From NCBI GenBank assembly GCA_030645735.1, contig JAUSNP010000002.1, positions 1 through 39,999 of the forward strand: a stretch of 39,999 nt of DNA. Direction: 5' to 3'. A program made the position numbers and the translations under genes. This document shows, in pieces, positions 1-39,999 of the stretch (positions are counted from its first letter, which is position 1; each line of letters opens with the position of its first letter). This stretch comes from Candidatus Moraniibacteriota bacterium. GTDB lineage: Bacteria; Patescibacteriota; Minisyncoccia; Moranbacterales; UBA2206. The notes below the pieces were generated by a model, which did no database searches, was not told the origin of the DNA, and worked only from the letters and a program-made list of their open reading frames with translations.

Positions 1-119
1 AAAATACTGGTCCGGCGCGGGGCAACCGGTATTTTTTCGCGAATAAGTTGAAAATTTATTTTTGTACGAGCCGGCGGAGAGTTCTTTTTGTTACTTTTTC
101 TTGCGGAAAGAAAAAGTAA
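1..119. repeat. 119-bp direct repeat, copy 1 (may extend left of the window)
   Basis: Every base matches positions 32436-32554. The unit starts with an imperfect hairpin (arms 1-11 and 25-35, AAAATACTGGT against ACCGGTATTTT, one mismatch) around a GC-rich loop. It ends exactly at the foot of a perfect 12-bp hairpin (91-102 and 108-119, TTACTTTTTCTT, loop GCGGA). Sequence identity stops at the hairpin foot, which suggests a discrete element with a stem-loop at each end. The left boundary is not visible because the window starts here. No ORF is carried. Confidence 0.9.
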
Positions 120-208
120 GGGCAATACTTTTATTTTGCAAAAATAAAAGGGCTGAACAATTAATCCAAGTTGATTCCAGCTCAAGGCCGGAATGACAAA
201 CTCCACAA
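120..208. other. short intergenic stretch with palindromes
   Basis: It holds a near-palindrome of the type TTTTATTTTGCAAAAATAAAA, similar to one at 32115-32136. It also holds a GC palindrome near 172-198 (ATTCCAGCTCAAGGCCGGAATGACA), which is an inverted copy, with one mismatch, of the REP-like element at 6804-6831. No gene is seen. Confidence 0.6.
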
Positions 209-1666
209 TCAAAAAGGCGCCTTTTCCTCATCCCGCCTTCTTCTGGAAAAATACAGAATCCCTATCAAAATTATATACCAAATCACAACGAAACCCCAAG
301 AAAAATTCAGGACTTCAACAGAAGCAAACTTGAGATTCGCCATCCATTCAATGATGCTCGTTTCATATTTGAGTGGCAAGAATGTCAGCCAAGCCAAGAT
401 TGTCGCCAAGGGCGGAAAAACAAAGGCCAACACCACCATCAAAAATCCCAGAAGCATTGTGAGCGGAATGATTGGCAAAACCAACAAGTTAGCCAGCGGC
501 GAAATGACTGACAATTTCTGAAAATCAGTGAGAATGATTGGCAGAACAAAAGCTTGCGCGCTCAAAGTCAAAAACAAAATCTCACTCAAAAAGGCTATAC
601 CATTTTTCTTAATCGAATATTTTTCAATCAATGGATAAAAATAGACAATTCCGATGGTTGCCAAAAATGACAATTGAAAACCCACATCCCAGCGCAGAAG
701 TAATGGATTAATCAAAAGCATCACCACGGCCGAAAAGACAATTGAATTTTGCGCATTGCTCAGGCGCCCATTCTTCATGGCCCACAAAATGAGTGACCCC
801 ATCACGCCCGCTCGCACTGCACTAGCTGGAAACCCCGTCATCACCACAAACAAAAAGATGCCGACGATGGCAAACCAGAAAGCTTGTTTGCGCCACAGTC
901 CCAAAAAAATTCCCAACAACATCAAATATTCTGCCACAATTGTCACGTTGTATCCCGACACGGCCACGATGTGCGTAAGACCAGTTTTGGAAAAATTGTC
1001 TTGCACCGCTTTGGACAATTTGTCATCCCCACCCAAAATCAAACCAATCAAAAGTCCCGATTGTGGAGCTGGCAACAATTTGATAATTTTTTCCTGCAAT
1101 CTATCTTTGAAATGCAGAATCATAGCGTAAGCTCGACTGCCCTGATTTTTCTCTAACAATTCGATTTTGGGATTTTTGCATAAATGCAAAATATTATCTT
1201 TGGCCAGATACATGCGATAATCAAAACCATTGAAATTTTCTGGAATTTCTAAAGTGCAACTAACTTTCAATTTATCACCGTATTCATAGGCATCATAAGA
1301 AAATATTGATATTAGAAACTTTTCTCTATTTTCCATCCGCACAACAATCTTCTGCGTTCGATCTTTGATTTCTGGTTCTTTAGTAATAATCACTTCACCA
1401 GAAAAATTTTGTTTCTCTTGATTCAACTGGATTATTTTTTCCAATCTGGCGGTTGTCAGCCAAACGCCAGTCAGAAAAAACAAAATTGCAAAAGTCACCA
1501 AATAGACTTGTTTGTTTTTATAGAAAATAAACAACACAATCAGTGCCACGATCAAAACCAAGAATAAATAAAAAATATCCACCATATGTGGATAATAAAA
1601 AGAAGTGCCAAAAATTCCAGCAATAAAACTCAAGGATAGCAGTAAAAATATTTTAGATTTGTGCAT
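209..1666 (-). CDS. comEC: ComEC/Rec2-family DNA-uptake membrane channel, short form
   Basis: ComEC forms the inner-membrane pore that carries single-stranded DNA into the cell during natural transformation. The protein starts with hydrophobic segments (about residues 5-75), then an OB-like DUF4131 region (about 85-175), then the multi-helix Competence domain with the family's 'TGLTHIVAVSGYNVT' type stretch near 225-245. It is about 485 residues long. The C-terminal metallo-beta-lactamase domain of long ComEC proteins is absent, and the gene ends normally in TGA after a basic tail. The ORF track begins at a GTG six codons upstream (1684); I prefer the ATG at 1666, since neither start has a clear Shine-Dalgarno sequence. 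dprA at 28625 is a second competence gene in the window. The family call is firm; the role in uptake is inferred. Confidence 0.88.
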   Translation of the reverse strand: MHKSKIFLLLSLSFIAGIFGTSFYYPHMVDIFYLFLVLIVALIVLFIFYKNKQVYLVTFAILFFLTGVWLTTARLEKIIQLNQEKQNFSGEVIITKEPEIKDRTQKIVVRMENREKFLISIFSYDAYEYGDKLKVSCTLEIPENFNGFDYRMYLAKDNILHLCKNPKIELLEKNQGSRAYAMILHFKDRLQEKIIKLLPAPQSGLLIGLILGGDDKLSKAVQDNFSKTGLTHIVAVSGYNVTIVAEYLMLLGIFLGLWRKQAFWFAIVGIFLFVVMTGFPASAVRAGVMGSLILWAMKNGRLSNAQNSIVFSAVVMLLINPLLLRWDVGFQLSFLATIGIVYFYPLIEKYSIKKNGIAFLSEILFLTLSAQAFVLPIILTDFQKLSVISPLANLLVLPIIPLTMLLGFLMVVLAFVFPPLATILAWLTFLPLKYETSIIEWMANLKFASVEVLNFSWGFVVIWYIILIGILYFSRRRRDEEKAPF

Positions 1667-1697
1667 ACTTAAATTATAAACCACTCAGAAAAATTTA

Positions 1698-1727
1698 AAA
1701 GCCGGCAGGACACTGTCCCCCGGCTTT
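1698..1727 (-). terminator. intrinsic terminator for the 1749-1979 gene
   Basis: The outer stem AAAGCCGG/CCGGCTTT encloses an inner stem GGACA/TGTCC. On the minus strand the hairpin is followed by TTTTAAATTTTT. It lies just after the small gene's stop and before comEC. Confidence 0.75.
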
Positions 1728-1748
1728 CCCTCCTTAAAAAATAATCTT

Positions 1749-1979
1749 TCAATGTCCGCGTCCAGGACATCTGGAAGATACCACGTCGACCCGCAAACTC
1801 AATTGTTCATGAGCTGTCTGAGCGCAAAGAAATTGCCGATTGGATTCTTCATCAGTTCTGCCAGCCAGCCTTTCTATGCATTTGGCTACAAACACCAGTC
1901 CAGCTTCAGTCTTCGAGCGCGCAGCTAAACATTCAACTTTGCAGGGACAACTATCGGTAACATCTGGTTTATCGTTCAT
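1749..1979 (-). CDS. small cysteine-containing hypothetical protein (76 aa)
   Basis: I do not recognise this protein. The start is set by a strong Shine-Dalgarno (AAGGAG, 8 nt before the ATG at 1979), so I do not use the longer ORF from 2015. The product has a CPCKVEC cysteine cluster near residues 11-17, more cysteines near 43 and 58, and a C-terminal CPGRGH tail; there is no signal peptide or membrane helix. GC content is clearly higher than in neighbouring genes. A strong terminator follows directly. Upstream is a structured, repeat-containing leader. A small metal-binding protein is possible from the cysteines, but this is a guess. Confidence 0.5.
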   Translation of the reverse strand: MNDKPDVTDSCPCKVECLAARSKTEAGLVFVAKCIERLAGRTDEESNRQFLCAQTAHEQLSLRVDVVSSRCPGRGH

Positions 1980-2187
1980 GCGTCGTTCTCCTTGATCTAT
2001 CTTTTGCAATTGCATGGTTCATTGCCATGCTCAACACACCATGGTTTGCATGAGGCTTGCCTGAGGCATTTTGACACAGATCTATTGCAGGAAGTGCACC
2101 ATGGCTCACATGCTCCAGTGCGAAGACATTTTGACACTGGCTTGCCACAGGTTGTGCAAATATCTTAACTTGATTTCGTCGGCGCAT
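1969..2187 (-). CDS. doubtful 72-aa ORF across the tandem-repeat leader
   Basis: This ORF overlaps the start of the 1749-1979 gene by 11 bases, as in translational coupling. It reads through the two 60-nt repeat units, giving two degenerate 20-residue repeats (each with a CQN motif and an HG pair). A Shine-Dalgarno-like AGGAG lies upstream but spaced poorly for this ATG (about 12 nt); it sits closer to another ATG at about 2195 that opens only a short ORF. The region may instead be a non-coding structured leader. I cannot decide. Confidence 0.25.
   Translation of the reverse strand: MRRRNQVKIFAQPVASQCQNVFALEHVSHGALPAIDLCQNASGKPHANHGVLSMAMNHAIAKDRSRRTTHER
2012..2156 (-). promoter_or_regulatory. 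possible structured RNA leader with several hairpins
   Basis: In RNA sense this stretch can form stems CCAGTG/CACTGG (2115-2120 with 2135-2140), GCCTCAGGC-type, and GCATGG/CCATGC (2012-2017 with 2025-2030). It lies between the DUF167 gene and the strong ribosome-binding site of the 1749-1979 gene. It matches no riboswitch family that I recognise. Confidence 0.35.
2037..2156. repeat. two 60-nt degenerate tandem repeats
   Basis: Units 2037-2096 and 2097-2156 are both exactly 60 nt. Both begin CACCATGG, carry CATTTTGACAC at the same offset (30), and end in GTG, with diverged sequence between. The unit length is a multiple of three. Confidence 0.65.
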
Positions 2188-2207
2188 CCATACATGATTC
2201 TCCTAAT

Positions 2208-2429
2208 TTAGGGTTTGACTTCAATTATTTTTATCTTGGCGGATTTTCCGCCAATTATTGCTAAGGTACTTTTAGGCACAGCAAAATATTCTGCTAGTAT
2301 CTTTATTAGCATAATATTGGCCTCGCCGTCAACTGGCGGAGCGGTCAGCTTCACCTTATATTCCCCTTCAGAAATTTTAGTCACCTCGTTTTTGGAAGAA
2401 CGCGGACTGACACGAACGTATATTCTCAT
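2208..2429 (-). CDS. DUF167 (YggU-family) protein
   Basis: This is a small conserved protein of unknown function, 73 residues from the ATG at 2429. Family features are the N-terminal 'VRVSPRSSKNEV' stretch, the central 'KVKLTAPPVDGEAN' motif and the C-terminal 'GGKSAKIKIIE' stretch. The ORF track's longer N-terminus is a read-through of the palindrome at 2454-2482 and is rejected. It lies 62 bp after nrdG on the same strand and may be the last gene of that transcript. Known structures of the family are small alpha/beta folds; the cellular role is not established. Confidence 0.88.
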   Translation of the reverse strand: MRIYVRVSPRSSKNEVTKISEGEYKVKLTAPPVDGEANIMLIKILAEYFAVPKSTLAIIGGKSAKIKIIEVKP

Positions 2430-2453
2430 GATAATTTCTTTACAAATTACGCT

Positions 2454-2482
2454 GTAGAGACGAGGCAGTGCCTCGTCTCTAC
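2454..2482. repeat. GC-rich palindrome, family A (intergenic copy)
   Basis: Perfect 14-bp inverted arms, GTAGAGACGAGGCA and TGCCTCGTCTCTAC, one base apart. It lies between nrdG and the DUF167 gene. A close copy lies inside the parB reading frame at 34943-34970. Confidence 0.9.
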
Positions 2483-2491
2483 GCACAATTA

Positions 2492-3187
2492 CTACCGCCT
2501 TATTCCCATCTTCCCGAAATGTTTCTCGATTTTTTTCTGTATTTTTTCTAGATCAATTGTTTGACCCTTAGTGATTTTTTTCAAGTTTGGATCCAATATT
2601 TTTTGCTCTTCACGATATTCCTGTAGAAAATAATTTTCAGCGCCATCAATCCATTTAGCAATTTCATCAAAATCTTTTTCACTATGCAAGCCTGGCACAA
2701 CCGTGGTACGAAATTCATAGGGAATCTTGCTGTGCATAATCAAATTCACACTCAAACGGATTCGGTCCTTGTCCACTTTTGACCCAGTGGTTTTGTCATA
2801 ATTTTCCAAGGAACTCTTGATGTCCATGGCGATATAGTCCACCAACTTTTGATCAATTATTTTTTTCAAAACATCTGGGCGTGTGCCGTTGGAATCGAGC
2901 TTCACCAAAAAGCCCATCTTTTTTATCTTCTGAATAAATTCAATAATGTCCGGTTGAATAGTCGGTTCGCCACCAGTGATGCAAACTCCTTCCAACTTGC
3001 CCACTCGTCTAGAGAGAAATTCAAAAAATTCTTTTTCCGATTCCTCATTGTGCGCCAAACGCAAATCAACCAGCTCTGGATTGTGGCAAAAGGGACAGCG
3101 AAAACTACAACCAAGTGTAAAGACTGTCGTTGCAATTTTCCCTGGATAATCGAGCAGGGTCAATTTTTGAAAACCACCAAGTATCAT
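2492..3187 (-). CDS. nrdG: anaerobic ribonucleotide reductase activating enzyme (radical SAM)
   Basis: NrdG uses a [4Fe-4S] cluster and S-adenosylmethionine to create the glycyl radical of class III ribonucleotide reductase. The 231-residue protein has the radical SAM signature CxxxCxxC (CSFRCPFC, about residues 27-34) and the SAM-binding 'TGGEP' motif (about 96-100), with the short radical SAM core of the family. It lies 354 bp after the glycyl-radical-domain gene and in the same direction as nrdD and nrdR. The gap holds a terminator-like hairpin and repeats, so it may have its own promoter. Its substrate here should be the glycine in the separate small protein at 3542-3805. Confidence 0.93.
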   Translation of the reverse strand: MILGGFQKLTLLDYPGKIATTVFTLGCSFRCPFCHNPELVDLRLAHNEESEKEFFEFLSRRVGKLEGVCITGGEPTIQPDIIEFIQKIKKMGFLVKLDSNGTRPDVLKKIIDQKLVDYIAMDIKSSLENYDKTTGSKVDKDRIRLSVNLIMHSKIPYEFRTTVVPGLHSEKDFDEIAKWIDGAENYFLQEYREEQKILDPNLKKITKGQTIDLEKIQKKIEKHFGKMGIRR

Positions 3188-3330
3188 AAATTTATAAATT
3201 CAAAATTACAAATATCAAATAAAATTTAAATTATAATTTTCAAAATTCAAAACTATTTTGAATTTTTATTTTTTAGTCATTTTGATTTATTTGTGATTTG
3301 TAATTTTATATTTTGTATTTTTAAAACCTA
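3188..3330. repeat. AT-rich imperfect inverted repeat
   Basis: Words such as AAATTCAAAATTACAAAT on the left are mirrored on the right (ATTTGTAATTTTATATTTTG), giving a long imperfect stem. The same word set occurs at 29717-29846, and a looser relative at 26790-26965. No ORF. Confidence 0.6.
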
Positions 3331-3363
3331 GGGCGACACCTGTTTTTATGACAGATATCGCCC
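3331..3363 (-). terminator. possible terminator of the nrdR-nrdD-glycyl operon
   Basis: Stem GGGCGA/TCGCCC with inner CTGT/ACAG; on the minus strand it is followed by TAGGTTTTAAAAAT. The T tract is interrupted, so termination may be partial and could allow read-through into nrdG. Confidence 0.4.
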
Positions 3364-3376
3364 CGCTATCTTTTTT

Positions 3377-3535
3377 GGGCTCTACAATGAGATAGCTTAT
3401 GCAGTTCGTGCTCATTTTTGCCTCAGATTTGCTTTAAAAATTCTGAGAATGTATCAGCATACTTTGAAGAATTTTTTAAGCAAAGATGAGGTGAAAATGA
3501 ATGCGAAATGTGTGAGTTATTTCATTGTAGAGCCC
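3377..3535. mobile_element. 159-bp MITE-like inverted-repeat element
   Basis: The ends are perfect 14-bp terminal inverted repeats, GGGCTCTACAATGA. Inside these the two halves continue as an imperfect match (for example TCATTTT-CCTCA-TTTGCTT) to a short centre, so the element can fold into one long hairpin. It carries no ORF. It ends six bases after the glycyl-domain gene's stop. No target duplication is obvious. No U tract follows on either strand, so it is not a normal terminator. Confidence 0.6.
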
Positions 3536-3541
3536 AAGATA

Positions 3542-3805
3542 TTAGCAACCACAAGCTGAGCCGCTAACCACAAATTCCATTCGATCTGCAAATTCTGCTT
3601 GTTTACCCTTATTCCATTGTTGCACTGGTCGGATATAGCCCACTACGCGAGAATATACTTCGGCTTTTTGGAAATTCTCCAAAGCTGAATTAGCCTCATG
3701 ACAAGTTTTGCATTTCACAAATGTTTCTTGTCCAACTTTGTAGGGCATGTATTCGTCATTGCACTCCAATGTTTTTCCACAGTCGTGGCATTTATAAGTT
3801 TTCAT
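3542..3805 (-). CDS. stand-alone glycyl radical domain of class III ribonucleotide reductase
   Basis: This 87-residue protein matches the C-terminal end of NrdD. The stretch AEVYSRVVGYIRPVQQWNKG (48-67) holds the RVxGY glycyl radical site, with Gly56 as the predicted radical residue, then a 'GKQAEFADR' tail. Before it is a zinc-ribbon-like pair CHDC (6-9) and CKTC (32-35). It ends SGSACGC. The NrdD body upstream (3904-6108) lacks any RVxGY motif, and about 98 AT-rich non-coding bases separate the two. The sequence therefore shows a split enzyme with the radical domain supplied in trans. YfiD/GrcA, a spare glycyl domain for pyruvate formate-lyase, is a known parallel. Function in trans is inferred. 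Confidence 0.85.
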   Translation of the reverse strand: MKTYKCHDCGKTLECNDEYMPYKVGQETFVKCKTCHEANSALENFQKAEVYSRVVGYIRPVQQWNKGKQAEFADRMEFVVSGSACGC

Positions 3806-3903
3806 CTTTTTGCTTTCTGATCCGACGTTATCAAAAACTTCGAATCGAGAAATGTTTTATTTTTATTTATATTGAAAAAATTTAGATTGCCTCAAGTCCT
3901 TAC

Positions 3904-6108
3904 TTAGTCTTCCATCACAACTTTCAGATACACAGTGCTACTTTGCTCTGCCTTACACTTTGGACAAACCGCATGCTCGCCATTCAAATAACCATGCACT
4001 GGGCAGATACTGAAGGTTGGGGTGAGCGTGAAGTATGGCAAGGAATAATTCTCAGCAATTTTTCTAACCAAATTCTTAGTTGTCTCAATGTCCAAAACTC
4101 TTTCTCCCAAAAATCCATGCAACACTGTTCCGCCGGTATATTTGGTTTGAATGTTATCTTGCAAGTCCAATGCTTCAAAAATATCTTCTGTGAATGACAC
4201 TGGCAATTGAGAAGAATTAGTATAATATGGCGCTGAATCCTGCTCTCGCACAGCCTTGTCGTTGGCAAACAATGTATCCGGGAATCTCTTTTTGTCTAGC
4301 AGTGCTAGGCGGGTTCCAGTTCCTTCACCAGGAGACGCTTCGAGATTATACATATTGCCAGTTTCAGTTTGATATTTCACCATCCTATCTCGCATATGCA
4401 CCAAAACATCTTCGGCAAATTTTTGTCCTTCTTTGGTGGTGATGTCCTTGCCAATCAAATTTAGCAAAGCTTCATTCATACCGATAAGTCCGATAGTTGA
4501 AAAATGGTTGGCCCAATATTCATTGCGACGCATCTTGATAGCTTCCAAGTATACCTTGGTGTATGGATACAATCCTTTGTCAGTTAGGCTTTCCACCATT
4601 TTTCTTTTTGTCTCCAAACTATCCTTAGCCAGATCCATCAAGTGATCTAATTGCTGATAAAACTCTTTCTTGTTTTTCGAGGTATATCCCAATCTCGGCA
4701 TATTGATAGTTACCACTCCAATTGAACCAGTCAATGGGTTGGCTCCAAACAGCCCGCCACCACGCTTGTGCAATTCTCGATTATCTAGTCGTAAACGGCA
4801 ACACATTGAGCGCGCATCATCTGGGTCCATATCTGAATTGATGAAGTTAGCAAAATATGGAATACCGTATTTAGCAGTCATTTCCCAAATCGCATCAAAG
4901 CGCTTATCTTCCCAATCGAAATTCTTGTCGATGTTGTAGGTTGGGATTGGGAAAGTGAAAATTCTGCCATCCGCATCGCCTTCTGTCATTACTTCGGCAA
5001 AGGCGCGATTAATCATATTCATCTCCTCTTGGAAATCGCCATATTTTTCATTCTGTGGCACACCACCAATGATGACGGTTTCATTTTTGAGATTTTTTGG
5101 CGCTACGATGTCCAAAGTAATATTGGAAAATGGAGTTTGAAATCCAACACGAGTAGAAACATTCATATTGAACACAAAGGATTGAATTTCTTGTTTCACT
5201 TTGGCATAGTTCAATTTGTCATGGCGTACAAATGGAGCCAACAAAGTATCAAAGTTTGAAAAAGCTTGTGCTCCAGCCACCTCGCCTTGCAAAGTGTAAA
5301 TGAAATTCACCATTTGTCCCAAAATTGAACCAAGATGTTTAGCTGGCTTGCAAGCCACTTTGCCCGCCACACCAGTGAACCCACGACGGATCAAATCTTG
5401 CAAATCCCAACCGCAACAATAGGCAGCTACCAATTGCAAGTCATGAATATGAAAATCTCCACCTTCATGCGCATCACGGATTGCTTTGGTATACACGCGA
5501 TTCATCCAATAATTGGAACTCACAATTGAAGCAATGTAATTATTGAGTCCTTGCAAAGAATAGGCCATATTGGCGTTCTCTTTCACTTTCCAGTCGATTT
5601 CTTGAATATATTTGTCCACCAGATCAACTGCTTCTTTCAATGACTCTTCCGTTTCACGAATTTTTCGGTGTTGTTCACGATACAAGATATAGGCTTTGGC
5701 AGTTTCATCAAAATCCAAAATCATTAAAACTTTTTCCACTAGATCTTGTACCTCTTCGATTTCTGGAATAAAACCTTTTTTATAACTCTTGCTCAACATC
5801 TGCGCCACTTTGGTCGCAACTTTTTGCGCATCCCTCTCACTACCTTCACCTGTTTCAGCAAAAGCTTTCATCACGGCTTTAGCGATTTTTTTCGAATCAA
5901 AGGACACTACCTTTCCACTGCGCTTAACCACTTTCATAATTTCGTCTGCCTTTTTAGCTGCTACCGCTTTGGCAACAACTTTCTTAGTAACCACTTTTTT
6001 TGCGACTGTCTTTTTCGCAACGACTTTTTTCACCACAGCTTTCTTGGATGTCACCTTTTTTTCCCCAACTTTCTTTCCCCCATTTTTGTTTTTGATTTTT
6101 GCCATCAT
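3904..6108 (-). CDS. nrdD: anaerobic ribonucleoside-triphosphate reductase, catalytic body lacking the glycyl radical site
   Basis: Reduces ribonucleoside triphosphates to deoxy forms under anaerobic conditions. The 734-residue protein has a very basic Lys/Val/Ala tail (about 1-55), an ATP-cone (about 57-150) for allosteric control, and the NrdD barrel. Likely catalytic cysteines are in the 'AYCCGW' (near 231) and 'SMCCRLRLD' motifs. A C-terminal zinc site CPVH...CPKC is followed only by a short tail ending VVMED, so the usual RVxGY radical loop is missing and is found on the next gene. It starts 40 bp after nrdR. Two ATGs (6108, 6105) are possible starts. The basic tail resembles that of HisS in this window. 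Confidence 0.93.
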   Translation of the reverse strand: MMAKIKNKNGGKKVGEKKVTSKKAVVKKVVAKKTVAKKVVTKKVVAKAVAAKKADEIMKVVKRSGKVVSFDSKKIAKAVMKAFAETGEGSERDAQKVATKVAQMLSKSYKKGFIPEIEEVQDLVEKVLMILDFDETAKAYILYREQHRKIRETEESLKEAVDLVDKYIQEIDWKVKENANMAYSLQGLNNYIASIVSSNYWMNRVYTKAIRDAHEGGDFHIHDLQLVAAYCCGWDLQDLIRRGFTGVAGKVACKPAKHLGSILGQMVNFIYTLQGEVAGAQAFSNFDTLLAPFVRHDKLNYAKVKQEIQSFVFNMNVSTRVGFQTPFSNITLDIVAPKNLKNETVIIGGVPQNEKYGDFQEEMNMINRAFAEVMTEGDADGRIFTFPIPTYNIDKNFDWEDKRFDAIWEMTAKYGIPYFANFINSDMDPDDARSMCCRLRLDNRELHKRGGGLFGANPLTGSIGVVTINMPRLGYTSKNKKEFYQQLDHLMDLAKDSLETKRKMVESLTDKGLYPYTKVYLEAIKMRRNEYWANHFSTIGLIGMNEALLNLIGKDITTKEGQKFAEDVLVHMRDRMVKYQTETGNMYNLEASPGEGTGTRLALLDKKRFPDTLFANDKAVREQDSAPYYTNSSQLPVSFTEDIFEALDLQDNIQTKYTGGTVLHGFLGERVLDIETTKNLVRKIAENYSLPYFTLTPTFSICPVHGYLNGEHAVCPKCKAEQSSTVYLKVVMED

Positions 6109-6148
6109 ACGGTTTTTAGAAATTAGATTAATTTATTTTATAAAAATT

Positions 6149-6601
6149 TTAATTGTTGTCTAGCATGTCCAGCTCTTTTTTGAAACTCTCTACACTGCCG
6201 AAAGATTTGTAGACACTAGCAAATCGCACATAGGCTACTTCATCAAACTCTTTCATTTTCTTGAGAACTATCTTGCCAATCTCTTTGGTGGTCACTTCTG
6301 TTTTTTCTAGAGACTGAATGGTGTATTCAATATCACCCAGCAGTTTGATTATTTTTTCTTCTGTAACCGGCCTTTTGATGAGTGCACGACGGATACCAGT
6401 TTCAATCTTGGATTTGTCATATTCCGTCTTCTCGCCGTTCTTCTTCACCACCGTCAGGCGCAACAATTCAATTTCTTCATAGGTCGAAAATCTAGATTCA
6501 CATTTGTTACATTCGCGTCTTCTTCGAGTGATTTTGCCTTCGTTAGTATCGCGTGAATCAACCACTTTTGTTTCTGCGTTATTACAGAAAGGACAATTCA
6601 T
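6149..6601 (-). CDS. nrdR: NrdR transcriptional repressor
   Basis: NrdR senses ATP/dATP and represses ribonucleotide reductase genes. The 150-residue protein is full length. It has an N-terminal zinc ribbon (CPFC at 3-6 and CNKC near 31-34) with the basic 'RRRREC' stretch, then an ATP-cone (about 49-140). It is the first gene of the nrd operon and lies downstream of a palindromic NrdR-box-like site (6693-6708), so it probably controls its own operon. Confidence 0.95.
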   Translation of the reverse strand: MNCPFCNNAETKVVDSRDTNEGKITRRRRECNKCESRFSTYEEIELLRLTVVKKNGEKTEYDKSKIETGIRRALIKRPVTEEKIIKLLGDIEYTIQSLEKTEVTTKEIGKIVLKKMKEFDEVAYVRFASVYKSFGSVESFKKELDMLDNN

Positions 6602-6679
6602 ATATTTATTTTAAAAGTTAGAAAGTTTTTAAAGTTTTTAAAGTTCAATATTTCTTTCGACTTTATGAACTTTTAACTT

Positions 6680-6708
6680 TATAACTAGTTATACACTACA
6701 TATAGTGT
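6680..6708 (-). promoter_or_regulatory. NrdR box and adjacent palindrome
   Basis: ACACTACATATAGTGT (6693-6708) is a perfect 16-bp palindrome of the NrdR-box type. Just downstream in transcription, TATAACTAGTTATA (6680-6693) is another perfect palindrome and may be a degenerate second box. Both lie directly after the -10 element of the nrdR promoter. Confidence 0.65.
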
Positions 6709-6719
6709 AACTTGATACT

Positions 6720-6747
6720 ATTATACCACAATTGAAAAACCCGCCAA
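6720..6747 (-). promoter_or_regulatory. nrdR-nrdD promoter
   Basis: A consensus -10, TATAAT (6720-6725), with a weaker -35, TTGGCG (6742-6747), 16 bp apart. The -35 overlaps the terminator of the upstream gene. Confidence 0.5.
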
Positions 6748-6754
6748 GGGGCGG
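6741..6754 (-). terminator. terminator downstream of the GIY-YIG gene
   Basis: Stem CCGCC/GGCGG with a 4-nt loop; on the minus strand it is followed by GTTTTTC. Confidence 0.6.
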
Positions 6755-6803
6755 ATTTTCCTAGAATTTTTAAAGCTTTTAGAAGTTATCCACAGCCACG
6801 ATT

Positions 6804-6831
6804 TGTCATTCCGGCCTTGAGCCGGAATCTA
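6804..6831. repeat. REP-like palindrome forming the 3' end of a gene
   Basis: ATTCCGGCCTTGAGCCGGAAT is near-palindromic. On the minus strand it supplies the last codons (D-S-G-S-R-P-E) and the TGA stop of the GIY-YIG gene. An inverted copy with one mismatch lies at 172-198. Confidence 0.8.
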
Positions 6832-7117
6832 CTAAGGTATCGCTCAAATCTTTCCATTCAGGATTAGACTTTTCAATCAATTCAAGCTTCCAAGCTCTTT
6901 TCCATTTTTTCAATTGTTTTTCTCTATGCAGGGCAGAACTCACATCCTCGCCTTGCTCAAAATAAACTAATTTATCAACATTATATTTTTTCGTAAAACC
7001 ATCTGCCAATTTATTTTTGTGTTCGTAAATTCTTTTGGGTAAGTTGCTTGTCACACCAACATACAAAACTCGGTTTGTTTGGTTAGTTAATATGTAAACA
7101 CAATATTGGTGTTGCAT
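6806..7117 (-). CDS. GIY-YIG domain protein (UPF0213/YhbQ-like)
   Basis: A single-domain GIY-YIG protein. Visible motifs are 'VYILTNQ' (GIY position), 'LYVGVTS' (YIG position), 'LPKRIYEHK' with the family arginine, and 'YFEQ' further on. The track start at 7138 is a TTG within a second palindrome; the ATG at 7117 gives a normal N-terminus of about 103 residues. The C-terminal seven residues are encoded by a dispersed palindromic repeat, so the original end has been replaced or extended. Such small proteins are often annotated as endonucleases, but their role is mostly unproven, and the gene could be horizontally mobile. Confidence 0.85.
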   Translation of the reverse strand: MQHQYCVYILTNQTNRVLYVGVTSNLPKRIYEHKNKLADGFTKKYNVDKLVYFEQGEDVSSALHREKQLKKWKRAWKLELIEKSNPEWKDLSDTLVDSGSRPE

Positions 7118-7126
7118 AAAAAGTAG

Positions 7127-7149
7127 ATCCCGGGTCAAGCCCGGGATGA
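7127..7149. repeat. REP-like palindrome upstream of the GIY-YIG gene
   Basis: GATCCCGGGTCAAGCCCGGGATGACA: arms ATCCCGGG/CCCGGGAT around TCAAG. It resembles, in layout and final ATGACA, the palindrome at the other end of the gene, so the GIY-YIG gene is bracketed by REP-like sequences. Confidence 0.75.
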
Positions 7150-7159
7150 CAATATTTTT

Positions 7160-7504
7160 TTACTCTGTCACAAAATCGAGTTGCTCCTTTGGAATCCCAA
7201 TTGATAAGCCATGTTGTACTGCCAGCTCCCAGGTAGCCTTGTCATCGAGTTTAAATTCAAATTTTTTACCCTTGAAAATAGCGATGATATCATTTCCGCT
7301 CCAAAAATGCATATACCATTTATCCAGTATTAAATTTGATAATTTTTCGATATCGTCCTCAGAAACTATGACAGTAAAAAGGTGCCAGCGATCGGCTGGA
7401 TTTTCATCTTTTGAAATTTTAAACCTAACAATTTCTAAATTATTTAGAATTAAATTATCCGACAAACTTTCTTCAATAATTACGCCTTTATACTTTTTGT
7501 CCAT
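7160..7504 (-). CDS. conserved hypothetical small cytosolic protein (114 aa)
   Basis: I do not know its function. It is a soluble, acidic alpha/beta-looking protein with no signal peptide or membrane helix. The C-terminal half has a pattern I have a vague memory of in small hypothetical proteins of many bacteria ('MHFWSGND', then 'ATWELAVQHGLSIGIPKEQLDF'). It lies 65 bp after lexA on the same strand and could be co-transcribed with it. No DNA-binding or catalytic motif is seen. Confidence 0.7.
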   Translation of the reverse strand: MDKKYKGVIIEESLSDNLILNNLEIVRFKISKDENPADRWHLFTVIVSEDDIEKLSNLILDKWYMHFWSGNDIIAIFKGKKFEFKLDDKATWELAVQHGLSIGIPKEQLDFVTE

Positions 7505-7569
7505 CTTATTATTTTTTTAATAGCTTTTAGTTTCCATTCGCTTTAAATTAGATTGAATTCGCGAGTATA

Positions 7570-8235
7570 TTATAAACTCACATACGCCACAGGCAGAACT
7601 TTTTTGAAGATGCCAGCTACAAGGATTGTGTCGGATTCATCGAGGTAAATCGGCTGATGAACCTTGTTGGTTGATTGTGGGAAAAGACCAATCATGCCAT
7701 GAGGCAATTTTTTGTAACGCTTGATGGTGGCCATACCGTTGATAACGGCTACTACAATTTTCCCTTCATAGTCAGCAGAATTGTCAGCTTTTTCAAAGAC
7801 TACATAATCACCGTCACCAATCCCCTCCTTATTCATTGAATCACCTAAAGCTTTGACCGCAAAAAGCTGGGCTGGATCTTGTTGGCGAAAAAGACTTTTA
7901 GAAATTTGCAAATAACCATCTACGTTGCCATCAGCATAAGCCAAAGCTTCTCCGCAAGAGGCCAACCCATACATAGGCATGGAGAAAATGTTCTCAAAAT
8001 TGGCATAGCTGTCGTTTTCTACCATGAACAACTTCTTGTCAGAATCCCGCTTGATGAGGTCTTTTTTCTCAAGCGCCTCAATCACTTGCATTGTGCCTTT
8101 CAAGCTTCCTACCTCAATTCCACGCTCTTCAAGATGCTTGTGCAACTTGTAGCTAGTTGGATTGCCTCCGCCCTGTTCAATGATTTCCCGAATGGCATCC
8201 AGCACCATCTTTTGTTTTGATGTTAATTTTTCCAT
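7570..8235 (-). CDS. lexA: LexA-like SOS repressor (S24 self-cleaving protease)
   Basis: LexA represses DNA-damage genes and cleaves itself when RecA filaments form. The 221-residue protein has an N-terminal winged helix-turn-helix (about 1-70) and a C-terminal S24 protease domain. Ser133 in 'GDSMN' and Lys172 in 'MATIKRY' are the likely catalytic dyad. The cleavage site appears to be Cys94-Gly95 ('LASCGEA') in place of the usual Ala-Gly; Cys-Gly is the site in UmuD. A strong promoter lies upstream. UmuD is unlikely because a DNA-binding domain is present. Which genes it controls is not visible here. Confidence 0.85.
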   Translation of the reverse strand: MEKLTSKQKMVLDAIREIIEQGGGNPTSYKLHKHLEERGIEVGSLKGTMQVIEALEKKDLIKRDSDKKLFMVENDSYANFENIFSMPMYGLASCGEALAYADGNVDGYLQISKSLFRQQDPAQLFAVKALGDSMNKEGIGDGDYVVFEKADNSADYEGKIVVAVINGMATIKRYKKLPHGMIGLFPQSTNKVHQPIYLDESDTILVAGIFKKVLPVAYVSL

Positions 8236-8271
8236 AGAGTTATATTATTTAATTTTTATTAATCTAATGAT

Positions 8272-8299
8272 ATTCTATCACTTCACTCATCACTGTCAA
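8272..8299 (-). promoter_or_regulatory. lexA promoter
   Basis: Consensus -35 TTGACA (8294-8299) and -10 TAGAAT (8272-8277), 16 bp apart. The spacer is made of GTGA/AGTGA repeats, which could be an operator; no standard SOS box is seen. Confidence 0.65.
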
Positions 8300-8369
8300 C
8301 TCCCCACCCTGTGGATAACTTTAATTCATGCGACATGTGGTATGAAACTTGAAACATCTCCAAAAACAA

Positions 8370-8393
8370 AACAACCCGCCAGAGCGAGTTGTT
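8370..8393 (-). terminator. ftsZ terminator
   Basis: Stem AACAAC-CGC/GCG-GTTGTT, one mismatch; on the minus strand it is followed by TTGTTTTTG. The flanks (ATGAAACTTGAAA / TTTCAAGTTATAT) extend the inverted repeat. Confidence 0.7.
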
Positions 8394-8425
8394 TCATATT
8401 TCAAGTTATATGTTTTGTGCAATTT

Positions 8426-9658
8426 TTATTTCCCCATCTTCCTACGAATAAAGGCTGGGATTTCTAGTTCATCGTCGCTGTCATCATCCAATGATTTTTC
8501 TGAAGCAGAAAAAGCAGGTCTGATTGGTTTCGGTTGAACTTTTTCTTCGATGATCATTTTTGATTCAAATTTTTCTGGAAAAGTTATTCTGGGCATTTCT
8601 TCTTCTGCCTCTTCCATTATGTTTGAAGTGTTTTGTGTGGTTGGCTTCAATTGCGCCACTGTCATGCGAGACATTCTTTCTACTGGAGTTTCTTTCACAC
8701 GATCAGAGTCAAAGCCAGTGGCCACCACTGTAATTTGAACTTCGCCTTTCTTGATAGTTTCATCTACCACCGCTCCGAAAATTACTTTCGCATTTGGATC
8801 AATTGATTCAGTGATGATGTTGGCAGCTTCGTTGATTTCTAACATGGTCAAATCAGATGAACCGCTTACATTGAACAATACGCCCTTAGCGCCATCAATG
8901 GACAGTTCTAACAAAGGACTGTTGATAGCCGCCTTAGCTGCATCAGCTGCGCGGTTTTCTCCAGTTCCGATTCCAATTCCCATCAAAGCTGACCCGCTGT
9001 TAGACATAATCGCCCGCACATCAGCAAAGTCGACATTAACAATTCCGGGTTTGGTAATCAAGTCAGAAATTCCTTGCACGCCTTGTCGAAGCACATCATC
9101 TACAATCTTAAATGAATTGATCAAGGTTGTTTTCTTGTCGATGATTTGCAGAAGCTTATCATTAGGAATCGTGATCAAAGTGTCCACACGTTCTCGCAAA
9201 TTTTCCAAAGCTTCATCAGCAATTGATCTTCTTTGCGCGCCTTCAAAAGTGAAAGGTCGAGTCACCACAGCCACAGTCAAAGCTCCCAGCTCTTTGGCAA
9301 TTTCAGCCACCACTGGTGCTGCGCCTGAACCAGTTCCTCCACCCAAACCACAAGTTACAAAAACCATATCAGCACCTTTCAAAACATCTTGGATTTCATC
9401 ACGAGTTTCTTCGGCAGCTTGTCGTCCAATGTCAGGATTCATTCCAGCCCCGAGTCCTTTGGTCAAATTTTTTCCAATATGAACTTTTTCGCTCGCTTTG
9501 TTATGATGCAAAGCTTGTGAATCAGTGTTGATAGCCACAAACTCCACGCCCTTAACTTTGGCATCGATCATTCTTTCAATCGCATTGCCGCCAGATCCTC
9601 CAACTCCAACAACTTTGATACGCGCGAATGTTTCTACCGGTGGTTTTATTTCTGCCAT
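8426..9658 (-). CDS. ftsZ: cell division GTPase FtsZ
   Basis: FtsZ polymerises into the Z ring at mid-cell. The 410-residue protein has the tubulin signature '[10 protein letters not shown]' (about residues 105-114), the N-terminal '[14 protein letters not shown]' nucleotide-binding loop, and the T7-loop region '[11 protein letters not shown]'. A variable acidic linker (about 325-390) leads to a C-terminal conserved peptide of the IPAFIRRK type that should bind FtsA. It is downstream of ftsA, with a 169-bp gap containing its own promoter, and is followed by a terminator. Confidence 0.97.
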
Positions 9659-9737
9659 ATGTTTTGATATAAAAAATGAAATTTAATGACTTTTCCACGA
9701 AATTCGAGAGATCCAACCCTCAGTTTCTTAGTAACTA

Positions 9738-9767
9738 AATTTAGCACATATAAATACTATGTGTCAA
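9738..9767 (-). promoter_or_regulatory. possible ftsZ promoter
   Basis: -35 TTGACA (9762-9767) and -10 TAAATT (9738-9743), 18 bp apart, within the ftsA-ftsZ gap. Confidence 0.45.
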
Positions 9768-9827
9768 ATAAGCTATTTTCGTATTTGTTTTATTCTTTAT
9801 TTTATCTCAAACAAGCCATTTGCGACC

Positions 9828-11090
9828 TTATGGCAAAAACTTTCCAATCCATTTTTTCATGCCCTCAATTCCACCACCCATTCCACTAGAAATCGAACCG
9901 GTCAATTTATTTTTCAACATCATTCCGCCACGCGCACTACTGTCGTTTTCCAATCCCCACAAAATCAATCCAATCACCGTTACAAAAGTTGGTTCATCGA
10001 CTTTATCAATCAGTCCTCCCAGTTGCATAGGAAATCCTGTTTGCGCTGGCAAGCCCAAAATATTTTTGGCTAAATCAACTGCGCCTGGAAGTTTCGCCGT
10101 GCCACCAGTCAAAACCACGCCGGCTGGTAAAAGTTTTTCTCGTCCAATCAAGCGCAATTCTTTATTCACCAATGTCAAAATTTCTTCTAAACGCGCTTCG
10201 ATAATTTCTGCCACATGATAACGTGAAACAATACCTTCTTCGTTCGGATCTAATTCAGCTAAATTTATTTCTTCTCGTTTGCCAATTTCTTTTGGCAAAG
10301 CATTGCCATATTCCAATTTGACTCTTTCAGCCACATCAATGGAAGTTCGCAGACCGATGGCGATGTCATTGGTGATGTGGTTGCCACCGATTGGCAAAAT
10401 AGTCGTGTGCAAAAGATCATTTTCTTCAAAAACTGCAATCGAAGTGGTGCCCCCGCCGATATCTACCAAGACCACGCCGAGCTCTTTTTGCCTTTTGGTC
10501 AAAGTGGCTTTAGTGGCAGCCAACGGAGCTAACACGAAATCAGAGATTGCGATGCCAGCCTGCTCAAAACATTTGGTCAAATTTTTAATAAATGGCGTTG
10601 AGCCTTCCACAATCATTGCGTCCACTTCCAAGCGCACGCCATTCATGCCGAGCGGATCTTTGATATTTTTATTATCATCTAATGAATAGGTTTCTGGGAT
10701 AATGTGAATAATTTCTTTGTTGGGTGGAATGGAAATGGCTTGCGCTGCGTTGATCACGCGTTCGATGTCATCTTCGGCCACTTCACCATCAGCACGTCCC
10801 ACTGCAATTACGCCTTTGGAATGTTGTGAGGTGATGTGATTGCCACCAATGCTCACTACGGCTTGACTGACTGCCACGCCTGAAGTTCGCTCAGCTTGTT
10901 CGACTGATTCATTGATAGATTTTGTCGCTTCTTCCAAATCCACAATCACGCCCTTGCGCACGCCAGTAGAATTGGCAAAACCAACTCCGATGATGCGGGG
11001 CTTTTCTTCCTCTGGAAAAATTCGCGCAATGACTGTGCGCACACTTGAAGAGCCAATATCAATTCCAACAATAATATCTCGACTTGCCAT
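9828..11090 (-). CDS. ftsA: cell division protein FtsA (actin-like)
   Basis: FtsA tethers FtsZ to the membrane and recruits the division machinery. The 420-residue protein has actin-family ATP-binding motifs: phosphate 1 'VGIDIGSSSVRTVIAR' (about 7-22), phosphate 2 'VLVDIGGGTTS' (about 205-215), and 'VVLTGGTAKLPG' (about 325-336). The SHS2-type 1C region (about 85-165) is present. The C-terminus ends in 'GIEGMKKWIGKFLP', a likely amphipathic membrane helix. It forms the usual ftsA-ftsZ pair and has a near-consensus promoter upstream. Confidence 0.96.
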   Translation of the reverse strand: MASRDIIVGIDIGSSSVRTVIARIFPEEEKPRIIGVGFANSTGVRKGVIVDLEEATKSINESVEQAERTSGVAVSQAVVSIGGNHITSQHSKGVIAVGRADGEVAEDDIERVINAAQAISIPPNKEIIHIIPETYSLDDNKNIKDPLGMNGVRLEVDAMIVEGSTPFIKNLTKCFEQAGIAISDFVLAPLAATKATLTKRQKELGVVLVDIGGGTTSIAVFEENDLLHTTILPIGGNHITNDIAIGLRTSIDVAERVKLEYGNALPKEIGKREEINLAELDPNEEGIVSRYHVAEIIEARLEEILTLVNKELRLIGREKLLPAGVVLTGGTAKLPGAVDLAKNILGLPAQTGFPMQLGGLIDKVDEPTFVTVIGLILWGLENDSSARGGMMLKNKLTGSISSGMGGGIEGMKKWIGKFLP

Positions 11091-11136
11091 GATGTATGTC
11101 CAAGCTTTATCTTGATTAAAAAATATTCTTTTTAAT

Positions 11137-11165
11137 ATTATATCCTAAAAATATACTAACTGCAA
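11137..11165 (-). promoter_or_regulatory. ftsA promoter
   Basis: -35 TTGCAG (11160-11165), 17-bp spacer, -10 TATAAT (11137-11142). Confidence 0.65.
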
Positions 11166-11169
11166 TTGA

Positions 11170-11532
11170 CTACTTTCCAATCACATACGGAATAAAAATA
11201 ATCAAACCGATAATCACTGCCAAAAGTGACGAAACCAAAACGCTGGCCGCCATCAAATCTTTGATGACTCGCACATAAGGATGCACGCGCGGTTTCAGAA
11301 TGTCGGCAATTCTTTCCATTACTGTGTTCAACAACTCCATTACTAAAACGCCCATAATCACCAAAAACAGCACGATCATTTCGCCCTCAGTGACATGATA
11401 ATAAATCATTGCACCCACCACAAGGAAAGCGAAAATAACTTCATTCTGAAAATTTTTCTCATACCGCAACGCGTAACTCAAACCGCTCACGGCGTGCGTT
11501 AGGCTTCGATAAAAATCTTTTGCTCTTTGCAT
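11170..11532 (-). CDS. dgkA: diacylglycerol/undecaprenol kinase
   Basis: A small integral-membrane kinase that phosphorylates diacylglycerol or, in Gram-positive-type cells, undecaprenol for cell-wall lipid recycling. The 120-residue protein has three predicted membrane helices (about 35-48, 52-70, 95-118). The family signature is seen as 'ELLNTVMERIADI' and 'VIKDLMAASVL'. It lies 6 bp after ybeY, an arrangement found in many bacteria. The substrate (lipid or undecaprenol) cannot be settled from sequence. Confidence 0.9.
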   Translation of the reverse strand: MQRAKDFYRSLTHAVSGLSYALRYEKNFQNEVIFAFLVVGAMIYYHVTEGEMIVLFLVIMGVLVMELLNTVMERIADILKPRVHPYVRVIKDLMAASVLVSSLLAVIIGLIIFIPYVIGK

Positions 11533-11538
11533 AATATT

Positions 11539-11997
11539 TTATGAAATTTTTGTTACTTGTTCTTGAATCCCGAACATCTGGTCGCCATGTGCAAATCCTA
11601 GGAGATGCAGGACACCATGAGAAGTCACATTGACCAATTCTTTTTGCAAATCAAGGTTTTGCTCGACAGCATATTTCTTAATATCATCATAGCACAAAAT
11701 TAACTCGCCCAAAAACAGTTCCTCCTCAGCCACTTTTTGAATTTCCTCAATATTTTCATACTCGCAAAAAGACAAAATGTCGGTCACACTGTCCTTGTCG
11801 CGATTTTCCCGATTGAGTTTTTGCATTTCTGCTTCAGACACCAGCGCCACGCTGATCGAAACAACTTTGTCATCCAAAAATACCTTCCTCTCCTGAACCT
11901 CCCTCACTGCTTCAATTGTTTTTTCCGCGACCACGGCAAAAAAATCATCCGCCAGCGGACTCTCGGTCGTGTTATTGACTTCGATTTGAATTTTCAT
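11539..11997 (-). CDS. ybeY: endoribonuclease YbeY (rRNA maturation)
   Basis: YbeY is a zinc-dependent RNase for 16S rRNA 3'-end maturation and ribosome quality control. The zinc motif HGxLHLxGxxH is seen as 'HGVLHLLGFAHGD' near the C-terminus. Upstream, 'LNRENRDKDSVTDILSF' is the family's conserved N-terminal stretch. From the ATG at 11997 the protein is 152 residues; the track's extension uses a TTG and is not needed. It is 15 bp after a 31-codon membrane ORF and 6 bp before dgkA, so all are probably co-transcribed. Confidence 0.93.
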   Translation of the reverse strand: MKIQIEVNNTTESPLADDFFAVVAEKTIEAVREVQERKVFLDDKVVSISVALVSEAEMQKLNRENRDKDSVTDILSFCEYENIEEIQKVAEEELFLGELILCYDDIKKYAVEQNLDLQKELVNVTSHGVLHLLGFAHGDQMFGIQEQVTKIS

Positions 11998-12012
11998 GCT
12001 TGTGAACGACAA

Positions 12013-12108
12013 TTATTTCTGTAGCACCGTGAACAACGTAAACACAACTGCCAATGTCACCACCAGCAACCCACTCGCCATCACAAGTTTTGATATTTTT
12101 CTAACCAT
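12013..12108 (-). CDS. 31-aa single-pass membrane peptide
   Basis: This ORF is too short for the supplied track. Its product has a basic N-terminus (MVRKISK) followed by about 20 hydrophobic residues (VMASGLLVVTLAVVFTLFTV) and ends LQK. The start lies 7 bp after the Nudix gene's stop, and the stop lies 15 bp before ybeY, so it sits tightly inside the operon and fills the gap almost entirely. No Shine-Dalgarno is seen, as for most genes here, so translational coupling to the Nudix gene is likely if it is real. Function unknown. Confidence 0.5.
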   Translation of the reverse strand: MVRKISKLVMASGLLVVTLAVVFTLFTVLQK

Positions 12109-12115
12109 AAGATAA

Positions 12116-12676
12116 TTATAGCATATTTAACTTTTTCATAGCTAGGAAAAAAGCTGCGATAGAATCACCCGTCCTTATCTCACCTCTTTCAATCATTTTT
12201 ATCACTTCTTCAACTGATAATACTAAAGTTTCAATATCTTCAGAAATATCTTGTTTAGTTATACCATTTTTCTTAACATTTTTCGCTATGTAATAAAAAC
12301 CTCTTCCAATTGCTTTTGTAGCATTCACCTCACATTCTGCAAGCAATTCTATTTTTTCTGCAACATAACCCGTCTCTTCCTCTAATTCACGCCGAGCCGC
12401 ATCTTCAGAAGATTCATTATTATCAATAAAGCCAGCTGGAAATTCAATCATTTCCTTATCAGCGCCATATTTATACTGTTTTACTAAAATAAGTTTATTG
12501 TCTTCGGTTACTGGAACAACTATTGCGATATCCCCTGAGAGCCACAAAAAATAATCATCCATCACTTTCCCATTTGGCAGTTTAACCACATCTTTTCTCA
12601 CCCTAAACCATTTTTCATCCAGTGCCATCTCAGAAGAAATTTTATGCCATTTTTTATTATTATTTTCCATAAACAT
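12116..12676 (-). CDS. Nudix hydrolase (ADP-ribose pyrophosphatase-like)
   Basis: Nudix enzymes cleave nucleoside diphosphate compounds. The Nudix box GX5EX7REUXEEXGU is complete ('GFIDNNESSEDAARRELEEETGY', about residues 85-107), and the N-terminal layout ('WFRVRKDVVKLPNGKVMDDY') resembles ADP-ribose pyrophosphatases. The track's first codon is TTG; ATGs at 12676 and 12670 are more likely starts, giving about 186 residues. It starts just after the yqeY terminator and heads the chain Nudix - membrane peptide - ybeY - dgkA. The exact substrate is not predictable. Confidence 0.85.
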   Translation of the reverse strand: MFMENNNKKWHKISSEMALDEKWFRVRKDVVKLPNGKVMDDYFLWLSGDIAIVVPVTEDNKLILVKQYKYGADKEMIEFPAGFIDNNESSEDAARRELEEETGYVAEKIELLAECEVNATKAIGRGFYYIAKNVKKNGITKQDISEDIETLVLSVEEVIKMIERGEIRTGDSIAAFFLAMKKLNML

Positions 12677-12689
12677 ACTTAGCCTAAAC

Positions 12690-12716
12690 AAAAAGCGGAG
12701 AAAGTCCCCGCTTTTT
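12690..12716 (-). terminator. yqeY terminator
   Basis: Stem AAAAAGCGG/CCGCTTTTT with an internal AGAAAGTCC loop region; on the minus strand it is followed by GTTT. It separates yqeY from the Nudix operon. Confidence 0.75.
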
Positions 12717-12724
12717 GAGTGATA

Positions 12725-13177
12725 TTATTGTAATGATTCTTCAACGATTTTTTTGACGAGGTTGCCGTCGGCTTGACCTTTCAATCTGCCCATGACTGGT
12801 CCCATGACCTTGCCGATGTCAGCTTTGCTTGTCACGCCAGCGGCGGCGATGACTTCAGCCACGATAGCTCGCACTGCGTCTTCGCTCAATTGAGCTGGCA
12901 TGTAGGCCATTAGAATTTCAATTTCTTTCAATTCTTTTTCCGCCAATTCTGGTCGTCCACCTTCTTCATATTGAGTCACGGCGTCTTTTCTTTGTTTGAC
13001 TGCTCGTGAGATGACTTCCATTGATTCTTCGTCAGAAAGTCCGGTTTCCCGTTTCATCTTTTCAATCTCAACATTCTTGATCATTGAATCTAGCATGCGA
13101 AGGACATCGCGTTTTTCAGTTTCGCCCGCCTTCATAGCTGCTTTCAAATCTTCAAATATAGTTTGTTTGAGTGACAT
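12725..13177 (-). CDS. yqeY: GatB/YqeY domain protein
   Basis: This family shares a helical domain with the C-terminus of amidotransferase subunit GatB and may bind tRNA; the role of the stand-alone form is not settled. The 150-residue protein is typical in length. Features are 'RDVLRMLDSMIKNVEIEK', 'SRAVKQRKDAVTQYEEGGR', 'AYMPAQLSED' and 'DIGKVMGPVMGRLKGQADG'. In many genomes it lies next to rpsU, as it does here. It is followed by a clear terminator. Confidence 0.93.
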   Translation of the reverse strand: MSLKQTIFEDLKAAMKAGETEKRDVLRMLDSMIKNVEIEKMKRETGLSDEESMEVISRAVKQRKDAVTQYEEGGRPELAEKELKEIEILMAYMPAQLSEDAVRAIVAEVIAAAGVTSKADIGKVMGPVMGRLKGQADGNLVKKIVEESLQ

Positions 13178-13183
13178 TTATTC

Positions 13184-13275
13184 ATGAAGCATGAAGCTTG
13201 TAACATGAAGCATTTTTTGAAAATATTTTTCGCAAAACCACATTGTTTCAAGTTTCATGTTATATGTTACATGAT
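13184..13275. repeat. inverted repeat between yqeY and rpsU
   Basis: CATGAAGCTTGTAACATGAAGCAT on the left is imperfectly mirrored by CAAGTTTCATGTTATATGTTACATGA on the right. It may act as a terminator or stabilise the mRNA end of rpsU. Confidence 0.5.
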
Positions 13276-13278
13276 TTT

Positions 13279-13533
13279 TTATTTTACCATTTTCTTCTTA
13301 GCGTTTCTAAAGTTTTCGTCATCAAATTTGCCCATTTTTTTCAAACGGTCAACAACTTTTTTGACTTTAGATCGGTACATAGCGCCAGCGCGAAGTTCAG
13401 TCTTGCTCTTTTCTTCCACGCGGAATCGAGTTTTTCTAGCTTTCACTAGGACGCCACTTTGTTGTACGCGACGAGAAAAACGTCTGATTAAACTTTCAGA
13501 TGTTTCTCGGTCTTTCTTTTTTACTTCAATCAT
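13279..13533 (-). CDS. rpsU: 30S ribosomal protein bS21
   Basis: bS21 is a small basic protein on the platform of the 30S subunit. The start at the ATG 13533 is set by a strong Shine-Dalgarno (AAAGGAGG), so the track's first 11 residues are dropped. The 84-residue product starts 'MIEVKKKDRETSESLIRRFSRRV', matching the family, followed by 'RKTRFRVEEKSKTE' and a long basic tail. The excellent ribosome-binding site contrasts with most genes here. Confidence 0.92.
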   Translation of the reverse strand: MIEVKKKDRETSESLIRRFSRRVQQSGVLVKARKTRFRVEEKSKTELRAGAMYRSKVKKVVDRLKKMGKFDDENFRNAKKKMVK

Positions 13534-13558
13534 AAAAATCCTCCTTTCTGTGATACAT

Positions 13559-13625
13559 GTTAACATTTTAGCACGTTAACATTTCAACATCCCAGCAAAA
13601 TTTGCTCAAATGCTAAAATGTTAAC
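13559..13625. promoter_or_regulatory. long inverted repeat upstream of rpsU
   Basis: Perfect 15-bp arms GTTAACATTTTAGCA (13559-13573) and TGCTAAAATGTTAAC (13611-13625), with further nested GTTAAC/CACGTTAAC words. It lies 25 bp upstream of the rpsU start. It may be the hisS terminator, a regulatory leader, or a dispersed repeat. Confidence 0.45.
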
Positions 13626-13673
13626 GTGCTGACGTGAATTGGCAGTATAAACTATTTGCTCGCTAATTGCAAA

Positions 13674-15101
13674 CTAAGCCTGTTCTTGATCTTGACTCGG
13701 CTCTGCAACATGATTGTGATCATGATAGACCACTACATTGTCAGTCTTCAATTTCTTCTTTACTAAATCAATCAATTTTTCCGCGCTAGCCGTTTCCTGT
13801 TCACCACTAATCATATTTTTGATGATGACTGTTTTGTCCAAAGCTTCTTTTTGACCCAAAATCAAAGTCATTTCTACGCCCAATCGATTAGCTACGCGCA
13901 GTTGTGATTTCAAACTACCTCGGCCAAAACTTTCCGCCACCAAAATTCCATTCTTTTCCAATTCAGAGAATAAACGCAAACTTTTCTTTTTGGCCAAGTC
14001 GCCCAATTGAGCCAAGAAAACTTTTGGCTTTGGCGCGCGATAGGGTTTGGCTTGCACACGTTTCATTTCCAAAATCAATCGCTCCACTCCCAAGCCAAAT
14101 CCGATGGCCGGAGTTGCTTCCCCACCAATCATTTTCACCAGACCATCATATCTTCCGCCACCACCCAATGAACTCTTGCGTCCTTCTTCAGAACCAGACC
14201 AAATTTCAAAAACAGTTTTGGTATAATAGTCCAAACCACGCACAAGTCGCGGGTTGATGGTGTATGGCAAATCCAATTCATCTAAATATTCCAACAAACT
14301 CTTGAAATGTACGCGACATTCTTCGCATAAGTGATCCACTGATTGTGGGGCTGAAGCACTAACTTGCGAACACTTGTCTTCTTTGCAATCCAACACACGC
14401 AAAGGATTCAAATCCATTCTGCGCTTGCAATCAATACACAGTTTAGTTGCTTTTGATTCTAAATAACTTACTAGCAAATCTCGATATTGCTTGCGACAAA
14501 CTGGGCAACCAATTGAGTTGACTTGAATCTGAATGGCCTTGATGCCCAAATTTTGCACCACGCGCGCCGCCACCTGAATCATTTGCGCATCCAAAATTGG
14601 ATCTTGTTCGCCAAATGAATCAAAATTGACTTGCGAAAATTCTCGATAACGCCCTTCTTGCGGTCGATCATAACGATAGACAGTGCCAGCAGAAAAAAGC
14701 TTCACTGGTTTGCTCAACACATTCATACCATGTTGGATATACGCGCGCGCAATGCCAGCCGTCATTTCTGGTCGCAAAGCCACCTTGTCGCCACCCTTGG
14801 TCACAAAACTATATAATTCTTTTTCTACAATGTCAGTCCCCTCACCAATACTGCGGTTGAAAAGATTGCTGAATTCCACGATTGGCGTATCAATGCGAGA
14901 GAAGCCATAATCACGAGAAAGTCTTTCTGTCACTCGACGCACTTGCTCCCAATATGGCTGGTCTTCTGGCAATATATCTCTCATACCACGCAAAGGTTGC
15001 AACGCGATGGGCTCCAATTCTTTTTTCACTTCCTTAACTTGTTTCTTCGCTTTCGCTGGAACTGCTTTTTTAGCAACTACTTTCTTGATGATTTTAGCCA
15101 T
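13674..15101 (-). CDS. hisS: histidyl-tRNA synthetase
   Basis: Class II synthetase that charges tRNA-His. Motifs seen are the start 'PLRGMRDILPED' (about residues 36-47), motif 2 'YRYDRPQEGRYREFSQVNFD', the histidine loop 'RGLDYYTKTVFEIWS', and motif 3 'GFGLGVERLI'. The anticodon-binding domain occupies the last 100 residues. A cysteine-rich insertion (CPVC, CIDC, CKEDKC, CEEC) sits in the catalytic domain and looks like a zinc-binding insert. An N-terminal basic Lys/Ala/Val tail of about 30 residues resembles that of NrdD. From the ATG at 15101 the length is 475. Confidence 0.96.
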   Translation of the reverse strand: MAKIIKKVVAKKAVPAKAKKQVKEVKKELEPIALQPLRGMRDILPEDQPYWEQVRRVTERLSRDYGFSRIDTPIVEFSNLFNRSIGEGTDIVEKELYSFVTKGGDKVALRPEMTAGIARAYIQHGMNVLSKPVKLFSAGTVYRYDRPQEGRYREFSQVNFDSFGEQDPILDAQMIQVAARVVQNLGIKAIQIQVNSIGCPVCRKQYRDLLVSYLESKATKLCIDCKRRMDLNPLRVLDCKEDKCSQVSASAPQSVDHLCEECRVHFKSLLEYLDELDLPYTINPRLVRGLDYYTKTVFEIWSGSEEGRKSSLGGGGRYDGLVKMIGGEATPAIGFGLGVERLILEMKRVQAKPYRAPKPKVFLAQLGDLAKKKSLRLFSELEKNGILVAESFGRGSLKSQLRVANRLGVEMTLILGQKEALDKTVIIKNMISGEQETASAEKLIDLVKKKLKTDNVVVYHDHNHVAEPSQDQEQA

Positions 15102-15138
15102 GATGTTATAAATCACAAATTAAACACTAATTAAACTC

Positions 15139-15160
15139 TCCTGCCTGCCGGCAGGCAGGA
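15139..15160. repeat. 22-bp perfect GC palindrome
   Basis: TCCTGCCTGCC/GGCAGGCAGGA with no loop, in the lepB-hisS gap. I have a memory of similar sequences in other candidate-phyla genomes, but could not check. Confidence 0.8.
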
Positions 15161-15235
15161 ATACTCTCTAATAATTTTTAAATTTTATTCGCGATCATTC
15201 GGGAAAAATTCGAGATTGATTTGCGATTTATATCA

Positions 15236-15850
15236 TTAAAATATAGATATTTTATCTAATGGCCACGCGCGGAAAAGTGCTTTGCCTACGATATCAGCTT
15301 CTGGCAATGGACCCCAAGAGCGCGAATCAGAGCTGAATTGACGATTATCACCCATCACAAAATATTCATCATCTTTGAGCTTCATTGTTACCTCACCAGT
15401 TGTTTTTATGTTGCTAGGTAAATAGCTACTCTCATCCAAAACAAAACCATCCGGATTTTCTGAATTATAAATTTTTACCTTACCATCTTTGATTTCAATT
15501 TTCTCTCCTGGCAAACCAACGGTTCTTTTGATAAAAAATTGAGTTGGATTTTTCGGATAACGGAAAACGATCACCTCTTGTCGGCCAAGCTCCTTGAACG
15601 GTTCAATGGTGAAAAGTGGTCCAACTTCAGTTTTTTTATAACCAAATTCATTTACAATCAGATATTGATTGTTTTCAAAATTCGGCTCCATCGAAGCGCC
15701 TTGCACGAAAAATGGCTGAAACAAAAAAACACGAATCGGGATGATGATGACAAAAGCCAGGATGAAAATTTTGATGACCTCCAACACAAACCCACCGACG
15801 CCATAATAGCGCTCGTCTTGAATTTTGTTAGAAGAAGAGTTAGTTTGCAT
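15236..15850 (-). CDS. lepB: signal peptidase I
   Basis: Cleaves signal peptides of exported proteins at the outer face of the membrane. The 204-residue protein has one N-terminal membrane helix (about 24-45). Catalytic Ser is in 'VQGASMEPNF' (about 53) and catalytic Lys in 'FIKRTVGLPGEKIEI' (about 107). The box E motif 'GDNRQFSSDSRSWGPL' (about 167-182) is intact. A near-consensus promoter lies upstream. Confidence 0.95.
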   Translation of the reverse strand: MQTNSSSNKIQDERYYGVGGFVLEVIKIFILAFVIIIPIRVFLFQPFFVQGASMEPNFENNQYLIVNEFGYKKTEVGPLFTIEPFKELGRQEVIVFRYPKNPTQFFIKRTVGLPGEKIEIKDGKVKIYNSENPDGFVLDESSYLPSNIKTTGEVTMKLKDDEYFVMGDNRQFSSDSRSWGPLPEADIVGKALFRAWPLDKISIF

Positions 15851-15892
15851 GACTATTTTATTTCATAGGCTTACTTGCCCTGTTTACCTACT

Positions 15893-15921
15893 ATTTTAGC
15901 AGAAAAATAGCACCTTGGCAA
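15893..15921 (-). promoter_or_regulatory. lepB promoter
   Basis: -35 TTGCCA (15916-15921), 17-bp spacer, -10 TAAAAT (15893-15898). Confidence 0.6.
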
Positions 15922-15931
15922 GGGTGAAAAT

Positions 15932-15947
15932 AGGCTGAATCAAGCCT
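15932..15947 (-). terminator. weak hairpin after ispG
   Basis: Stem AGGCT/AGCCT (extending to AAAAGGCT on one side), minus-strand tail ATTTTC. Weak as a terminator on the minus strand. Confidence 0.35.
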
Positions 15948-15982
15948 TTTTAATACAAAAACAAAGTCTGCGCAAATCTGAC

Positions 15983-17044
15983 TTATCTTAGCTCTTTATC
16001 TAACTTCTTAATCTCTTTCATAAGCGCCGGCAAGATATCTTTTTCTTTGACGCTCTTGATGACTTTGCCTTTGGCAAAAATCGCGCCCATTCCCTTGCCA
16101 CCCGCCACGCCAATGTCCGCTTCGCGCGCTTCGCCAGGGCCATTGACCACGCAACCCATGACTGCCACTTTGATGGGCGTTTTGATTTTGCTCAATTCTT
16201 TTTCTACGGCGTTGGCCAATTCAATCAATTTGATTTGGGTGCGTCCGCAAGTTGGACAAGAAATCATTTCTGGTCCACGGCGACGAAGTCCCAATGATTG
16301 CAAAATCGCCCAACAAGTGTCAATTTCTTCCACTGGATCCGCCGTGAGTGACACACGAAAAGTAGCGCCAATTTTTTCATGCAACAAGATGCCAATGCCA
16401 ATGGCACTGCGAATTGAACCAGTGAAAACTGTGCCAGCTTCCGTCACGCCCAAATGCAATGGATAGTCAACTTTTTTCGCCATCATCTCATAAGCTTCCA
16501 CCATTTGTGGCACATTGCTGAATTTGATGGCAATCAAAATGTCTTTGAAATTCAATTTTTCCAAAATCTTCACGTGTCTCAAGGCCGATTCAACGGCTGC
16601 CTTGGGAGTGGCGCCATATTTATTCAGAAAATCTTGTTCAATTGAACCGGCATTCACACCGATGCGAATCGGAATTTTTTTCTTCTTGCACGCATCCACC
16701 ACCGCTTTGACTTTTTCCTCCGAACCAATGTTGCCCGGATTGATGCGAATCTTGTCCACGCCTTGCGCCACCGCTTCCAAAGCTAACTTATAATCAAAAT
16801 GAATATCCGCCACCAACGGAATATGGATCTGTTTTTTGATTTTGCCCAACACCTTGGCCGCTGCCATATCCAGCACTGCCACGCGCACGATTTCACAGCC
16901 CTTTTTCTCCAACGCCAAAATCTGTTTGACCGTAGCTTTTACATCATGCGTGTCAGTGTTGCACATTGATTGAATGCGCACTGGATTGTCGCCACCCAAC
17001 AGCAGATTGCCAATTTTGACCACGCGAGTTTTTCGATTTTTCAT
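15983..17044 (-). CDS. ispG: 4-hydroxy-3-methylbut-2-enyl diphosphate synthase (MEP pathway)
   Basis: IspG is an iron-sulfur enzyme that converts MEcPP to HMBPP, the penultimate step of non-mevalonate isoprenoid synthesis. The 353-residue protein has the N-terminal 'VRIQSMCNTDTHD' TIM-barrel start, and the cluster-binding 'SCPTCGRT' (about 262-269) and 'MGCVVNGPGEA' (about 295-305) with their cysteines. No other MEP gene is in the window. Its product would feed undecaprenyl phosphate for cell-wall synthesis, in line with ddl and dgkA. Confidence 0.95.
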   Translation of the reverse strand: MKNRKTRVVKIGNLLLGGDNPVRIQSMCNTDTHDVKATVKQILALEKKGCEIVRVAVLDMAAAKVLGKIKKQIHIPLVADIHFDYKLALEAVAQGVDKIRINPGNIGSEEKVKAVVDACKKKKIPIRIGVNAGSIEQDFLNKYGATPKAAVESALRHVKILEKLNFKDILIAIKFSNVPQMVEAYEMMAKKVDYPLHLGVTEAGTVFTGSIRSAIGIGILLHEKIGATFRVSLTADPVEEIDTCWAILQSLGLRRRGPEMISCPTCGRTQIKLIELANAVEKELSKIKTPIKVAVMGCVVNGPGEAREADIGVAGGKGMGAIFAKGKVIKSVKEKDILPALMKEIKKLDKELR

Positions 17045-17099
17045 AATAATTTTTTAACTATTTATGTGAGCAAAAGTTAGACAAAAAAACAAATCATCT

Positions 17100-17116
17100 G
17101 TTCCCAAAATGGGAAC
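17100..17116 (-). other. hairpin upstream of ispG
   Basis: GTTCCC/GGGAAC with loop AAAAT. On the minus strand a T7 run follows 10 bases later. It may be a late terminator or part of an ispG leader. Confidence 0.35.
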
Positions 17117-17157
17117 GGTTGAGATATTTCCATATCTAAGTTTTTTTACCAAATTTC

Positions 17158-17182
17158 AGTTGTCTACAATTTGTAGACAACT
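17158..17182. promoter_or_regulatory. 25-bp perfect palindrome, possible operator
   Basis: AGTTGTCTACAA-T-TTGTAGACAACT. No U tract follows on either strand, so it looks more like a repressor site than a terminator. It lies between the frameshifted small gene and ispG, about 115 bp upstream of the ispG start. Confidence 0.45.
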
Positions 17183-17197
17183 CCACTGATAAATTCT

Positions 17198-17312
17198 TTA
17201 TAATTTCCTTTCTAAATATGCGCCGACCTCTTTCTCAAAAAAAGTTGCCACTTCCGCAAGCGTGGCCGACTCAATCATTTGCGTGTTGCCAATTTCCACC
17301 TCTGAAATATCT
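17198..17312 (-). pseudogene. out-of-frame C-terminal extension of the next gene
   Basis: Reading on the minus strand, one base out of frame with the 17313-17591 ORF, codons continue as FKDISEVEIGNTQMIESATLAEV... to a TAA at 17198-17200. There is no good start codon of its own. Removing one A from the A7 run (17318-17324, T7 on the plus strand) joins it to the upstream ORF and gives about 130 residues. It is thus a frameshift, a slippage site, or a sequencing error. Confidence 0.5.
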
Positions 17313-17591
17313 TTAAATTTTTTTAATATATTGTTCTCTGTTTTTTATCTTGACCCCAAGAATATATTCAAAAAAATGCAACACAGCTGGCGTATAAATT
17401 CCACTGATTGGCTTTTCAAATTCCTGCTGAATTGCATCTCGACCATATTCCTTGAAAAGTTTTTGCACATCCCCCATAGATCCCAAGGCCAATGTCTGAT
17501 GGATAATCAAATGTCGATCCTTGTCTAAATCCAAAACATCCCCGCCTTTGCGCAGAAACCAAAATAGCTTATTTACCTCTAAATTAAACAT
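17313..17591 (-). CDS. small hypothetical protein, probably frameshifted at its 3' end
   Basis: I do not recognise the family with certainty; the pattern (N-terminal 'FWFLRKGGDVLDLDKDRHLIIHQTLALGSMGDVQKLF', then 'YTPAVLHFFEYILGV') recalls small proteins next to nucleotidyltransferase toxins, but no partner is here. The start at 17591 is supported by GGAG with 7-nt spacing; a TATAAT at 17604-17609 is so close that the mRNA leader would be a few bases at most, in which case ATG 17597 could be used instead. The ORF ends at an A7 run after which coding continues in another frame. It has its own promoter after the kinase terminator. Confidence 0.6.
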   Translation of the reverse strand: MFNLEVNKLFWFLRKGGDVLDLDKDRHLIIHQTLALGSMGDVQKLFKEYGRDAIQQEFEKPISGIYTPAVLHFFEYILGVKIKNREQYIKKI

Positions 17592-17603
17592 TTTCATACT
17601 CCT

Positions 17604-17609
17604 ATTATA
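17604..17609 (-). promoter_or_regulatory. -10 element of the 17591 gene
   Basis: Exact TATAAT preceded by TGC (extended -10 type). It ends 6 bases before ATG 17597, so the transcript would be nearly leaderless. No clear -35. Confidence 0.5.
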
Positions 17610-17626
17610 GCAAAAATCAAACAAAA

Positions 17627-17656
17627 AAACAAGCGTAGCCTTAGCCACACTTGTTT
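17627..17656 (-). terminator. terminator after the histidine kinase gene
   Basis: Minus strand ACAAGTGTGGC-TAAG-GCTACGCTTGT, two mismatches in the stem, followed by a T run (TTTTTTTG). It probably ends the polyamine-kinase transcript. Confidence 0.7.
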
Positions 17657-17703
17657 GTGATATTTTTCGAAATTCAAAATTCAGACTTCAAAATTCCCGC
17701 CAA

Positions 17704-19395
17704 TTATCCCCACTTCTTGATCAACTCTTCTGATTGTTGGATTGGCAACTCAATGATGAAACGAGAACCGAGGTCTTGGCCGTCGGATTCGGCCCAGATG
17801 CGGCCGCCGTTGTTTTCAATCATACTTTTTCCAACAAACAAACCGAGGCCCGTGCCACCAGTGTTGAGGCGGGAGATGTCTTTGCCACGTGAGAATTTGG
17901 CAAACAAATATGGCAATTCAGTTTCGGGGATGCCAATGCCGGTGTCGGAAACAGTCACGCGGATGTTTTCGCCCAGTTGTTCGAGTTTCACTTTCACTCC
18001 ACCATGACCTTCTAAAGTATATTTGATGGCATTGTCTACTAGGTTGGAAATCACTTCACGCACCTTGATGCCGTCAATCAAAAGCTCTGGCAAAACTGTT
18101 TCGGGTTTGATGTAGGTCAAATCCAACTTGCAACTCTTGGCGCGCAAAGCAAAAGTGTCAATCACTTCCTGACAAATCTTGTCCATGTCCCACAGCGCAA
18201 ATTTGAATTCCATTCGTCCGGATTCCATGCGAGAAACATTCAACAAATCCTCCACCAAATTCACCAACCGCTCATTGCTCGAATAGACCTTGTTCAAAAC
18301 ATCTTCTTGTTGCGGAATCAATTTTCCATATGAACCCTCCAACAACATCGAAATGAAACCTTTGATGGCAGTGAGCGGCGTCCTCAATTGATGTGAAGCA
18401 ATGGAAATAAATTCCGTCTTGGCATTGTCCAATGTGCGCAACTGATCATTGGCTTGTGACAATTTCCCTGCCATCAACTGCAACTGTTCTTTTCTTTCAT
18501 CCAATTTCTTGCTGGACTTGATCAAAAACCAGCCAGCCACACCTGATAAAGCCAGAGTGATGCCTGTTAAGATTCTATTAGTGTTGTTTTGGATGAAAAA
18601 TAATTGAGAACCAATCAGAACAAACAATGAAACTACCAAAGCCTGCGCTCCAAGAAGTTTGATATTGAAAGCTTCAAATTTAACAATTAAATAAGCAAGG
18701 AAGCCAATAAATACTGGCATGCCAAAATACCCAAATTGGGAAAGATTCCAATTTTCTGTGAAACTACCCATTATATTGCCCCATGAAAATGCCAACAAAA
18801 ACAATGCAATGCCTATCCCGAGAAAAATTATTTTTTTCCTCAACTCCTCACTTTTCTCGAATATATATGACCTAATAATAAAAACTAAAATAGATAGAAC
18901 AAAGAATAGCTCCAGTGCATAACTTAAATAGAGAGCTACTGGACCCTCATTCGCGTCACAGGAAATCGTGCGCATACCAAAAAGATTATAATCAGTTGGA
19001 ATTAGCAATACAAATAATACTAACGGCAAGAGAAAAAATATTTTTTTATTTAATTCAACATCTTTGTTTGTTACAAATGTATACACAAAATATAACCCAG
19101 AAGCGAATACCATTGGCTCAATCAATATCTGCAACGACCACAAAAACATCACTAAATCGCTTTTATTACTAGCCCATATTATGGAATCCAATATAACATA
19201 CAAAGAAAAAGATAAAATAGAAATAAGTAACAATTTCGAAGATAATGACTTATTTTTAGAATAAATGAAAAAACCCAAAAATAGAGCCACAATTATTACT
19301 GGGATATGGGAATAATGTAGCAAAGTTGGAACATTGCTAGATAAAATCAAATAATGAGGGCTTTCCCATGGACAAAGTAACGCAGAATTAACCAT
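17704..19395 (-). CDS. sensor histidine kinase with N-terminal 7TM domain
   Basis: A membrane sensor kinase of 563 residues. About seven or eight hydrophobic segments occupy residues 28-290, as in 7TM N-terminal sensor domains. A short coiled linker leads to a HisKA domain with phospho-acceptor His335 ('SIASHQLRTPL'), then an HATPase domain with N box 'SNLVDNAIKYT', G1 'DTGIGIP', F box and G2 'GGTGLGL'. No response regulator gene is in the window. It starts 13 bp after the agmatinase gene and a terminator follows it, so it seems to be the last gene of the speD-like operon. A link to polyamine or arginine sensing is only suggested by this position. Confidence 0.92.
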   Translation of the reverse strand: MVNSALLCPWESPHYLILSSNVPTLLHYSHIPVIIVALFLGFFIYSKNKSLSSKLLLISILSFSLYVILDSIIWASNKSDLVMFLWSLQILIEPMVFASGLYFVYTFVTNKDVELNKKIFFLLPLVLFVLLIPTDYNLFGMRTISCDANEGPVALYLSYALELFFVLSILVFIIRSYIFEKSEELRKKIIFLGIGIALFLLAFSWGNIMGSFTENWNLSQFGYFGMPVFIGFLAYLIVKFEAFNIKLLGAQALVVSLFVLIGSQLFFIQNNTNRILTGITLALSGVAGWFLIKSSKKLDERKEQLQLMAGKLSQANDQLRTLDNAKTEFISIASHQLRTPLTAIKGFISMLLEGSYGKLIPQQEDVLNKVYSSNERLVNLVEDLLNVSRMESGRMEFKFALWDMDKICQEVIDTFALRAKSCKLDLTYIKPETVLPELLIDGIKVREVISNLVDNAIKYTLEGHGGVKVKLEQLGENIRVTVSDTGIGIPETELPYLFAKFSRGKDISRLNTGGTGLGLFVGKSMIENNGGRIWAESDGQDLGSRFIIELPIQQSEELIKKWG

Positions 19396-19408
19396 TTTTT
19401 TGTTTTAT

Positions 19409-20305
19409 TTATTTACTAATAAATTTTAATTTGTTTGTATTTTTGAGTAGCTTGTAAGAGATAATGCTGTATACCAACTGCGCAGCAGAATATGGAGTTA
19501 AAACATCATCCTTAGTTGGAGCAATTTCGACTATATCAGCTCCTATAATATCCTTGGATTCAAAAAGCTCTCTCAACAGCTCTGACATATAATCCCATTT
19601 AATGCCTCCAGGAACTGGGGTACCTGTGCCAGGAGCACAGGAAGGATCTAGGCCATCCATATCAATAGTCAGATAAACTAATTTTGTCTCTATGGAATCA
19701 ATGATTGATTTTATTGTTGGTACAGAACCCCTACCCCATTCAAAAACCTTGAGATTTTTTTCTTGAGAAAACTCATACTCATCCTTTCCGTAAGTTCTTA
19801 TACCCACTTGCACAGTGTTAAATCCAAAATCATATGCTCTCCGCATCACACAAGCATGATCAAATTTACTCGGGCTATCCTTATAGTCAGCCGTGTCATC
19901 TCTCAAATCAAGATGTGCATCAATCTGCAATATAGTGACATCTTTCGGATTCAACTCAGTAGCAAAAAACGAAAGTGCTCCGATTGAAACTGAATGGTTA
20001 CCACCCAACATTACTACGAATTTTTTCGGATACTTCACATATGTTTCTTTCACTATATTCACCATCTTTTCCGGAGATAGTTCATTTATGCCTTTCAATT
20101 TTTCATTTGCAATTTTAAAAAGATAAGCAGGCTCAGTTAGTGTAAATCTGTCAAAAAATTCTAAATCTTTATGCAAAATTTCTATAACACTATCTGGTCC
20201 AAGCTCAGATCCTTTTCGAAGAGAATAAGTCGCATCATAAGGAGCGCTCAAAATGATTGCGTCAGCTTTTTCAAAATCACTACAATTAACTATAGAATCT
20301 ATCAT
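19409..20305 (-). CDS. speB: agmatinase (ureohydrolase family)
   Basis: Ureohydrolases remove urea from a guanidino group; agmatinase makes putrescine from agmatine. The 298-residue protein has all manganese motifs: GGNHS (101-105), DAHLDLRD (129-136), an HACVMRR segment (150-156), 'DMDGLDPSCAPGTGTP' (about 217-232) and a late 'DIVEIAP'. All the metal-ligand Asp and His residues appear to be present. Arginase or another guanidinase cannot be excluded from sequence alone, but agmatinase fits the neighbours. It starts 5 bp after the DHS-like gene and is followed at 13 bp by the kinase, so it is clearly part of an operon. Confidence 0.88.
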   Translation of the reverse strand: MIDSIVNCSDFEKADAIILSAPYDATYSLRKGSELGPDSVIEILHKDLEFFDRFTLTEPAYLFKIANEKLKGINELSPEKMVNIVKETYVKYPKKFVVMLGGNHSVSIGALSFFATELNPKDVTILQIDAHLDLRDDTADYKDSPSKFDHACVMRRAYDFGFNTVQVGIRTYGKDEYEFSQEKNLKVFEWGRGSVPTIKSIIDSIETKLVYLTIDMDGLDPSCAPGTGTPVPGGIKWDYMSELLRELFESKDIIGADIVEIAPTKDDVLTPYSAAQLVYSIISYKLLKNTNKLKFISK

Positions 20306-20310
20306 GATAA

Positions 20311-21333
20311 TTAAGCTTTTTTAAAAATTTCCGCTAAATTTCTTTTCTCTCTATTTTTCCAGCTTCCTTTATGATATGCATACCCAACCATGAGTGGCAG
20401 AACAGAAGTTGCTTCTGCATAAACCATTTGTTCATATGCTGTATTCACCTTACCCCAGGAAGCTGCTTCTTTAAGAGTGGAGCTTGAACAGGCACCATCC
20501 CTAACATCTGCCACTGTGATTTGAACTGCATATTTATGCAAAGGCACTTCTTTACCTAGCATTTCAGCGCAGACAACTGTATCTTGCAAGAAGTTCTTTG
20601 GAGTTCCTCCTCCAACGATAAAAATTCCAGTGTCCCCTGCTTTCATTTTAATTTCAGTTAATTCCCTGAAATCCTTAACTGAATCAATTGATACGTGGCT
20701 ATCTGGATTTTCAACCTGATGCATAACCAATCCAAAGCCCGCGCTACTATCAGAAAAAGCTGGACAGAAAATTGGCACATTGTTTTCATAAGCAGCTTGG
20801 ACAAGTGAATCTTTCTTTTTTGAATTATCAACTAAATATTTACCCATTTCCCATATAAATTCTCTTGAGGAATATGGTTTATGATCAAGACTATCTGCTA
20901 TTTCTTTAATTGCCTTATCACAATTCTGAAGTTCCTTTTCATCTATATAGGTGTCGTAAATTCTATCTATATATAAGTCTCGCAAAACATTATCATCAAT
21001 GTTTTGACTTCCTTGGTAATGTTTAGCTCCTAAAGCTTCAAAAAAATCCATATCCACAATACTAGCGCCAGTTGCTACAATAGCATCTACCATATTATTT
21101 TTCACCATATCCACATAAATTTGCATACATCCAGCTGCGCTGGTGCTACCAGCCAGCGATAAAACAACTGTACAATTTTTATCTTCCAACATCATATTAT
21201 ACAAATCAGTTGCACGCGCCAAATCCCGAGATGTGAATGACATCTTTCTCATAGCATCAACCATTTCAGTCGGATTGATTTTTTTAATATCTATGTGCTC
21301 AATCGTCTCCTTTAATAATTCTTCTCTTTTCAT
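20311..21333 (-). CDS. deoxyhypusine synthase-like protein (probable polyamine aminobutyl transferase)
   Basis: In eukaryotes and archaea, DHS transfers an aminobutyl group from spermidine to a lysine of eIF5A. Bacteria lack eIF5A, and bacterial DHS-like proteins are thought to work on free polyamines, for example making homospermidine from putrescine. The 340-residue protein keeps the NAD-binding layout ('LSLAGSTSAAG', 'DAIVATGASIVDMDF', 'FIVGGGTPKNF') and the catalytic lysine in 'EAASWGKV' (Lys295, at the position of human Lys329). The late 'DGACSSST' segment matches the family loop. It sits between a SpeD-like gene (20 bp) and agmatinase (5 bp). The reaction is inferred from this context. 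Confidence 0.9.
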   Translation of the reverse strand: MKREELLKETIEHIDIKKINPTEMVDAMRKMSFTSRDLARATDLYNMMLEDKNCTVVLSLAGSTSAAGCMQIYVDMVKNNMVDAIVATGASIVDMDFFEALGAKHYQGSQNIDDNVLRDLYIDRIYDTYIDEKELQNCDKAIKEIADSLDHKPYSSREFIWEMGKYLVDNSKKKDSLVQAAYENNVPIFCPAFSDSSAGFGLVMHQVENPDSHVSIDSVKDFRELTEIKMKAGDTGIFIVGGGTPKNFLQDTVVCAEMLGKEVPLHKYAVQITVADVRDGACSSSTLKEAASWGKVNTAYEQMVYAEATSVLPLMVGYAYHKGSWKNREKRNLAEIFKKA

Positions 21334-21353
21334 ATATTTTTATGTAAAATGAA

Positions 21354-21758
21354 TTAACAAATATTATTAGCCGGATATCTTGTTCCCCTTTTCACAAAAT
21401 TCTCTTCAATCTCTCCTAATTTAAAAGTTTTAGTAAAATATTTTTTGATAAATTCACGATCAATTCCACTGGTACATGTGTAAACATCGATACTAACAAA
21501 TCTTCTTTTCGGGAAAGTATGGATGCTAATATGACTCTCTGCAATTACAACAATCCCGCTCCAACCCCCTGGATCTTTAATGGCATTGTCTTCAGCTTTA
21601 AAAACATATGGATCACTCAATCTAGTCATACCAAGCTGATGAGGCAACTCAACTAGAGAAAGCATGACCAAGTCCTTATCATTTAATCTTTCGGAATCAC
21701 CACCATAACAATCTAGCATTAAATGCTCCCCAAAATTACACACTTCTATGTCCACCAT
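21354..21758 (-). CDS. speD: SpeD-family pyruvoyl-dependent decarboxylase, substrate uncertain
   Basis: SpeD cleaves itself to form a pyruvoyl group, then normally decarboxylates S-adenosylmethionine. The 134-residue protein has the processing site Glu74-Ser75 in 'AESHISIHTF', His80 and the proton-donor position Cys95 ('DVYTC'). However, the 'HTWPE' glutamate, which from memory is the residue that holds the AdoMet ribose (Glu72 in the Thermotoga enzyme), is Lys84 here ('HTFPK'). SpeD homologs that decarboxylate arginine or ornithine have been reported in bacteria including candidate phyla. With agmatinase in the operon and no spermidine synthase seen, arginine decarboxylase is a good alternative. 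The gene symbol marks the family only. Confidence 0.85.
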   Translation of the reverse strand: MVDIEVCNFGEHLMLDCYGGDSERLNDKDLVMLSLVELPHQLGMTRLSDPYVFKAEDNAIKDPGGWSGIVVIAESHISIHTFPKRRFVSIDVYTCTSGIDREFIKKYFTKTFKLGEIEENFVKRGTRYPANNIC

Positions 21759-21790
21759 TGCTTTAGTATTATATTACGAATTACTTTATT

Positions 21791-21819
21791 ATCCTACAAC
21801 AAAACTTTAATTTTTGCAA
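21791..21819 (-). promoter_or_regulatory. promoter of the polyamine operon
   Basis: -35 TTGCAA (21814-21819), 17-bp spacer, -10 TAGGAT (21791-21796). It lies between the EamA terminator and the speD-like start. Confidence 0.45.
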
Positions 21820-21852
21820 GCATAATCAAGGAAATTTAATAGCAAAATTACT

Positions 21853-21887
21853 AAGGGCCTTGGTTGAGAATCTCAACCAAGGCCCTT
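21853..21887 (-). terminator. strong hairpin after the EamA gene
   Basis: Perfect 17-bp inverted arms, AAGGGCCTTGGTTGAGA, around one base. It lies just after the transporter's stop. The T tract on the minus strand is poor (TAGTAATTTTG), so it may also protect the mRNA 3' end. Confidence 0.65.
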
Positions 21888-21894
21888 TCGACAC

Positions 21895-22818
21895 CTACCC
21901 CAAAAGATAAATCCCAAATGCCATAATTGCTATGGCAAGTGATTTATTCCCCAAGCCAACAAACTGACTTTGCAGAACATCTGCGTGTTTACTGTCAATT
22001 GAGATATTGAATGTCCTACAAAACCAATATATCAACCCACAAACTATCAACACGAAGGCTGGAACCGTCGTTTCGATGACGGCCACATATGATACAGCTG
22101 GGCTGACCTTAATCGCGTAGTGAGAAAATACTATCGCAATCAGATTAAAACATTCCGCGACTACAAGCCAGAGGTATGATGATGTTTTTACTCGAAACAG
22201 CCTCTTCTCTCGTATGGATTTTTTTGTGTAGCAGAAACATCCGCTTAAAAAAATACCCACTGAGAAAAACATAAATCCATCATAGAAGCTGATTTTGTTA
22301 TAAACCTGCTCATCAACCACCATGCTCAATGAAAAGGTGATAATTGCAATCGCCATCGGCCAAGCTATGCACTTCAATTTGTCATGCACAACCTTGCCTT
22401 CAAAACAGGCGATGACAGATCCAGTAACTACAACGACTATTCCGAAATACTCGACACCACTCAACCGCTCATGTACCAACCAAGCTGCCAAGAGAGGTAC
22501 TACTAGGCCAGGCATATTCATGAGTATCGAAATTAGGACAGTATCGTCCGATTTGAACAACGACCGAAAGTAGAAAAAGGTGTAAATCATAAATAGAATC
22601 CCGGAACCTACTGCCAAGCTTCCGTACAAAATGTTCACTTTGGGCAAACCCCAAACAAACATTGACATCAGTGGCAGGATTCCAAAGAAACCTATCACAG
22701 CTACTACTTCATCTTCTTCCTTGAATTGATCAGTGGCCAACCACCGGTCAATCATGACTACCAGCGCCCAAGACATTGGCGCCACGAATGCAATCAACAT
22801 CCAGTTTTGCGCCAACAT
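21895..22818 (-). CDS. EamA/DMT-family transporter
   Basis: The drug/metabolite transporter superfamily exports or imports amino acids, sugars, polyamines or other small metabolites. The 307-residue protein has about ten hydrophobic helices arranged as two five-helix halves (1-140 and 145-307), with the typical end-of-half motif 'LVHERLSGVEYFGIVVVVTGSVI'. A Shine-Dalgarno-like AGGGGGT lies near the ATG. A consensus promoter, a palindrome in the 5' UTR and a strong terminator make it a single-gene unit upstream of the polyamine operon. Export of a polyamine or arginine-derived compound is possible only by position. Confidence 0.85.
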   Translation of the reverse strand: MLAQNWMLIAFVAPMSWALVVMIDRWLATDQFKEEDEVVAVIGFFGILPLMSMFVWGLPKVNILYGSLAVGSGILFMIYTFFYFRSLFKSDDTVLISILMNMPGLVVPLLAAWLVHERLSGVEYFGIVVVVTGSVIACFEGKVVHDKLKCIAWPMAIAIITFSLSMVVDEQVYNKISFYDGFMFFSVGIFLSGCFCYTKKSIREKRLFRVKTSSYLWLVVAECFNLIAIVFSHYAIKVSPAVSYVAVIETTVPAFVLIVCGLIYWFCRTFNISIDSKHADVLQSQFVGLGNKSLAIAIMAFGIYLLG

Positions 22819-22868
22819 TTGACACCCCCTAATTTATATTATTCTATTTTAAAAGAAAATTTTCCAAA

Positions 22869-22883
22869 TTGGCACGCTGCCAA
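22869..22883 (-). promoter_or_regulatory. palindrome in the 5' UTR of the EamA gene, possible operator
   Basis: TTGGCA-CGC-TGCCAA, lying about 5-20 bases downstream of the expected transcription start. Confidence 0.4.
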
Positions 22884-22894
22884 CTTGATTTATA

Positions 22895-22923
22895 ATTGTA
22901 GCATAAAATATGTATTTTGTCAA
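22895..22923 (-). promoter_or_regulatory. EamA gene promoter
   Basis: -35 TTGACA (22918-22923), 17-bp spacer, -10 TACAAT (22895-22900). Confidence 0.7.
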
Positions 22924-22987
22924 AGACAAAACTACTCCAAAGAAAAAATGCTTTACATAAGCCTTTTTTATAAACTATTTTTAATGT

Positions 22988-23794
22988 CTATTTAAATATC
23001 GTCTTATAAACCATTATAATTACTTTGAGCACTATAACATTGCGCAAAGTCCAATATAAATTCGAAATTATCACACTTCCCCAAAAAATATACCAATCCT
23101 TTCTAGAGAATTTTTCAAATGATCCGCGACGCATATATGTAACCGTTACAAATGGATCTTGCATGATGCTCAAAGTAAAAAAAACTGCCACATCCCCTCT
23201 TTTCAATAACCAGATAACGAATGAGAAAAAAATAGCTGGAATACGAATCACCGACTGAACAATAATTCTTATCCAACGCGTTCGAATATGCACACTCTTA
23301 GCACGACGAATCCATTCATGTCCATTATCCCGTAGTTCATTTACCACTGAAAAACCGAACCAATCCTTTTTTGACCAGTTATAAAAAATAATTTCGACTA
23401 AATACGAAGCGGCCGACAAAAGCATCATGACCACTCCTCCAATAAAAGGGCCTTTTTGCGCAATTACAAAAATGTATAATGGATTGTCAAAAAACCAATC
23501 GATAGTTTTCCTAATCGTATAACCAATAGCAATGGTTTTGATTTTTTTTCGTCTGCGCCAAACAAATTTAGTGGCTCTTTTGCATTGATAACAATCCACA
23601 TCTAAAATTCCCGCGGAAAAAGACACTACAAATGCTGTGCATAGAGCAAAAGAAACTAGCCAGCCCGATTTGTTTGACGCAAATTGATTTGCAAATATAA
23701 CCAAAATTGTCGTGAAAGACACGACAAACACAATCGTTCGCCACAAATATTTTTGAAAAAATAATTCGTTATATTCTTGAAACTTGTCTCGCAT
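22988..23794 (-). CDS. hypothetical polytopic membrane protein
   Basis: I do not recognise this 268-residue protein. About six hydrophobic segments are seen (near 18-35, 43-62, 104-138, 182-200, 205-215, 235-262), separated by basic loops such as 'KFVWRRRKKIKT' and 'HEWIRRAKSVHIRTRW'. A CYQC pair near 73-76 could bind metal or form a disulfide. It is basic and AT-rich like its neighbours. It lies alone between ddl and the EamA gene on the same strand. Function unknown. Confidence 0.7.
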   Translation of the reverse strand: MRDKFQEYNELFFQKYLWRTIVFVVSFTTILVIFANQFASNKSGWLVSFALCTAFVVSFSAGILDVDCYQCKRATKFVWRRRKKIKTIAIGYTIRKTIDWFFDNPLYIFVIAQKGPFIGGVVMMLLSAASYLVEIIFYNWSKKDWFGFSVVNELRDNGHEWIRRAKSVHIRTRWIRIIVQSVIRIPAIFFSFVIWLLKRGDVAVFFTLSIMQDPFVTVTYMRRGSFEKFSRKDWYIFWGSVIISNLYWTLRNVIVLKVIIMVYKTIFK

Positions 23795-23826
23795 TTGTGT
23801 ATTTATTTTACTTTTTGAAATAAATA

Positions 23827-23846
23827 AAAAAGCGTGCTCGCTTTTT
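23827..23846 (-). terminator. ddl terminator
   Basis: AAAAAGCG/CGCTTTTT with a 4-nt loop, then a T-rich tail (TATTTATTT) on the minus strand. It lies about 165 bp after the ddl stop; the rest of the gap holds nothing recognisable. Confidence 0.6.
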
Positions 23847-24010
23847 CTTTTCGAAAAGCTTGCACCTTTTATGAGACTTATACCTAAATGATTCTTCTGG
23901 CTAAAAAATAAATATTTTATCCAAAAAAATTATTCAGAAGCAGGTCTGTTTGTCTATGCACCAAATGGGCACCAAGATATTATATTATGATTGAGAATGT
24001 TTGGCAAGGA

Positions 24011-25081
24011 TTATTTTGAAATTCGCAATTTGTTTTCCATCTTGTGACGCTCAATGGCAAAACCAATCAGTCTATCAATTAGCTCTGCATAGGTAACTCC
24101 GCTGTGCTCCCACAGTTTGGGATACATACTGACGGAAGTGAAGCCTGGGATGGTGTTGATTTCGTTAACAAAAATTTTATTATTCTTGGTCAGAAAAAAA
24201 TCGACTCGTCCCATGCCTTCGCAACATAATACTTCAAAAGTCTGAATGGCCAAGGCTTGAATTTTTTTCGCTACCTCTGGCGGGATGTTGGCTGGGATAG
24301 CTGTGGTTGCACCTTTCTTGTCCAAATATTTCGCTTTGTAGGAATAGAAATCATGACTAGGGATTATTTCTCCCAATGCTGAAGCCATCGGATTTTCATT
24401 GCCCATCACGGAACATTCGATTTCTTTGCCCATCACCGCCTCTTCAATGATAATTTTGTTGTCATAAGCGAAAGCGTCTTTTATGGCTTGGCCAAAATCA
24501 TTTTTGTTTTTGACTTTGCTGATGCCAACCGATGAGCCGAGATTGGCCGGCTTCACAAAAAATGGAATGCCCAACGCTTTTTTTATTTTTTCAAAAGAAA
24601 GTTCAGATGCCTGCTTCTTGCGATAGACTAAAAATTTTGAAACCGGAATGCCAACTTCACGCATGAGTCGCTTGGCCACATCTTTGTCCATGCCTACAGC
24701 TGAACCCAAGATACTTGGTCCCACAAATGGCACACCATAGGCTTTCAGCATACCTTGCAAAGTTCCATCTTCACCAAAGGTGCCATGAATGATGGGAAAT
24801 ACCACTTCAATTTTTGTTTTCTTGGAATTGCTTTGCACTACCATGCCATTTTTTTCAGCATGGACAGTGACAGCTTTCTTTCGCTTGCTGGCAAAAACAT
24901 TTCTACTCGACAACATATCAGCCTCTTCAAATTGAAACCACTCTCCCGCCTTGCTTACACCTAAAATAATCAGCTCATATTTTTTCTTGTCCGATGCTTG
25001 AATGATGTTTCTAGCTGATTTGATCGAAACCTCATGCTCAGCTGATTTGCCACCGAAGATTATTGCTAGTTTTATTTTCAT
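24011..25081 (-). CDS. ddl: D-alanine-D-alanine ligase
   Basis: An ATP-grasp enzyme that joins two D-alanines for the peptidoglycan stem peptide. From the ATG at 25081 the protein is 356 residues. The N-terminal 'FGGKSAEHEVSIKSARN' (about 8-24), the 'GTFGEDGTLQG' loop, the ATP-grasp 'FVKPANLGSSVGISK' and late 'RVDFFLTKNNKIFVNEINTIPGFT' are all family motifs. Whether it makes D-Ala-D-Lac rather than D-Ala-D-Ala is not resolved. It is divergent from the LCP-family gene, which also acts in wall building. Confidence 0.95.
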   Translation of the reverse strand: MKIKLAIIFGGKSAEHEVSIKSARNIIQASDKKKYELIILGVSKAGEWFQFEEADMLSSRNVFASKRKKAVTVHAEKNGMVVQSNSKKTKIEVVFPIIHGTFGEDGTLQGMLKAYGVPFVGPSILGSAVGMDKDVAKRLMREVGIPVSKFLVYRKKQASELSFEKIKKALGIPFFVKPANLGSSVGISKVKNKNDFGQAIKDAFAYDNKIIIEEAVMGKEIECSVMGNENPMASALGEIIPSHDFYSYKAKYLDKKGATTAIPANIPPEVAKKIQALAIQTFEVLCCEGMGRVDFFLTKNNKIFVNEINTIPGFTSVSMYPKLWEHSGVTYAELIDRLIGFAIERHKMENKLRISK

Positions 25082-25158
25082 AAAATTCATTATTAACAGT
25101 TAAATCATACGCTAATAATACAAAAAAATCAGGATTTTAGCAAAAACTGGTGCAATGC

Positions 25159-25164
25159 TATAAT
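25159..25164 (+). promoter_or_regulatory. extended -10 promoter of the LCP-family gene
   Basis: TGCTATAAT (the TG is at 25156-25157); the -35 is poor. The transcript leader would be about 20 nt with no Shine-Dalgarno. Confidence 0.5.
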
Positions 25165-25189
25165 AGAAGTATCTTAATATACTCAAAAA

Positions 25190-26773
25190 ATGACTCTGCA
25201 AAACCGCAAACCAAATCAAGACTTCGGTTCAACTGAGTTTTCTCCAGATGGAAGCTCCTTTGATGTGAGCACGCCGAGCAAGCATTTGCCATTTGAGCAC
25301 CGAAGGAAAAAGGCTGGTTCGCTGAAATATCAAGTTCTAGCTGGTTTGTTTGTGGTGGCGCTTTTTGCGGCCGTTGGTTATGGTTCTTTTTTTGTGTACA
25401 AGATTTATTCAGTCGGTAAAAAGGTTAGCATTGAGGCGGGTGGCGACAACTCGTCTTTTTTGGAAACCTTGAAATCTTTCACTGGTGGCAATCAACTAAA
25501 TTTGCAAGGTGCGCAAACTGGACGCATCAACATTTTGCTTCTGGGCATAGCGGGTGAAGGCAAGCCCGGACAATTTTTGACTGATACTATCATGGTGGCA
25601 AGCCTAGACACCAAAAATAATCGCGTAGCTTTGCTCTCAATCCCCCGCGATCTCTATGTGAAGATTCCTGATACCCAGATGCAAAGCAAAATAAATTCTG
25701 TCTATCAGCTTGGCCTTGGCAATTCTAGGGATGATAAAGCTTCCGGCGCAGAGCTCATCAAAAAAACTATCAACAACATCACCGGCATTGATATCAATTA
25801 TTATGTTGTGATGAATTTTGATGGCTTCCAGAAAGCTATTGATGACATAGGCGGGGTCAATGTGATGAATCAACGCGACATTTTTGACGCACGCTATCCC
25901 GGACCAAATTATAGTTATGAAACTTTCCAATTGTCCAAAGGCTTTCATCAGTTGAATGGTGCCACAGCTCTCAAATATGCCCGGGTTCGCCACAATGATC
26001 CGGAAGGCGATTTTGGTCGCGCCAAGAGACAGCAGCAAATCATGCAGGCTACCAAAAACAAAATCTTTTCGGCTGGCACTATGCTCAATGTTTTTGCGGT
26101 CAATGATTTGTTGAACACTTTGGGCGACAATATCAAAACTGACATCAGTCCCGATGAAATCTCCAGCTTCTTTGAGCTGACCAAAAAACTCGACACCAAC
26201 AACATCAACAATATGGTGGTAGATGCTTGGAATGCCGACAGTCTTTTGAAAGTTTCGCATGTGCAAATGGGATCAGTGGCGGCTTTCGTATTGCTCCCCC
26301 GCGTGGGCAACTATAGTGAGATTCAAGATTTGGCCAAAAATATTTTTGATTTGAAAGCTTTGCAAAGACGCAGAGATGAGATTGCCAAAGAAGATGCCAG
26401 CATTGTCATCATCAACAAAAGTGGTGACAACAAAATTGTGCAAAAAATCCAAAAGGTTTTACAAGAAAATCTGAAACACAAAAATGTGACCGTTCTCAAC
26501 AACGCTGAGCGAATTTTGACTGACAAAACTGTTGTCTACGGTCTAACTGGCGGGCAAAAACCATTCACCTTGGACGAACTAGCCACCAAATTGCCAGCCA
26601 CTGTCTCCTACTCTGCCGACGCCAGCCTGGCTAAGATCTTACAAAACAAAGAGGTTGACTTGGCGCTGGTAGTTGGAAAAGATTTGATTGATAGGTATAA
26701 TGGGGAGGAAGGCACTTTGGAGGATTTAAACAGGGCGAATGATGATCAGGAGAATGCGGAATACAGCAAATAG
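25190..26773 (+). CDS. LytR-CpsA-Psr family cell-wall polymer ligase
   Basis: LCP proteins attach anionic or sugar polymers from a lipid carrier to peptidoglycan outside the membrane. The 527-residue protein has a cytosolic N-terminus with a basic patch, one membrane helix (about 46-68), the LCP domain (about 108-270) with 'NILLLGIAGEG', 'TDTIMVASLDTKNNRVALLSIPRDLYV' and a later 'ALKYARVRHNDPEGDFGRAKRQQ' carrying the conserved arginines, and a C-terminal LytR_C domain (about 400-500). It is alone on the plus strand after divergent ddl. Its polymer substrate is unknown. Confidence 0.93.
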   Translation: MTLQNRKPNQDFGSTEFSPDGSSFDVSTPSKHLPFEHRRKKAGSLKYQVLAGLFVVALFAAVGYGSFFVYKIYSVGKKVSIEAGGDNSSFLETLKSFTGGNQLNLQGAQTGRINILLLGIAGEGKPGQFLTDTIMVASLDTKNNRVALLSIPRDLYVKIPDTQMQSKINSVYQLGLGNSRDDKASGAELIKKTINNITGIDINYYVVMNFDGFQKAIDDIGGVNVMNQRDIFDARYPGPNYSYETFQLSKGFHQLNGATALKYARVRHNDPEGDFGRAKRQQQIMQATKNKIFSAGTMLNVFAVNDLLNTLGDNIKTDISPDEISSFFELTKKLDTNNINNMVVDAWNADSLLKVSHVQMGSVAAFVLLPRVGNYSEIQDLAKNIFDLKALQRRRDEIAKEDASIVIINKSGDNKIVQKIQKVLQENLKHKNVTVLNNAERILTDKTVVYGLTGGQKPFTLDELATKLPATVSYSADASLAKILQNKEVDLALVVGKDLIDRYNGEEGTLEDLNRANDDQENAEYSK

Positions 26774-26784
26774 GCTTAATTTCA

Positions 26785-26965
26785 AATTAATTTAAATAAC
26801 CAAAAACCAAAACGTAACGCCTGCTTTAAATAACCAAAAACCAAGATACAAGGTACAAACAATTTCCAATACCCAAATTTCAATATTCAAACTTTTGTTT
26901 TTTGAGATTTGATTATTTGATATTTGTTTGGTTATTGTTTCTTGTATCTTGTCTCTTAATGTAAT
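26785..26965. repeat. AT-rich inverted repeat between the LCP gene and pth
   Basis: AAATAACCAAAAACCAA occurs twice on the left (near 26795 and 26827). The block ACCAAGATACAAGGTACAAACAATT is mirrored on the right by GGTTATTGTTTCTTGTATCTTGTCTC. It resembles the other AT-rich stems in this window. Confidence 0.6.
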
Positions 26966-26968
26966 TTT

Positions 26969-27571
26969 ATGAAACTTATAATCGGTCTCGGCAATCCCGG
27001 AGAAAAATATATTGGCACCCGACATAATGTGGGTTTTGCAATGTTGGACAAAATTCAGCGGGAATTTGGTTTGGCCAATTTTGAGTTTAATAAAAAATTC
27101 AACGCCGAAATTTCTAGCGGAGACTACCAACTACCCGCCTCGACTCGCGGAGACGACCGCTCGTCAATGCGAGGCGGGCCAACTACCAACCAAAAACTAA
27201 TTTTAGTGAAACCACAAACCTTCATGAATCTTTCCGGCGAAACTGTACGGGCGATTTTGGATTTTTATAAATTGACAGCCGAAGACATTGTTGTGATTCA
27301 AGATGATTTGGATATTGAACTTGGCACCTACAAAGTCGCCACTGATTCTCGCGCAGCCGGACACAATGGTGTGCAAAACATCATTGATCAACTTGGCACC
27401 CAAAAATTCAAGCGCGTGCGCATTGGCCTTGGAAAGATCACCACCGATGAACCTGCTTGCCGCCTCGGAGCACACGATTTTGTGCTGGGAAAATTCACTG
27501 CAGAAGAAAAAGAAAAAATTGAAAAAATTTCTACCGACATTCTCAACGAAATCAAAAAACTTTTGCAATAA
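26969..27571 (+). CDS. pth: peptidyl-tRNA hydrolase with an in-frame palindromic insert
   Basis: Pth frees tRNA from stalled peptidyl-tRNA. The 200-residue protein has the family motifs 'IIGLGNPGEKY' (Asn9), 'TRHNVG' (catalytic His19), 'KPQTFMNLSGE', 'QDDLDIELG' and 'AGHNGVQNI'. Between about residues 51 and 76, where family members have a short beta turn, there is an extra stretch (LPASTRGDDRSSMRGGP) that is encoded by a GC-rich palindrome. Catalytic residues are intact and the frame is kept, so the enzyme is probably active with a surface loop added. Confidence 0.93.
   Translation: MKLIIGLGNPGEKYIGTRHNVGFAMLDKIQREFGLANFEFNKKFNAEISSGDYQLPASTRGDDRSSMRGGPTTNQKLILVKPQTFMNLSGETVRAILDFYKLTAEDIVVIQDDLDIELGTYKVATDSRAAGHNGVQNIIDQLGTQKFKRVRIGLGKITTDEPACRLGAHDFVLGKFTAEEKEKIEKISTDILNEIKKLLQ
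27123..27190 (+). repeat. palindromic element inside the pth coding sequence
   Basis: Arms CCCGCCTCG (27134-27142) and CGAGGCGGG (27170-27178) enclose a smaller GC-rich stem. The word ACTACCAAC flanks it on both sides (27123-27131 and 27182-27190), like a target duplication, although the spacing (59 bp) is not a multiple of three. GC content is far above the rest of the gene. Confidence 0.75.
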
Positions 27572-27574
27572 AAA

Positions 27575-27616
27575 AGGCGGGAGCTTTTCCACTCGGTTGA
27601 GTGAGCTTTCCCGCCT
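27575..27616. terminator. bidirectional terminator between pth and the next gene
   Basis: AGGCGGGA...TCCCGCCT with a second CACTC/GAGTG stem. The minus strand ends in a good T run (TTTTTTATT); the plus strand has a later TTTTT. Confidence 0.7.
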
Positions 27617-27636
27617 AGCCGTCTTTTTCTCCATAG

Positions 27637-27876
27637 TTAGTTTTTGGAAATGCATATGACCCCTTTCCACACAAATATTGGGGTCTTTTCTACTTTCTCG
27701 CCACGATCGTTAAAGCCTATCGTGTATTTTGGGTCAAGGGTATCAATGCATTTCTGGGCATTTTGATATCCTATGGCCACCACGCCTGCTGCTGAACTGC
27801 ATAGCCATAGAATGAGCAACAATTTTATCATCCTACCCGTACTCAGCTCTTTTGGTATTGCCTTTCTTTTTGTCAT
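27637..27876 (-). CDS. small membrane-anchored or secreted hypothetical protein (79 aa)
   Basis: I do not recognise it. The start has a strong purine-rich ribosome-binding site (GAGGAGG-CGAGG). After a basic N-terminus comes one hydrophobic stretch (residues 17-37, 'IKLLLILWLCSSAAGVVAIG'), then a short outside domain with two cysteines (Cys43 and Cys75) that could form a disulfide. A consensus-like promoter lies upstream (27950-27978) and a strong terminator downstream. GC content and start signals resemble the 28088-28390 gene. Confidence 0.6.
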   Translation of the reverse strand: MTKRKAIPKELSTGRMIKLLLILWLCSSAAGVVAIGYQNAQKCIDTLDPKYTIGFNDRGEKVEKTPIFVWKGVICISKN

Positions 27877-27949
27877 CCTCGCCTCCTCAGTGCAAATGGT
27901 TGAATATCTTGAATTTATGATTTGTTAAATCAAGGTACTACAGTCCTAT

Positions 27950-27978
27950 AATGTATTATTTTTAACAATTCCTGTCAA
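27950..27978 (-). promoter_or_regulatory. promoter of the 27637-27876 gene
   Basis: -35 TTGACA (27973-27978), 17-bp spacer, -10 TACATT (27950-27955). Confidence 0.5.
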
Positions 27979-28019
27979 CTATAAAAAACACGGCGTGAGT
28001 AAGTTTAAAACAAAAAAAA

Positions 28020-28070
28020 AGAGGCAACCGGATCATGATGTGTAAAACACCAAATTATCCAATCGCCTCT
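28020..28070 (-). terminator. strong terminator of the 28088-28390 gene
   Basis: AGAGGC/GCCTCT outer stem with a long, mostly paired interior (GGAT/ATCC, TGT/ACA), followed on the minus strand by T9. Confidence 0.85.
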
Positions 28071-28087
28071 CTGTGGGGCCAACAGCA

Positions 28088-28390
28088 TCATTTTGTCAGT
28101 CCCAGCCGACTCATCCGCCGCGTGGTATCACTAGCGAATTCCGCCGATTGAGAATTAATGTATGACGCCATCAACATAGCGCCACTTTCATCCAACCCAT
28201 TCTCATCAAAGGCGGCATCATCACATGGCTGATCGCACGCCTTCACAACAATGGAATGTCCATTGTAGAAGGCTACGATCTTGCCGTTGGGATATTCATT
28301 GACGACGACTTCATTATCAGTGGCCCATGCCTGACCACCGCCAGTAAAAACAAAGAACAACATCAATAGGGTAACCCAAAAACTCTGCAT
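28088..28390 (-). CDS. small secreted hypothetical protein (100 aa)
   Basis: No family recognised. The start at ATG 28390 is set by GGAGGA 6 nt upstream; the track's longer ORF is not supported. Residues 1-21 form a signal peptide ('MQSFWVTLLMLFFVFTGGGQAWA', cleavage after AWA likely). The mature part is acidic, with 'NEYPNGKIVAFYNGHSIVV' and a CDQPCDD cysteine pair, ending in a basic helix. It has its own likely promoter and a strong terminator. Higher GC and a clear Shine-Dalgarno set it apart from the core genes. Confidence 0.65.
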   Translation of the reverse strand: MQSFWVTLLMLFFVFTGGGQAWATDNEVVVNEYPNGKIVAFYNGHSIVVKACDQPCDDAAFDENGLDESGAMLMASYINSQSAEFASDTTRRMSRLGLTK

Positions 28391-28440
28391 AAATTCCTCC
28401 ATATTGAGTTCCAAGTTTGGCGCCCATCGCCTGTTGCGTA

Positions 28441-28468
28441 ACATTAGCAAATCTATAGCCGTTGTCAA
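28441..28468 (-). promoter_or_regulatory. possible promoter of the 28088-28390 gene
   Basis: Perfect -35 TTGACA (28463-28468) and a weak -10 TAATGT (28441-28446), 16 bp apart. Confidence 0.35.
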
Positions 28469-28589
28469 CGCAATAATTATTCAAATTTTATATGGTATAA
28501 ATTTTAAAACGATTGAACCGCTCCTCGCAAAAAAAACATTATTAGCCCGTTGCCACCGTAATTGTATATTATACGCCCATTTGGGCTTT

Positions 28590-28618
28590 TTGTCAATGAC
28601 CGCAAATCCTGCTATCAT
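28590..28618 (+). promoter_or_regulatory. dprA promoter, probably giving a leaderless mRNA
   Basis: -35 TTGTCA (28590-28595), 17-bp spacer, -10 TATCAT (28613-28618). The -10 ends six bases before the dprA ATG at 28625, so transcription should begin at or very near the start codon. Confidence 0.6.
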
Positions 28619-28624
28619 TCAACT

Positions 28625-29716
28625 ATGCAAAACAAAAATGAACTGAAATATATCAATGCTTTGAATGTTATCAATGGTGTGGGCGCGCAAAAGATGCGCC
28701 AGTTGATGGCAAGCTTCGCTTCCCCACAAAAAGCCTGGGAGGCCAGTTTGGAAGAGCTGATTGAGTCTGAAATTGGCGAGGCAATCTCACGAAAAATTGT
28801 AGAACAACGAACCAACATTGATCCAGAAACCGAATGGCTGAAATTGGAAAAAGAAAACATCCGAATGCTGATTGAGACTGATCCAGAATATCCGTGCCTG
28901 CTCAAAGAAATTCCTTCGGCGCCCTATGTACTATATATGAAGGGAGAACTTGATTTGAACTCCCCGATGATTTCGATTGTTGGCTCACGCAAATTCACTG
29001 ACTATGGTTCGCAAGTGGCCTATGCCTTTGCCAAAGACCTCGCCAAGGCTGGCATCACCGTTATCAGTGGTATGGCCTATGGCATCGACTCCATCGCCCA
29101 CCGTGGCGCGCTGGATGGTGGTGGCAAAACCATTGCCGTGCTGGGCAACAGTTTGGATGAAAAAAGCATCTACCCACAAAGTCATTTGCAACTTGCGCGA
29201 GAAATTGTAGCCAACGGCTGTTTGTTGAGTGATATGCCGTTTGGCGCTCATGCTAGCGTGGGAACTTTTCCAGCAAGAAACCGCATCGTGGCCGGACTAT
29301 CGATGGGAACGCTGATTGTCGAAGCGGGTGAAAAAAGTGGCACGCTCATCACTGCCAATCTGGCCCTAGAATTCAATCGTGATGTCTTTGCGGTGCCTGG
29401 TTCAGTTTTTTCGCCGCAATCATTTGGCACTAATGACCTGATCAAAAAAGGCGCCAAAGTTGTCACCAGCGTCAAAGACATTTTGGAAGAATTGAATTTG
29501 GAAGAAGTGCATGAGAAAGCGTTCACCCCAGCCAAAATTCCTGAGAATCCTGAAGAAGAAATCATCCTGCATATCCTATCGACTGATCCCCTTCACATTG
29601 ACAACATCTCAAAAACCTCTAAACTAGGAACAGCAACTGTCGCTTCAACCCTCGCCATGATGGAAATCAAAGGCTGGGTGAGAAATATCGGAGGACAGAA
29701 TTATATAATAATTTAA
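28625..29716 (+). CDS. dprA: DNA processing protein DprA/Smf
   Basis: DprA binds incoming single-stranded DNA and loads RecA during transformation. I use the ATG at 28625, since the track's first 21 residues would overlap the promoter. The 363-residue protein has an N-terminal helical/HhH-like region, a Rossmann-like SMF domain with 'ISIVGSRKFTDYG', 'SGMAYGIDSIAHRGAL' and 'FPARNRIVAGLS', and a C-terminal winged helix (about 300-363). With comEC in the same window, this supports DNA uptake. Confidence 0.95.
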   Translation: MQNKNELKYINALNVINGVGAQKMRQLMASFASPQKAWEASLEELIESEIGEAISRKIVEQRTNIDPETEWLKLEKENIRMLIETDPEYPCLLKEIPSAPYVLYMKGELDLNSPMISIVGSRKFTDYGSQVAYAFAKDLAKAGITVISGMAYGIDSIAHRGALDGGGKTIAVLGNSLDEKSIYPQSHLQLAREIVANGCLLSDMPFGAHASVGTFPARNRIVAGLSMGTLIVEAGEKSGTLITANLALEFNRDVFAVPGSVFSPQSFGTNDLIKKGAKVVTSVKDILEELNLEEVHEKAFTPAKIPENPEEEIILHILSTDPLHIDNISKTSKLGTATVASTLAMMEIKGWVRNIGGQNYIII

Positions 29717-29846
29717 AATAACAAATACAAAATTACAAATCCTAAATAATATCTAAATTCAAATATTAAAAATTCAAAAATGTTTTGGATTTATAATTTT
29801 GAAAATTGTGATTTATTTGGAATTTGTGATTTTAAATTTTGAATTT
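29717..29846. repeat. AT-rich inverted repeat upstream of topA
   Basis: ACAAAATTACAAATCCTAAATAA on the left is imperfectly mirrored by TTATTTGGAATTTGTGATTTTAAA on the right. It shares words with 3188-3330. The topA promoter must lie within it. Confidence 0.6.
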
Positions 29847-32060
29847 ATGAAACTTGTAATAGTTGAATCACCCACAAAGGCTAAAACTATCACCAAATTT
29901 TTGGGCGCTAAATATGTCGTCAAATCTTCCTATGGCCATATTCGCGATTTGCCGACCAAGAAGATGGGTATTGATATCGAAAAAGATTTTGAGCCGGAAT
30001 ATGAAATTCCCAGCAAGAACATTGATCGTGTGGCAGAACTTAAAAAGCTCGCCAAGAAAGCTGATGGCGTGATTCTAGCAACTGATGAAGACCGTGAAGG
30101 AGAAGCCATCTCTTGGCATCTTGTCGCCGCTTTAGGACTCAAAATTGAGGAAACCGAAAGAATTGCTTTTCATGAAATCACGGAGAAGGCCGTCAAAGCT
30201 GCTTTGGAAAACCCACGTAAGATTGATTACAATCTAGTCGACGCGCAACAAGCACGCCGTGTTTTGGATCGCTTGGTGGGTTATGAATTGTCTCCCTTTT
30301 TGTGGAAGAAGATTCGTCGTGGACTGTCTGCTGGACGTGTGCAATCTGTTGCCTTGCGTTTGATTGTAGAAAAAGAACGAGAAATTTTAGCTTTCAAACC
30401 AGAAGAATATTGGGCTATCGGTGCGCAACTCAAAGCTGGCAAAGCTGAGTTTGAAGCGAAACTTTCCAAAGAAAATGGTACGGCCATTGGCAAGCTAGGC
30501 GTGAAAAACAAAAAACAAGCCGACGCCATTGTGAAATTTTTGGAAAAAGCTGTCTATCAAATTTCCGCTATCACCAAAAAAGAAGTACAGAAAAATCCTT
30601 TGGCACCCTATACTACCTCAACTTTGCAACAAGACTCCAATAATAAATTGGGCTACAGCTCCAAGCAGACGATGATGTTGGCCCAACAATTGTATGAAGG
30701 TATCAACATTGGCAAAGAAGGTTCAGTCGGTCTCATCACCTATATGAGAACGGACAGCATGAACCTATCAATGGAATCCATGCTCAGCGCGCAAAAAATG
30801 ATTGTCAAAAAATTTGGTAAAGACTATGCCCTTGAAAGTCCAAGATTTTTCAAGACCAAATCCAAAGGCGCGCAAGAAGCGCATGAAGCGATTCGCCCAA
30901 CTTTTCCAGAAAAAGATCCAGAATCACTCAAAGAATTTTTAGATCCCAAACAATATAAAGTTTACAAATTGATTTGGCAAAGAATGTTGGCTTGCCAAAT
31001 GGCGCCAGCGGTGATGAATTCAGTGTCAGTGGACATTTCTGCTACACAAAAGGATGCTAAAGATTTCTATGCGTTGCGCGCCAATGGCTCAACTATCAAA
31101 TTCGATGGTTATTTGAAAGTGTATGGTGACAAGGTTCCAGTTAGTGAAAACTTATTGCCCGAGATGCAGGAAAAAGATATTTTAGCTTTGGTCAAAATTC
31201 TTTCTGAGCAAAAATTCACGCAACCTCCGGCACGCTTCTCTGAAGCAACGTTGATCAAAGCGATGGAAGAGCTGGGCATTGGTCGACCATCCACTTATGC
31301 GCCAACTATTTCCACCATCATTGATCGCAAATATGTGGCCAAAGATGAAAACAAGCGACTCTTCCCCGAAGAAATTGGGCTCACGGTGTGTGATTTGCTC
31401 GTAGAACATTTCGCTGATATTGTGGATTATAAATTCACCGCCACGATGGAAGAAAATCTGGATGAAATCGCGGAAGGCAAAAAAGAGTGGGTGCCGGTCA
31501 TCCGAGATTTCTATGGACCCTTCCACAAAAATCTAGAAAAGAAAACCAAAGAAATCAAAAAAGAAGATTTACAAGAAAAATTGGATCGCCAATGTCCGGA
31601 TTGTGGTGGCGATTTGATTATGAAGTTTGGCCGTTTTGGAAAATTCATTGCCTGCGCCAATTATCCAAGTTGCAAGTTCACAGAAAAAACTGATTCCGAA
31701 AAGAAAGTGGATGAGCAACATGCGGGTGAAGTTTGTGAAATTTGTGGCGCGCCAATGCTCGTGAAGCGTGGACGCTTTGGAACTTTCTTAGGTTGTTCAA
31801 ACTATCCAGAATGCAAAGGCATCAAACGCATTGAAAACAAAACTGGTATTCAGTGTCCCAAGTGCCAACTCGGAGAAATCGTGGAACGCAAATCAAAAAA
31901 AGGCCGTGCCTTCTATGGTTGCAACACCTATCCAAAATGTGATTTCGCTCTTTGGAACAAACCGACTGGCGAAAAATGTCCCAAGTGTCAAAGCCTCTTG
32001 GTCTTTGCTGCCAAAGGCAAAACCAAATGTTCTGACAAAGAATGTGGGTTTGAAAAATAA
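29847..32060 (+). CDS. topA: DNA topoisomerase I
   Basis: Type IA topoisomerase that relaxes negative supercoils. The start is the ATG at 29847 ('MKLVIVESPTKAKTI'); the track's extra 16 residues come from the AT-rich repeat. The 737-residue protein has a TOPRIM domain ('LATDEDREGEAISWHL'), the central 'RVQSVALRLIVEKERE', and the active-site tyrosine in 'GLITYMRTDS'. The C-terminus has four zinc-ribbon units (CPDC..CANYPSC, CEIC..CSNYPEC, CPKC..CNTYPKC, CPKC..CSDKEC). A clear terminator follows. Confidence 0.97.
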   Translation: MKLVIVESPTKAKTITKFLGAKYVVKSSYGHIRDLPTKKMGIDIEKDFEPEYEIPSKNIDRVAELKKLAKKADGVILATDEDREGEAISWHLVAALGLKIEETERIAFHEITEKAVKAALENPRKIDYNLVDAQQARRVLDRLVGYELSPFLWKKIRRGLSAGRVQSVALRLIVEKEREILAFKPEEYWAIGAQLKAGKAEFEAKLSKENGTAIGKLGVKNKKQADAIVKFLEKAVYQISAITKKEVQKNPLAPYTTSTLQQDSNNKLGYSSKQTMMLAQQLYEGINIGKEGSVGLITYMRTDSMNLSMESMLSAQKMIVKKFGKDYALESPRFFKTKSKGAQEAHEAIRPTFPEKDPESLKEFLDPKQYKVYKLIWQRMLACQMAPAVMNSVSVDISATQKDAKDFYALRANGSTIKFDGYLKVYGDKVPVSENLLPEMQEKDILALVKILSEQKFTQPPARFSEATLIKAMEELGIGRPSTYAPTISTIIDRKYVAKDENKRLFPEEIGLTVCDLLVEHFADIVDYKFTATMEENLDEIAEGKKEWVPVIRDFYGPFHKNLEKKTKEIKKEDLQEKLDRQCPDCGGDLIMKFGRFGKFIACANYPSCKFTEKTDSEKKVDEQHAGEVCEICGAPMLVKRGRFGTFLGCSNYPECKGIKRIENKTGIQCPKCQLGEIVERKSKKGRAFYGCNTYPKCDFALWNKPTGEKCPKCQSLLVFAAKGKTKCSDKECGFEK

Positions 32061-32076
32061 CATATCTTAAAAAAAT

Positions 32077-32101
32077 ACTCATCCGTAAGGGTGAGTTTTT
32101 T
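32077..32101 (+). terminator. topA terminator
   Basis: ACTCATCC/GGGTGAGT with loop GTAA, followed by TTTTTT. Confidence 0.85.
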
Positions 32102-32435
32102 GATTGCCCAGCGTTTTTATTTTTGCAAAAATAAAACAGTATGCCATTTTTCTTTTACCAAAGAACAGGGTGTCCATTTTCTTTGGCAGCAAAGAAAGTG
32201 GACGAAAAGAAACTGCTGCCCAGACTCGTGCTGTCTAAATTTCTAGCTTATTCGCTAAAATTTTAGGGACGACTTTCCGCTAACAGGAGCAGCGAAAAAT
32301 TTCTTAACGCTCATGCGCTGAAATTTAGAAACGCACTTCGTTATGGGCGAATTGGTTTTTCTAGTTTTTTTTTGTTTTAAAAACCCTTCCGCCTTGCGTA
32401 GTACAAAACTATAAATTGAAACTTGTGAGCGCTAA
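32102..32435. repeat. intergenic palindrome island between topA and the RSH gene
   Basis: No ORF is seen. It holds a 22-bp perfect palindrome TTTTATTTTTG/CAAAAATAAAA (32115-32136), a hairpin GTCCA-TTTTCTTTG...CAAAGAAA-GTGGAC (32172-32203), and longer-range arms CTAAATTTC (32235-32243) and GAAATTTAG (32320-32328). The 119-bp repeat follows directly. Confidence 0.7.
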
Positions 32436-32554
32436 AAAATACTGGTCCGGCGCGGGGCAACCGGTATTTTTTCGCGAATAAGTTGAAAATTTATTTTTGT
32501 ACGAGCCGGCGGAGAGTTCTTTTTGTTACTTTTTCTTGCGGAAAGAAAAAGTAA
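32436..32554. repeat. 119-bp direct repeat, copy 2
   Basis: Identical at every position to 1-119. It ends at the foot of the TTACTTTTTCTT hairpin, as in copy 1. It ends 14 bp before the -35 of the RSH gene's likely promoter. Confidence 0.9.
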
Positions 32555-32567
32555 AAACAATCCCCTC

Positions 32568-32596
32568 TTGTTTTTTACCCCCCTCTGGACTATACT
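32568..32596 (+). promoter_or_regulatory. possible promoter of the RSH gene
   Basis: -35 TTGTTT (32568-32573), 17-bp spacer, -10 TATACT (32591-32596). Confidence 0.4.
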
Positions 32597-32619
32597 AAAA
32601 AATATAAAAGAAACTTCTT

Positions 32620-34113
32620 ATGGGCAAAAATTCGATTACAATTGAGGATGTTTTGAATAAGTTGAAGGTCAAAAGAACTTCCCAGAGAGAGGCATTGATT
32701 CGCAGTGCTTACGAATTCTCTTTGATGGCTCATGCTGGCCAAAAAAGGAAGTCCGGCGAGGATTATATTCAGCATGCGCTGCACACTGCCCTCAACATCG
32801 CCAAGATGGGTATGGGTAGCAAAACCATTGCGGCTGGCCTGTTGCATGATGTGCCGGAAGACACCACTTACACGCTTGATGAGGTTGAAAAAAAATTCGG
32901 TCCAGAAGTGGCGTTTATGGTCAACGGTGTGACTAAGCTCGGCAAGATCAAATTGCGCGGTACCAAGGAAGAATATTATTTAGAAAATTTGCGCAAAATG
33001 TTTTTGGCAATGGCTTCGGACATTCGCGTAGTTATCATCAAACTGGCTGACCGCCTACACAATATGGAAACGCTCTCGGCTTTGCCAGAAGATAAACAGA
33101 AACGAATCGCGCTAGAAACTATGGAGGTTTTCACGCCGATTGCCAATCGCCTTGGAATCGGCGAAGTCAAAGGCGCACTGGAAGATCTATCTTTCAAGCA
33201 TCTTGATCGGGAAAATTATGACAAAATCAGAAAAATTCAAGAAGAAGAATATGCTCAAAGAAAAAAGTACCTCGATCGAGCGGTGGTTGAGTTGCGCAAA
33301 GAATTGACCAACGACGGCATCAAGGTTTTAGATATTTTTGGCCGATCCAAACATCTCTTCCGTCTTTTCCAGAAACTGAAAAAGCATGATATGGATATCA
33401 ATAAAATCTACGACCTCATCGGAGTCAGAATTATTTTGCCCGATATTTCCGATTGCTATGCCGCGCTGGGCATCGTGCACAAAAAGTATCGACCCCTCGT
33501 TGGAAGAATCAAAGATTATGTTTCTTTGCCCAAGCCCAATGGCTATCAATCCATCCATACCACTGTTTTTGGACCAGAAGGAAAAATTATGGAAGTGCAG
33601 TTGCGCACTCGGCAAATGGACGACGAAGCTGAATTTGGAATTGCGGCACATTGGATTTATAGCGACAAGAACCAACAAAGTTTGCGCCATCTGATTTTCG
33701 GCAACAAAGGCAAGGACAAACTCAAAGTGCCGGAAAAAGAATTGGCTTGGGTCAAACAATTGCAAGACTGGCAAAACGAGCTTGGCAAAGATGACGCTGA
33801 ATTCATTGAGAGTCTCAAAATTGATTTTTTCAAAAATCACATTTTTGCTTTCACGCCTCAAGGTGATGTGATTGATTTGCCGGAAGATTCCACACCCATT
33901 GATTTTGCTTACAAATTACACAGCTCCATCGGCAACCGCGCCACCGGCGCCAAAGCTGATGGCAAGATGGTTACTTTGGATTATAAAATTAAAAATGGCC
34001 AAGTAATTGAGATTTTGACTGTCAAAGAAAATAAAAAACCCAGTCGAGACTGGCTAATGTTTGTGCGGACTTCCCTAGCTAAGAGTCAAATCAAAAAGGC
34101 TTTCAAAAAATAG
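32620..34113 (+). CDS. RelA/SpoT homolog (ppGpp synthetase/hydrolase), short form
   Basis: RSH enzymes make and break the alarmone (p)ppGpp. The 497-residue protein has an HD hydrolase domain (about 25-170) with 'LLHDVPEDT' (His76, Asp77) intact, the synthetase domain (about 215-340) with 'GRIKDYVSLPKPNGYQSIHTTV' and 'EVQLRTRQMDDEAEFGIAAHW', and a TGS domain (about 400-465). It stops there; the helical, zinc-finger and ACT regions of long RSH proteins are absent. It therefore looks bifunctional in its catalytic half but lacks most ribosome-sensing regions. Confidence 0.93.
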   Translation: MGKNSITIEDVLNKLKVKRTSQREALIRSAYEFSLMAHAGQKRKSGEDYIQHALHTALNIAKMGMGSKTIAAGLLHDVPEDTTYTLDEVEKKFGPEVAFMVNGVTKLGKIKLRGTKEEYYLENLRKMFLAMASDIRVVIIKLADRLHNMETLSALPEDKQKRIALETMEVFTPIANRLGIGEVKGALEDLSFKHLDRENYDKIRKIQEEEYAQRKKYLDRAVVELRKELTNDGIKVLDIFGRSKHLFRLFQKLKKHDMDINKIYDLIGVRIILPDISDCYAALGIVHKKYRPLVGRIKDYVSLPKPNGYQSIHTTVFGPEGKIMEVQLRTRQMDDEAEFGIAAHWIYSDKNQQSLRHLIFGNKGKDKLKVPEKELAWVKQLQDWQNELGKDDAEFIESLKIDFFKNHIFAFTPQGDVIDLPEDSTPIDFAYKLHSSIGNRATGAKADGKMVTLDYKIKNGQVIEILTVKENKKPSRDWLMFVRTSLAKSQIKKAFKK

Positions 34114-34143
34114 ACTCGCCATCAAAAAAATGAGGCGAGTCTA
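34111..34143. terminator. bidirectional terminator between RSH and parB genes
   Basis: Perfect 10-bp stem TAGACTCGCC/GGCGAGTCTA. The RSH stop codon (TAG) forms the first three bases of the stem. A-rich loop; short T/A-rich flanks on both sides. Confidence 0.7.
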
Positions 34144-34166
34144 TTATAATATATGCAGATAGAATT

Positions 34167-35102
34167 CTATGCGTGTACTTTGGATAGAATATTATTTAAT
34201 TCTTCTTTGGAATAATAATCAATCATAATTTTACCACCTTCCCCTGCCTTGGCCAATTTAACTTTTGTCCCCAAAGCTCCCGCCAAAATATCTTCGATTC
34301 TTTTAGTTTCTGGATCAATTGAGACTTGTCGCGTATGCGTCTTTACGGAAATTTCCTTGGTCTTATCTTCGGTCTGACGAACAGTTAGGCTGTTTTTTAA
34401 AATCATCTCAAACAGCGCTCTTTGTTTTTCTGGATTTTCAATGGCCAAAATAGCTTTAGCATGGCCTTCAGTAATCTTGCCTTCAATCAAGGCCTTTTGA
34501 ATTTCAATCGGCAAATGCAACAAGCGCAATTTGTTGGCCACCGCCGATCGACTCTTGCCCATTTTTTTAGCCACTTCCTCTTGGCTCAAATCAAATTCAT
34601 CCGCCAATTTCAAATATGATTTGGCTTCTTCAATAGCATTCAAGTCATGCCTTTGCACATTTTCGATAATGGCCAATTCTAATTTTTGTTGCTCGGTGGC
34701 GTCACGCACAATCACTGGTACAGTTTTGAGGCCAGCCAATTTGGAAGCCTGAAAACGACGCTCACCGGCAATGATTTCGTATTGATTGCCATTTTTTGTC
34801 ACCACCAATGGTTGAATCACGCCGTGTTCCTTGATTGAATCGGAAAGTTCTTGTAATTTTTCGGCATCAAAACGCAAGCGTGGCTGATGCGGATTGGGCA
34901 CGATGCGAATAACCTCAATTTCTTGTACGCCATTTTGCACCTGCAGAGACGAGGTATGCCTCGTCTCTACGCCTGCACCAACAGGCTTAGCGCCGAAATA
35001 ATTGAAATCTTCTCGCGGTTGCGAAATTGTTTGCTTATTGTTTGATTTGTTCTGAGGAATTAGAGATGCTAATCCTCGACCAAGACCATAATTTTGAGCC
35101 AT
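34167..35102 (-). CDS. parB: ParB chromosome-partitioning protein with a palindrome-coded insert
   Basis: ParB binds parS sites and spreads along DNA to help ParA separate chromosomes. From the ATG at 35102 the protein is 311 residues. It begins 'GLGRGLASLIP' (ParA-binding end). The nuclease-like domain has 'IRIVPNPHQPR' and 'GERRFQASKLAG', then 'QRHDLNAIEEA' and the helix-turn-helix 'SQEEVAKKMGKSRSAVANKLRLL', and a C-terminal dimer domain. Residues about 45-54 (VETRHTSSLQ) come from a GC-rich palindrome inside the linker. No classical parS (TGTTTCACGTGAAACA) is seen in the window. Confidence 0.94.
   Translation of the reverse strand: MAQNYGLGRGLASLIPQNKSNNKQTISQPREDFNYFGAKPVGAGVETRHTSSLQVQNGVQEIEVIRIVPNPHQPRLRFDAEKLQELSDSIKEHGVIQPLVVTKNGNQYEIIAGERRFQASKLAGLKTVPVIVRDATEQQKLELAIIENVQRHDLNAIEEAKSYLKLADEFDLSQEEVAKKMGKSRSAVANKLRLLHLPIEIQKALIEGKITEGHAKAILAIENPEKQRALFEMILKNSLTVRQTEDKTKEISVKTHTRQVSIDPETKRIEDILAGALGTKVKLAKAGEGGKIMIDYYSKEELNNILSKVHA
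34943..34970 (-). repeat. GC-rich palindrome, family A, inside parB
   Basis: GCAGAGACGAGGTA/TGCCTCGTCTCTAC. The right half (14 bp) is identical to that of the intergenic palindrome at 2454-2482 and the left half differs at two bases. It is read in frame in parB. Confidence 0.85.
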
Positions 35103-35106
35103 AATT

Positions 35107-35236
35107 ATCAGAACCACTGATTATCACATGACTTCACCTGATGACACATGATGTGGTTATTAAATTTTTTATTTTTGTTAACTAAATTCAGTGGAATCAA
35201 GTGTGCTCAGTGTGAATCATGTGGTTCAGACTGTAA
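35107..35236. repeat. imperfect inverted repeat between parA and parB
   Basis: GAACCACTGATTATCACATGA on the left is imperfectly mirrored by TGTGAATCATGTGGTTC on the right, with CACTGA/TCAGTG words inside. The right end overlaps the 3' end of parA. Possibly a dispersed element; possibly a partition-related site. Confidence 0.45.
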
Positions 35237-36017
35237 ACTTCTTTTCTTTCTCTTTCTTGTCCATCTCGATTATTTCGCGCGCTAGATTTTTGTATGAACG
35301 GGCACCTTTGGAAAAAGCATCAAAGCCCAAAATTGATTTGCCAAAACCAGGCGCTTCAGCCAGTCGTACACTGCGTGGAATAATGCTGTCAAAAACATAA
35401 CCAGGAAAATGATCTTGCACCTCTTTGATGACTTGGCGCGACAACCGATTTCGCTTGTCATACATTGTCAAAAGCGCACCCATGATTTTCAAATCAGGCT
35501 GCAGATTTTCCTTGACCAGATTCACAGTATTTAAAAGTTGGCTCAAGCCTTCCAAGGCAAAATATTCCGTTTGTACGGGAATAATAACTTCATCACTGGC
35601 CACTAATCCATTGATAGTCAAAAGTCCAAGGCTTGGCGGTGAATCAATAATAATATAATCATAGTTGGTGCGAATTTCTCGCAAAACATTATACAATCTG
35701 AATTCTCGATTTTCCATATTCACCATCTCAATTCCAGCCCCCGCCAAATCTTGGTTGGCCGGAATGATGTCATGCCCCAAATTAGCTGTGCGAATGACAA
35801 TTTTGGAAGGGTGTTCACCCAAAACCATCGAGTGATAGAGGCTTTTTTCCATCTTTCTGATATCAATTCCCAATCCTGAGGATGCATTGCCCTGCGGATC
35901 CAAATCCACGAGCAAAACAAACTTGCCAGCTTCCGCTAGGTAGGTCGCTAAGTTGATGGCTGAGGTGGTTTTGCCAACCCCGCCCTTTTGGTTGACGAGT
36001 GAGATTATCTTTGCCAT
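35226..36017 (-). CDS. parA: ParA/Soj chromosome-partitioning ATPase
   Basis: A deviant-Walker ATPase that works with ParB on chromosome separation. The 263-residue protein begins with the Walker A 'NQKGGVGKTTSAINL' (signature lysines present), Walker A' 'VLLVDLDPQGNAS', and Walker B 'YIIIDSPPSLG'. It precedes parB on the same strand, with a 123-bp repeat-like gap. A TATACT (36027-36032) lies about 10 bp upstream of the start, so the mRNA may have a very short leader; its -35 would fall within the divergent tRNA gene. Confidence 0.96.
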   Translation of the reverse strand: MAKIISLVNQKGGVGKTTSAINLATYLAEAGKFVLLVDLDPQGNASSGLGIDIRKMEKSLYHSMVLGEHPSKIVIRTANLGHDIIPANQDLAGAGIEMVNMENREFRLYNVLREIRTNYDYIIIDSPPSLGLLTINGLVASDEVIIPVQTEYFALEGLSQLLNTVNLVKENLQPDLKIMGALLTMYDKRNRLSRQVIKEVQDHFPGYVFDSIIPRSVRLAEAPGFGKSILGFDAFSKGARSYKNLAREIIEMDKKEKEKKFTV

Positions 36018-36041
36018 AATAAGTAAAGTATAGCATATTAC

Positions 36042-36125
36042 GCCCGAGTGATGAAATTGGTATACGTAGGGGATTCAAAATCCCCCGGTCGCAAGGCCGT
36101 GCGAGTTCGAGTCTCGCCTCGGGCA
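36042..36125 (+). tRNA. tRNA-Leu (CAA)
   Basis: An 84-nt cloverleaf with acceptor stem GCCCGAG/CTCGGGC, discriminator A, and a long variable arm typical of leucine tRNAs. The anticodon loop TTCAAAA gives anticodon CAA, reading UUG. The T loop GTTCGAGTC is normal. The 3' CCA is not encoded (ACCCC follows). Confidence 0.95.
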
Positions 36126-36160
36126 CCCCGAAAAGTCGCTTGGCTCCTTGGGGCAAGCAC

Positions 36161-36190
36161 AAAAAAACAGGCTTTTGCCTGTTTTTTTGT
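36161..36190. terminator. bidirectional terminator between tRNA-Leu and folD
   Basis: AAAAAAACAGGC-TTTT-GCCTGTTTTTTT, good on both strands. Confidence 0.88.
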
Positions 36191-36193
36191 TAT

Positions 36194-37024
36194 TTATAAA
36201 GCCTTATTGGCTAAGTATACATTTCGCAAAAGACACGCAATAGTGACTGGCCCGACCCCACCTGGCACAGGCGAGATGAAACCATCCATATTCTGCACTG
36301 AAGCAAAATCAACATCTCCTAGCACCTTGTCGCCTACTTTGGTGATGCCACCATCAATGATGATCACGCCATCTTTCAACATTTCACCGGAGATCAAATT
36401 TGGCTCGCCACAAGCTGTGATGATAATGTCAGCATCTTTGATAACATTGATATTTTCCGACATATCCGCACGAAAAAAATATTGCGAAGTTATATTTTCT
36501 TTTTGCAACGCCACCTGCATCGTTTGGCCGAATTCTTGCGAGTTGCAAATTATAACTGCTTTTTTATTTGCTAAATTTTTCCCCGTTGATTTCAAAAGTT
36601 CCATCAACGCATTGGGAAAAACTGGCGCAAAACGCTCTTGCCCACTGAAAAACAGGGCTATATTTTCAGAATGAAAACCATCCACATCCTTTTTTGGATC
36701 GATGGCCTGGATGATTTTATTTTTATCCAAATGTTCCGGCAAGGGCAGTTGTACAATGATGCCACTAATTGTTTCATCCGCATTCAAATCATAAATTGCA
36801 TCCAATAAATCTTTTTCAGACACGGTGTCTGCCATTTCAATTTTGCGAAAACCAATGCCATTTTTTTCAGCGGCCTTGCCTTTCAAATTCACATAAATTT
36901 TAGAAGCTTCATCAGCGCCAACCAAAACAACCCCGAGCTGAGGATGCGCCTGATCTGCAGTTATTTTATTTTTCACCTCAAGCAAAATAGCCTCAGCTAT
37001 TTTCTTGCCTTCAAGAATTTGCAT
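36194..37024 (-). CDS. folD: FolD-like methylene-THF dehydrogenase/cyclohydrolase with divergent cofactor motif
   Basis: FolD interconverts one-carbon forms of tetrahydrofolate. The 276-residue protein keeps the substrate-side motifs: 'EASKIYVNLKGKA' with the YxxxK pair (Tyr44, Lys48), 'GIIVQLPLPEH', 'DPKKDVDGFH' and the C-terminal 'PVPGGVGPVTIACLLRN'. But the usual NADP loop GRSxxVGxP is replaced by 'CNSQEFGQTM', and the usual 'PCTPxG' before it reads 'PVFPNALM'. The dehydrogenase half may use its cofactor differently or be lost. It starts 10 bp after the ABC permease gene, so the three genes may be one operon. Confidence 0.87.
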   Translation of the reverse strand: MQILEGKKIAEAILLEVKNKITADQAHPQLGVVLVGADEASKIYVNLKGKAAEKNGIGFRKIEMADTVSEKDLLDAIYDLNADETISGIIVQLPLPEHLDKNKIIQAIDPKKDVDGFHSENIALFFSGQERFAPVFPNALMELLKSTGKNLANKKAVIICNSQEFGQTMQVALQKENITSQYFFRADMSENINVIKDADIIITACGEPNLISGEMLKDGVIIIDGGITKVGDKVLGDVDFASVQNMDGFISPVPGGVGPVTIACLLRNVYLANKAL

Positions 37025-37033
37025 AGGAAAATC

Positions 37034-38251
37034 TTATTTATACCTTAGAGCATCCAGTGGATCCATCTTACTGGCTCTTCTAGCTGGAATAAATCCAGTC
37101 AAAAAGCCGACTACAGCCGCAAAGATAATAATAGACATTATAAACCACAGCGGACTATAGAATAGTCTAACTGATTGTCCGCCAAACCGCAATGCCACAA
37201 AATTTATCAACTGATTGAAAATCTCTCCACCCAGAAGACCAATTAGCACGCCGCTCACGCCTCCTAGGAAGCCCATGATGGTTGATTCCATAATAAACAT
37301 CATTGATACACCAGCATCTGAAGCGCCAATGGATTTCATAATTCCAATTTCTTCTGTTCGCTCCAAAAGTGTGATGGTCATCGTATTGAACATTCCAATG
37401 GCGCTGACTGCCAACGCAATGACACCGAAAAGCATCAGCACGATTTGCACAATTCGGAAAATTTGATTCGCCTGATCGACTGTGTCGGATAATGATGAAA
37501 CGATCAGACCTTGACCAAGAATGCTGTCACGTACCACGCCCATTGTTTGCTGTGAATTGCATTTAACTTTGATTTGGCTGAATTTATCCATTTTCAAATC
37601 GCCCAATGCAATAGAGTTTATATAAACAACATTGTCTTCACCATCAATCGTACCAACTATTTTGAATTTTTTATCTAAATCAAGCTTGCTGAAATTATTT
37701 TGTAAATCATTTTCCTTCACCTCTTCACCACCCGCTTGCGGCATAAAAAATGAAAAAGAAATTTCTTCGCCCAACATTTCCTCAGCACTGTTTTTGCCAA
37801 ACACTTGCGCCACTGAAGAGGTTATGATGACTCCCTCAGGATTATTGTCTGACAAAGATTCTCCCTTTGTGATGCGAAAGCCACCTAACTTCAAAAAAGA
37901 AGGCTGAACGCCAATTGAAATCAAATCAGCCGAGATGTCACCAATACGACCCTGGGAAGTTAGCTGAAACGCGGGACTGACTTCTTCCACGCCTTGCGAT
38001 TGCTTGATGTCCTCAATCATCGCATTGTTTATGCTAACGATTCCAGATTTTGATTCAGTCACATCCAAGGTCAAAAGTGAATCAGAAGTTGTGATTCTTT
38101 CTAATAATGTTTTTTGCAAACCATATCCCAATGAAACTAGAAAAAGAATCGCGCCGATACCGATGCTCATACCCAAAACCGTCAACAAAGTTCGCGAGGT
38201 CTTCGCGGTGAACATTCGAATTGAAAGTAAAAATAGATCTGTGAATTTCAT
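37034..38251 (-). CDS. MacB/FtsX-type ABC transporter permease
   Basis: A membrane protein of the MacB type, which moves substrates by mechanical transmission or acts on wall enzymes. The 405-residue protein has one N-terminal helix (about 15-42), a large outside domain (about 43-260), then three helices (about 270-300, 315-350, 370-395), and ends in 'GFIPARRASKMDPLDALRYK', the typical family end. It follows its ATPase by 15 bp. No membrane-fusion protein is seen between the ATPase gene and the left neighbour, though one may lie right of the window. Substrate unknown. Confidence 0.92.
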   Translation of the reverse strand: MKFTDLFLLSIRMFTAKTSRTLLTVLGMSIGIGAILFLVSLGYGLQKTLLERITTSDSLLTLDVTESKSGIVSINNAMIEDIKQSQGVEEVSPAFQLTSQGRIGDISADLISIGVQPSFLKLGGFRITKGESLSDNNPEGVIITSSVAQVFGKNSAEEMLGEEISFSFFMPQAGGEEVKENDLQNNFSKLDLDKKFKIVGTIDGEDNVVYINSIALGDLKMDKFSQIKVKCNSQQTMGVVRDSILGQGLIVSSLSDTVDQANQIFRIVQIVLMLFGVIALAVSAIGMFNTMTITLLERTEEIGIMKSIGASDAGVSMMFIMESTIMGFLGGVSGVLIGLLGGEIFNQLINFVALRFGGQSVRLFYSPLWFIMSIIIFAAVVGFLTGFIPARRASKMDPLDALRYK

Positions 38252-38266
38252 TTTTTTATTTTAAAT

Positions 38267-39580
38267 TTATGCCGAGTATTTTAATAGCATGAGAATTTCC
38301 ATTTCTTTAGCAAATTTATCAACGGTTGGTTTGTATAGACCCACCCCACCCAATTTAACTGGAGCATCTAAGCGCTGTTTTAAACCAGCCGAATCAATTT
38401 TATTTTCCAAGCGAAGTTTTATAAACGCATACATTCTGGCTTTGATTTCATCTGGCAGTTCTATTTTGAACAAACTAAGCATATACTCCGAAACTGACTT
38501 TGCCGCCATATTCATATCGCCAGCGCTCAAAACCTCAACTTGCGCTAATGTTTTGCCTATCCTCTGTGAAAAACTCTCAGCTCGCATCTTATTCCAACCA
38601 GCGCCACCCTCATCAAAGTCTAAATCCAAATTCTTACTGAAAGCATCGATTGTGTCATTTTTAAATAACAAATTTTTCAAGAAGTTTTCCGCTGAAGTGA
38701 TTTGCTCCTCCGTCAAATCTGACAATACATGCGCAATGAGTTGTTTGGCCTTGAAAGGCACCAACATCGCGCCAACCTGTTGTGGAGAAAAATTTTTGAA
38801 AGTTCGCATCAAAAGCTTTATTTCATCTGAGATGGTTTCTGGGTTCGCAGCCATATCTGCTTGTGTAGCTTCTTTTGGCCGTTTATCCTTGTTGATCTCC
38901 TCTTCAACTATTCGCCCATCCTTCATATGCAAAATGCGATCGGCATAAATCAAATGCTCTGGATTGTGCGTTACCATAATGATGGTTTTCTTATCAATCT
39001 CATTCAAATCTTTGAGAATTTTCAATACATTTTCCGCTGATTCACTATCCAAATTTCCTACGGGCTCATCAGCCAAAATTATATTTGGATTATTCACCAA
39101 CGACCTAGCGATGGAAACTCGTTGTTGTTGACCGCCAGAAAGTTGATTAGAAAATTTATCCGATTGCTCTGCTAAACCAAAACGGCGTAAAAGTTTCATG
39201 CCCTCCTCTTTTCTATCTTTGCGACTGTCACCACGAAAAACTTTTGGCAAACAGACATTATCTAGAATATTCAAAGAAGAAATCAGATAAAAAGCTTGAA
39301 AAATCATACCGATGCCAGTTTGATGCAATTGCACAATTTCTTTCTTCTTCATCGTAGCAATGTCCTTGCCCTCGATTTTAACTGAACCAGATGTCGGTAA
39401 TTGCAAGCCAGAAATTGAATAAAGCAGAGTTGATTTCCCGCAACCAGAAGGTCCATACATAATCACATATTCTTGTGGATAAATCTTGACGCTGACATCC
39501 AAAAGCGACCGAACCTCATTCGATTTATCTTTGTTGTATATAACGCTCAGATTATTTACTTCAATTATTGGCTCTGCCAT
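38267..39580 (-). CDS. MacB/LolD-type ABC ATPase with a 200-residue C-terminal extension
   Basis: The ATPase part (about residues 1-235) has Walker A 'GPSGCGKST', Q loop 'IFQAFYLI', signature 'LSGGQQQR', Walker B 'NIILADEP' and the H loop 'MVTHNP'. Family members usually end near 225-240, but this protein continues to 437 with a mostly helical, charged region containing 'FSPQQVGAMLVPFKAKQLIAHVLSDLTEEQ' and a later 'WNKMRAESFSQRIGKTLAQ'. I do not recognise the extension. The permease lies 15 bp downstream. Confidence 0.9.
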   Translation of the reverse strand: MAEPIIEVNNLSVIYNKDKSNEVRSLLDVSVKIYPQEYVIMYGPSGCGKSTLLYSISGLQLPTSGSVKIEGKDIATMKKKEIVQLHQTGIGMIFQAFYLISSLNILDNVCLPKVFRGDSRKDRKEEGMKLLRRFGLAEQSDKFSNQLSGGQQQRVSIARSLVNNPNIILADEPVGNLDSESAENVLKILKDLNEIDKKTIIMVTHNPEHLIYADRILHMKDGRIVEEEINKDKRPKEATQADMAANPETISDEIKLLMRTFKNFSPQQVGAMLVPFKAKQLIAHVLSDLTEEQITSAENFLKNLLFKNDTIDAFSKNLDLDFDEGGAGWNKMRAESFSQRIGKTLAQVEVLSAGDMNMAAKSVSEYMLSLFKIELPDEIKARMYAFIKLRLENKIDSAGLKQRLDAPVKLGGVGLYKPTVDKFAKEMEILMLLKYSA

Positions 39581-39662
39581 TTTTATATTTATTTTTCTAT
39601 TAATCTTGTGAGTATATTATACCATAGTTTTCAATTCAATACTTCATCAAATTCACCCCCCC

Positions 39663-39999
39663 CTACTTCGCCCAACTAAAGATATCTTGGAAGTTGTTGA
39701 TAATGATCTGAATCACATTTTCTTTTCTTTTGGGAGTCAGCAGGGCGTAGTCACTGGAAGTGGCTTCATTTTCAGATAGGTCAGTGGATTTAACTTGGAA
39801 ATAGTAAACTACACCCGCTTTGAAGGTGGTGATGACCGCCACATGCGAAGTGGTCAGGGCGTTACTAATCTTGATGGCTTTCTTTTCGGCATTTCTTCCC
39901 TCTTGGTAGATGAGTTCAGTGGTAGCTGGTTCATCGGTGGTCCAAGAAATGATAGTTTGAACTTTGTCGTTTTGCGCTAGGGCGCTGTCAGTTCTGACC
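39663..39999 (-). CDS. C-terminal end of an exported fibronectin-III-like protein (partial)
   Basis: This ORF enters from the right edge and ends at a TAG (39663-39665). The visible 112 residues contain a fibronectin type III-like segment ('TIISWTTDEPATTELIYQEG', then 'FKAGVVYYFQVKSTDLSENEATSSDYAL'), as in repeats of surface or secreted proteins, followed by a basic stretch (PKRKENV) and an ending 'FQDIFSWAK'. It could be a cell-surface protein. The start and other domains lie outside the window. Confidence 0.75.
   Translation of the reverse strand, partial: VRTDSALAQNDKVQTIISWTTDEPATTELIYQEGRNAEKKAIKISNALTTSHVAVITTFKAGVVYYFQVKSTDLSENEATSSDYALLTPKRKENVIQIIINNFQDIFSWAK

Follow-up and report, generated by a model that had tools for sequence, protein, structure and literature searches.

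Small separate proteins that copy an enzyme's own glycyl-radical segment are known from both cells and phage, in YfiD/GrcA of E. coli and Y06I of phage T4. Each can replace a lost C-terminal radical segment, and YfiD rescues pyruvate formate-lyase (PFL) that has been cut by oxygen; only these two have been validated as spare parts, both for PFL, and equivalents for other enzymes are speculation (PMC8683613). In class III ribonucleotide reductase (RNR), an NrdG-type activase puts the radical on a glycine of NrdD, from which it moves to a finger-loop cysteine, and oxygen cuts the glycyl-radical chain at the radical glycine (PMC3019208, PMC2795772). The radical glycine of the known class III enzymes lies in the same chain (PMC2795772, PMC9669993), in a domain that is mobile in the Prevotella copri enzyme and is expected to move as a rigid body (PMC11226230). 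Two-chain RNRs are known in other classes. The split class II enzyme NrdJa/NrdJb (cited in PMC9669993) also has C-terminal domains on a second chain, but these are other domains, and the enzyme uses adenosylcobalamin and no glycyl radical. Class I RNR likewise keeps a stable radical on a separate subunit, NrdB beside NrdA, a likeness in that respect only, since NrdB carries a tyrosyl or metal radical, is ferritin-like and oxygen-dependent, and is unrelated to the protein described below. Searches of the open-access literature turned up no description of a split class III enzyme.

The locus analysed here belongs to a Candidatus Moraniibacteriota genome of 965 kb (97.7% complete) and shares with the class III RNRs of P. 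copri, phage T4 and Thermotoga maritima the catalytic subunit, the ATP-cone, the MCCR motif, the metal site and an NrdG-type activase, but has its radical glycine on a separate 87-aa protein. The sequence evidence makes it very probable that NrdD and this protein constitute one class III RNR, with an obligate, trans-acting radical subunit derived from an NrdD spare part. The small protein would, like YfiD/GrcA and Y06I, replace a lost C-terminal radical segment, serving NrdD where YfiD/GrcA serves PFL. The first-pass annotation had proposed it as the NrdD counterpart of YfiD/GrcA, and that comparison proved stronger than first put: it is a small separate protein duplicating its partner's radical segment, and many relatives carry it beside a complete NrdD, a genuine spare-part state. 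By sequence it falls outside the GrcA family, with no match to PF01228 or a GrcA model in Pfam or NCBIfam up to E = 1. Unlike YfiD/GrcA, it has the sequence of the NrdD C-terminus, often with a CxxC...CxxC start or a length of only ~45 residues, and whereas YfiD/GrcA is a spare, the stand-alone NrdD radical protein is often the only copy. The split enzyme appears to work as YfiD/GrcA does while standing apart from that family in sequence.

The NrdD body and its small neighbour

Within the window, the whole stretch of 39,999 nucleotides analysed, nrdR, nrdD, the 87-aa gene and nrdG2 form one row on the minus strand (Table 1). Of the named relatives found, Candidatus Moranbacteria GW2011_GWA2_39_41 is the nearest; its small protein is 97% identical.

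Table 1. Features of the split class III RNR locus, in window coordinates
Feature	Coordinates	Strand	Basis
nrdR, RNR transcriptional repressor	6149..6601	-	PF22811 and PF03477
nrdD body (734 aa): catalytic subunit of a class III RNR, glycyl-radical loop absent	3904..6108	-	PF13597, NF006126, PDB folds, dN/dS
ATP-cone, NrdD residues 58-148	5665..5937	-	PF03477, 85 bits
MCCR finger loop, residues 435-438, catalytic cysteine pair	4795..4806	-	Invariant in 26 aligned NrdDs
NrdD C-terminal metal site C702-P-V-H705 ... C715-P-K-C718, on the body	3955..4005	-	Aligned NrdDs
Short divergent NrdD tail past CPKC, KAEQSSTVYLKVVMED	3904..3951	-	Compared with relatives' CPKCVIEQKTEVYSRVVGYIRPV
98-bp intergenic gap	3806..3903	-	29% GC, stops in the NrdD frame
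87-aa stand-alone glycyl-radical protein	3542..3805	-	PF13597 510-562, dN/dS, predicted structure
CxxC...CxxC ribbon-like start of the 87-aa protein: C6, C9, C32, C35	3701..3790	-	Invariant in alignments
RVVGY radical loop of the 87-aa protein, residues 53-57, Gly56	3635..3649	-	Aligned relatives
nrdG2, radical SAM activase	2492..3187	-	TIGR02495, 220 bits, above cut-off

The NrdD body matches PF13597 over profile positions 1-536 of 562 (610 bits) and NF006126/PRK08270 up to position 658 of 684 (1035 bits). Because the PF13597 match stops at 536, the final 26 profile positions, including the glycyl-radical loop, are absent from NrdD, and RVxGY was not found anywhere in the body. The class III barrel and ATP-cone are present, as indicated by PF13597, PF03477 and fold matches: the body model (pLDDT 74) retrieved the NrdDs of P. 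copri, S. thermophilus, T. maritima and T4 with a best E of 5.7e-31, the best PDB folds being the NrdD structures 8p28, 8p23, 9d3x, 4u3e and 1h7b. The cysteine of the first barrel strand, C231, is as invariant as the MCCR finger loop, the meaning of which is taken from PMC9669993. MCCR occurs in 52 of the 54 bodies in which no intact in-cis loop was scored; the exceptions are one without a detected motif and one MGCR of another NrdD type. In the metal site, C702, C715 and C718 are invariant and H705 nearly so among aligned NrdDs. Profiles and alignments agree with the first-pass description of a body that has the ATP-cone, the catalytic cysteine regions and CPVH...CPKC and no RVxGY. The tail KAEQSSTVYLKVVMED, disordered in the predicted structure (pLDDT <50), is probably a remnant of TEVYSRVVGYI. 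At its N-terminus (window 5944-6108) the body carries a Lys/Ala/Val-rich, AKKVVAKK-like stretch of ~55 residues with a histone-H1-like Pfam match below cut-off, and similar Lys-rich tails occur in some relatives.

The 87-aa protein matches the ends of the same models only, PF13597 at 510-562 (47 bits, cut-off 26.2) and NF006126 at 643-682, and was correctly described at first pass as a ribbon-like start followed by RVVGY. Its radical glycine is residue 56 (codon 3638-3640); R53, V55 and G56 are invariant in 28 relatives and Y57 nearly so, and the four ribbon cysteines do not vary among aligned relatives. The ribbon is absent from about half of the stand-alone proteins, so CxxC...CxxC is not a defining part, and ribbonless forms shrink to ~45 residues (L077, L100, L320). 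The predicted structure (pLDDT 77, pTM 0.48) places a strand-loop-strand-helix around Gly56; a fold search with it gave no NrdD and just weak zinc-ribbon matches (E >0.05), and a PDB sequence search with the protein gave zinc-finger and cytochrome matches only. At the other end, at least two cysteines occur in the last 8 residues of 25/66 stand-alone proteins, compared with 3/63 intact NrdD tails; in the 87-aa gene this region lies at 3542-3553. By analogy with the tails of class I and II RNRs, the terminal cysteine pair might act as a redox shuttle.

No second nrdD, the complete copy that the first-pass annotation had kept in view, was found in the genome, where PF13597 matches nrdD and the 87-aa gene only. 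The class I/II large subunit (PF02867) and other glycyl-radical enzymes (PF01228, PF02901) gave no match, and the sole deoxynucleoside-kinase-like match falls below its family cut-off, leaving no dNK match above cut-off. With one NrdD and no PF02867, PF01228 or PF02901, the truncated NrdD is the only RNR found and the only candidate partner found for the 87-aa protein. The radical loop missing from NrdD is encoded elsewhere in the genome, at Gly56, with the activase NrdG2 nearby. The pair recurs in a relative with a 96.6% identical small protein and in many further genomes, which excludes chance.

Recurrence of the split and decay of the in-cis loop

Three states were distinguished: a complete NrdD alone (state A), a complete NrdD plus the small protein (state B), and a truncated NrdD plus the small protein (state C). 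The state-B small protein has a CxxC...CxxC part followed by a repeat of the NrdD C-terminal TEVYSRVVGYIRPVxQWNxGKxxEF. The 55 genomes surveyed in the family and order include 16 in state C, 19 in state B and 15 in state A, so that a separate RVxGY protein accompanies 16/16 truncated and 19/34 complete NrdDs (Fisher p 0.0009, uncorrected for kinship). NrdD was present in 70 of 287 genomes drawn evenly across the phylum, and the split was verified in 36 of the 70, a count that leaves out G206, whose tail is masked; the split is thus present in about half of the sampled Patescibacteria having class III RNR. The search of relatives proposed at first pass, for NrdDs without RVxGY beside a short RVxGY protein, accordingly recovered the arrangement in dozens of genomes, and its presence in many independent assemblies dismisses the assembly error that had been considered.

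Split pairs also occur in Bipolaricaulota/Acetothermia (L160, L167, L172, L176) and in one Desulfuromonadaceae genome (L162). Across all classified loci, a stand-alone protein is present for 53/53 NrdDs without an intact loop and for 27/63 intact ones, the latter count omitting G299, an intact NrdD of another type. Complete NrdDs with a small protein of near-identical segment comprise 18 linked and 9 unlinked cases. The other NrdD type, marked by a GYGSVNHPVDRDPVCGF tail (L087/L088, L091/L092, L084/L085), occurs split in G211 and G163, where a ~150-aa RRITGY protein is encoded elsewhere in the genome, and as a complete NrdD plus an RRITGY protein in G299. This looks like an independent second origin. 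A third, divergent NrdD (L079, in G069) has a tail without RVxGY and is followed by a 77-aa RVVGY protein. Separately, NrdD frames of 1000-1900 aa with an interrupted match (L067, L075, L133; G293, G219, G259, G381, G407) are consistent with inteins.

In Desulfobacterales and their kin the in-cis loop has decayed in place, to RVVRY (L305), GVVKY (L303, L264), GVVKL (L263), GVIPY (L265) and GVMPY (L304), while L269 and L270 have lost the arginine and the QWNxGK motif and kept the glycine. Genomes with decayed loops carry an intact CEVYSRVVGYLRPVxQWN protein on another contig, and within one order a stand-alone protein is present in 5/5 of them, compared with 8/59 other NrdD genomes (p 0.0002). 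On a tree of 112 NrdD bodies, no fewer than 12 changes between the intact and lost states are required. Well-supported branches force 8 of these, and the count does not separate gain from loss. Judged from the remnants, namely CEIYSRVL followed by a stop (G053, L057), STVYLKVV in the window and the decayed loops, loss would be the usual direction. In independent pairs the stand-alone protein goes with loop loss and never the opposite (sign test, median p 0.06, few informative pairs). Because sampling for the tree was partly aimed at split cases, proportions are drawn from the 55-relative, 287-genome and single-order surveys and not from the tree.

Both proteins are under strong purifying selection. 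Compared with the nearest relative, G006, the small gene shows 14 synonymous and 3 nonsynonymous changes, a dN/dS of 0.042; the truncated NrdD body gives 0.024. Across 17 state-B genomes, likeness between the two radical segments is 82% within a genome and 73% between genomes (0/20000 permutations), a pattern expected of copies that fit one and the same partner and undergo homogenisation. Identical codons number 290/454 in the state-B segment pairs, against 220 expected from codon use, and reach 29/30 in the G030 pair; this likeness is consistent with gene conversion or with repeated duplication, and with the two segments being used interchangeably.

Proposed mechanism and competing explanations

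In the proposed two-protein enzyme, NrdG2 would put the radical on Gly56 of the small protein, which would dock into the barrel of the truncated NrdD at its open end; there, next to the MCCR finger loop, Gly56 would stand in for the glycine missing in cis, and catalysis would then proceed as in an ordinary NrdD. At its origin the radical-domain copy may have been a spare part accompanying a complete NrdD, as YfiD/GrcA is for PFL, and the in-cis loop would then have been lost or decayed repeatedly because the spare part sufficed, making the trans protein obligatory. A complete NrdD that oxygen has cut is similar to the truncated body, so a spare part could easily have become an obligate subunit. 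With docking in trans, oxygen damage would cost the small piece only, and the likely benefit is that oxygen would destroy a ~10-kDa piece and not the 82-kDa enzyme.

It is hardly conceivable that frameshifting, readthrough of stop codons, an intron or protein splicing instead joins the two pieces into an ordinary enzyme, even though split phage RNR genes usually result from introns or inteins (PMC3653736) and the two genes share a frame in a few relatives (G003, G013). The gap has 29% GC, compared with 40% for the window, and contains stop codons in the NrdD frame, which bears out its first-pass description as AT-rich, non-coding and not a simple frameshift. No intein was seen at the break, no Rfam intron lies in the gap, and neither an intervening element nor a joinable reading frame was present; the tail of the body is diverged, not interrupted. 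Among relatives, the frame relation, gap length and gap sequence differ and several stops stand in the gap, the genes are unlinked in Desulfobacterales and in the RRITGY-type cases, and a complete NrdD coexists with the small gene in close relatives. Long open frames that might have represented fused genes (such as one of 842 aa in G003) are, on direct reading, separate same-frame ORFs divided by stops, so no natural fusion was found. A search for an RNA element gave only a sub-threshold microRNA match, outside the gap, which was taken as chance.

Were the truncated NrdD a decaying pseudogene, with the small protein a mere repair part or accessory, deoxynucleotides would have to come from the host or the surroundings, which would suit Patescibacteria in that they are often host-dependent and many of the sampled genomes have no NrdD match at all; it would also suit an NrdD that lacks a part needed for catalysis. 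Such decay is very improbable given the low dN/dS of the body and its invariant catalytic motifs, the one-strand row from nrdR to nrdG2, the lack of a dNK match above cut-off in the genome, and a truncated state that is old and common to diverged clades. It is likewise most unlikely that the small protein acts as a decoy or regulator, competing for NrdG or obstructing the barrel of NrdD, with the radical located elsewhere, because truncated and decayed NrdDs are without any other RVxGY and the stand-alone protein always retains the radical glycine and its neighbouring residues; in principle, a stand-alone protein encoded next to a complete NrdD might compete with the loop in cis. A class III RNR with its radical subunit in trans would offer a clean two-component system for studies of glycine-cysteine radical transfer, and may let tiny-genome, oxygen-exposed bacteria keep an oxygen-sensitive enzyme running cheaply.

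Stand-alone radical proteins in viruses

The stand-alone protein, in 59 distinct sequences, was found in 71/80 of the viral loci fetched, with no NrdD in the locus. In 21 whole viral records, including ANMV-1, it is the only PF13597 match, although the records may be fragments, and the search of these records gave no NrdG2 above cut-off. The ANMV-1 gene (L262, 4354-4788, AJP62049.1), read as an oxygen-sensitive ribonucleotide reductase in PMC4372165, encodes a 145-aa product consisting of the radical-carrier part only, and the rest of the 38-kb record gave no NrdD. On this reading the short viral genes that carry a ribonucleotide reductase annotation, that of ANMV-1 among them, encode radical-carrier proteins.

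Recurrence across phyla together with solo copies in viruses suggests that cells use the small protein as a cheap, replaceable radical carrier. A class III RNR with a separate, exchangeable subunit is likely to be widespread, obligate in about half of the class III-bearing Patescibacteria sampled and in some other phyla, a spare elsewhere, and apparently supplied by viruses to the NrdD of their hosts. One viral contig (L208, G364) carries two stand-alone radical-carrier genes ~10 kb apart.
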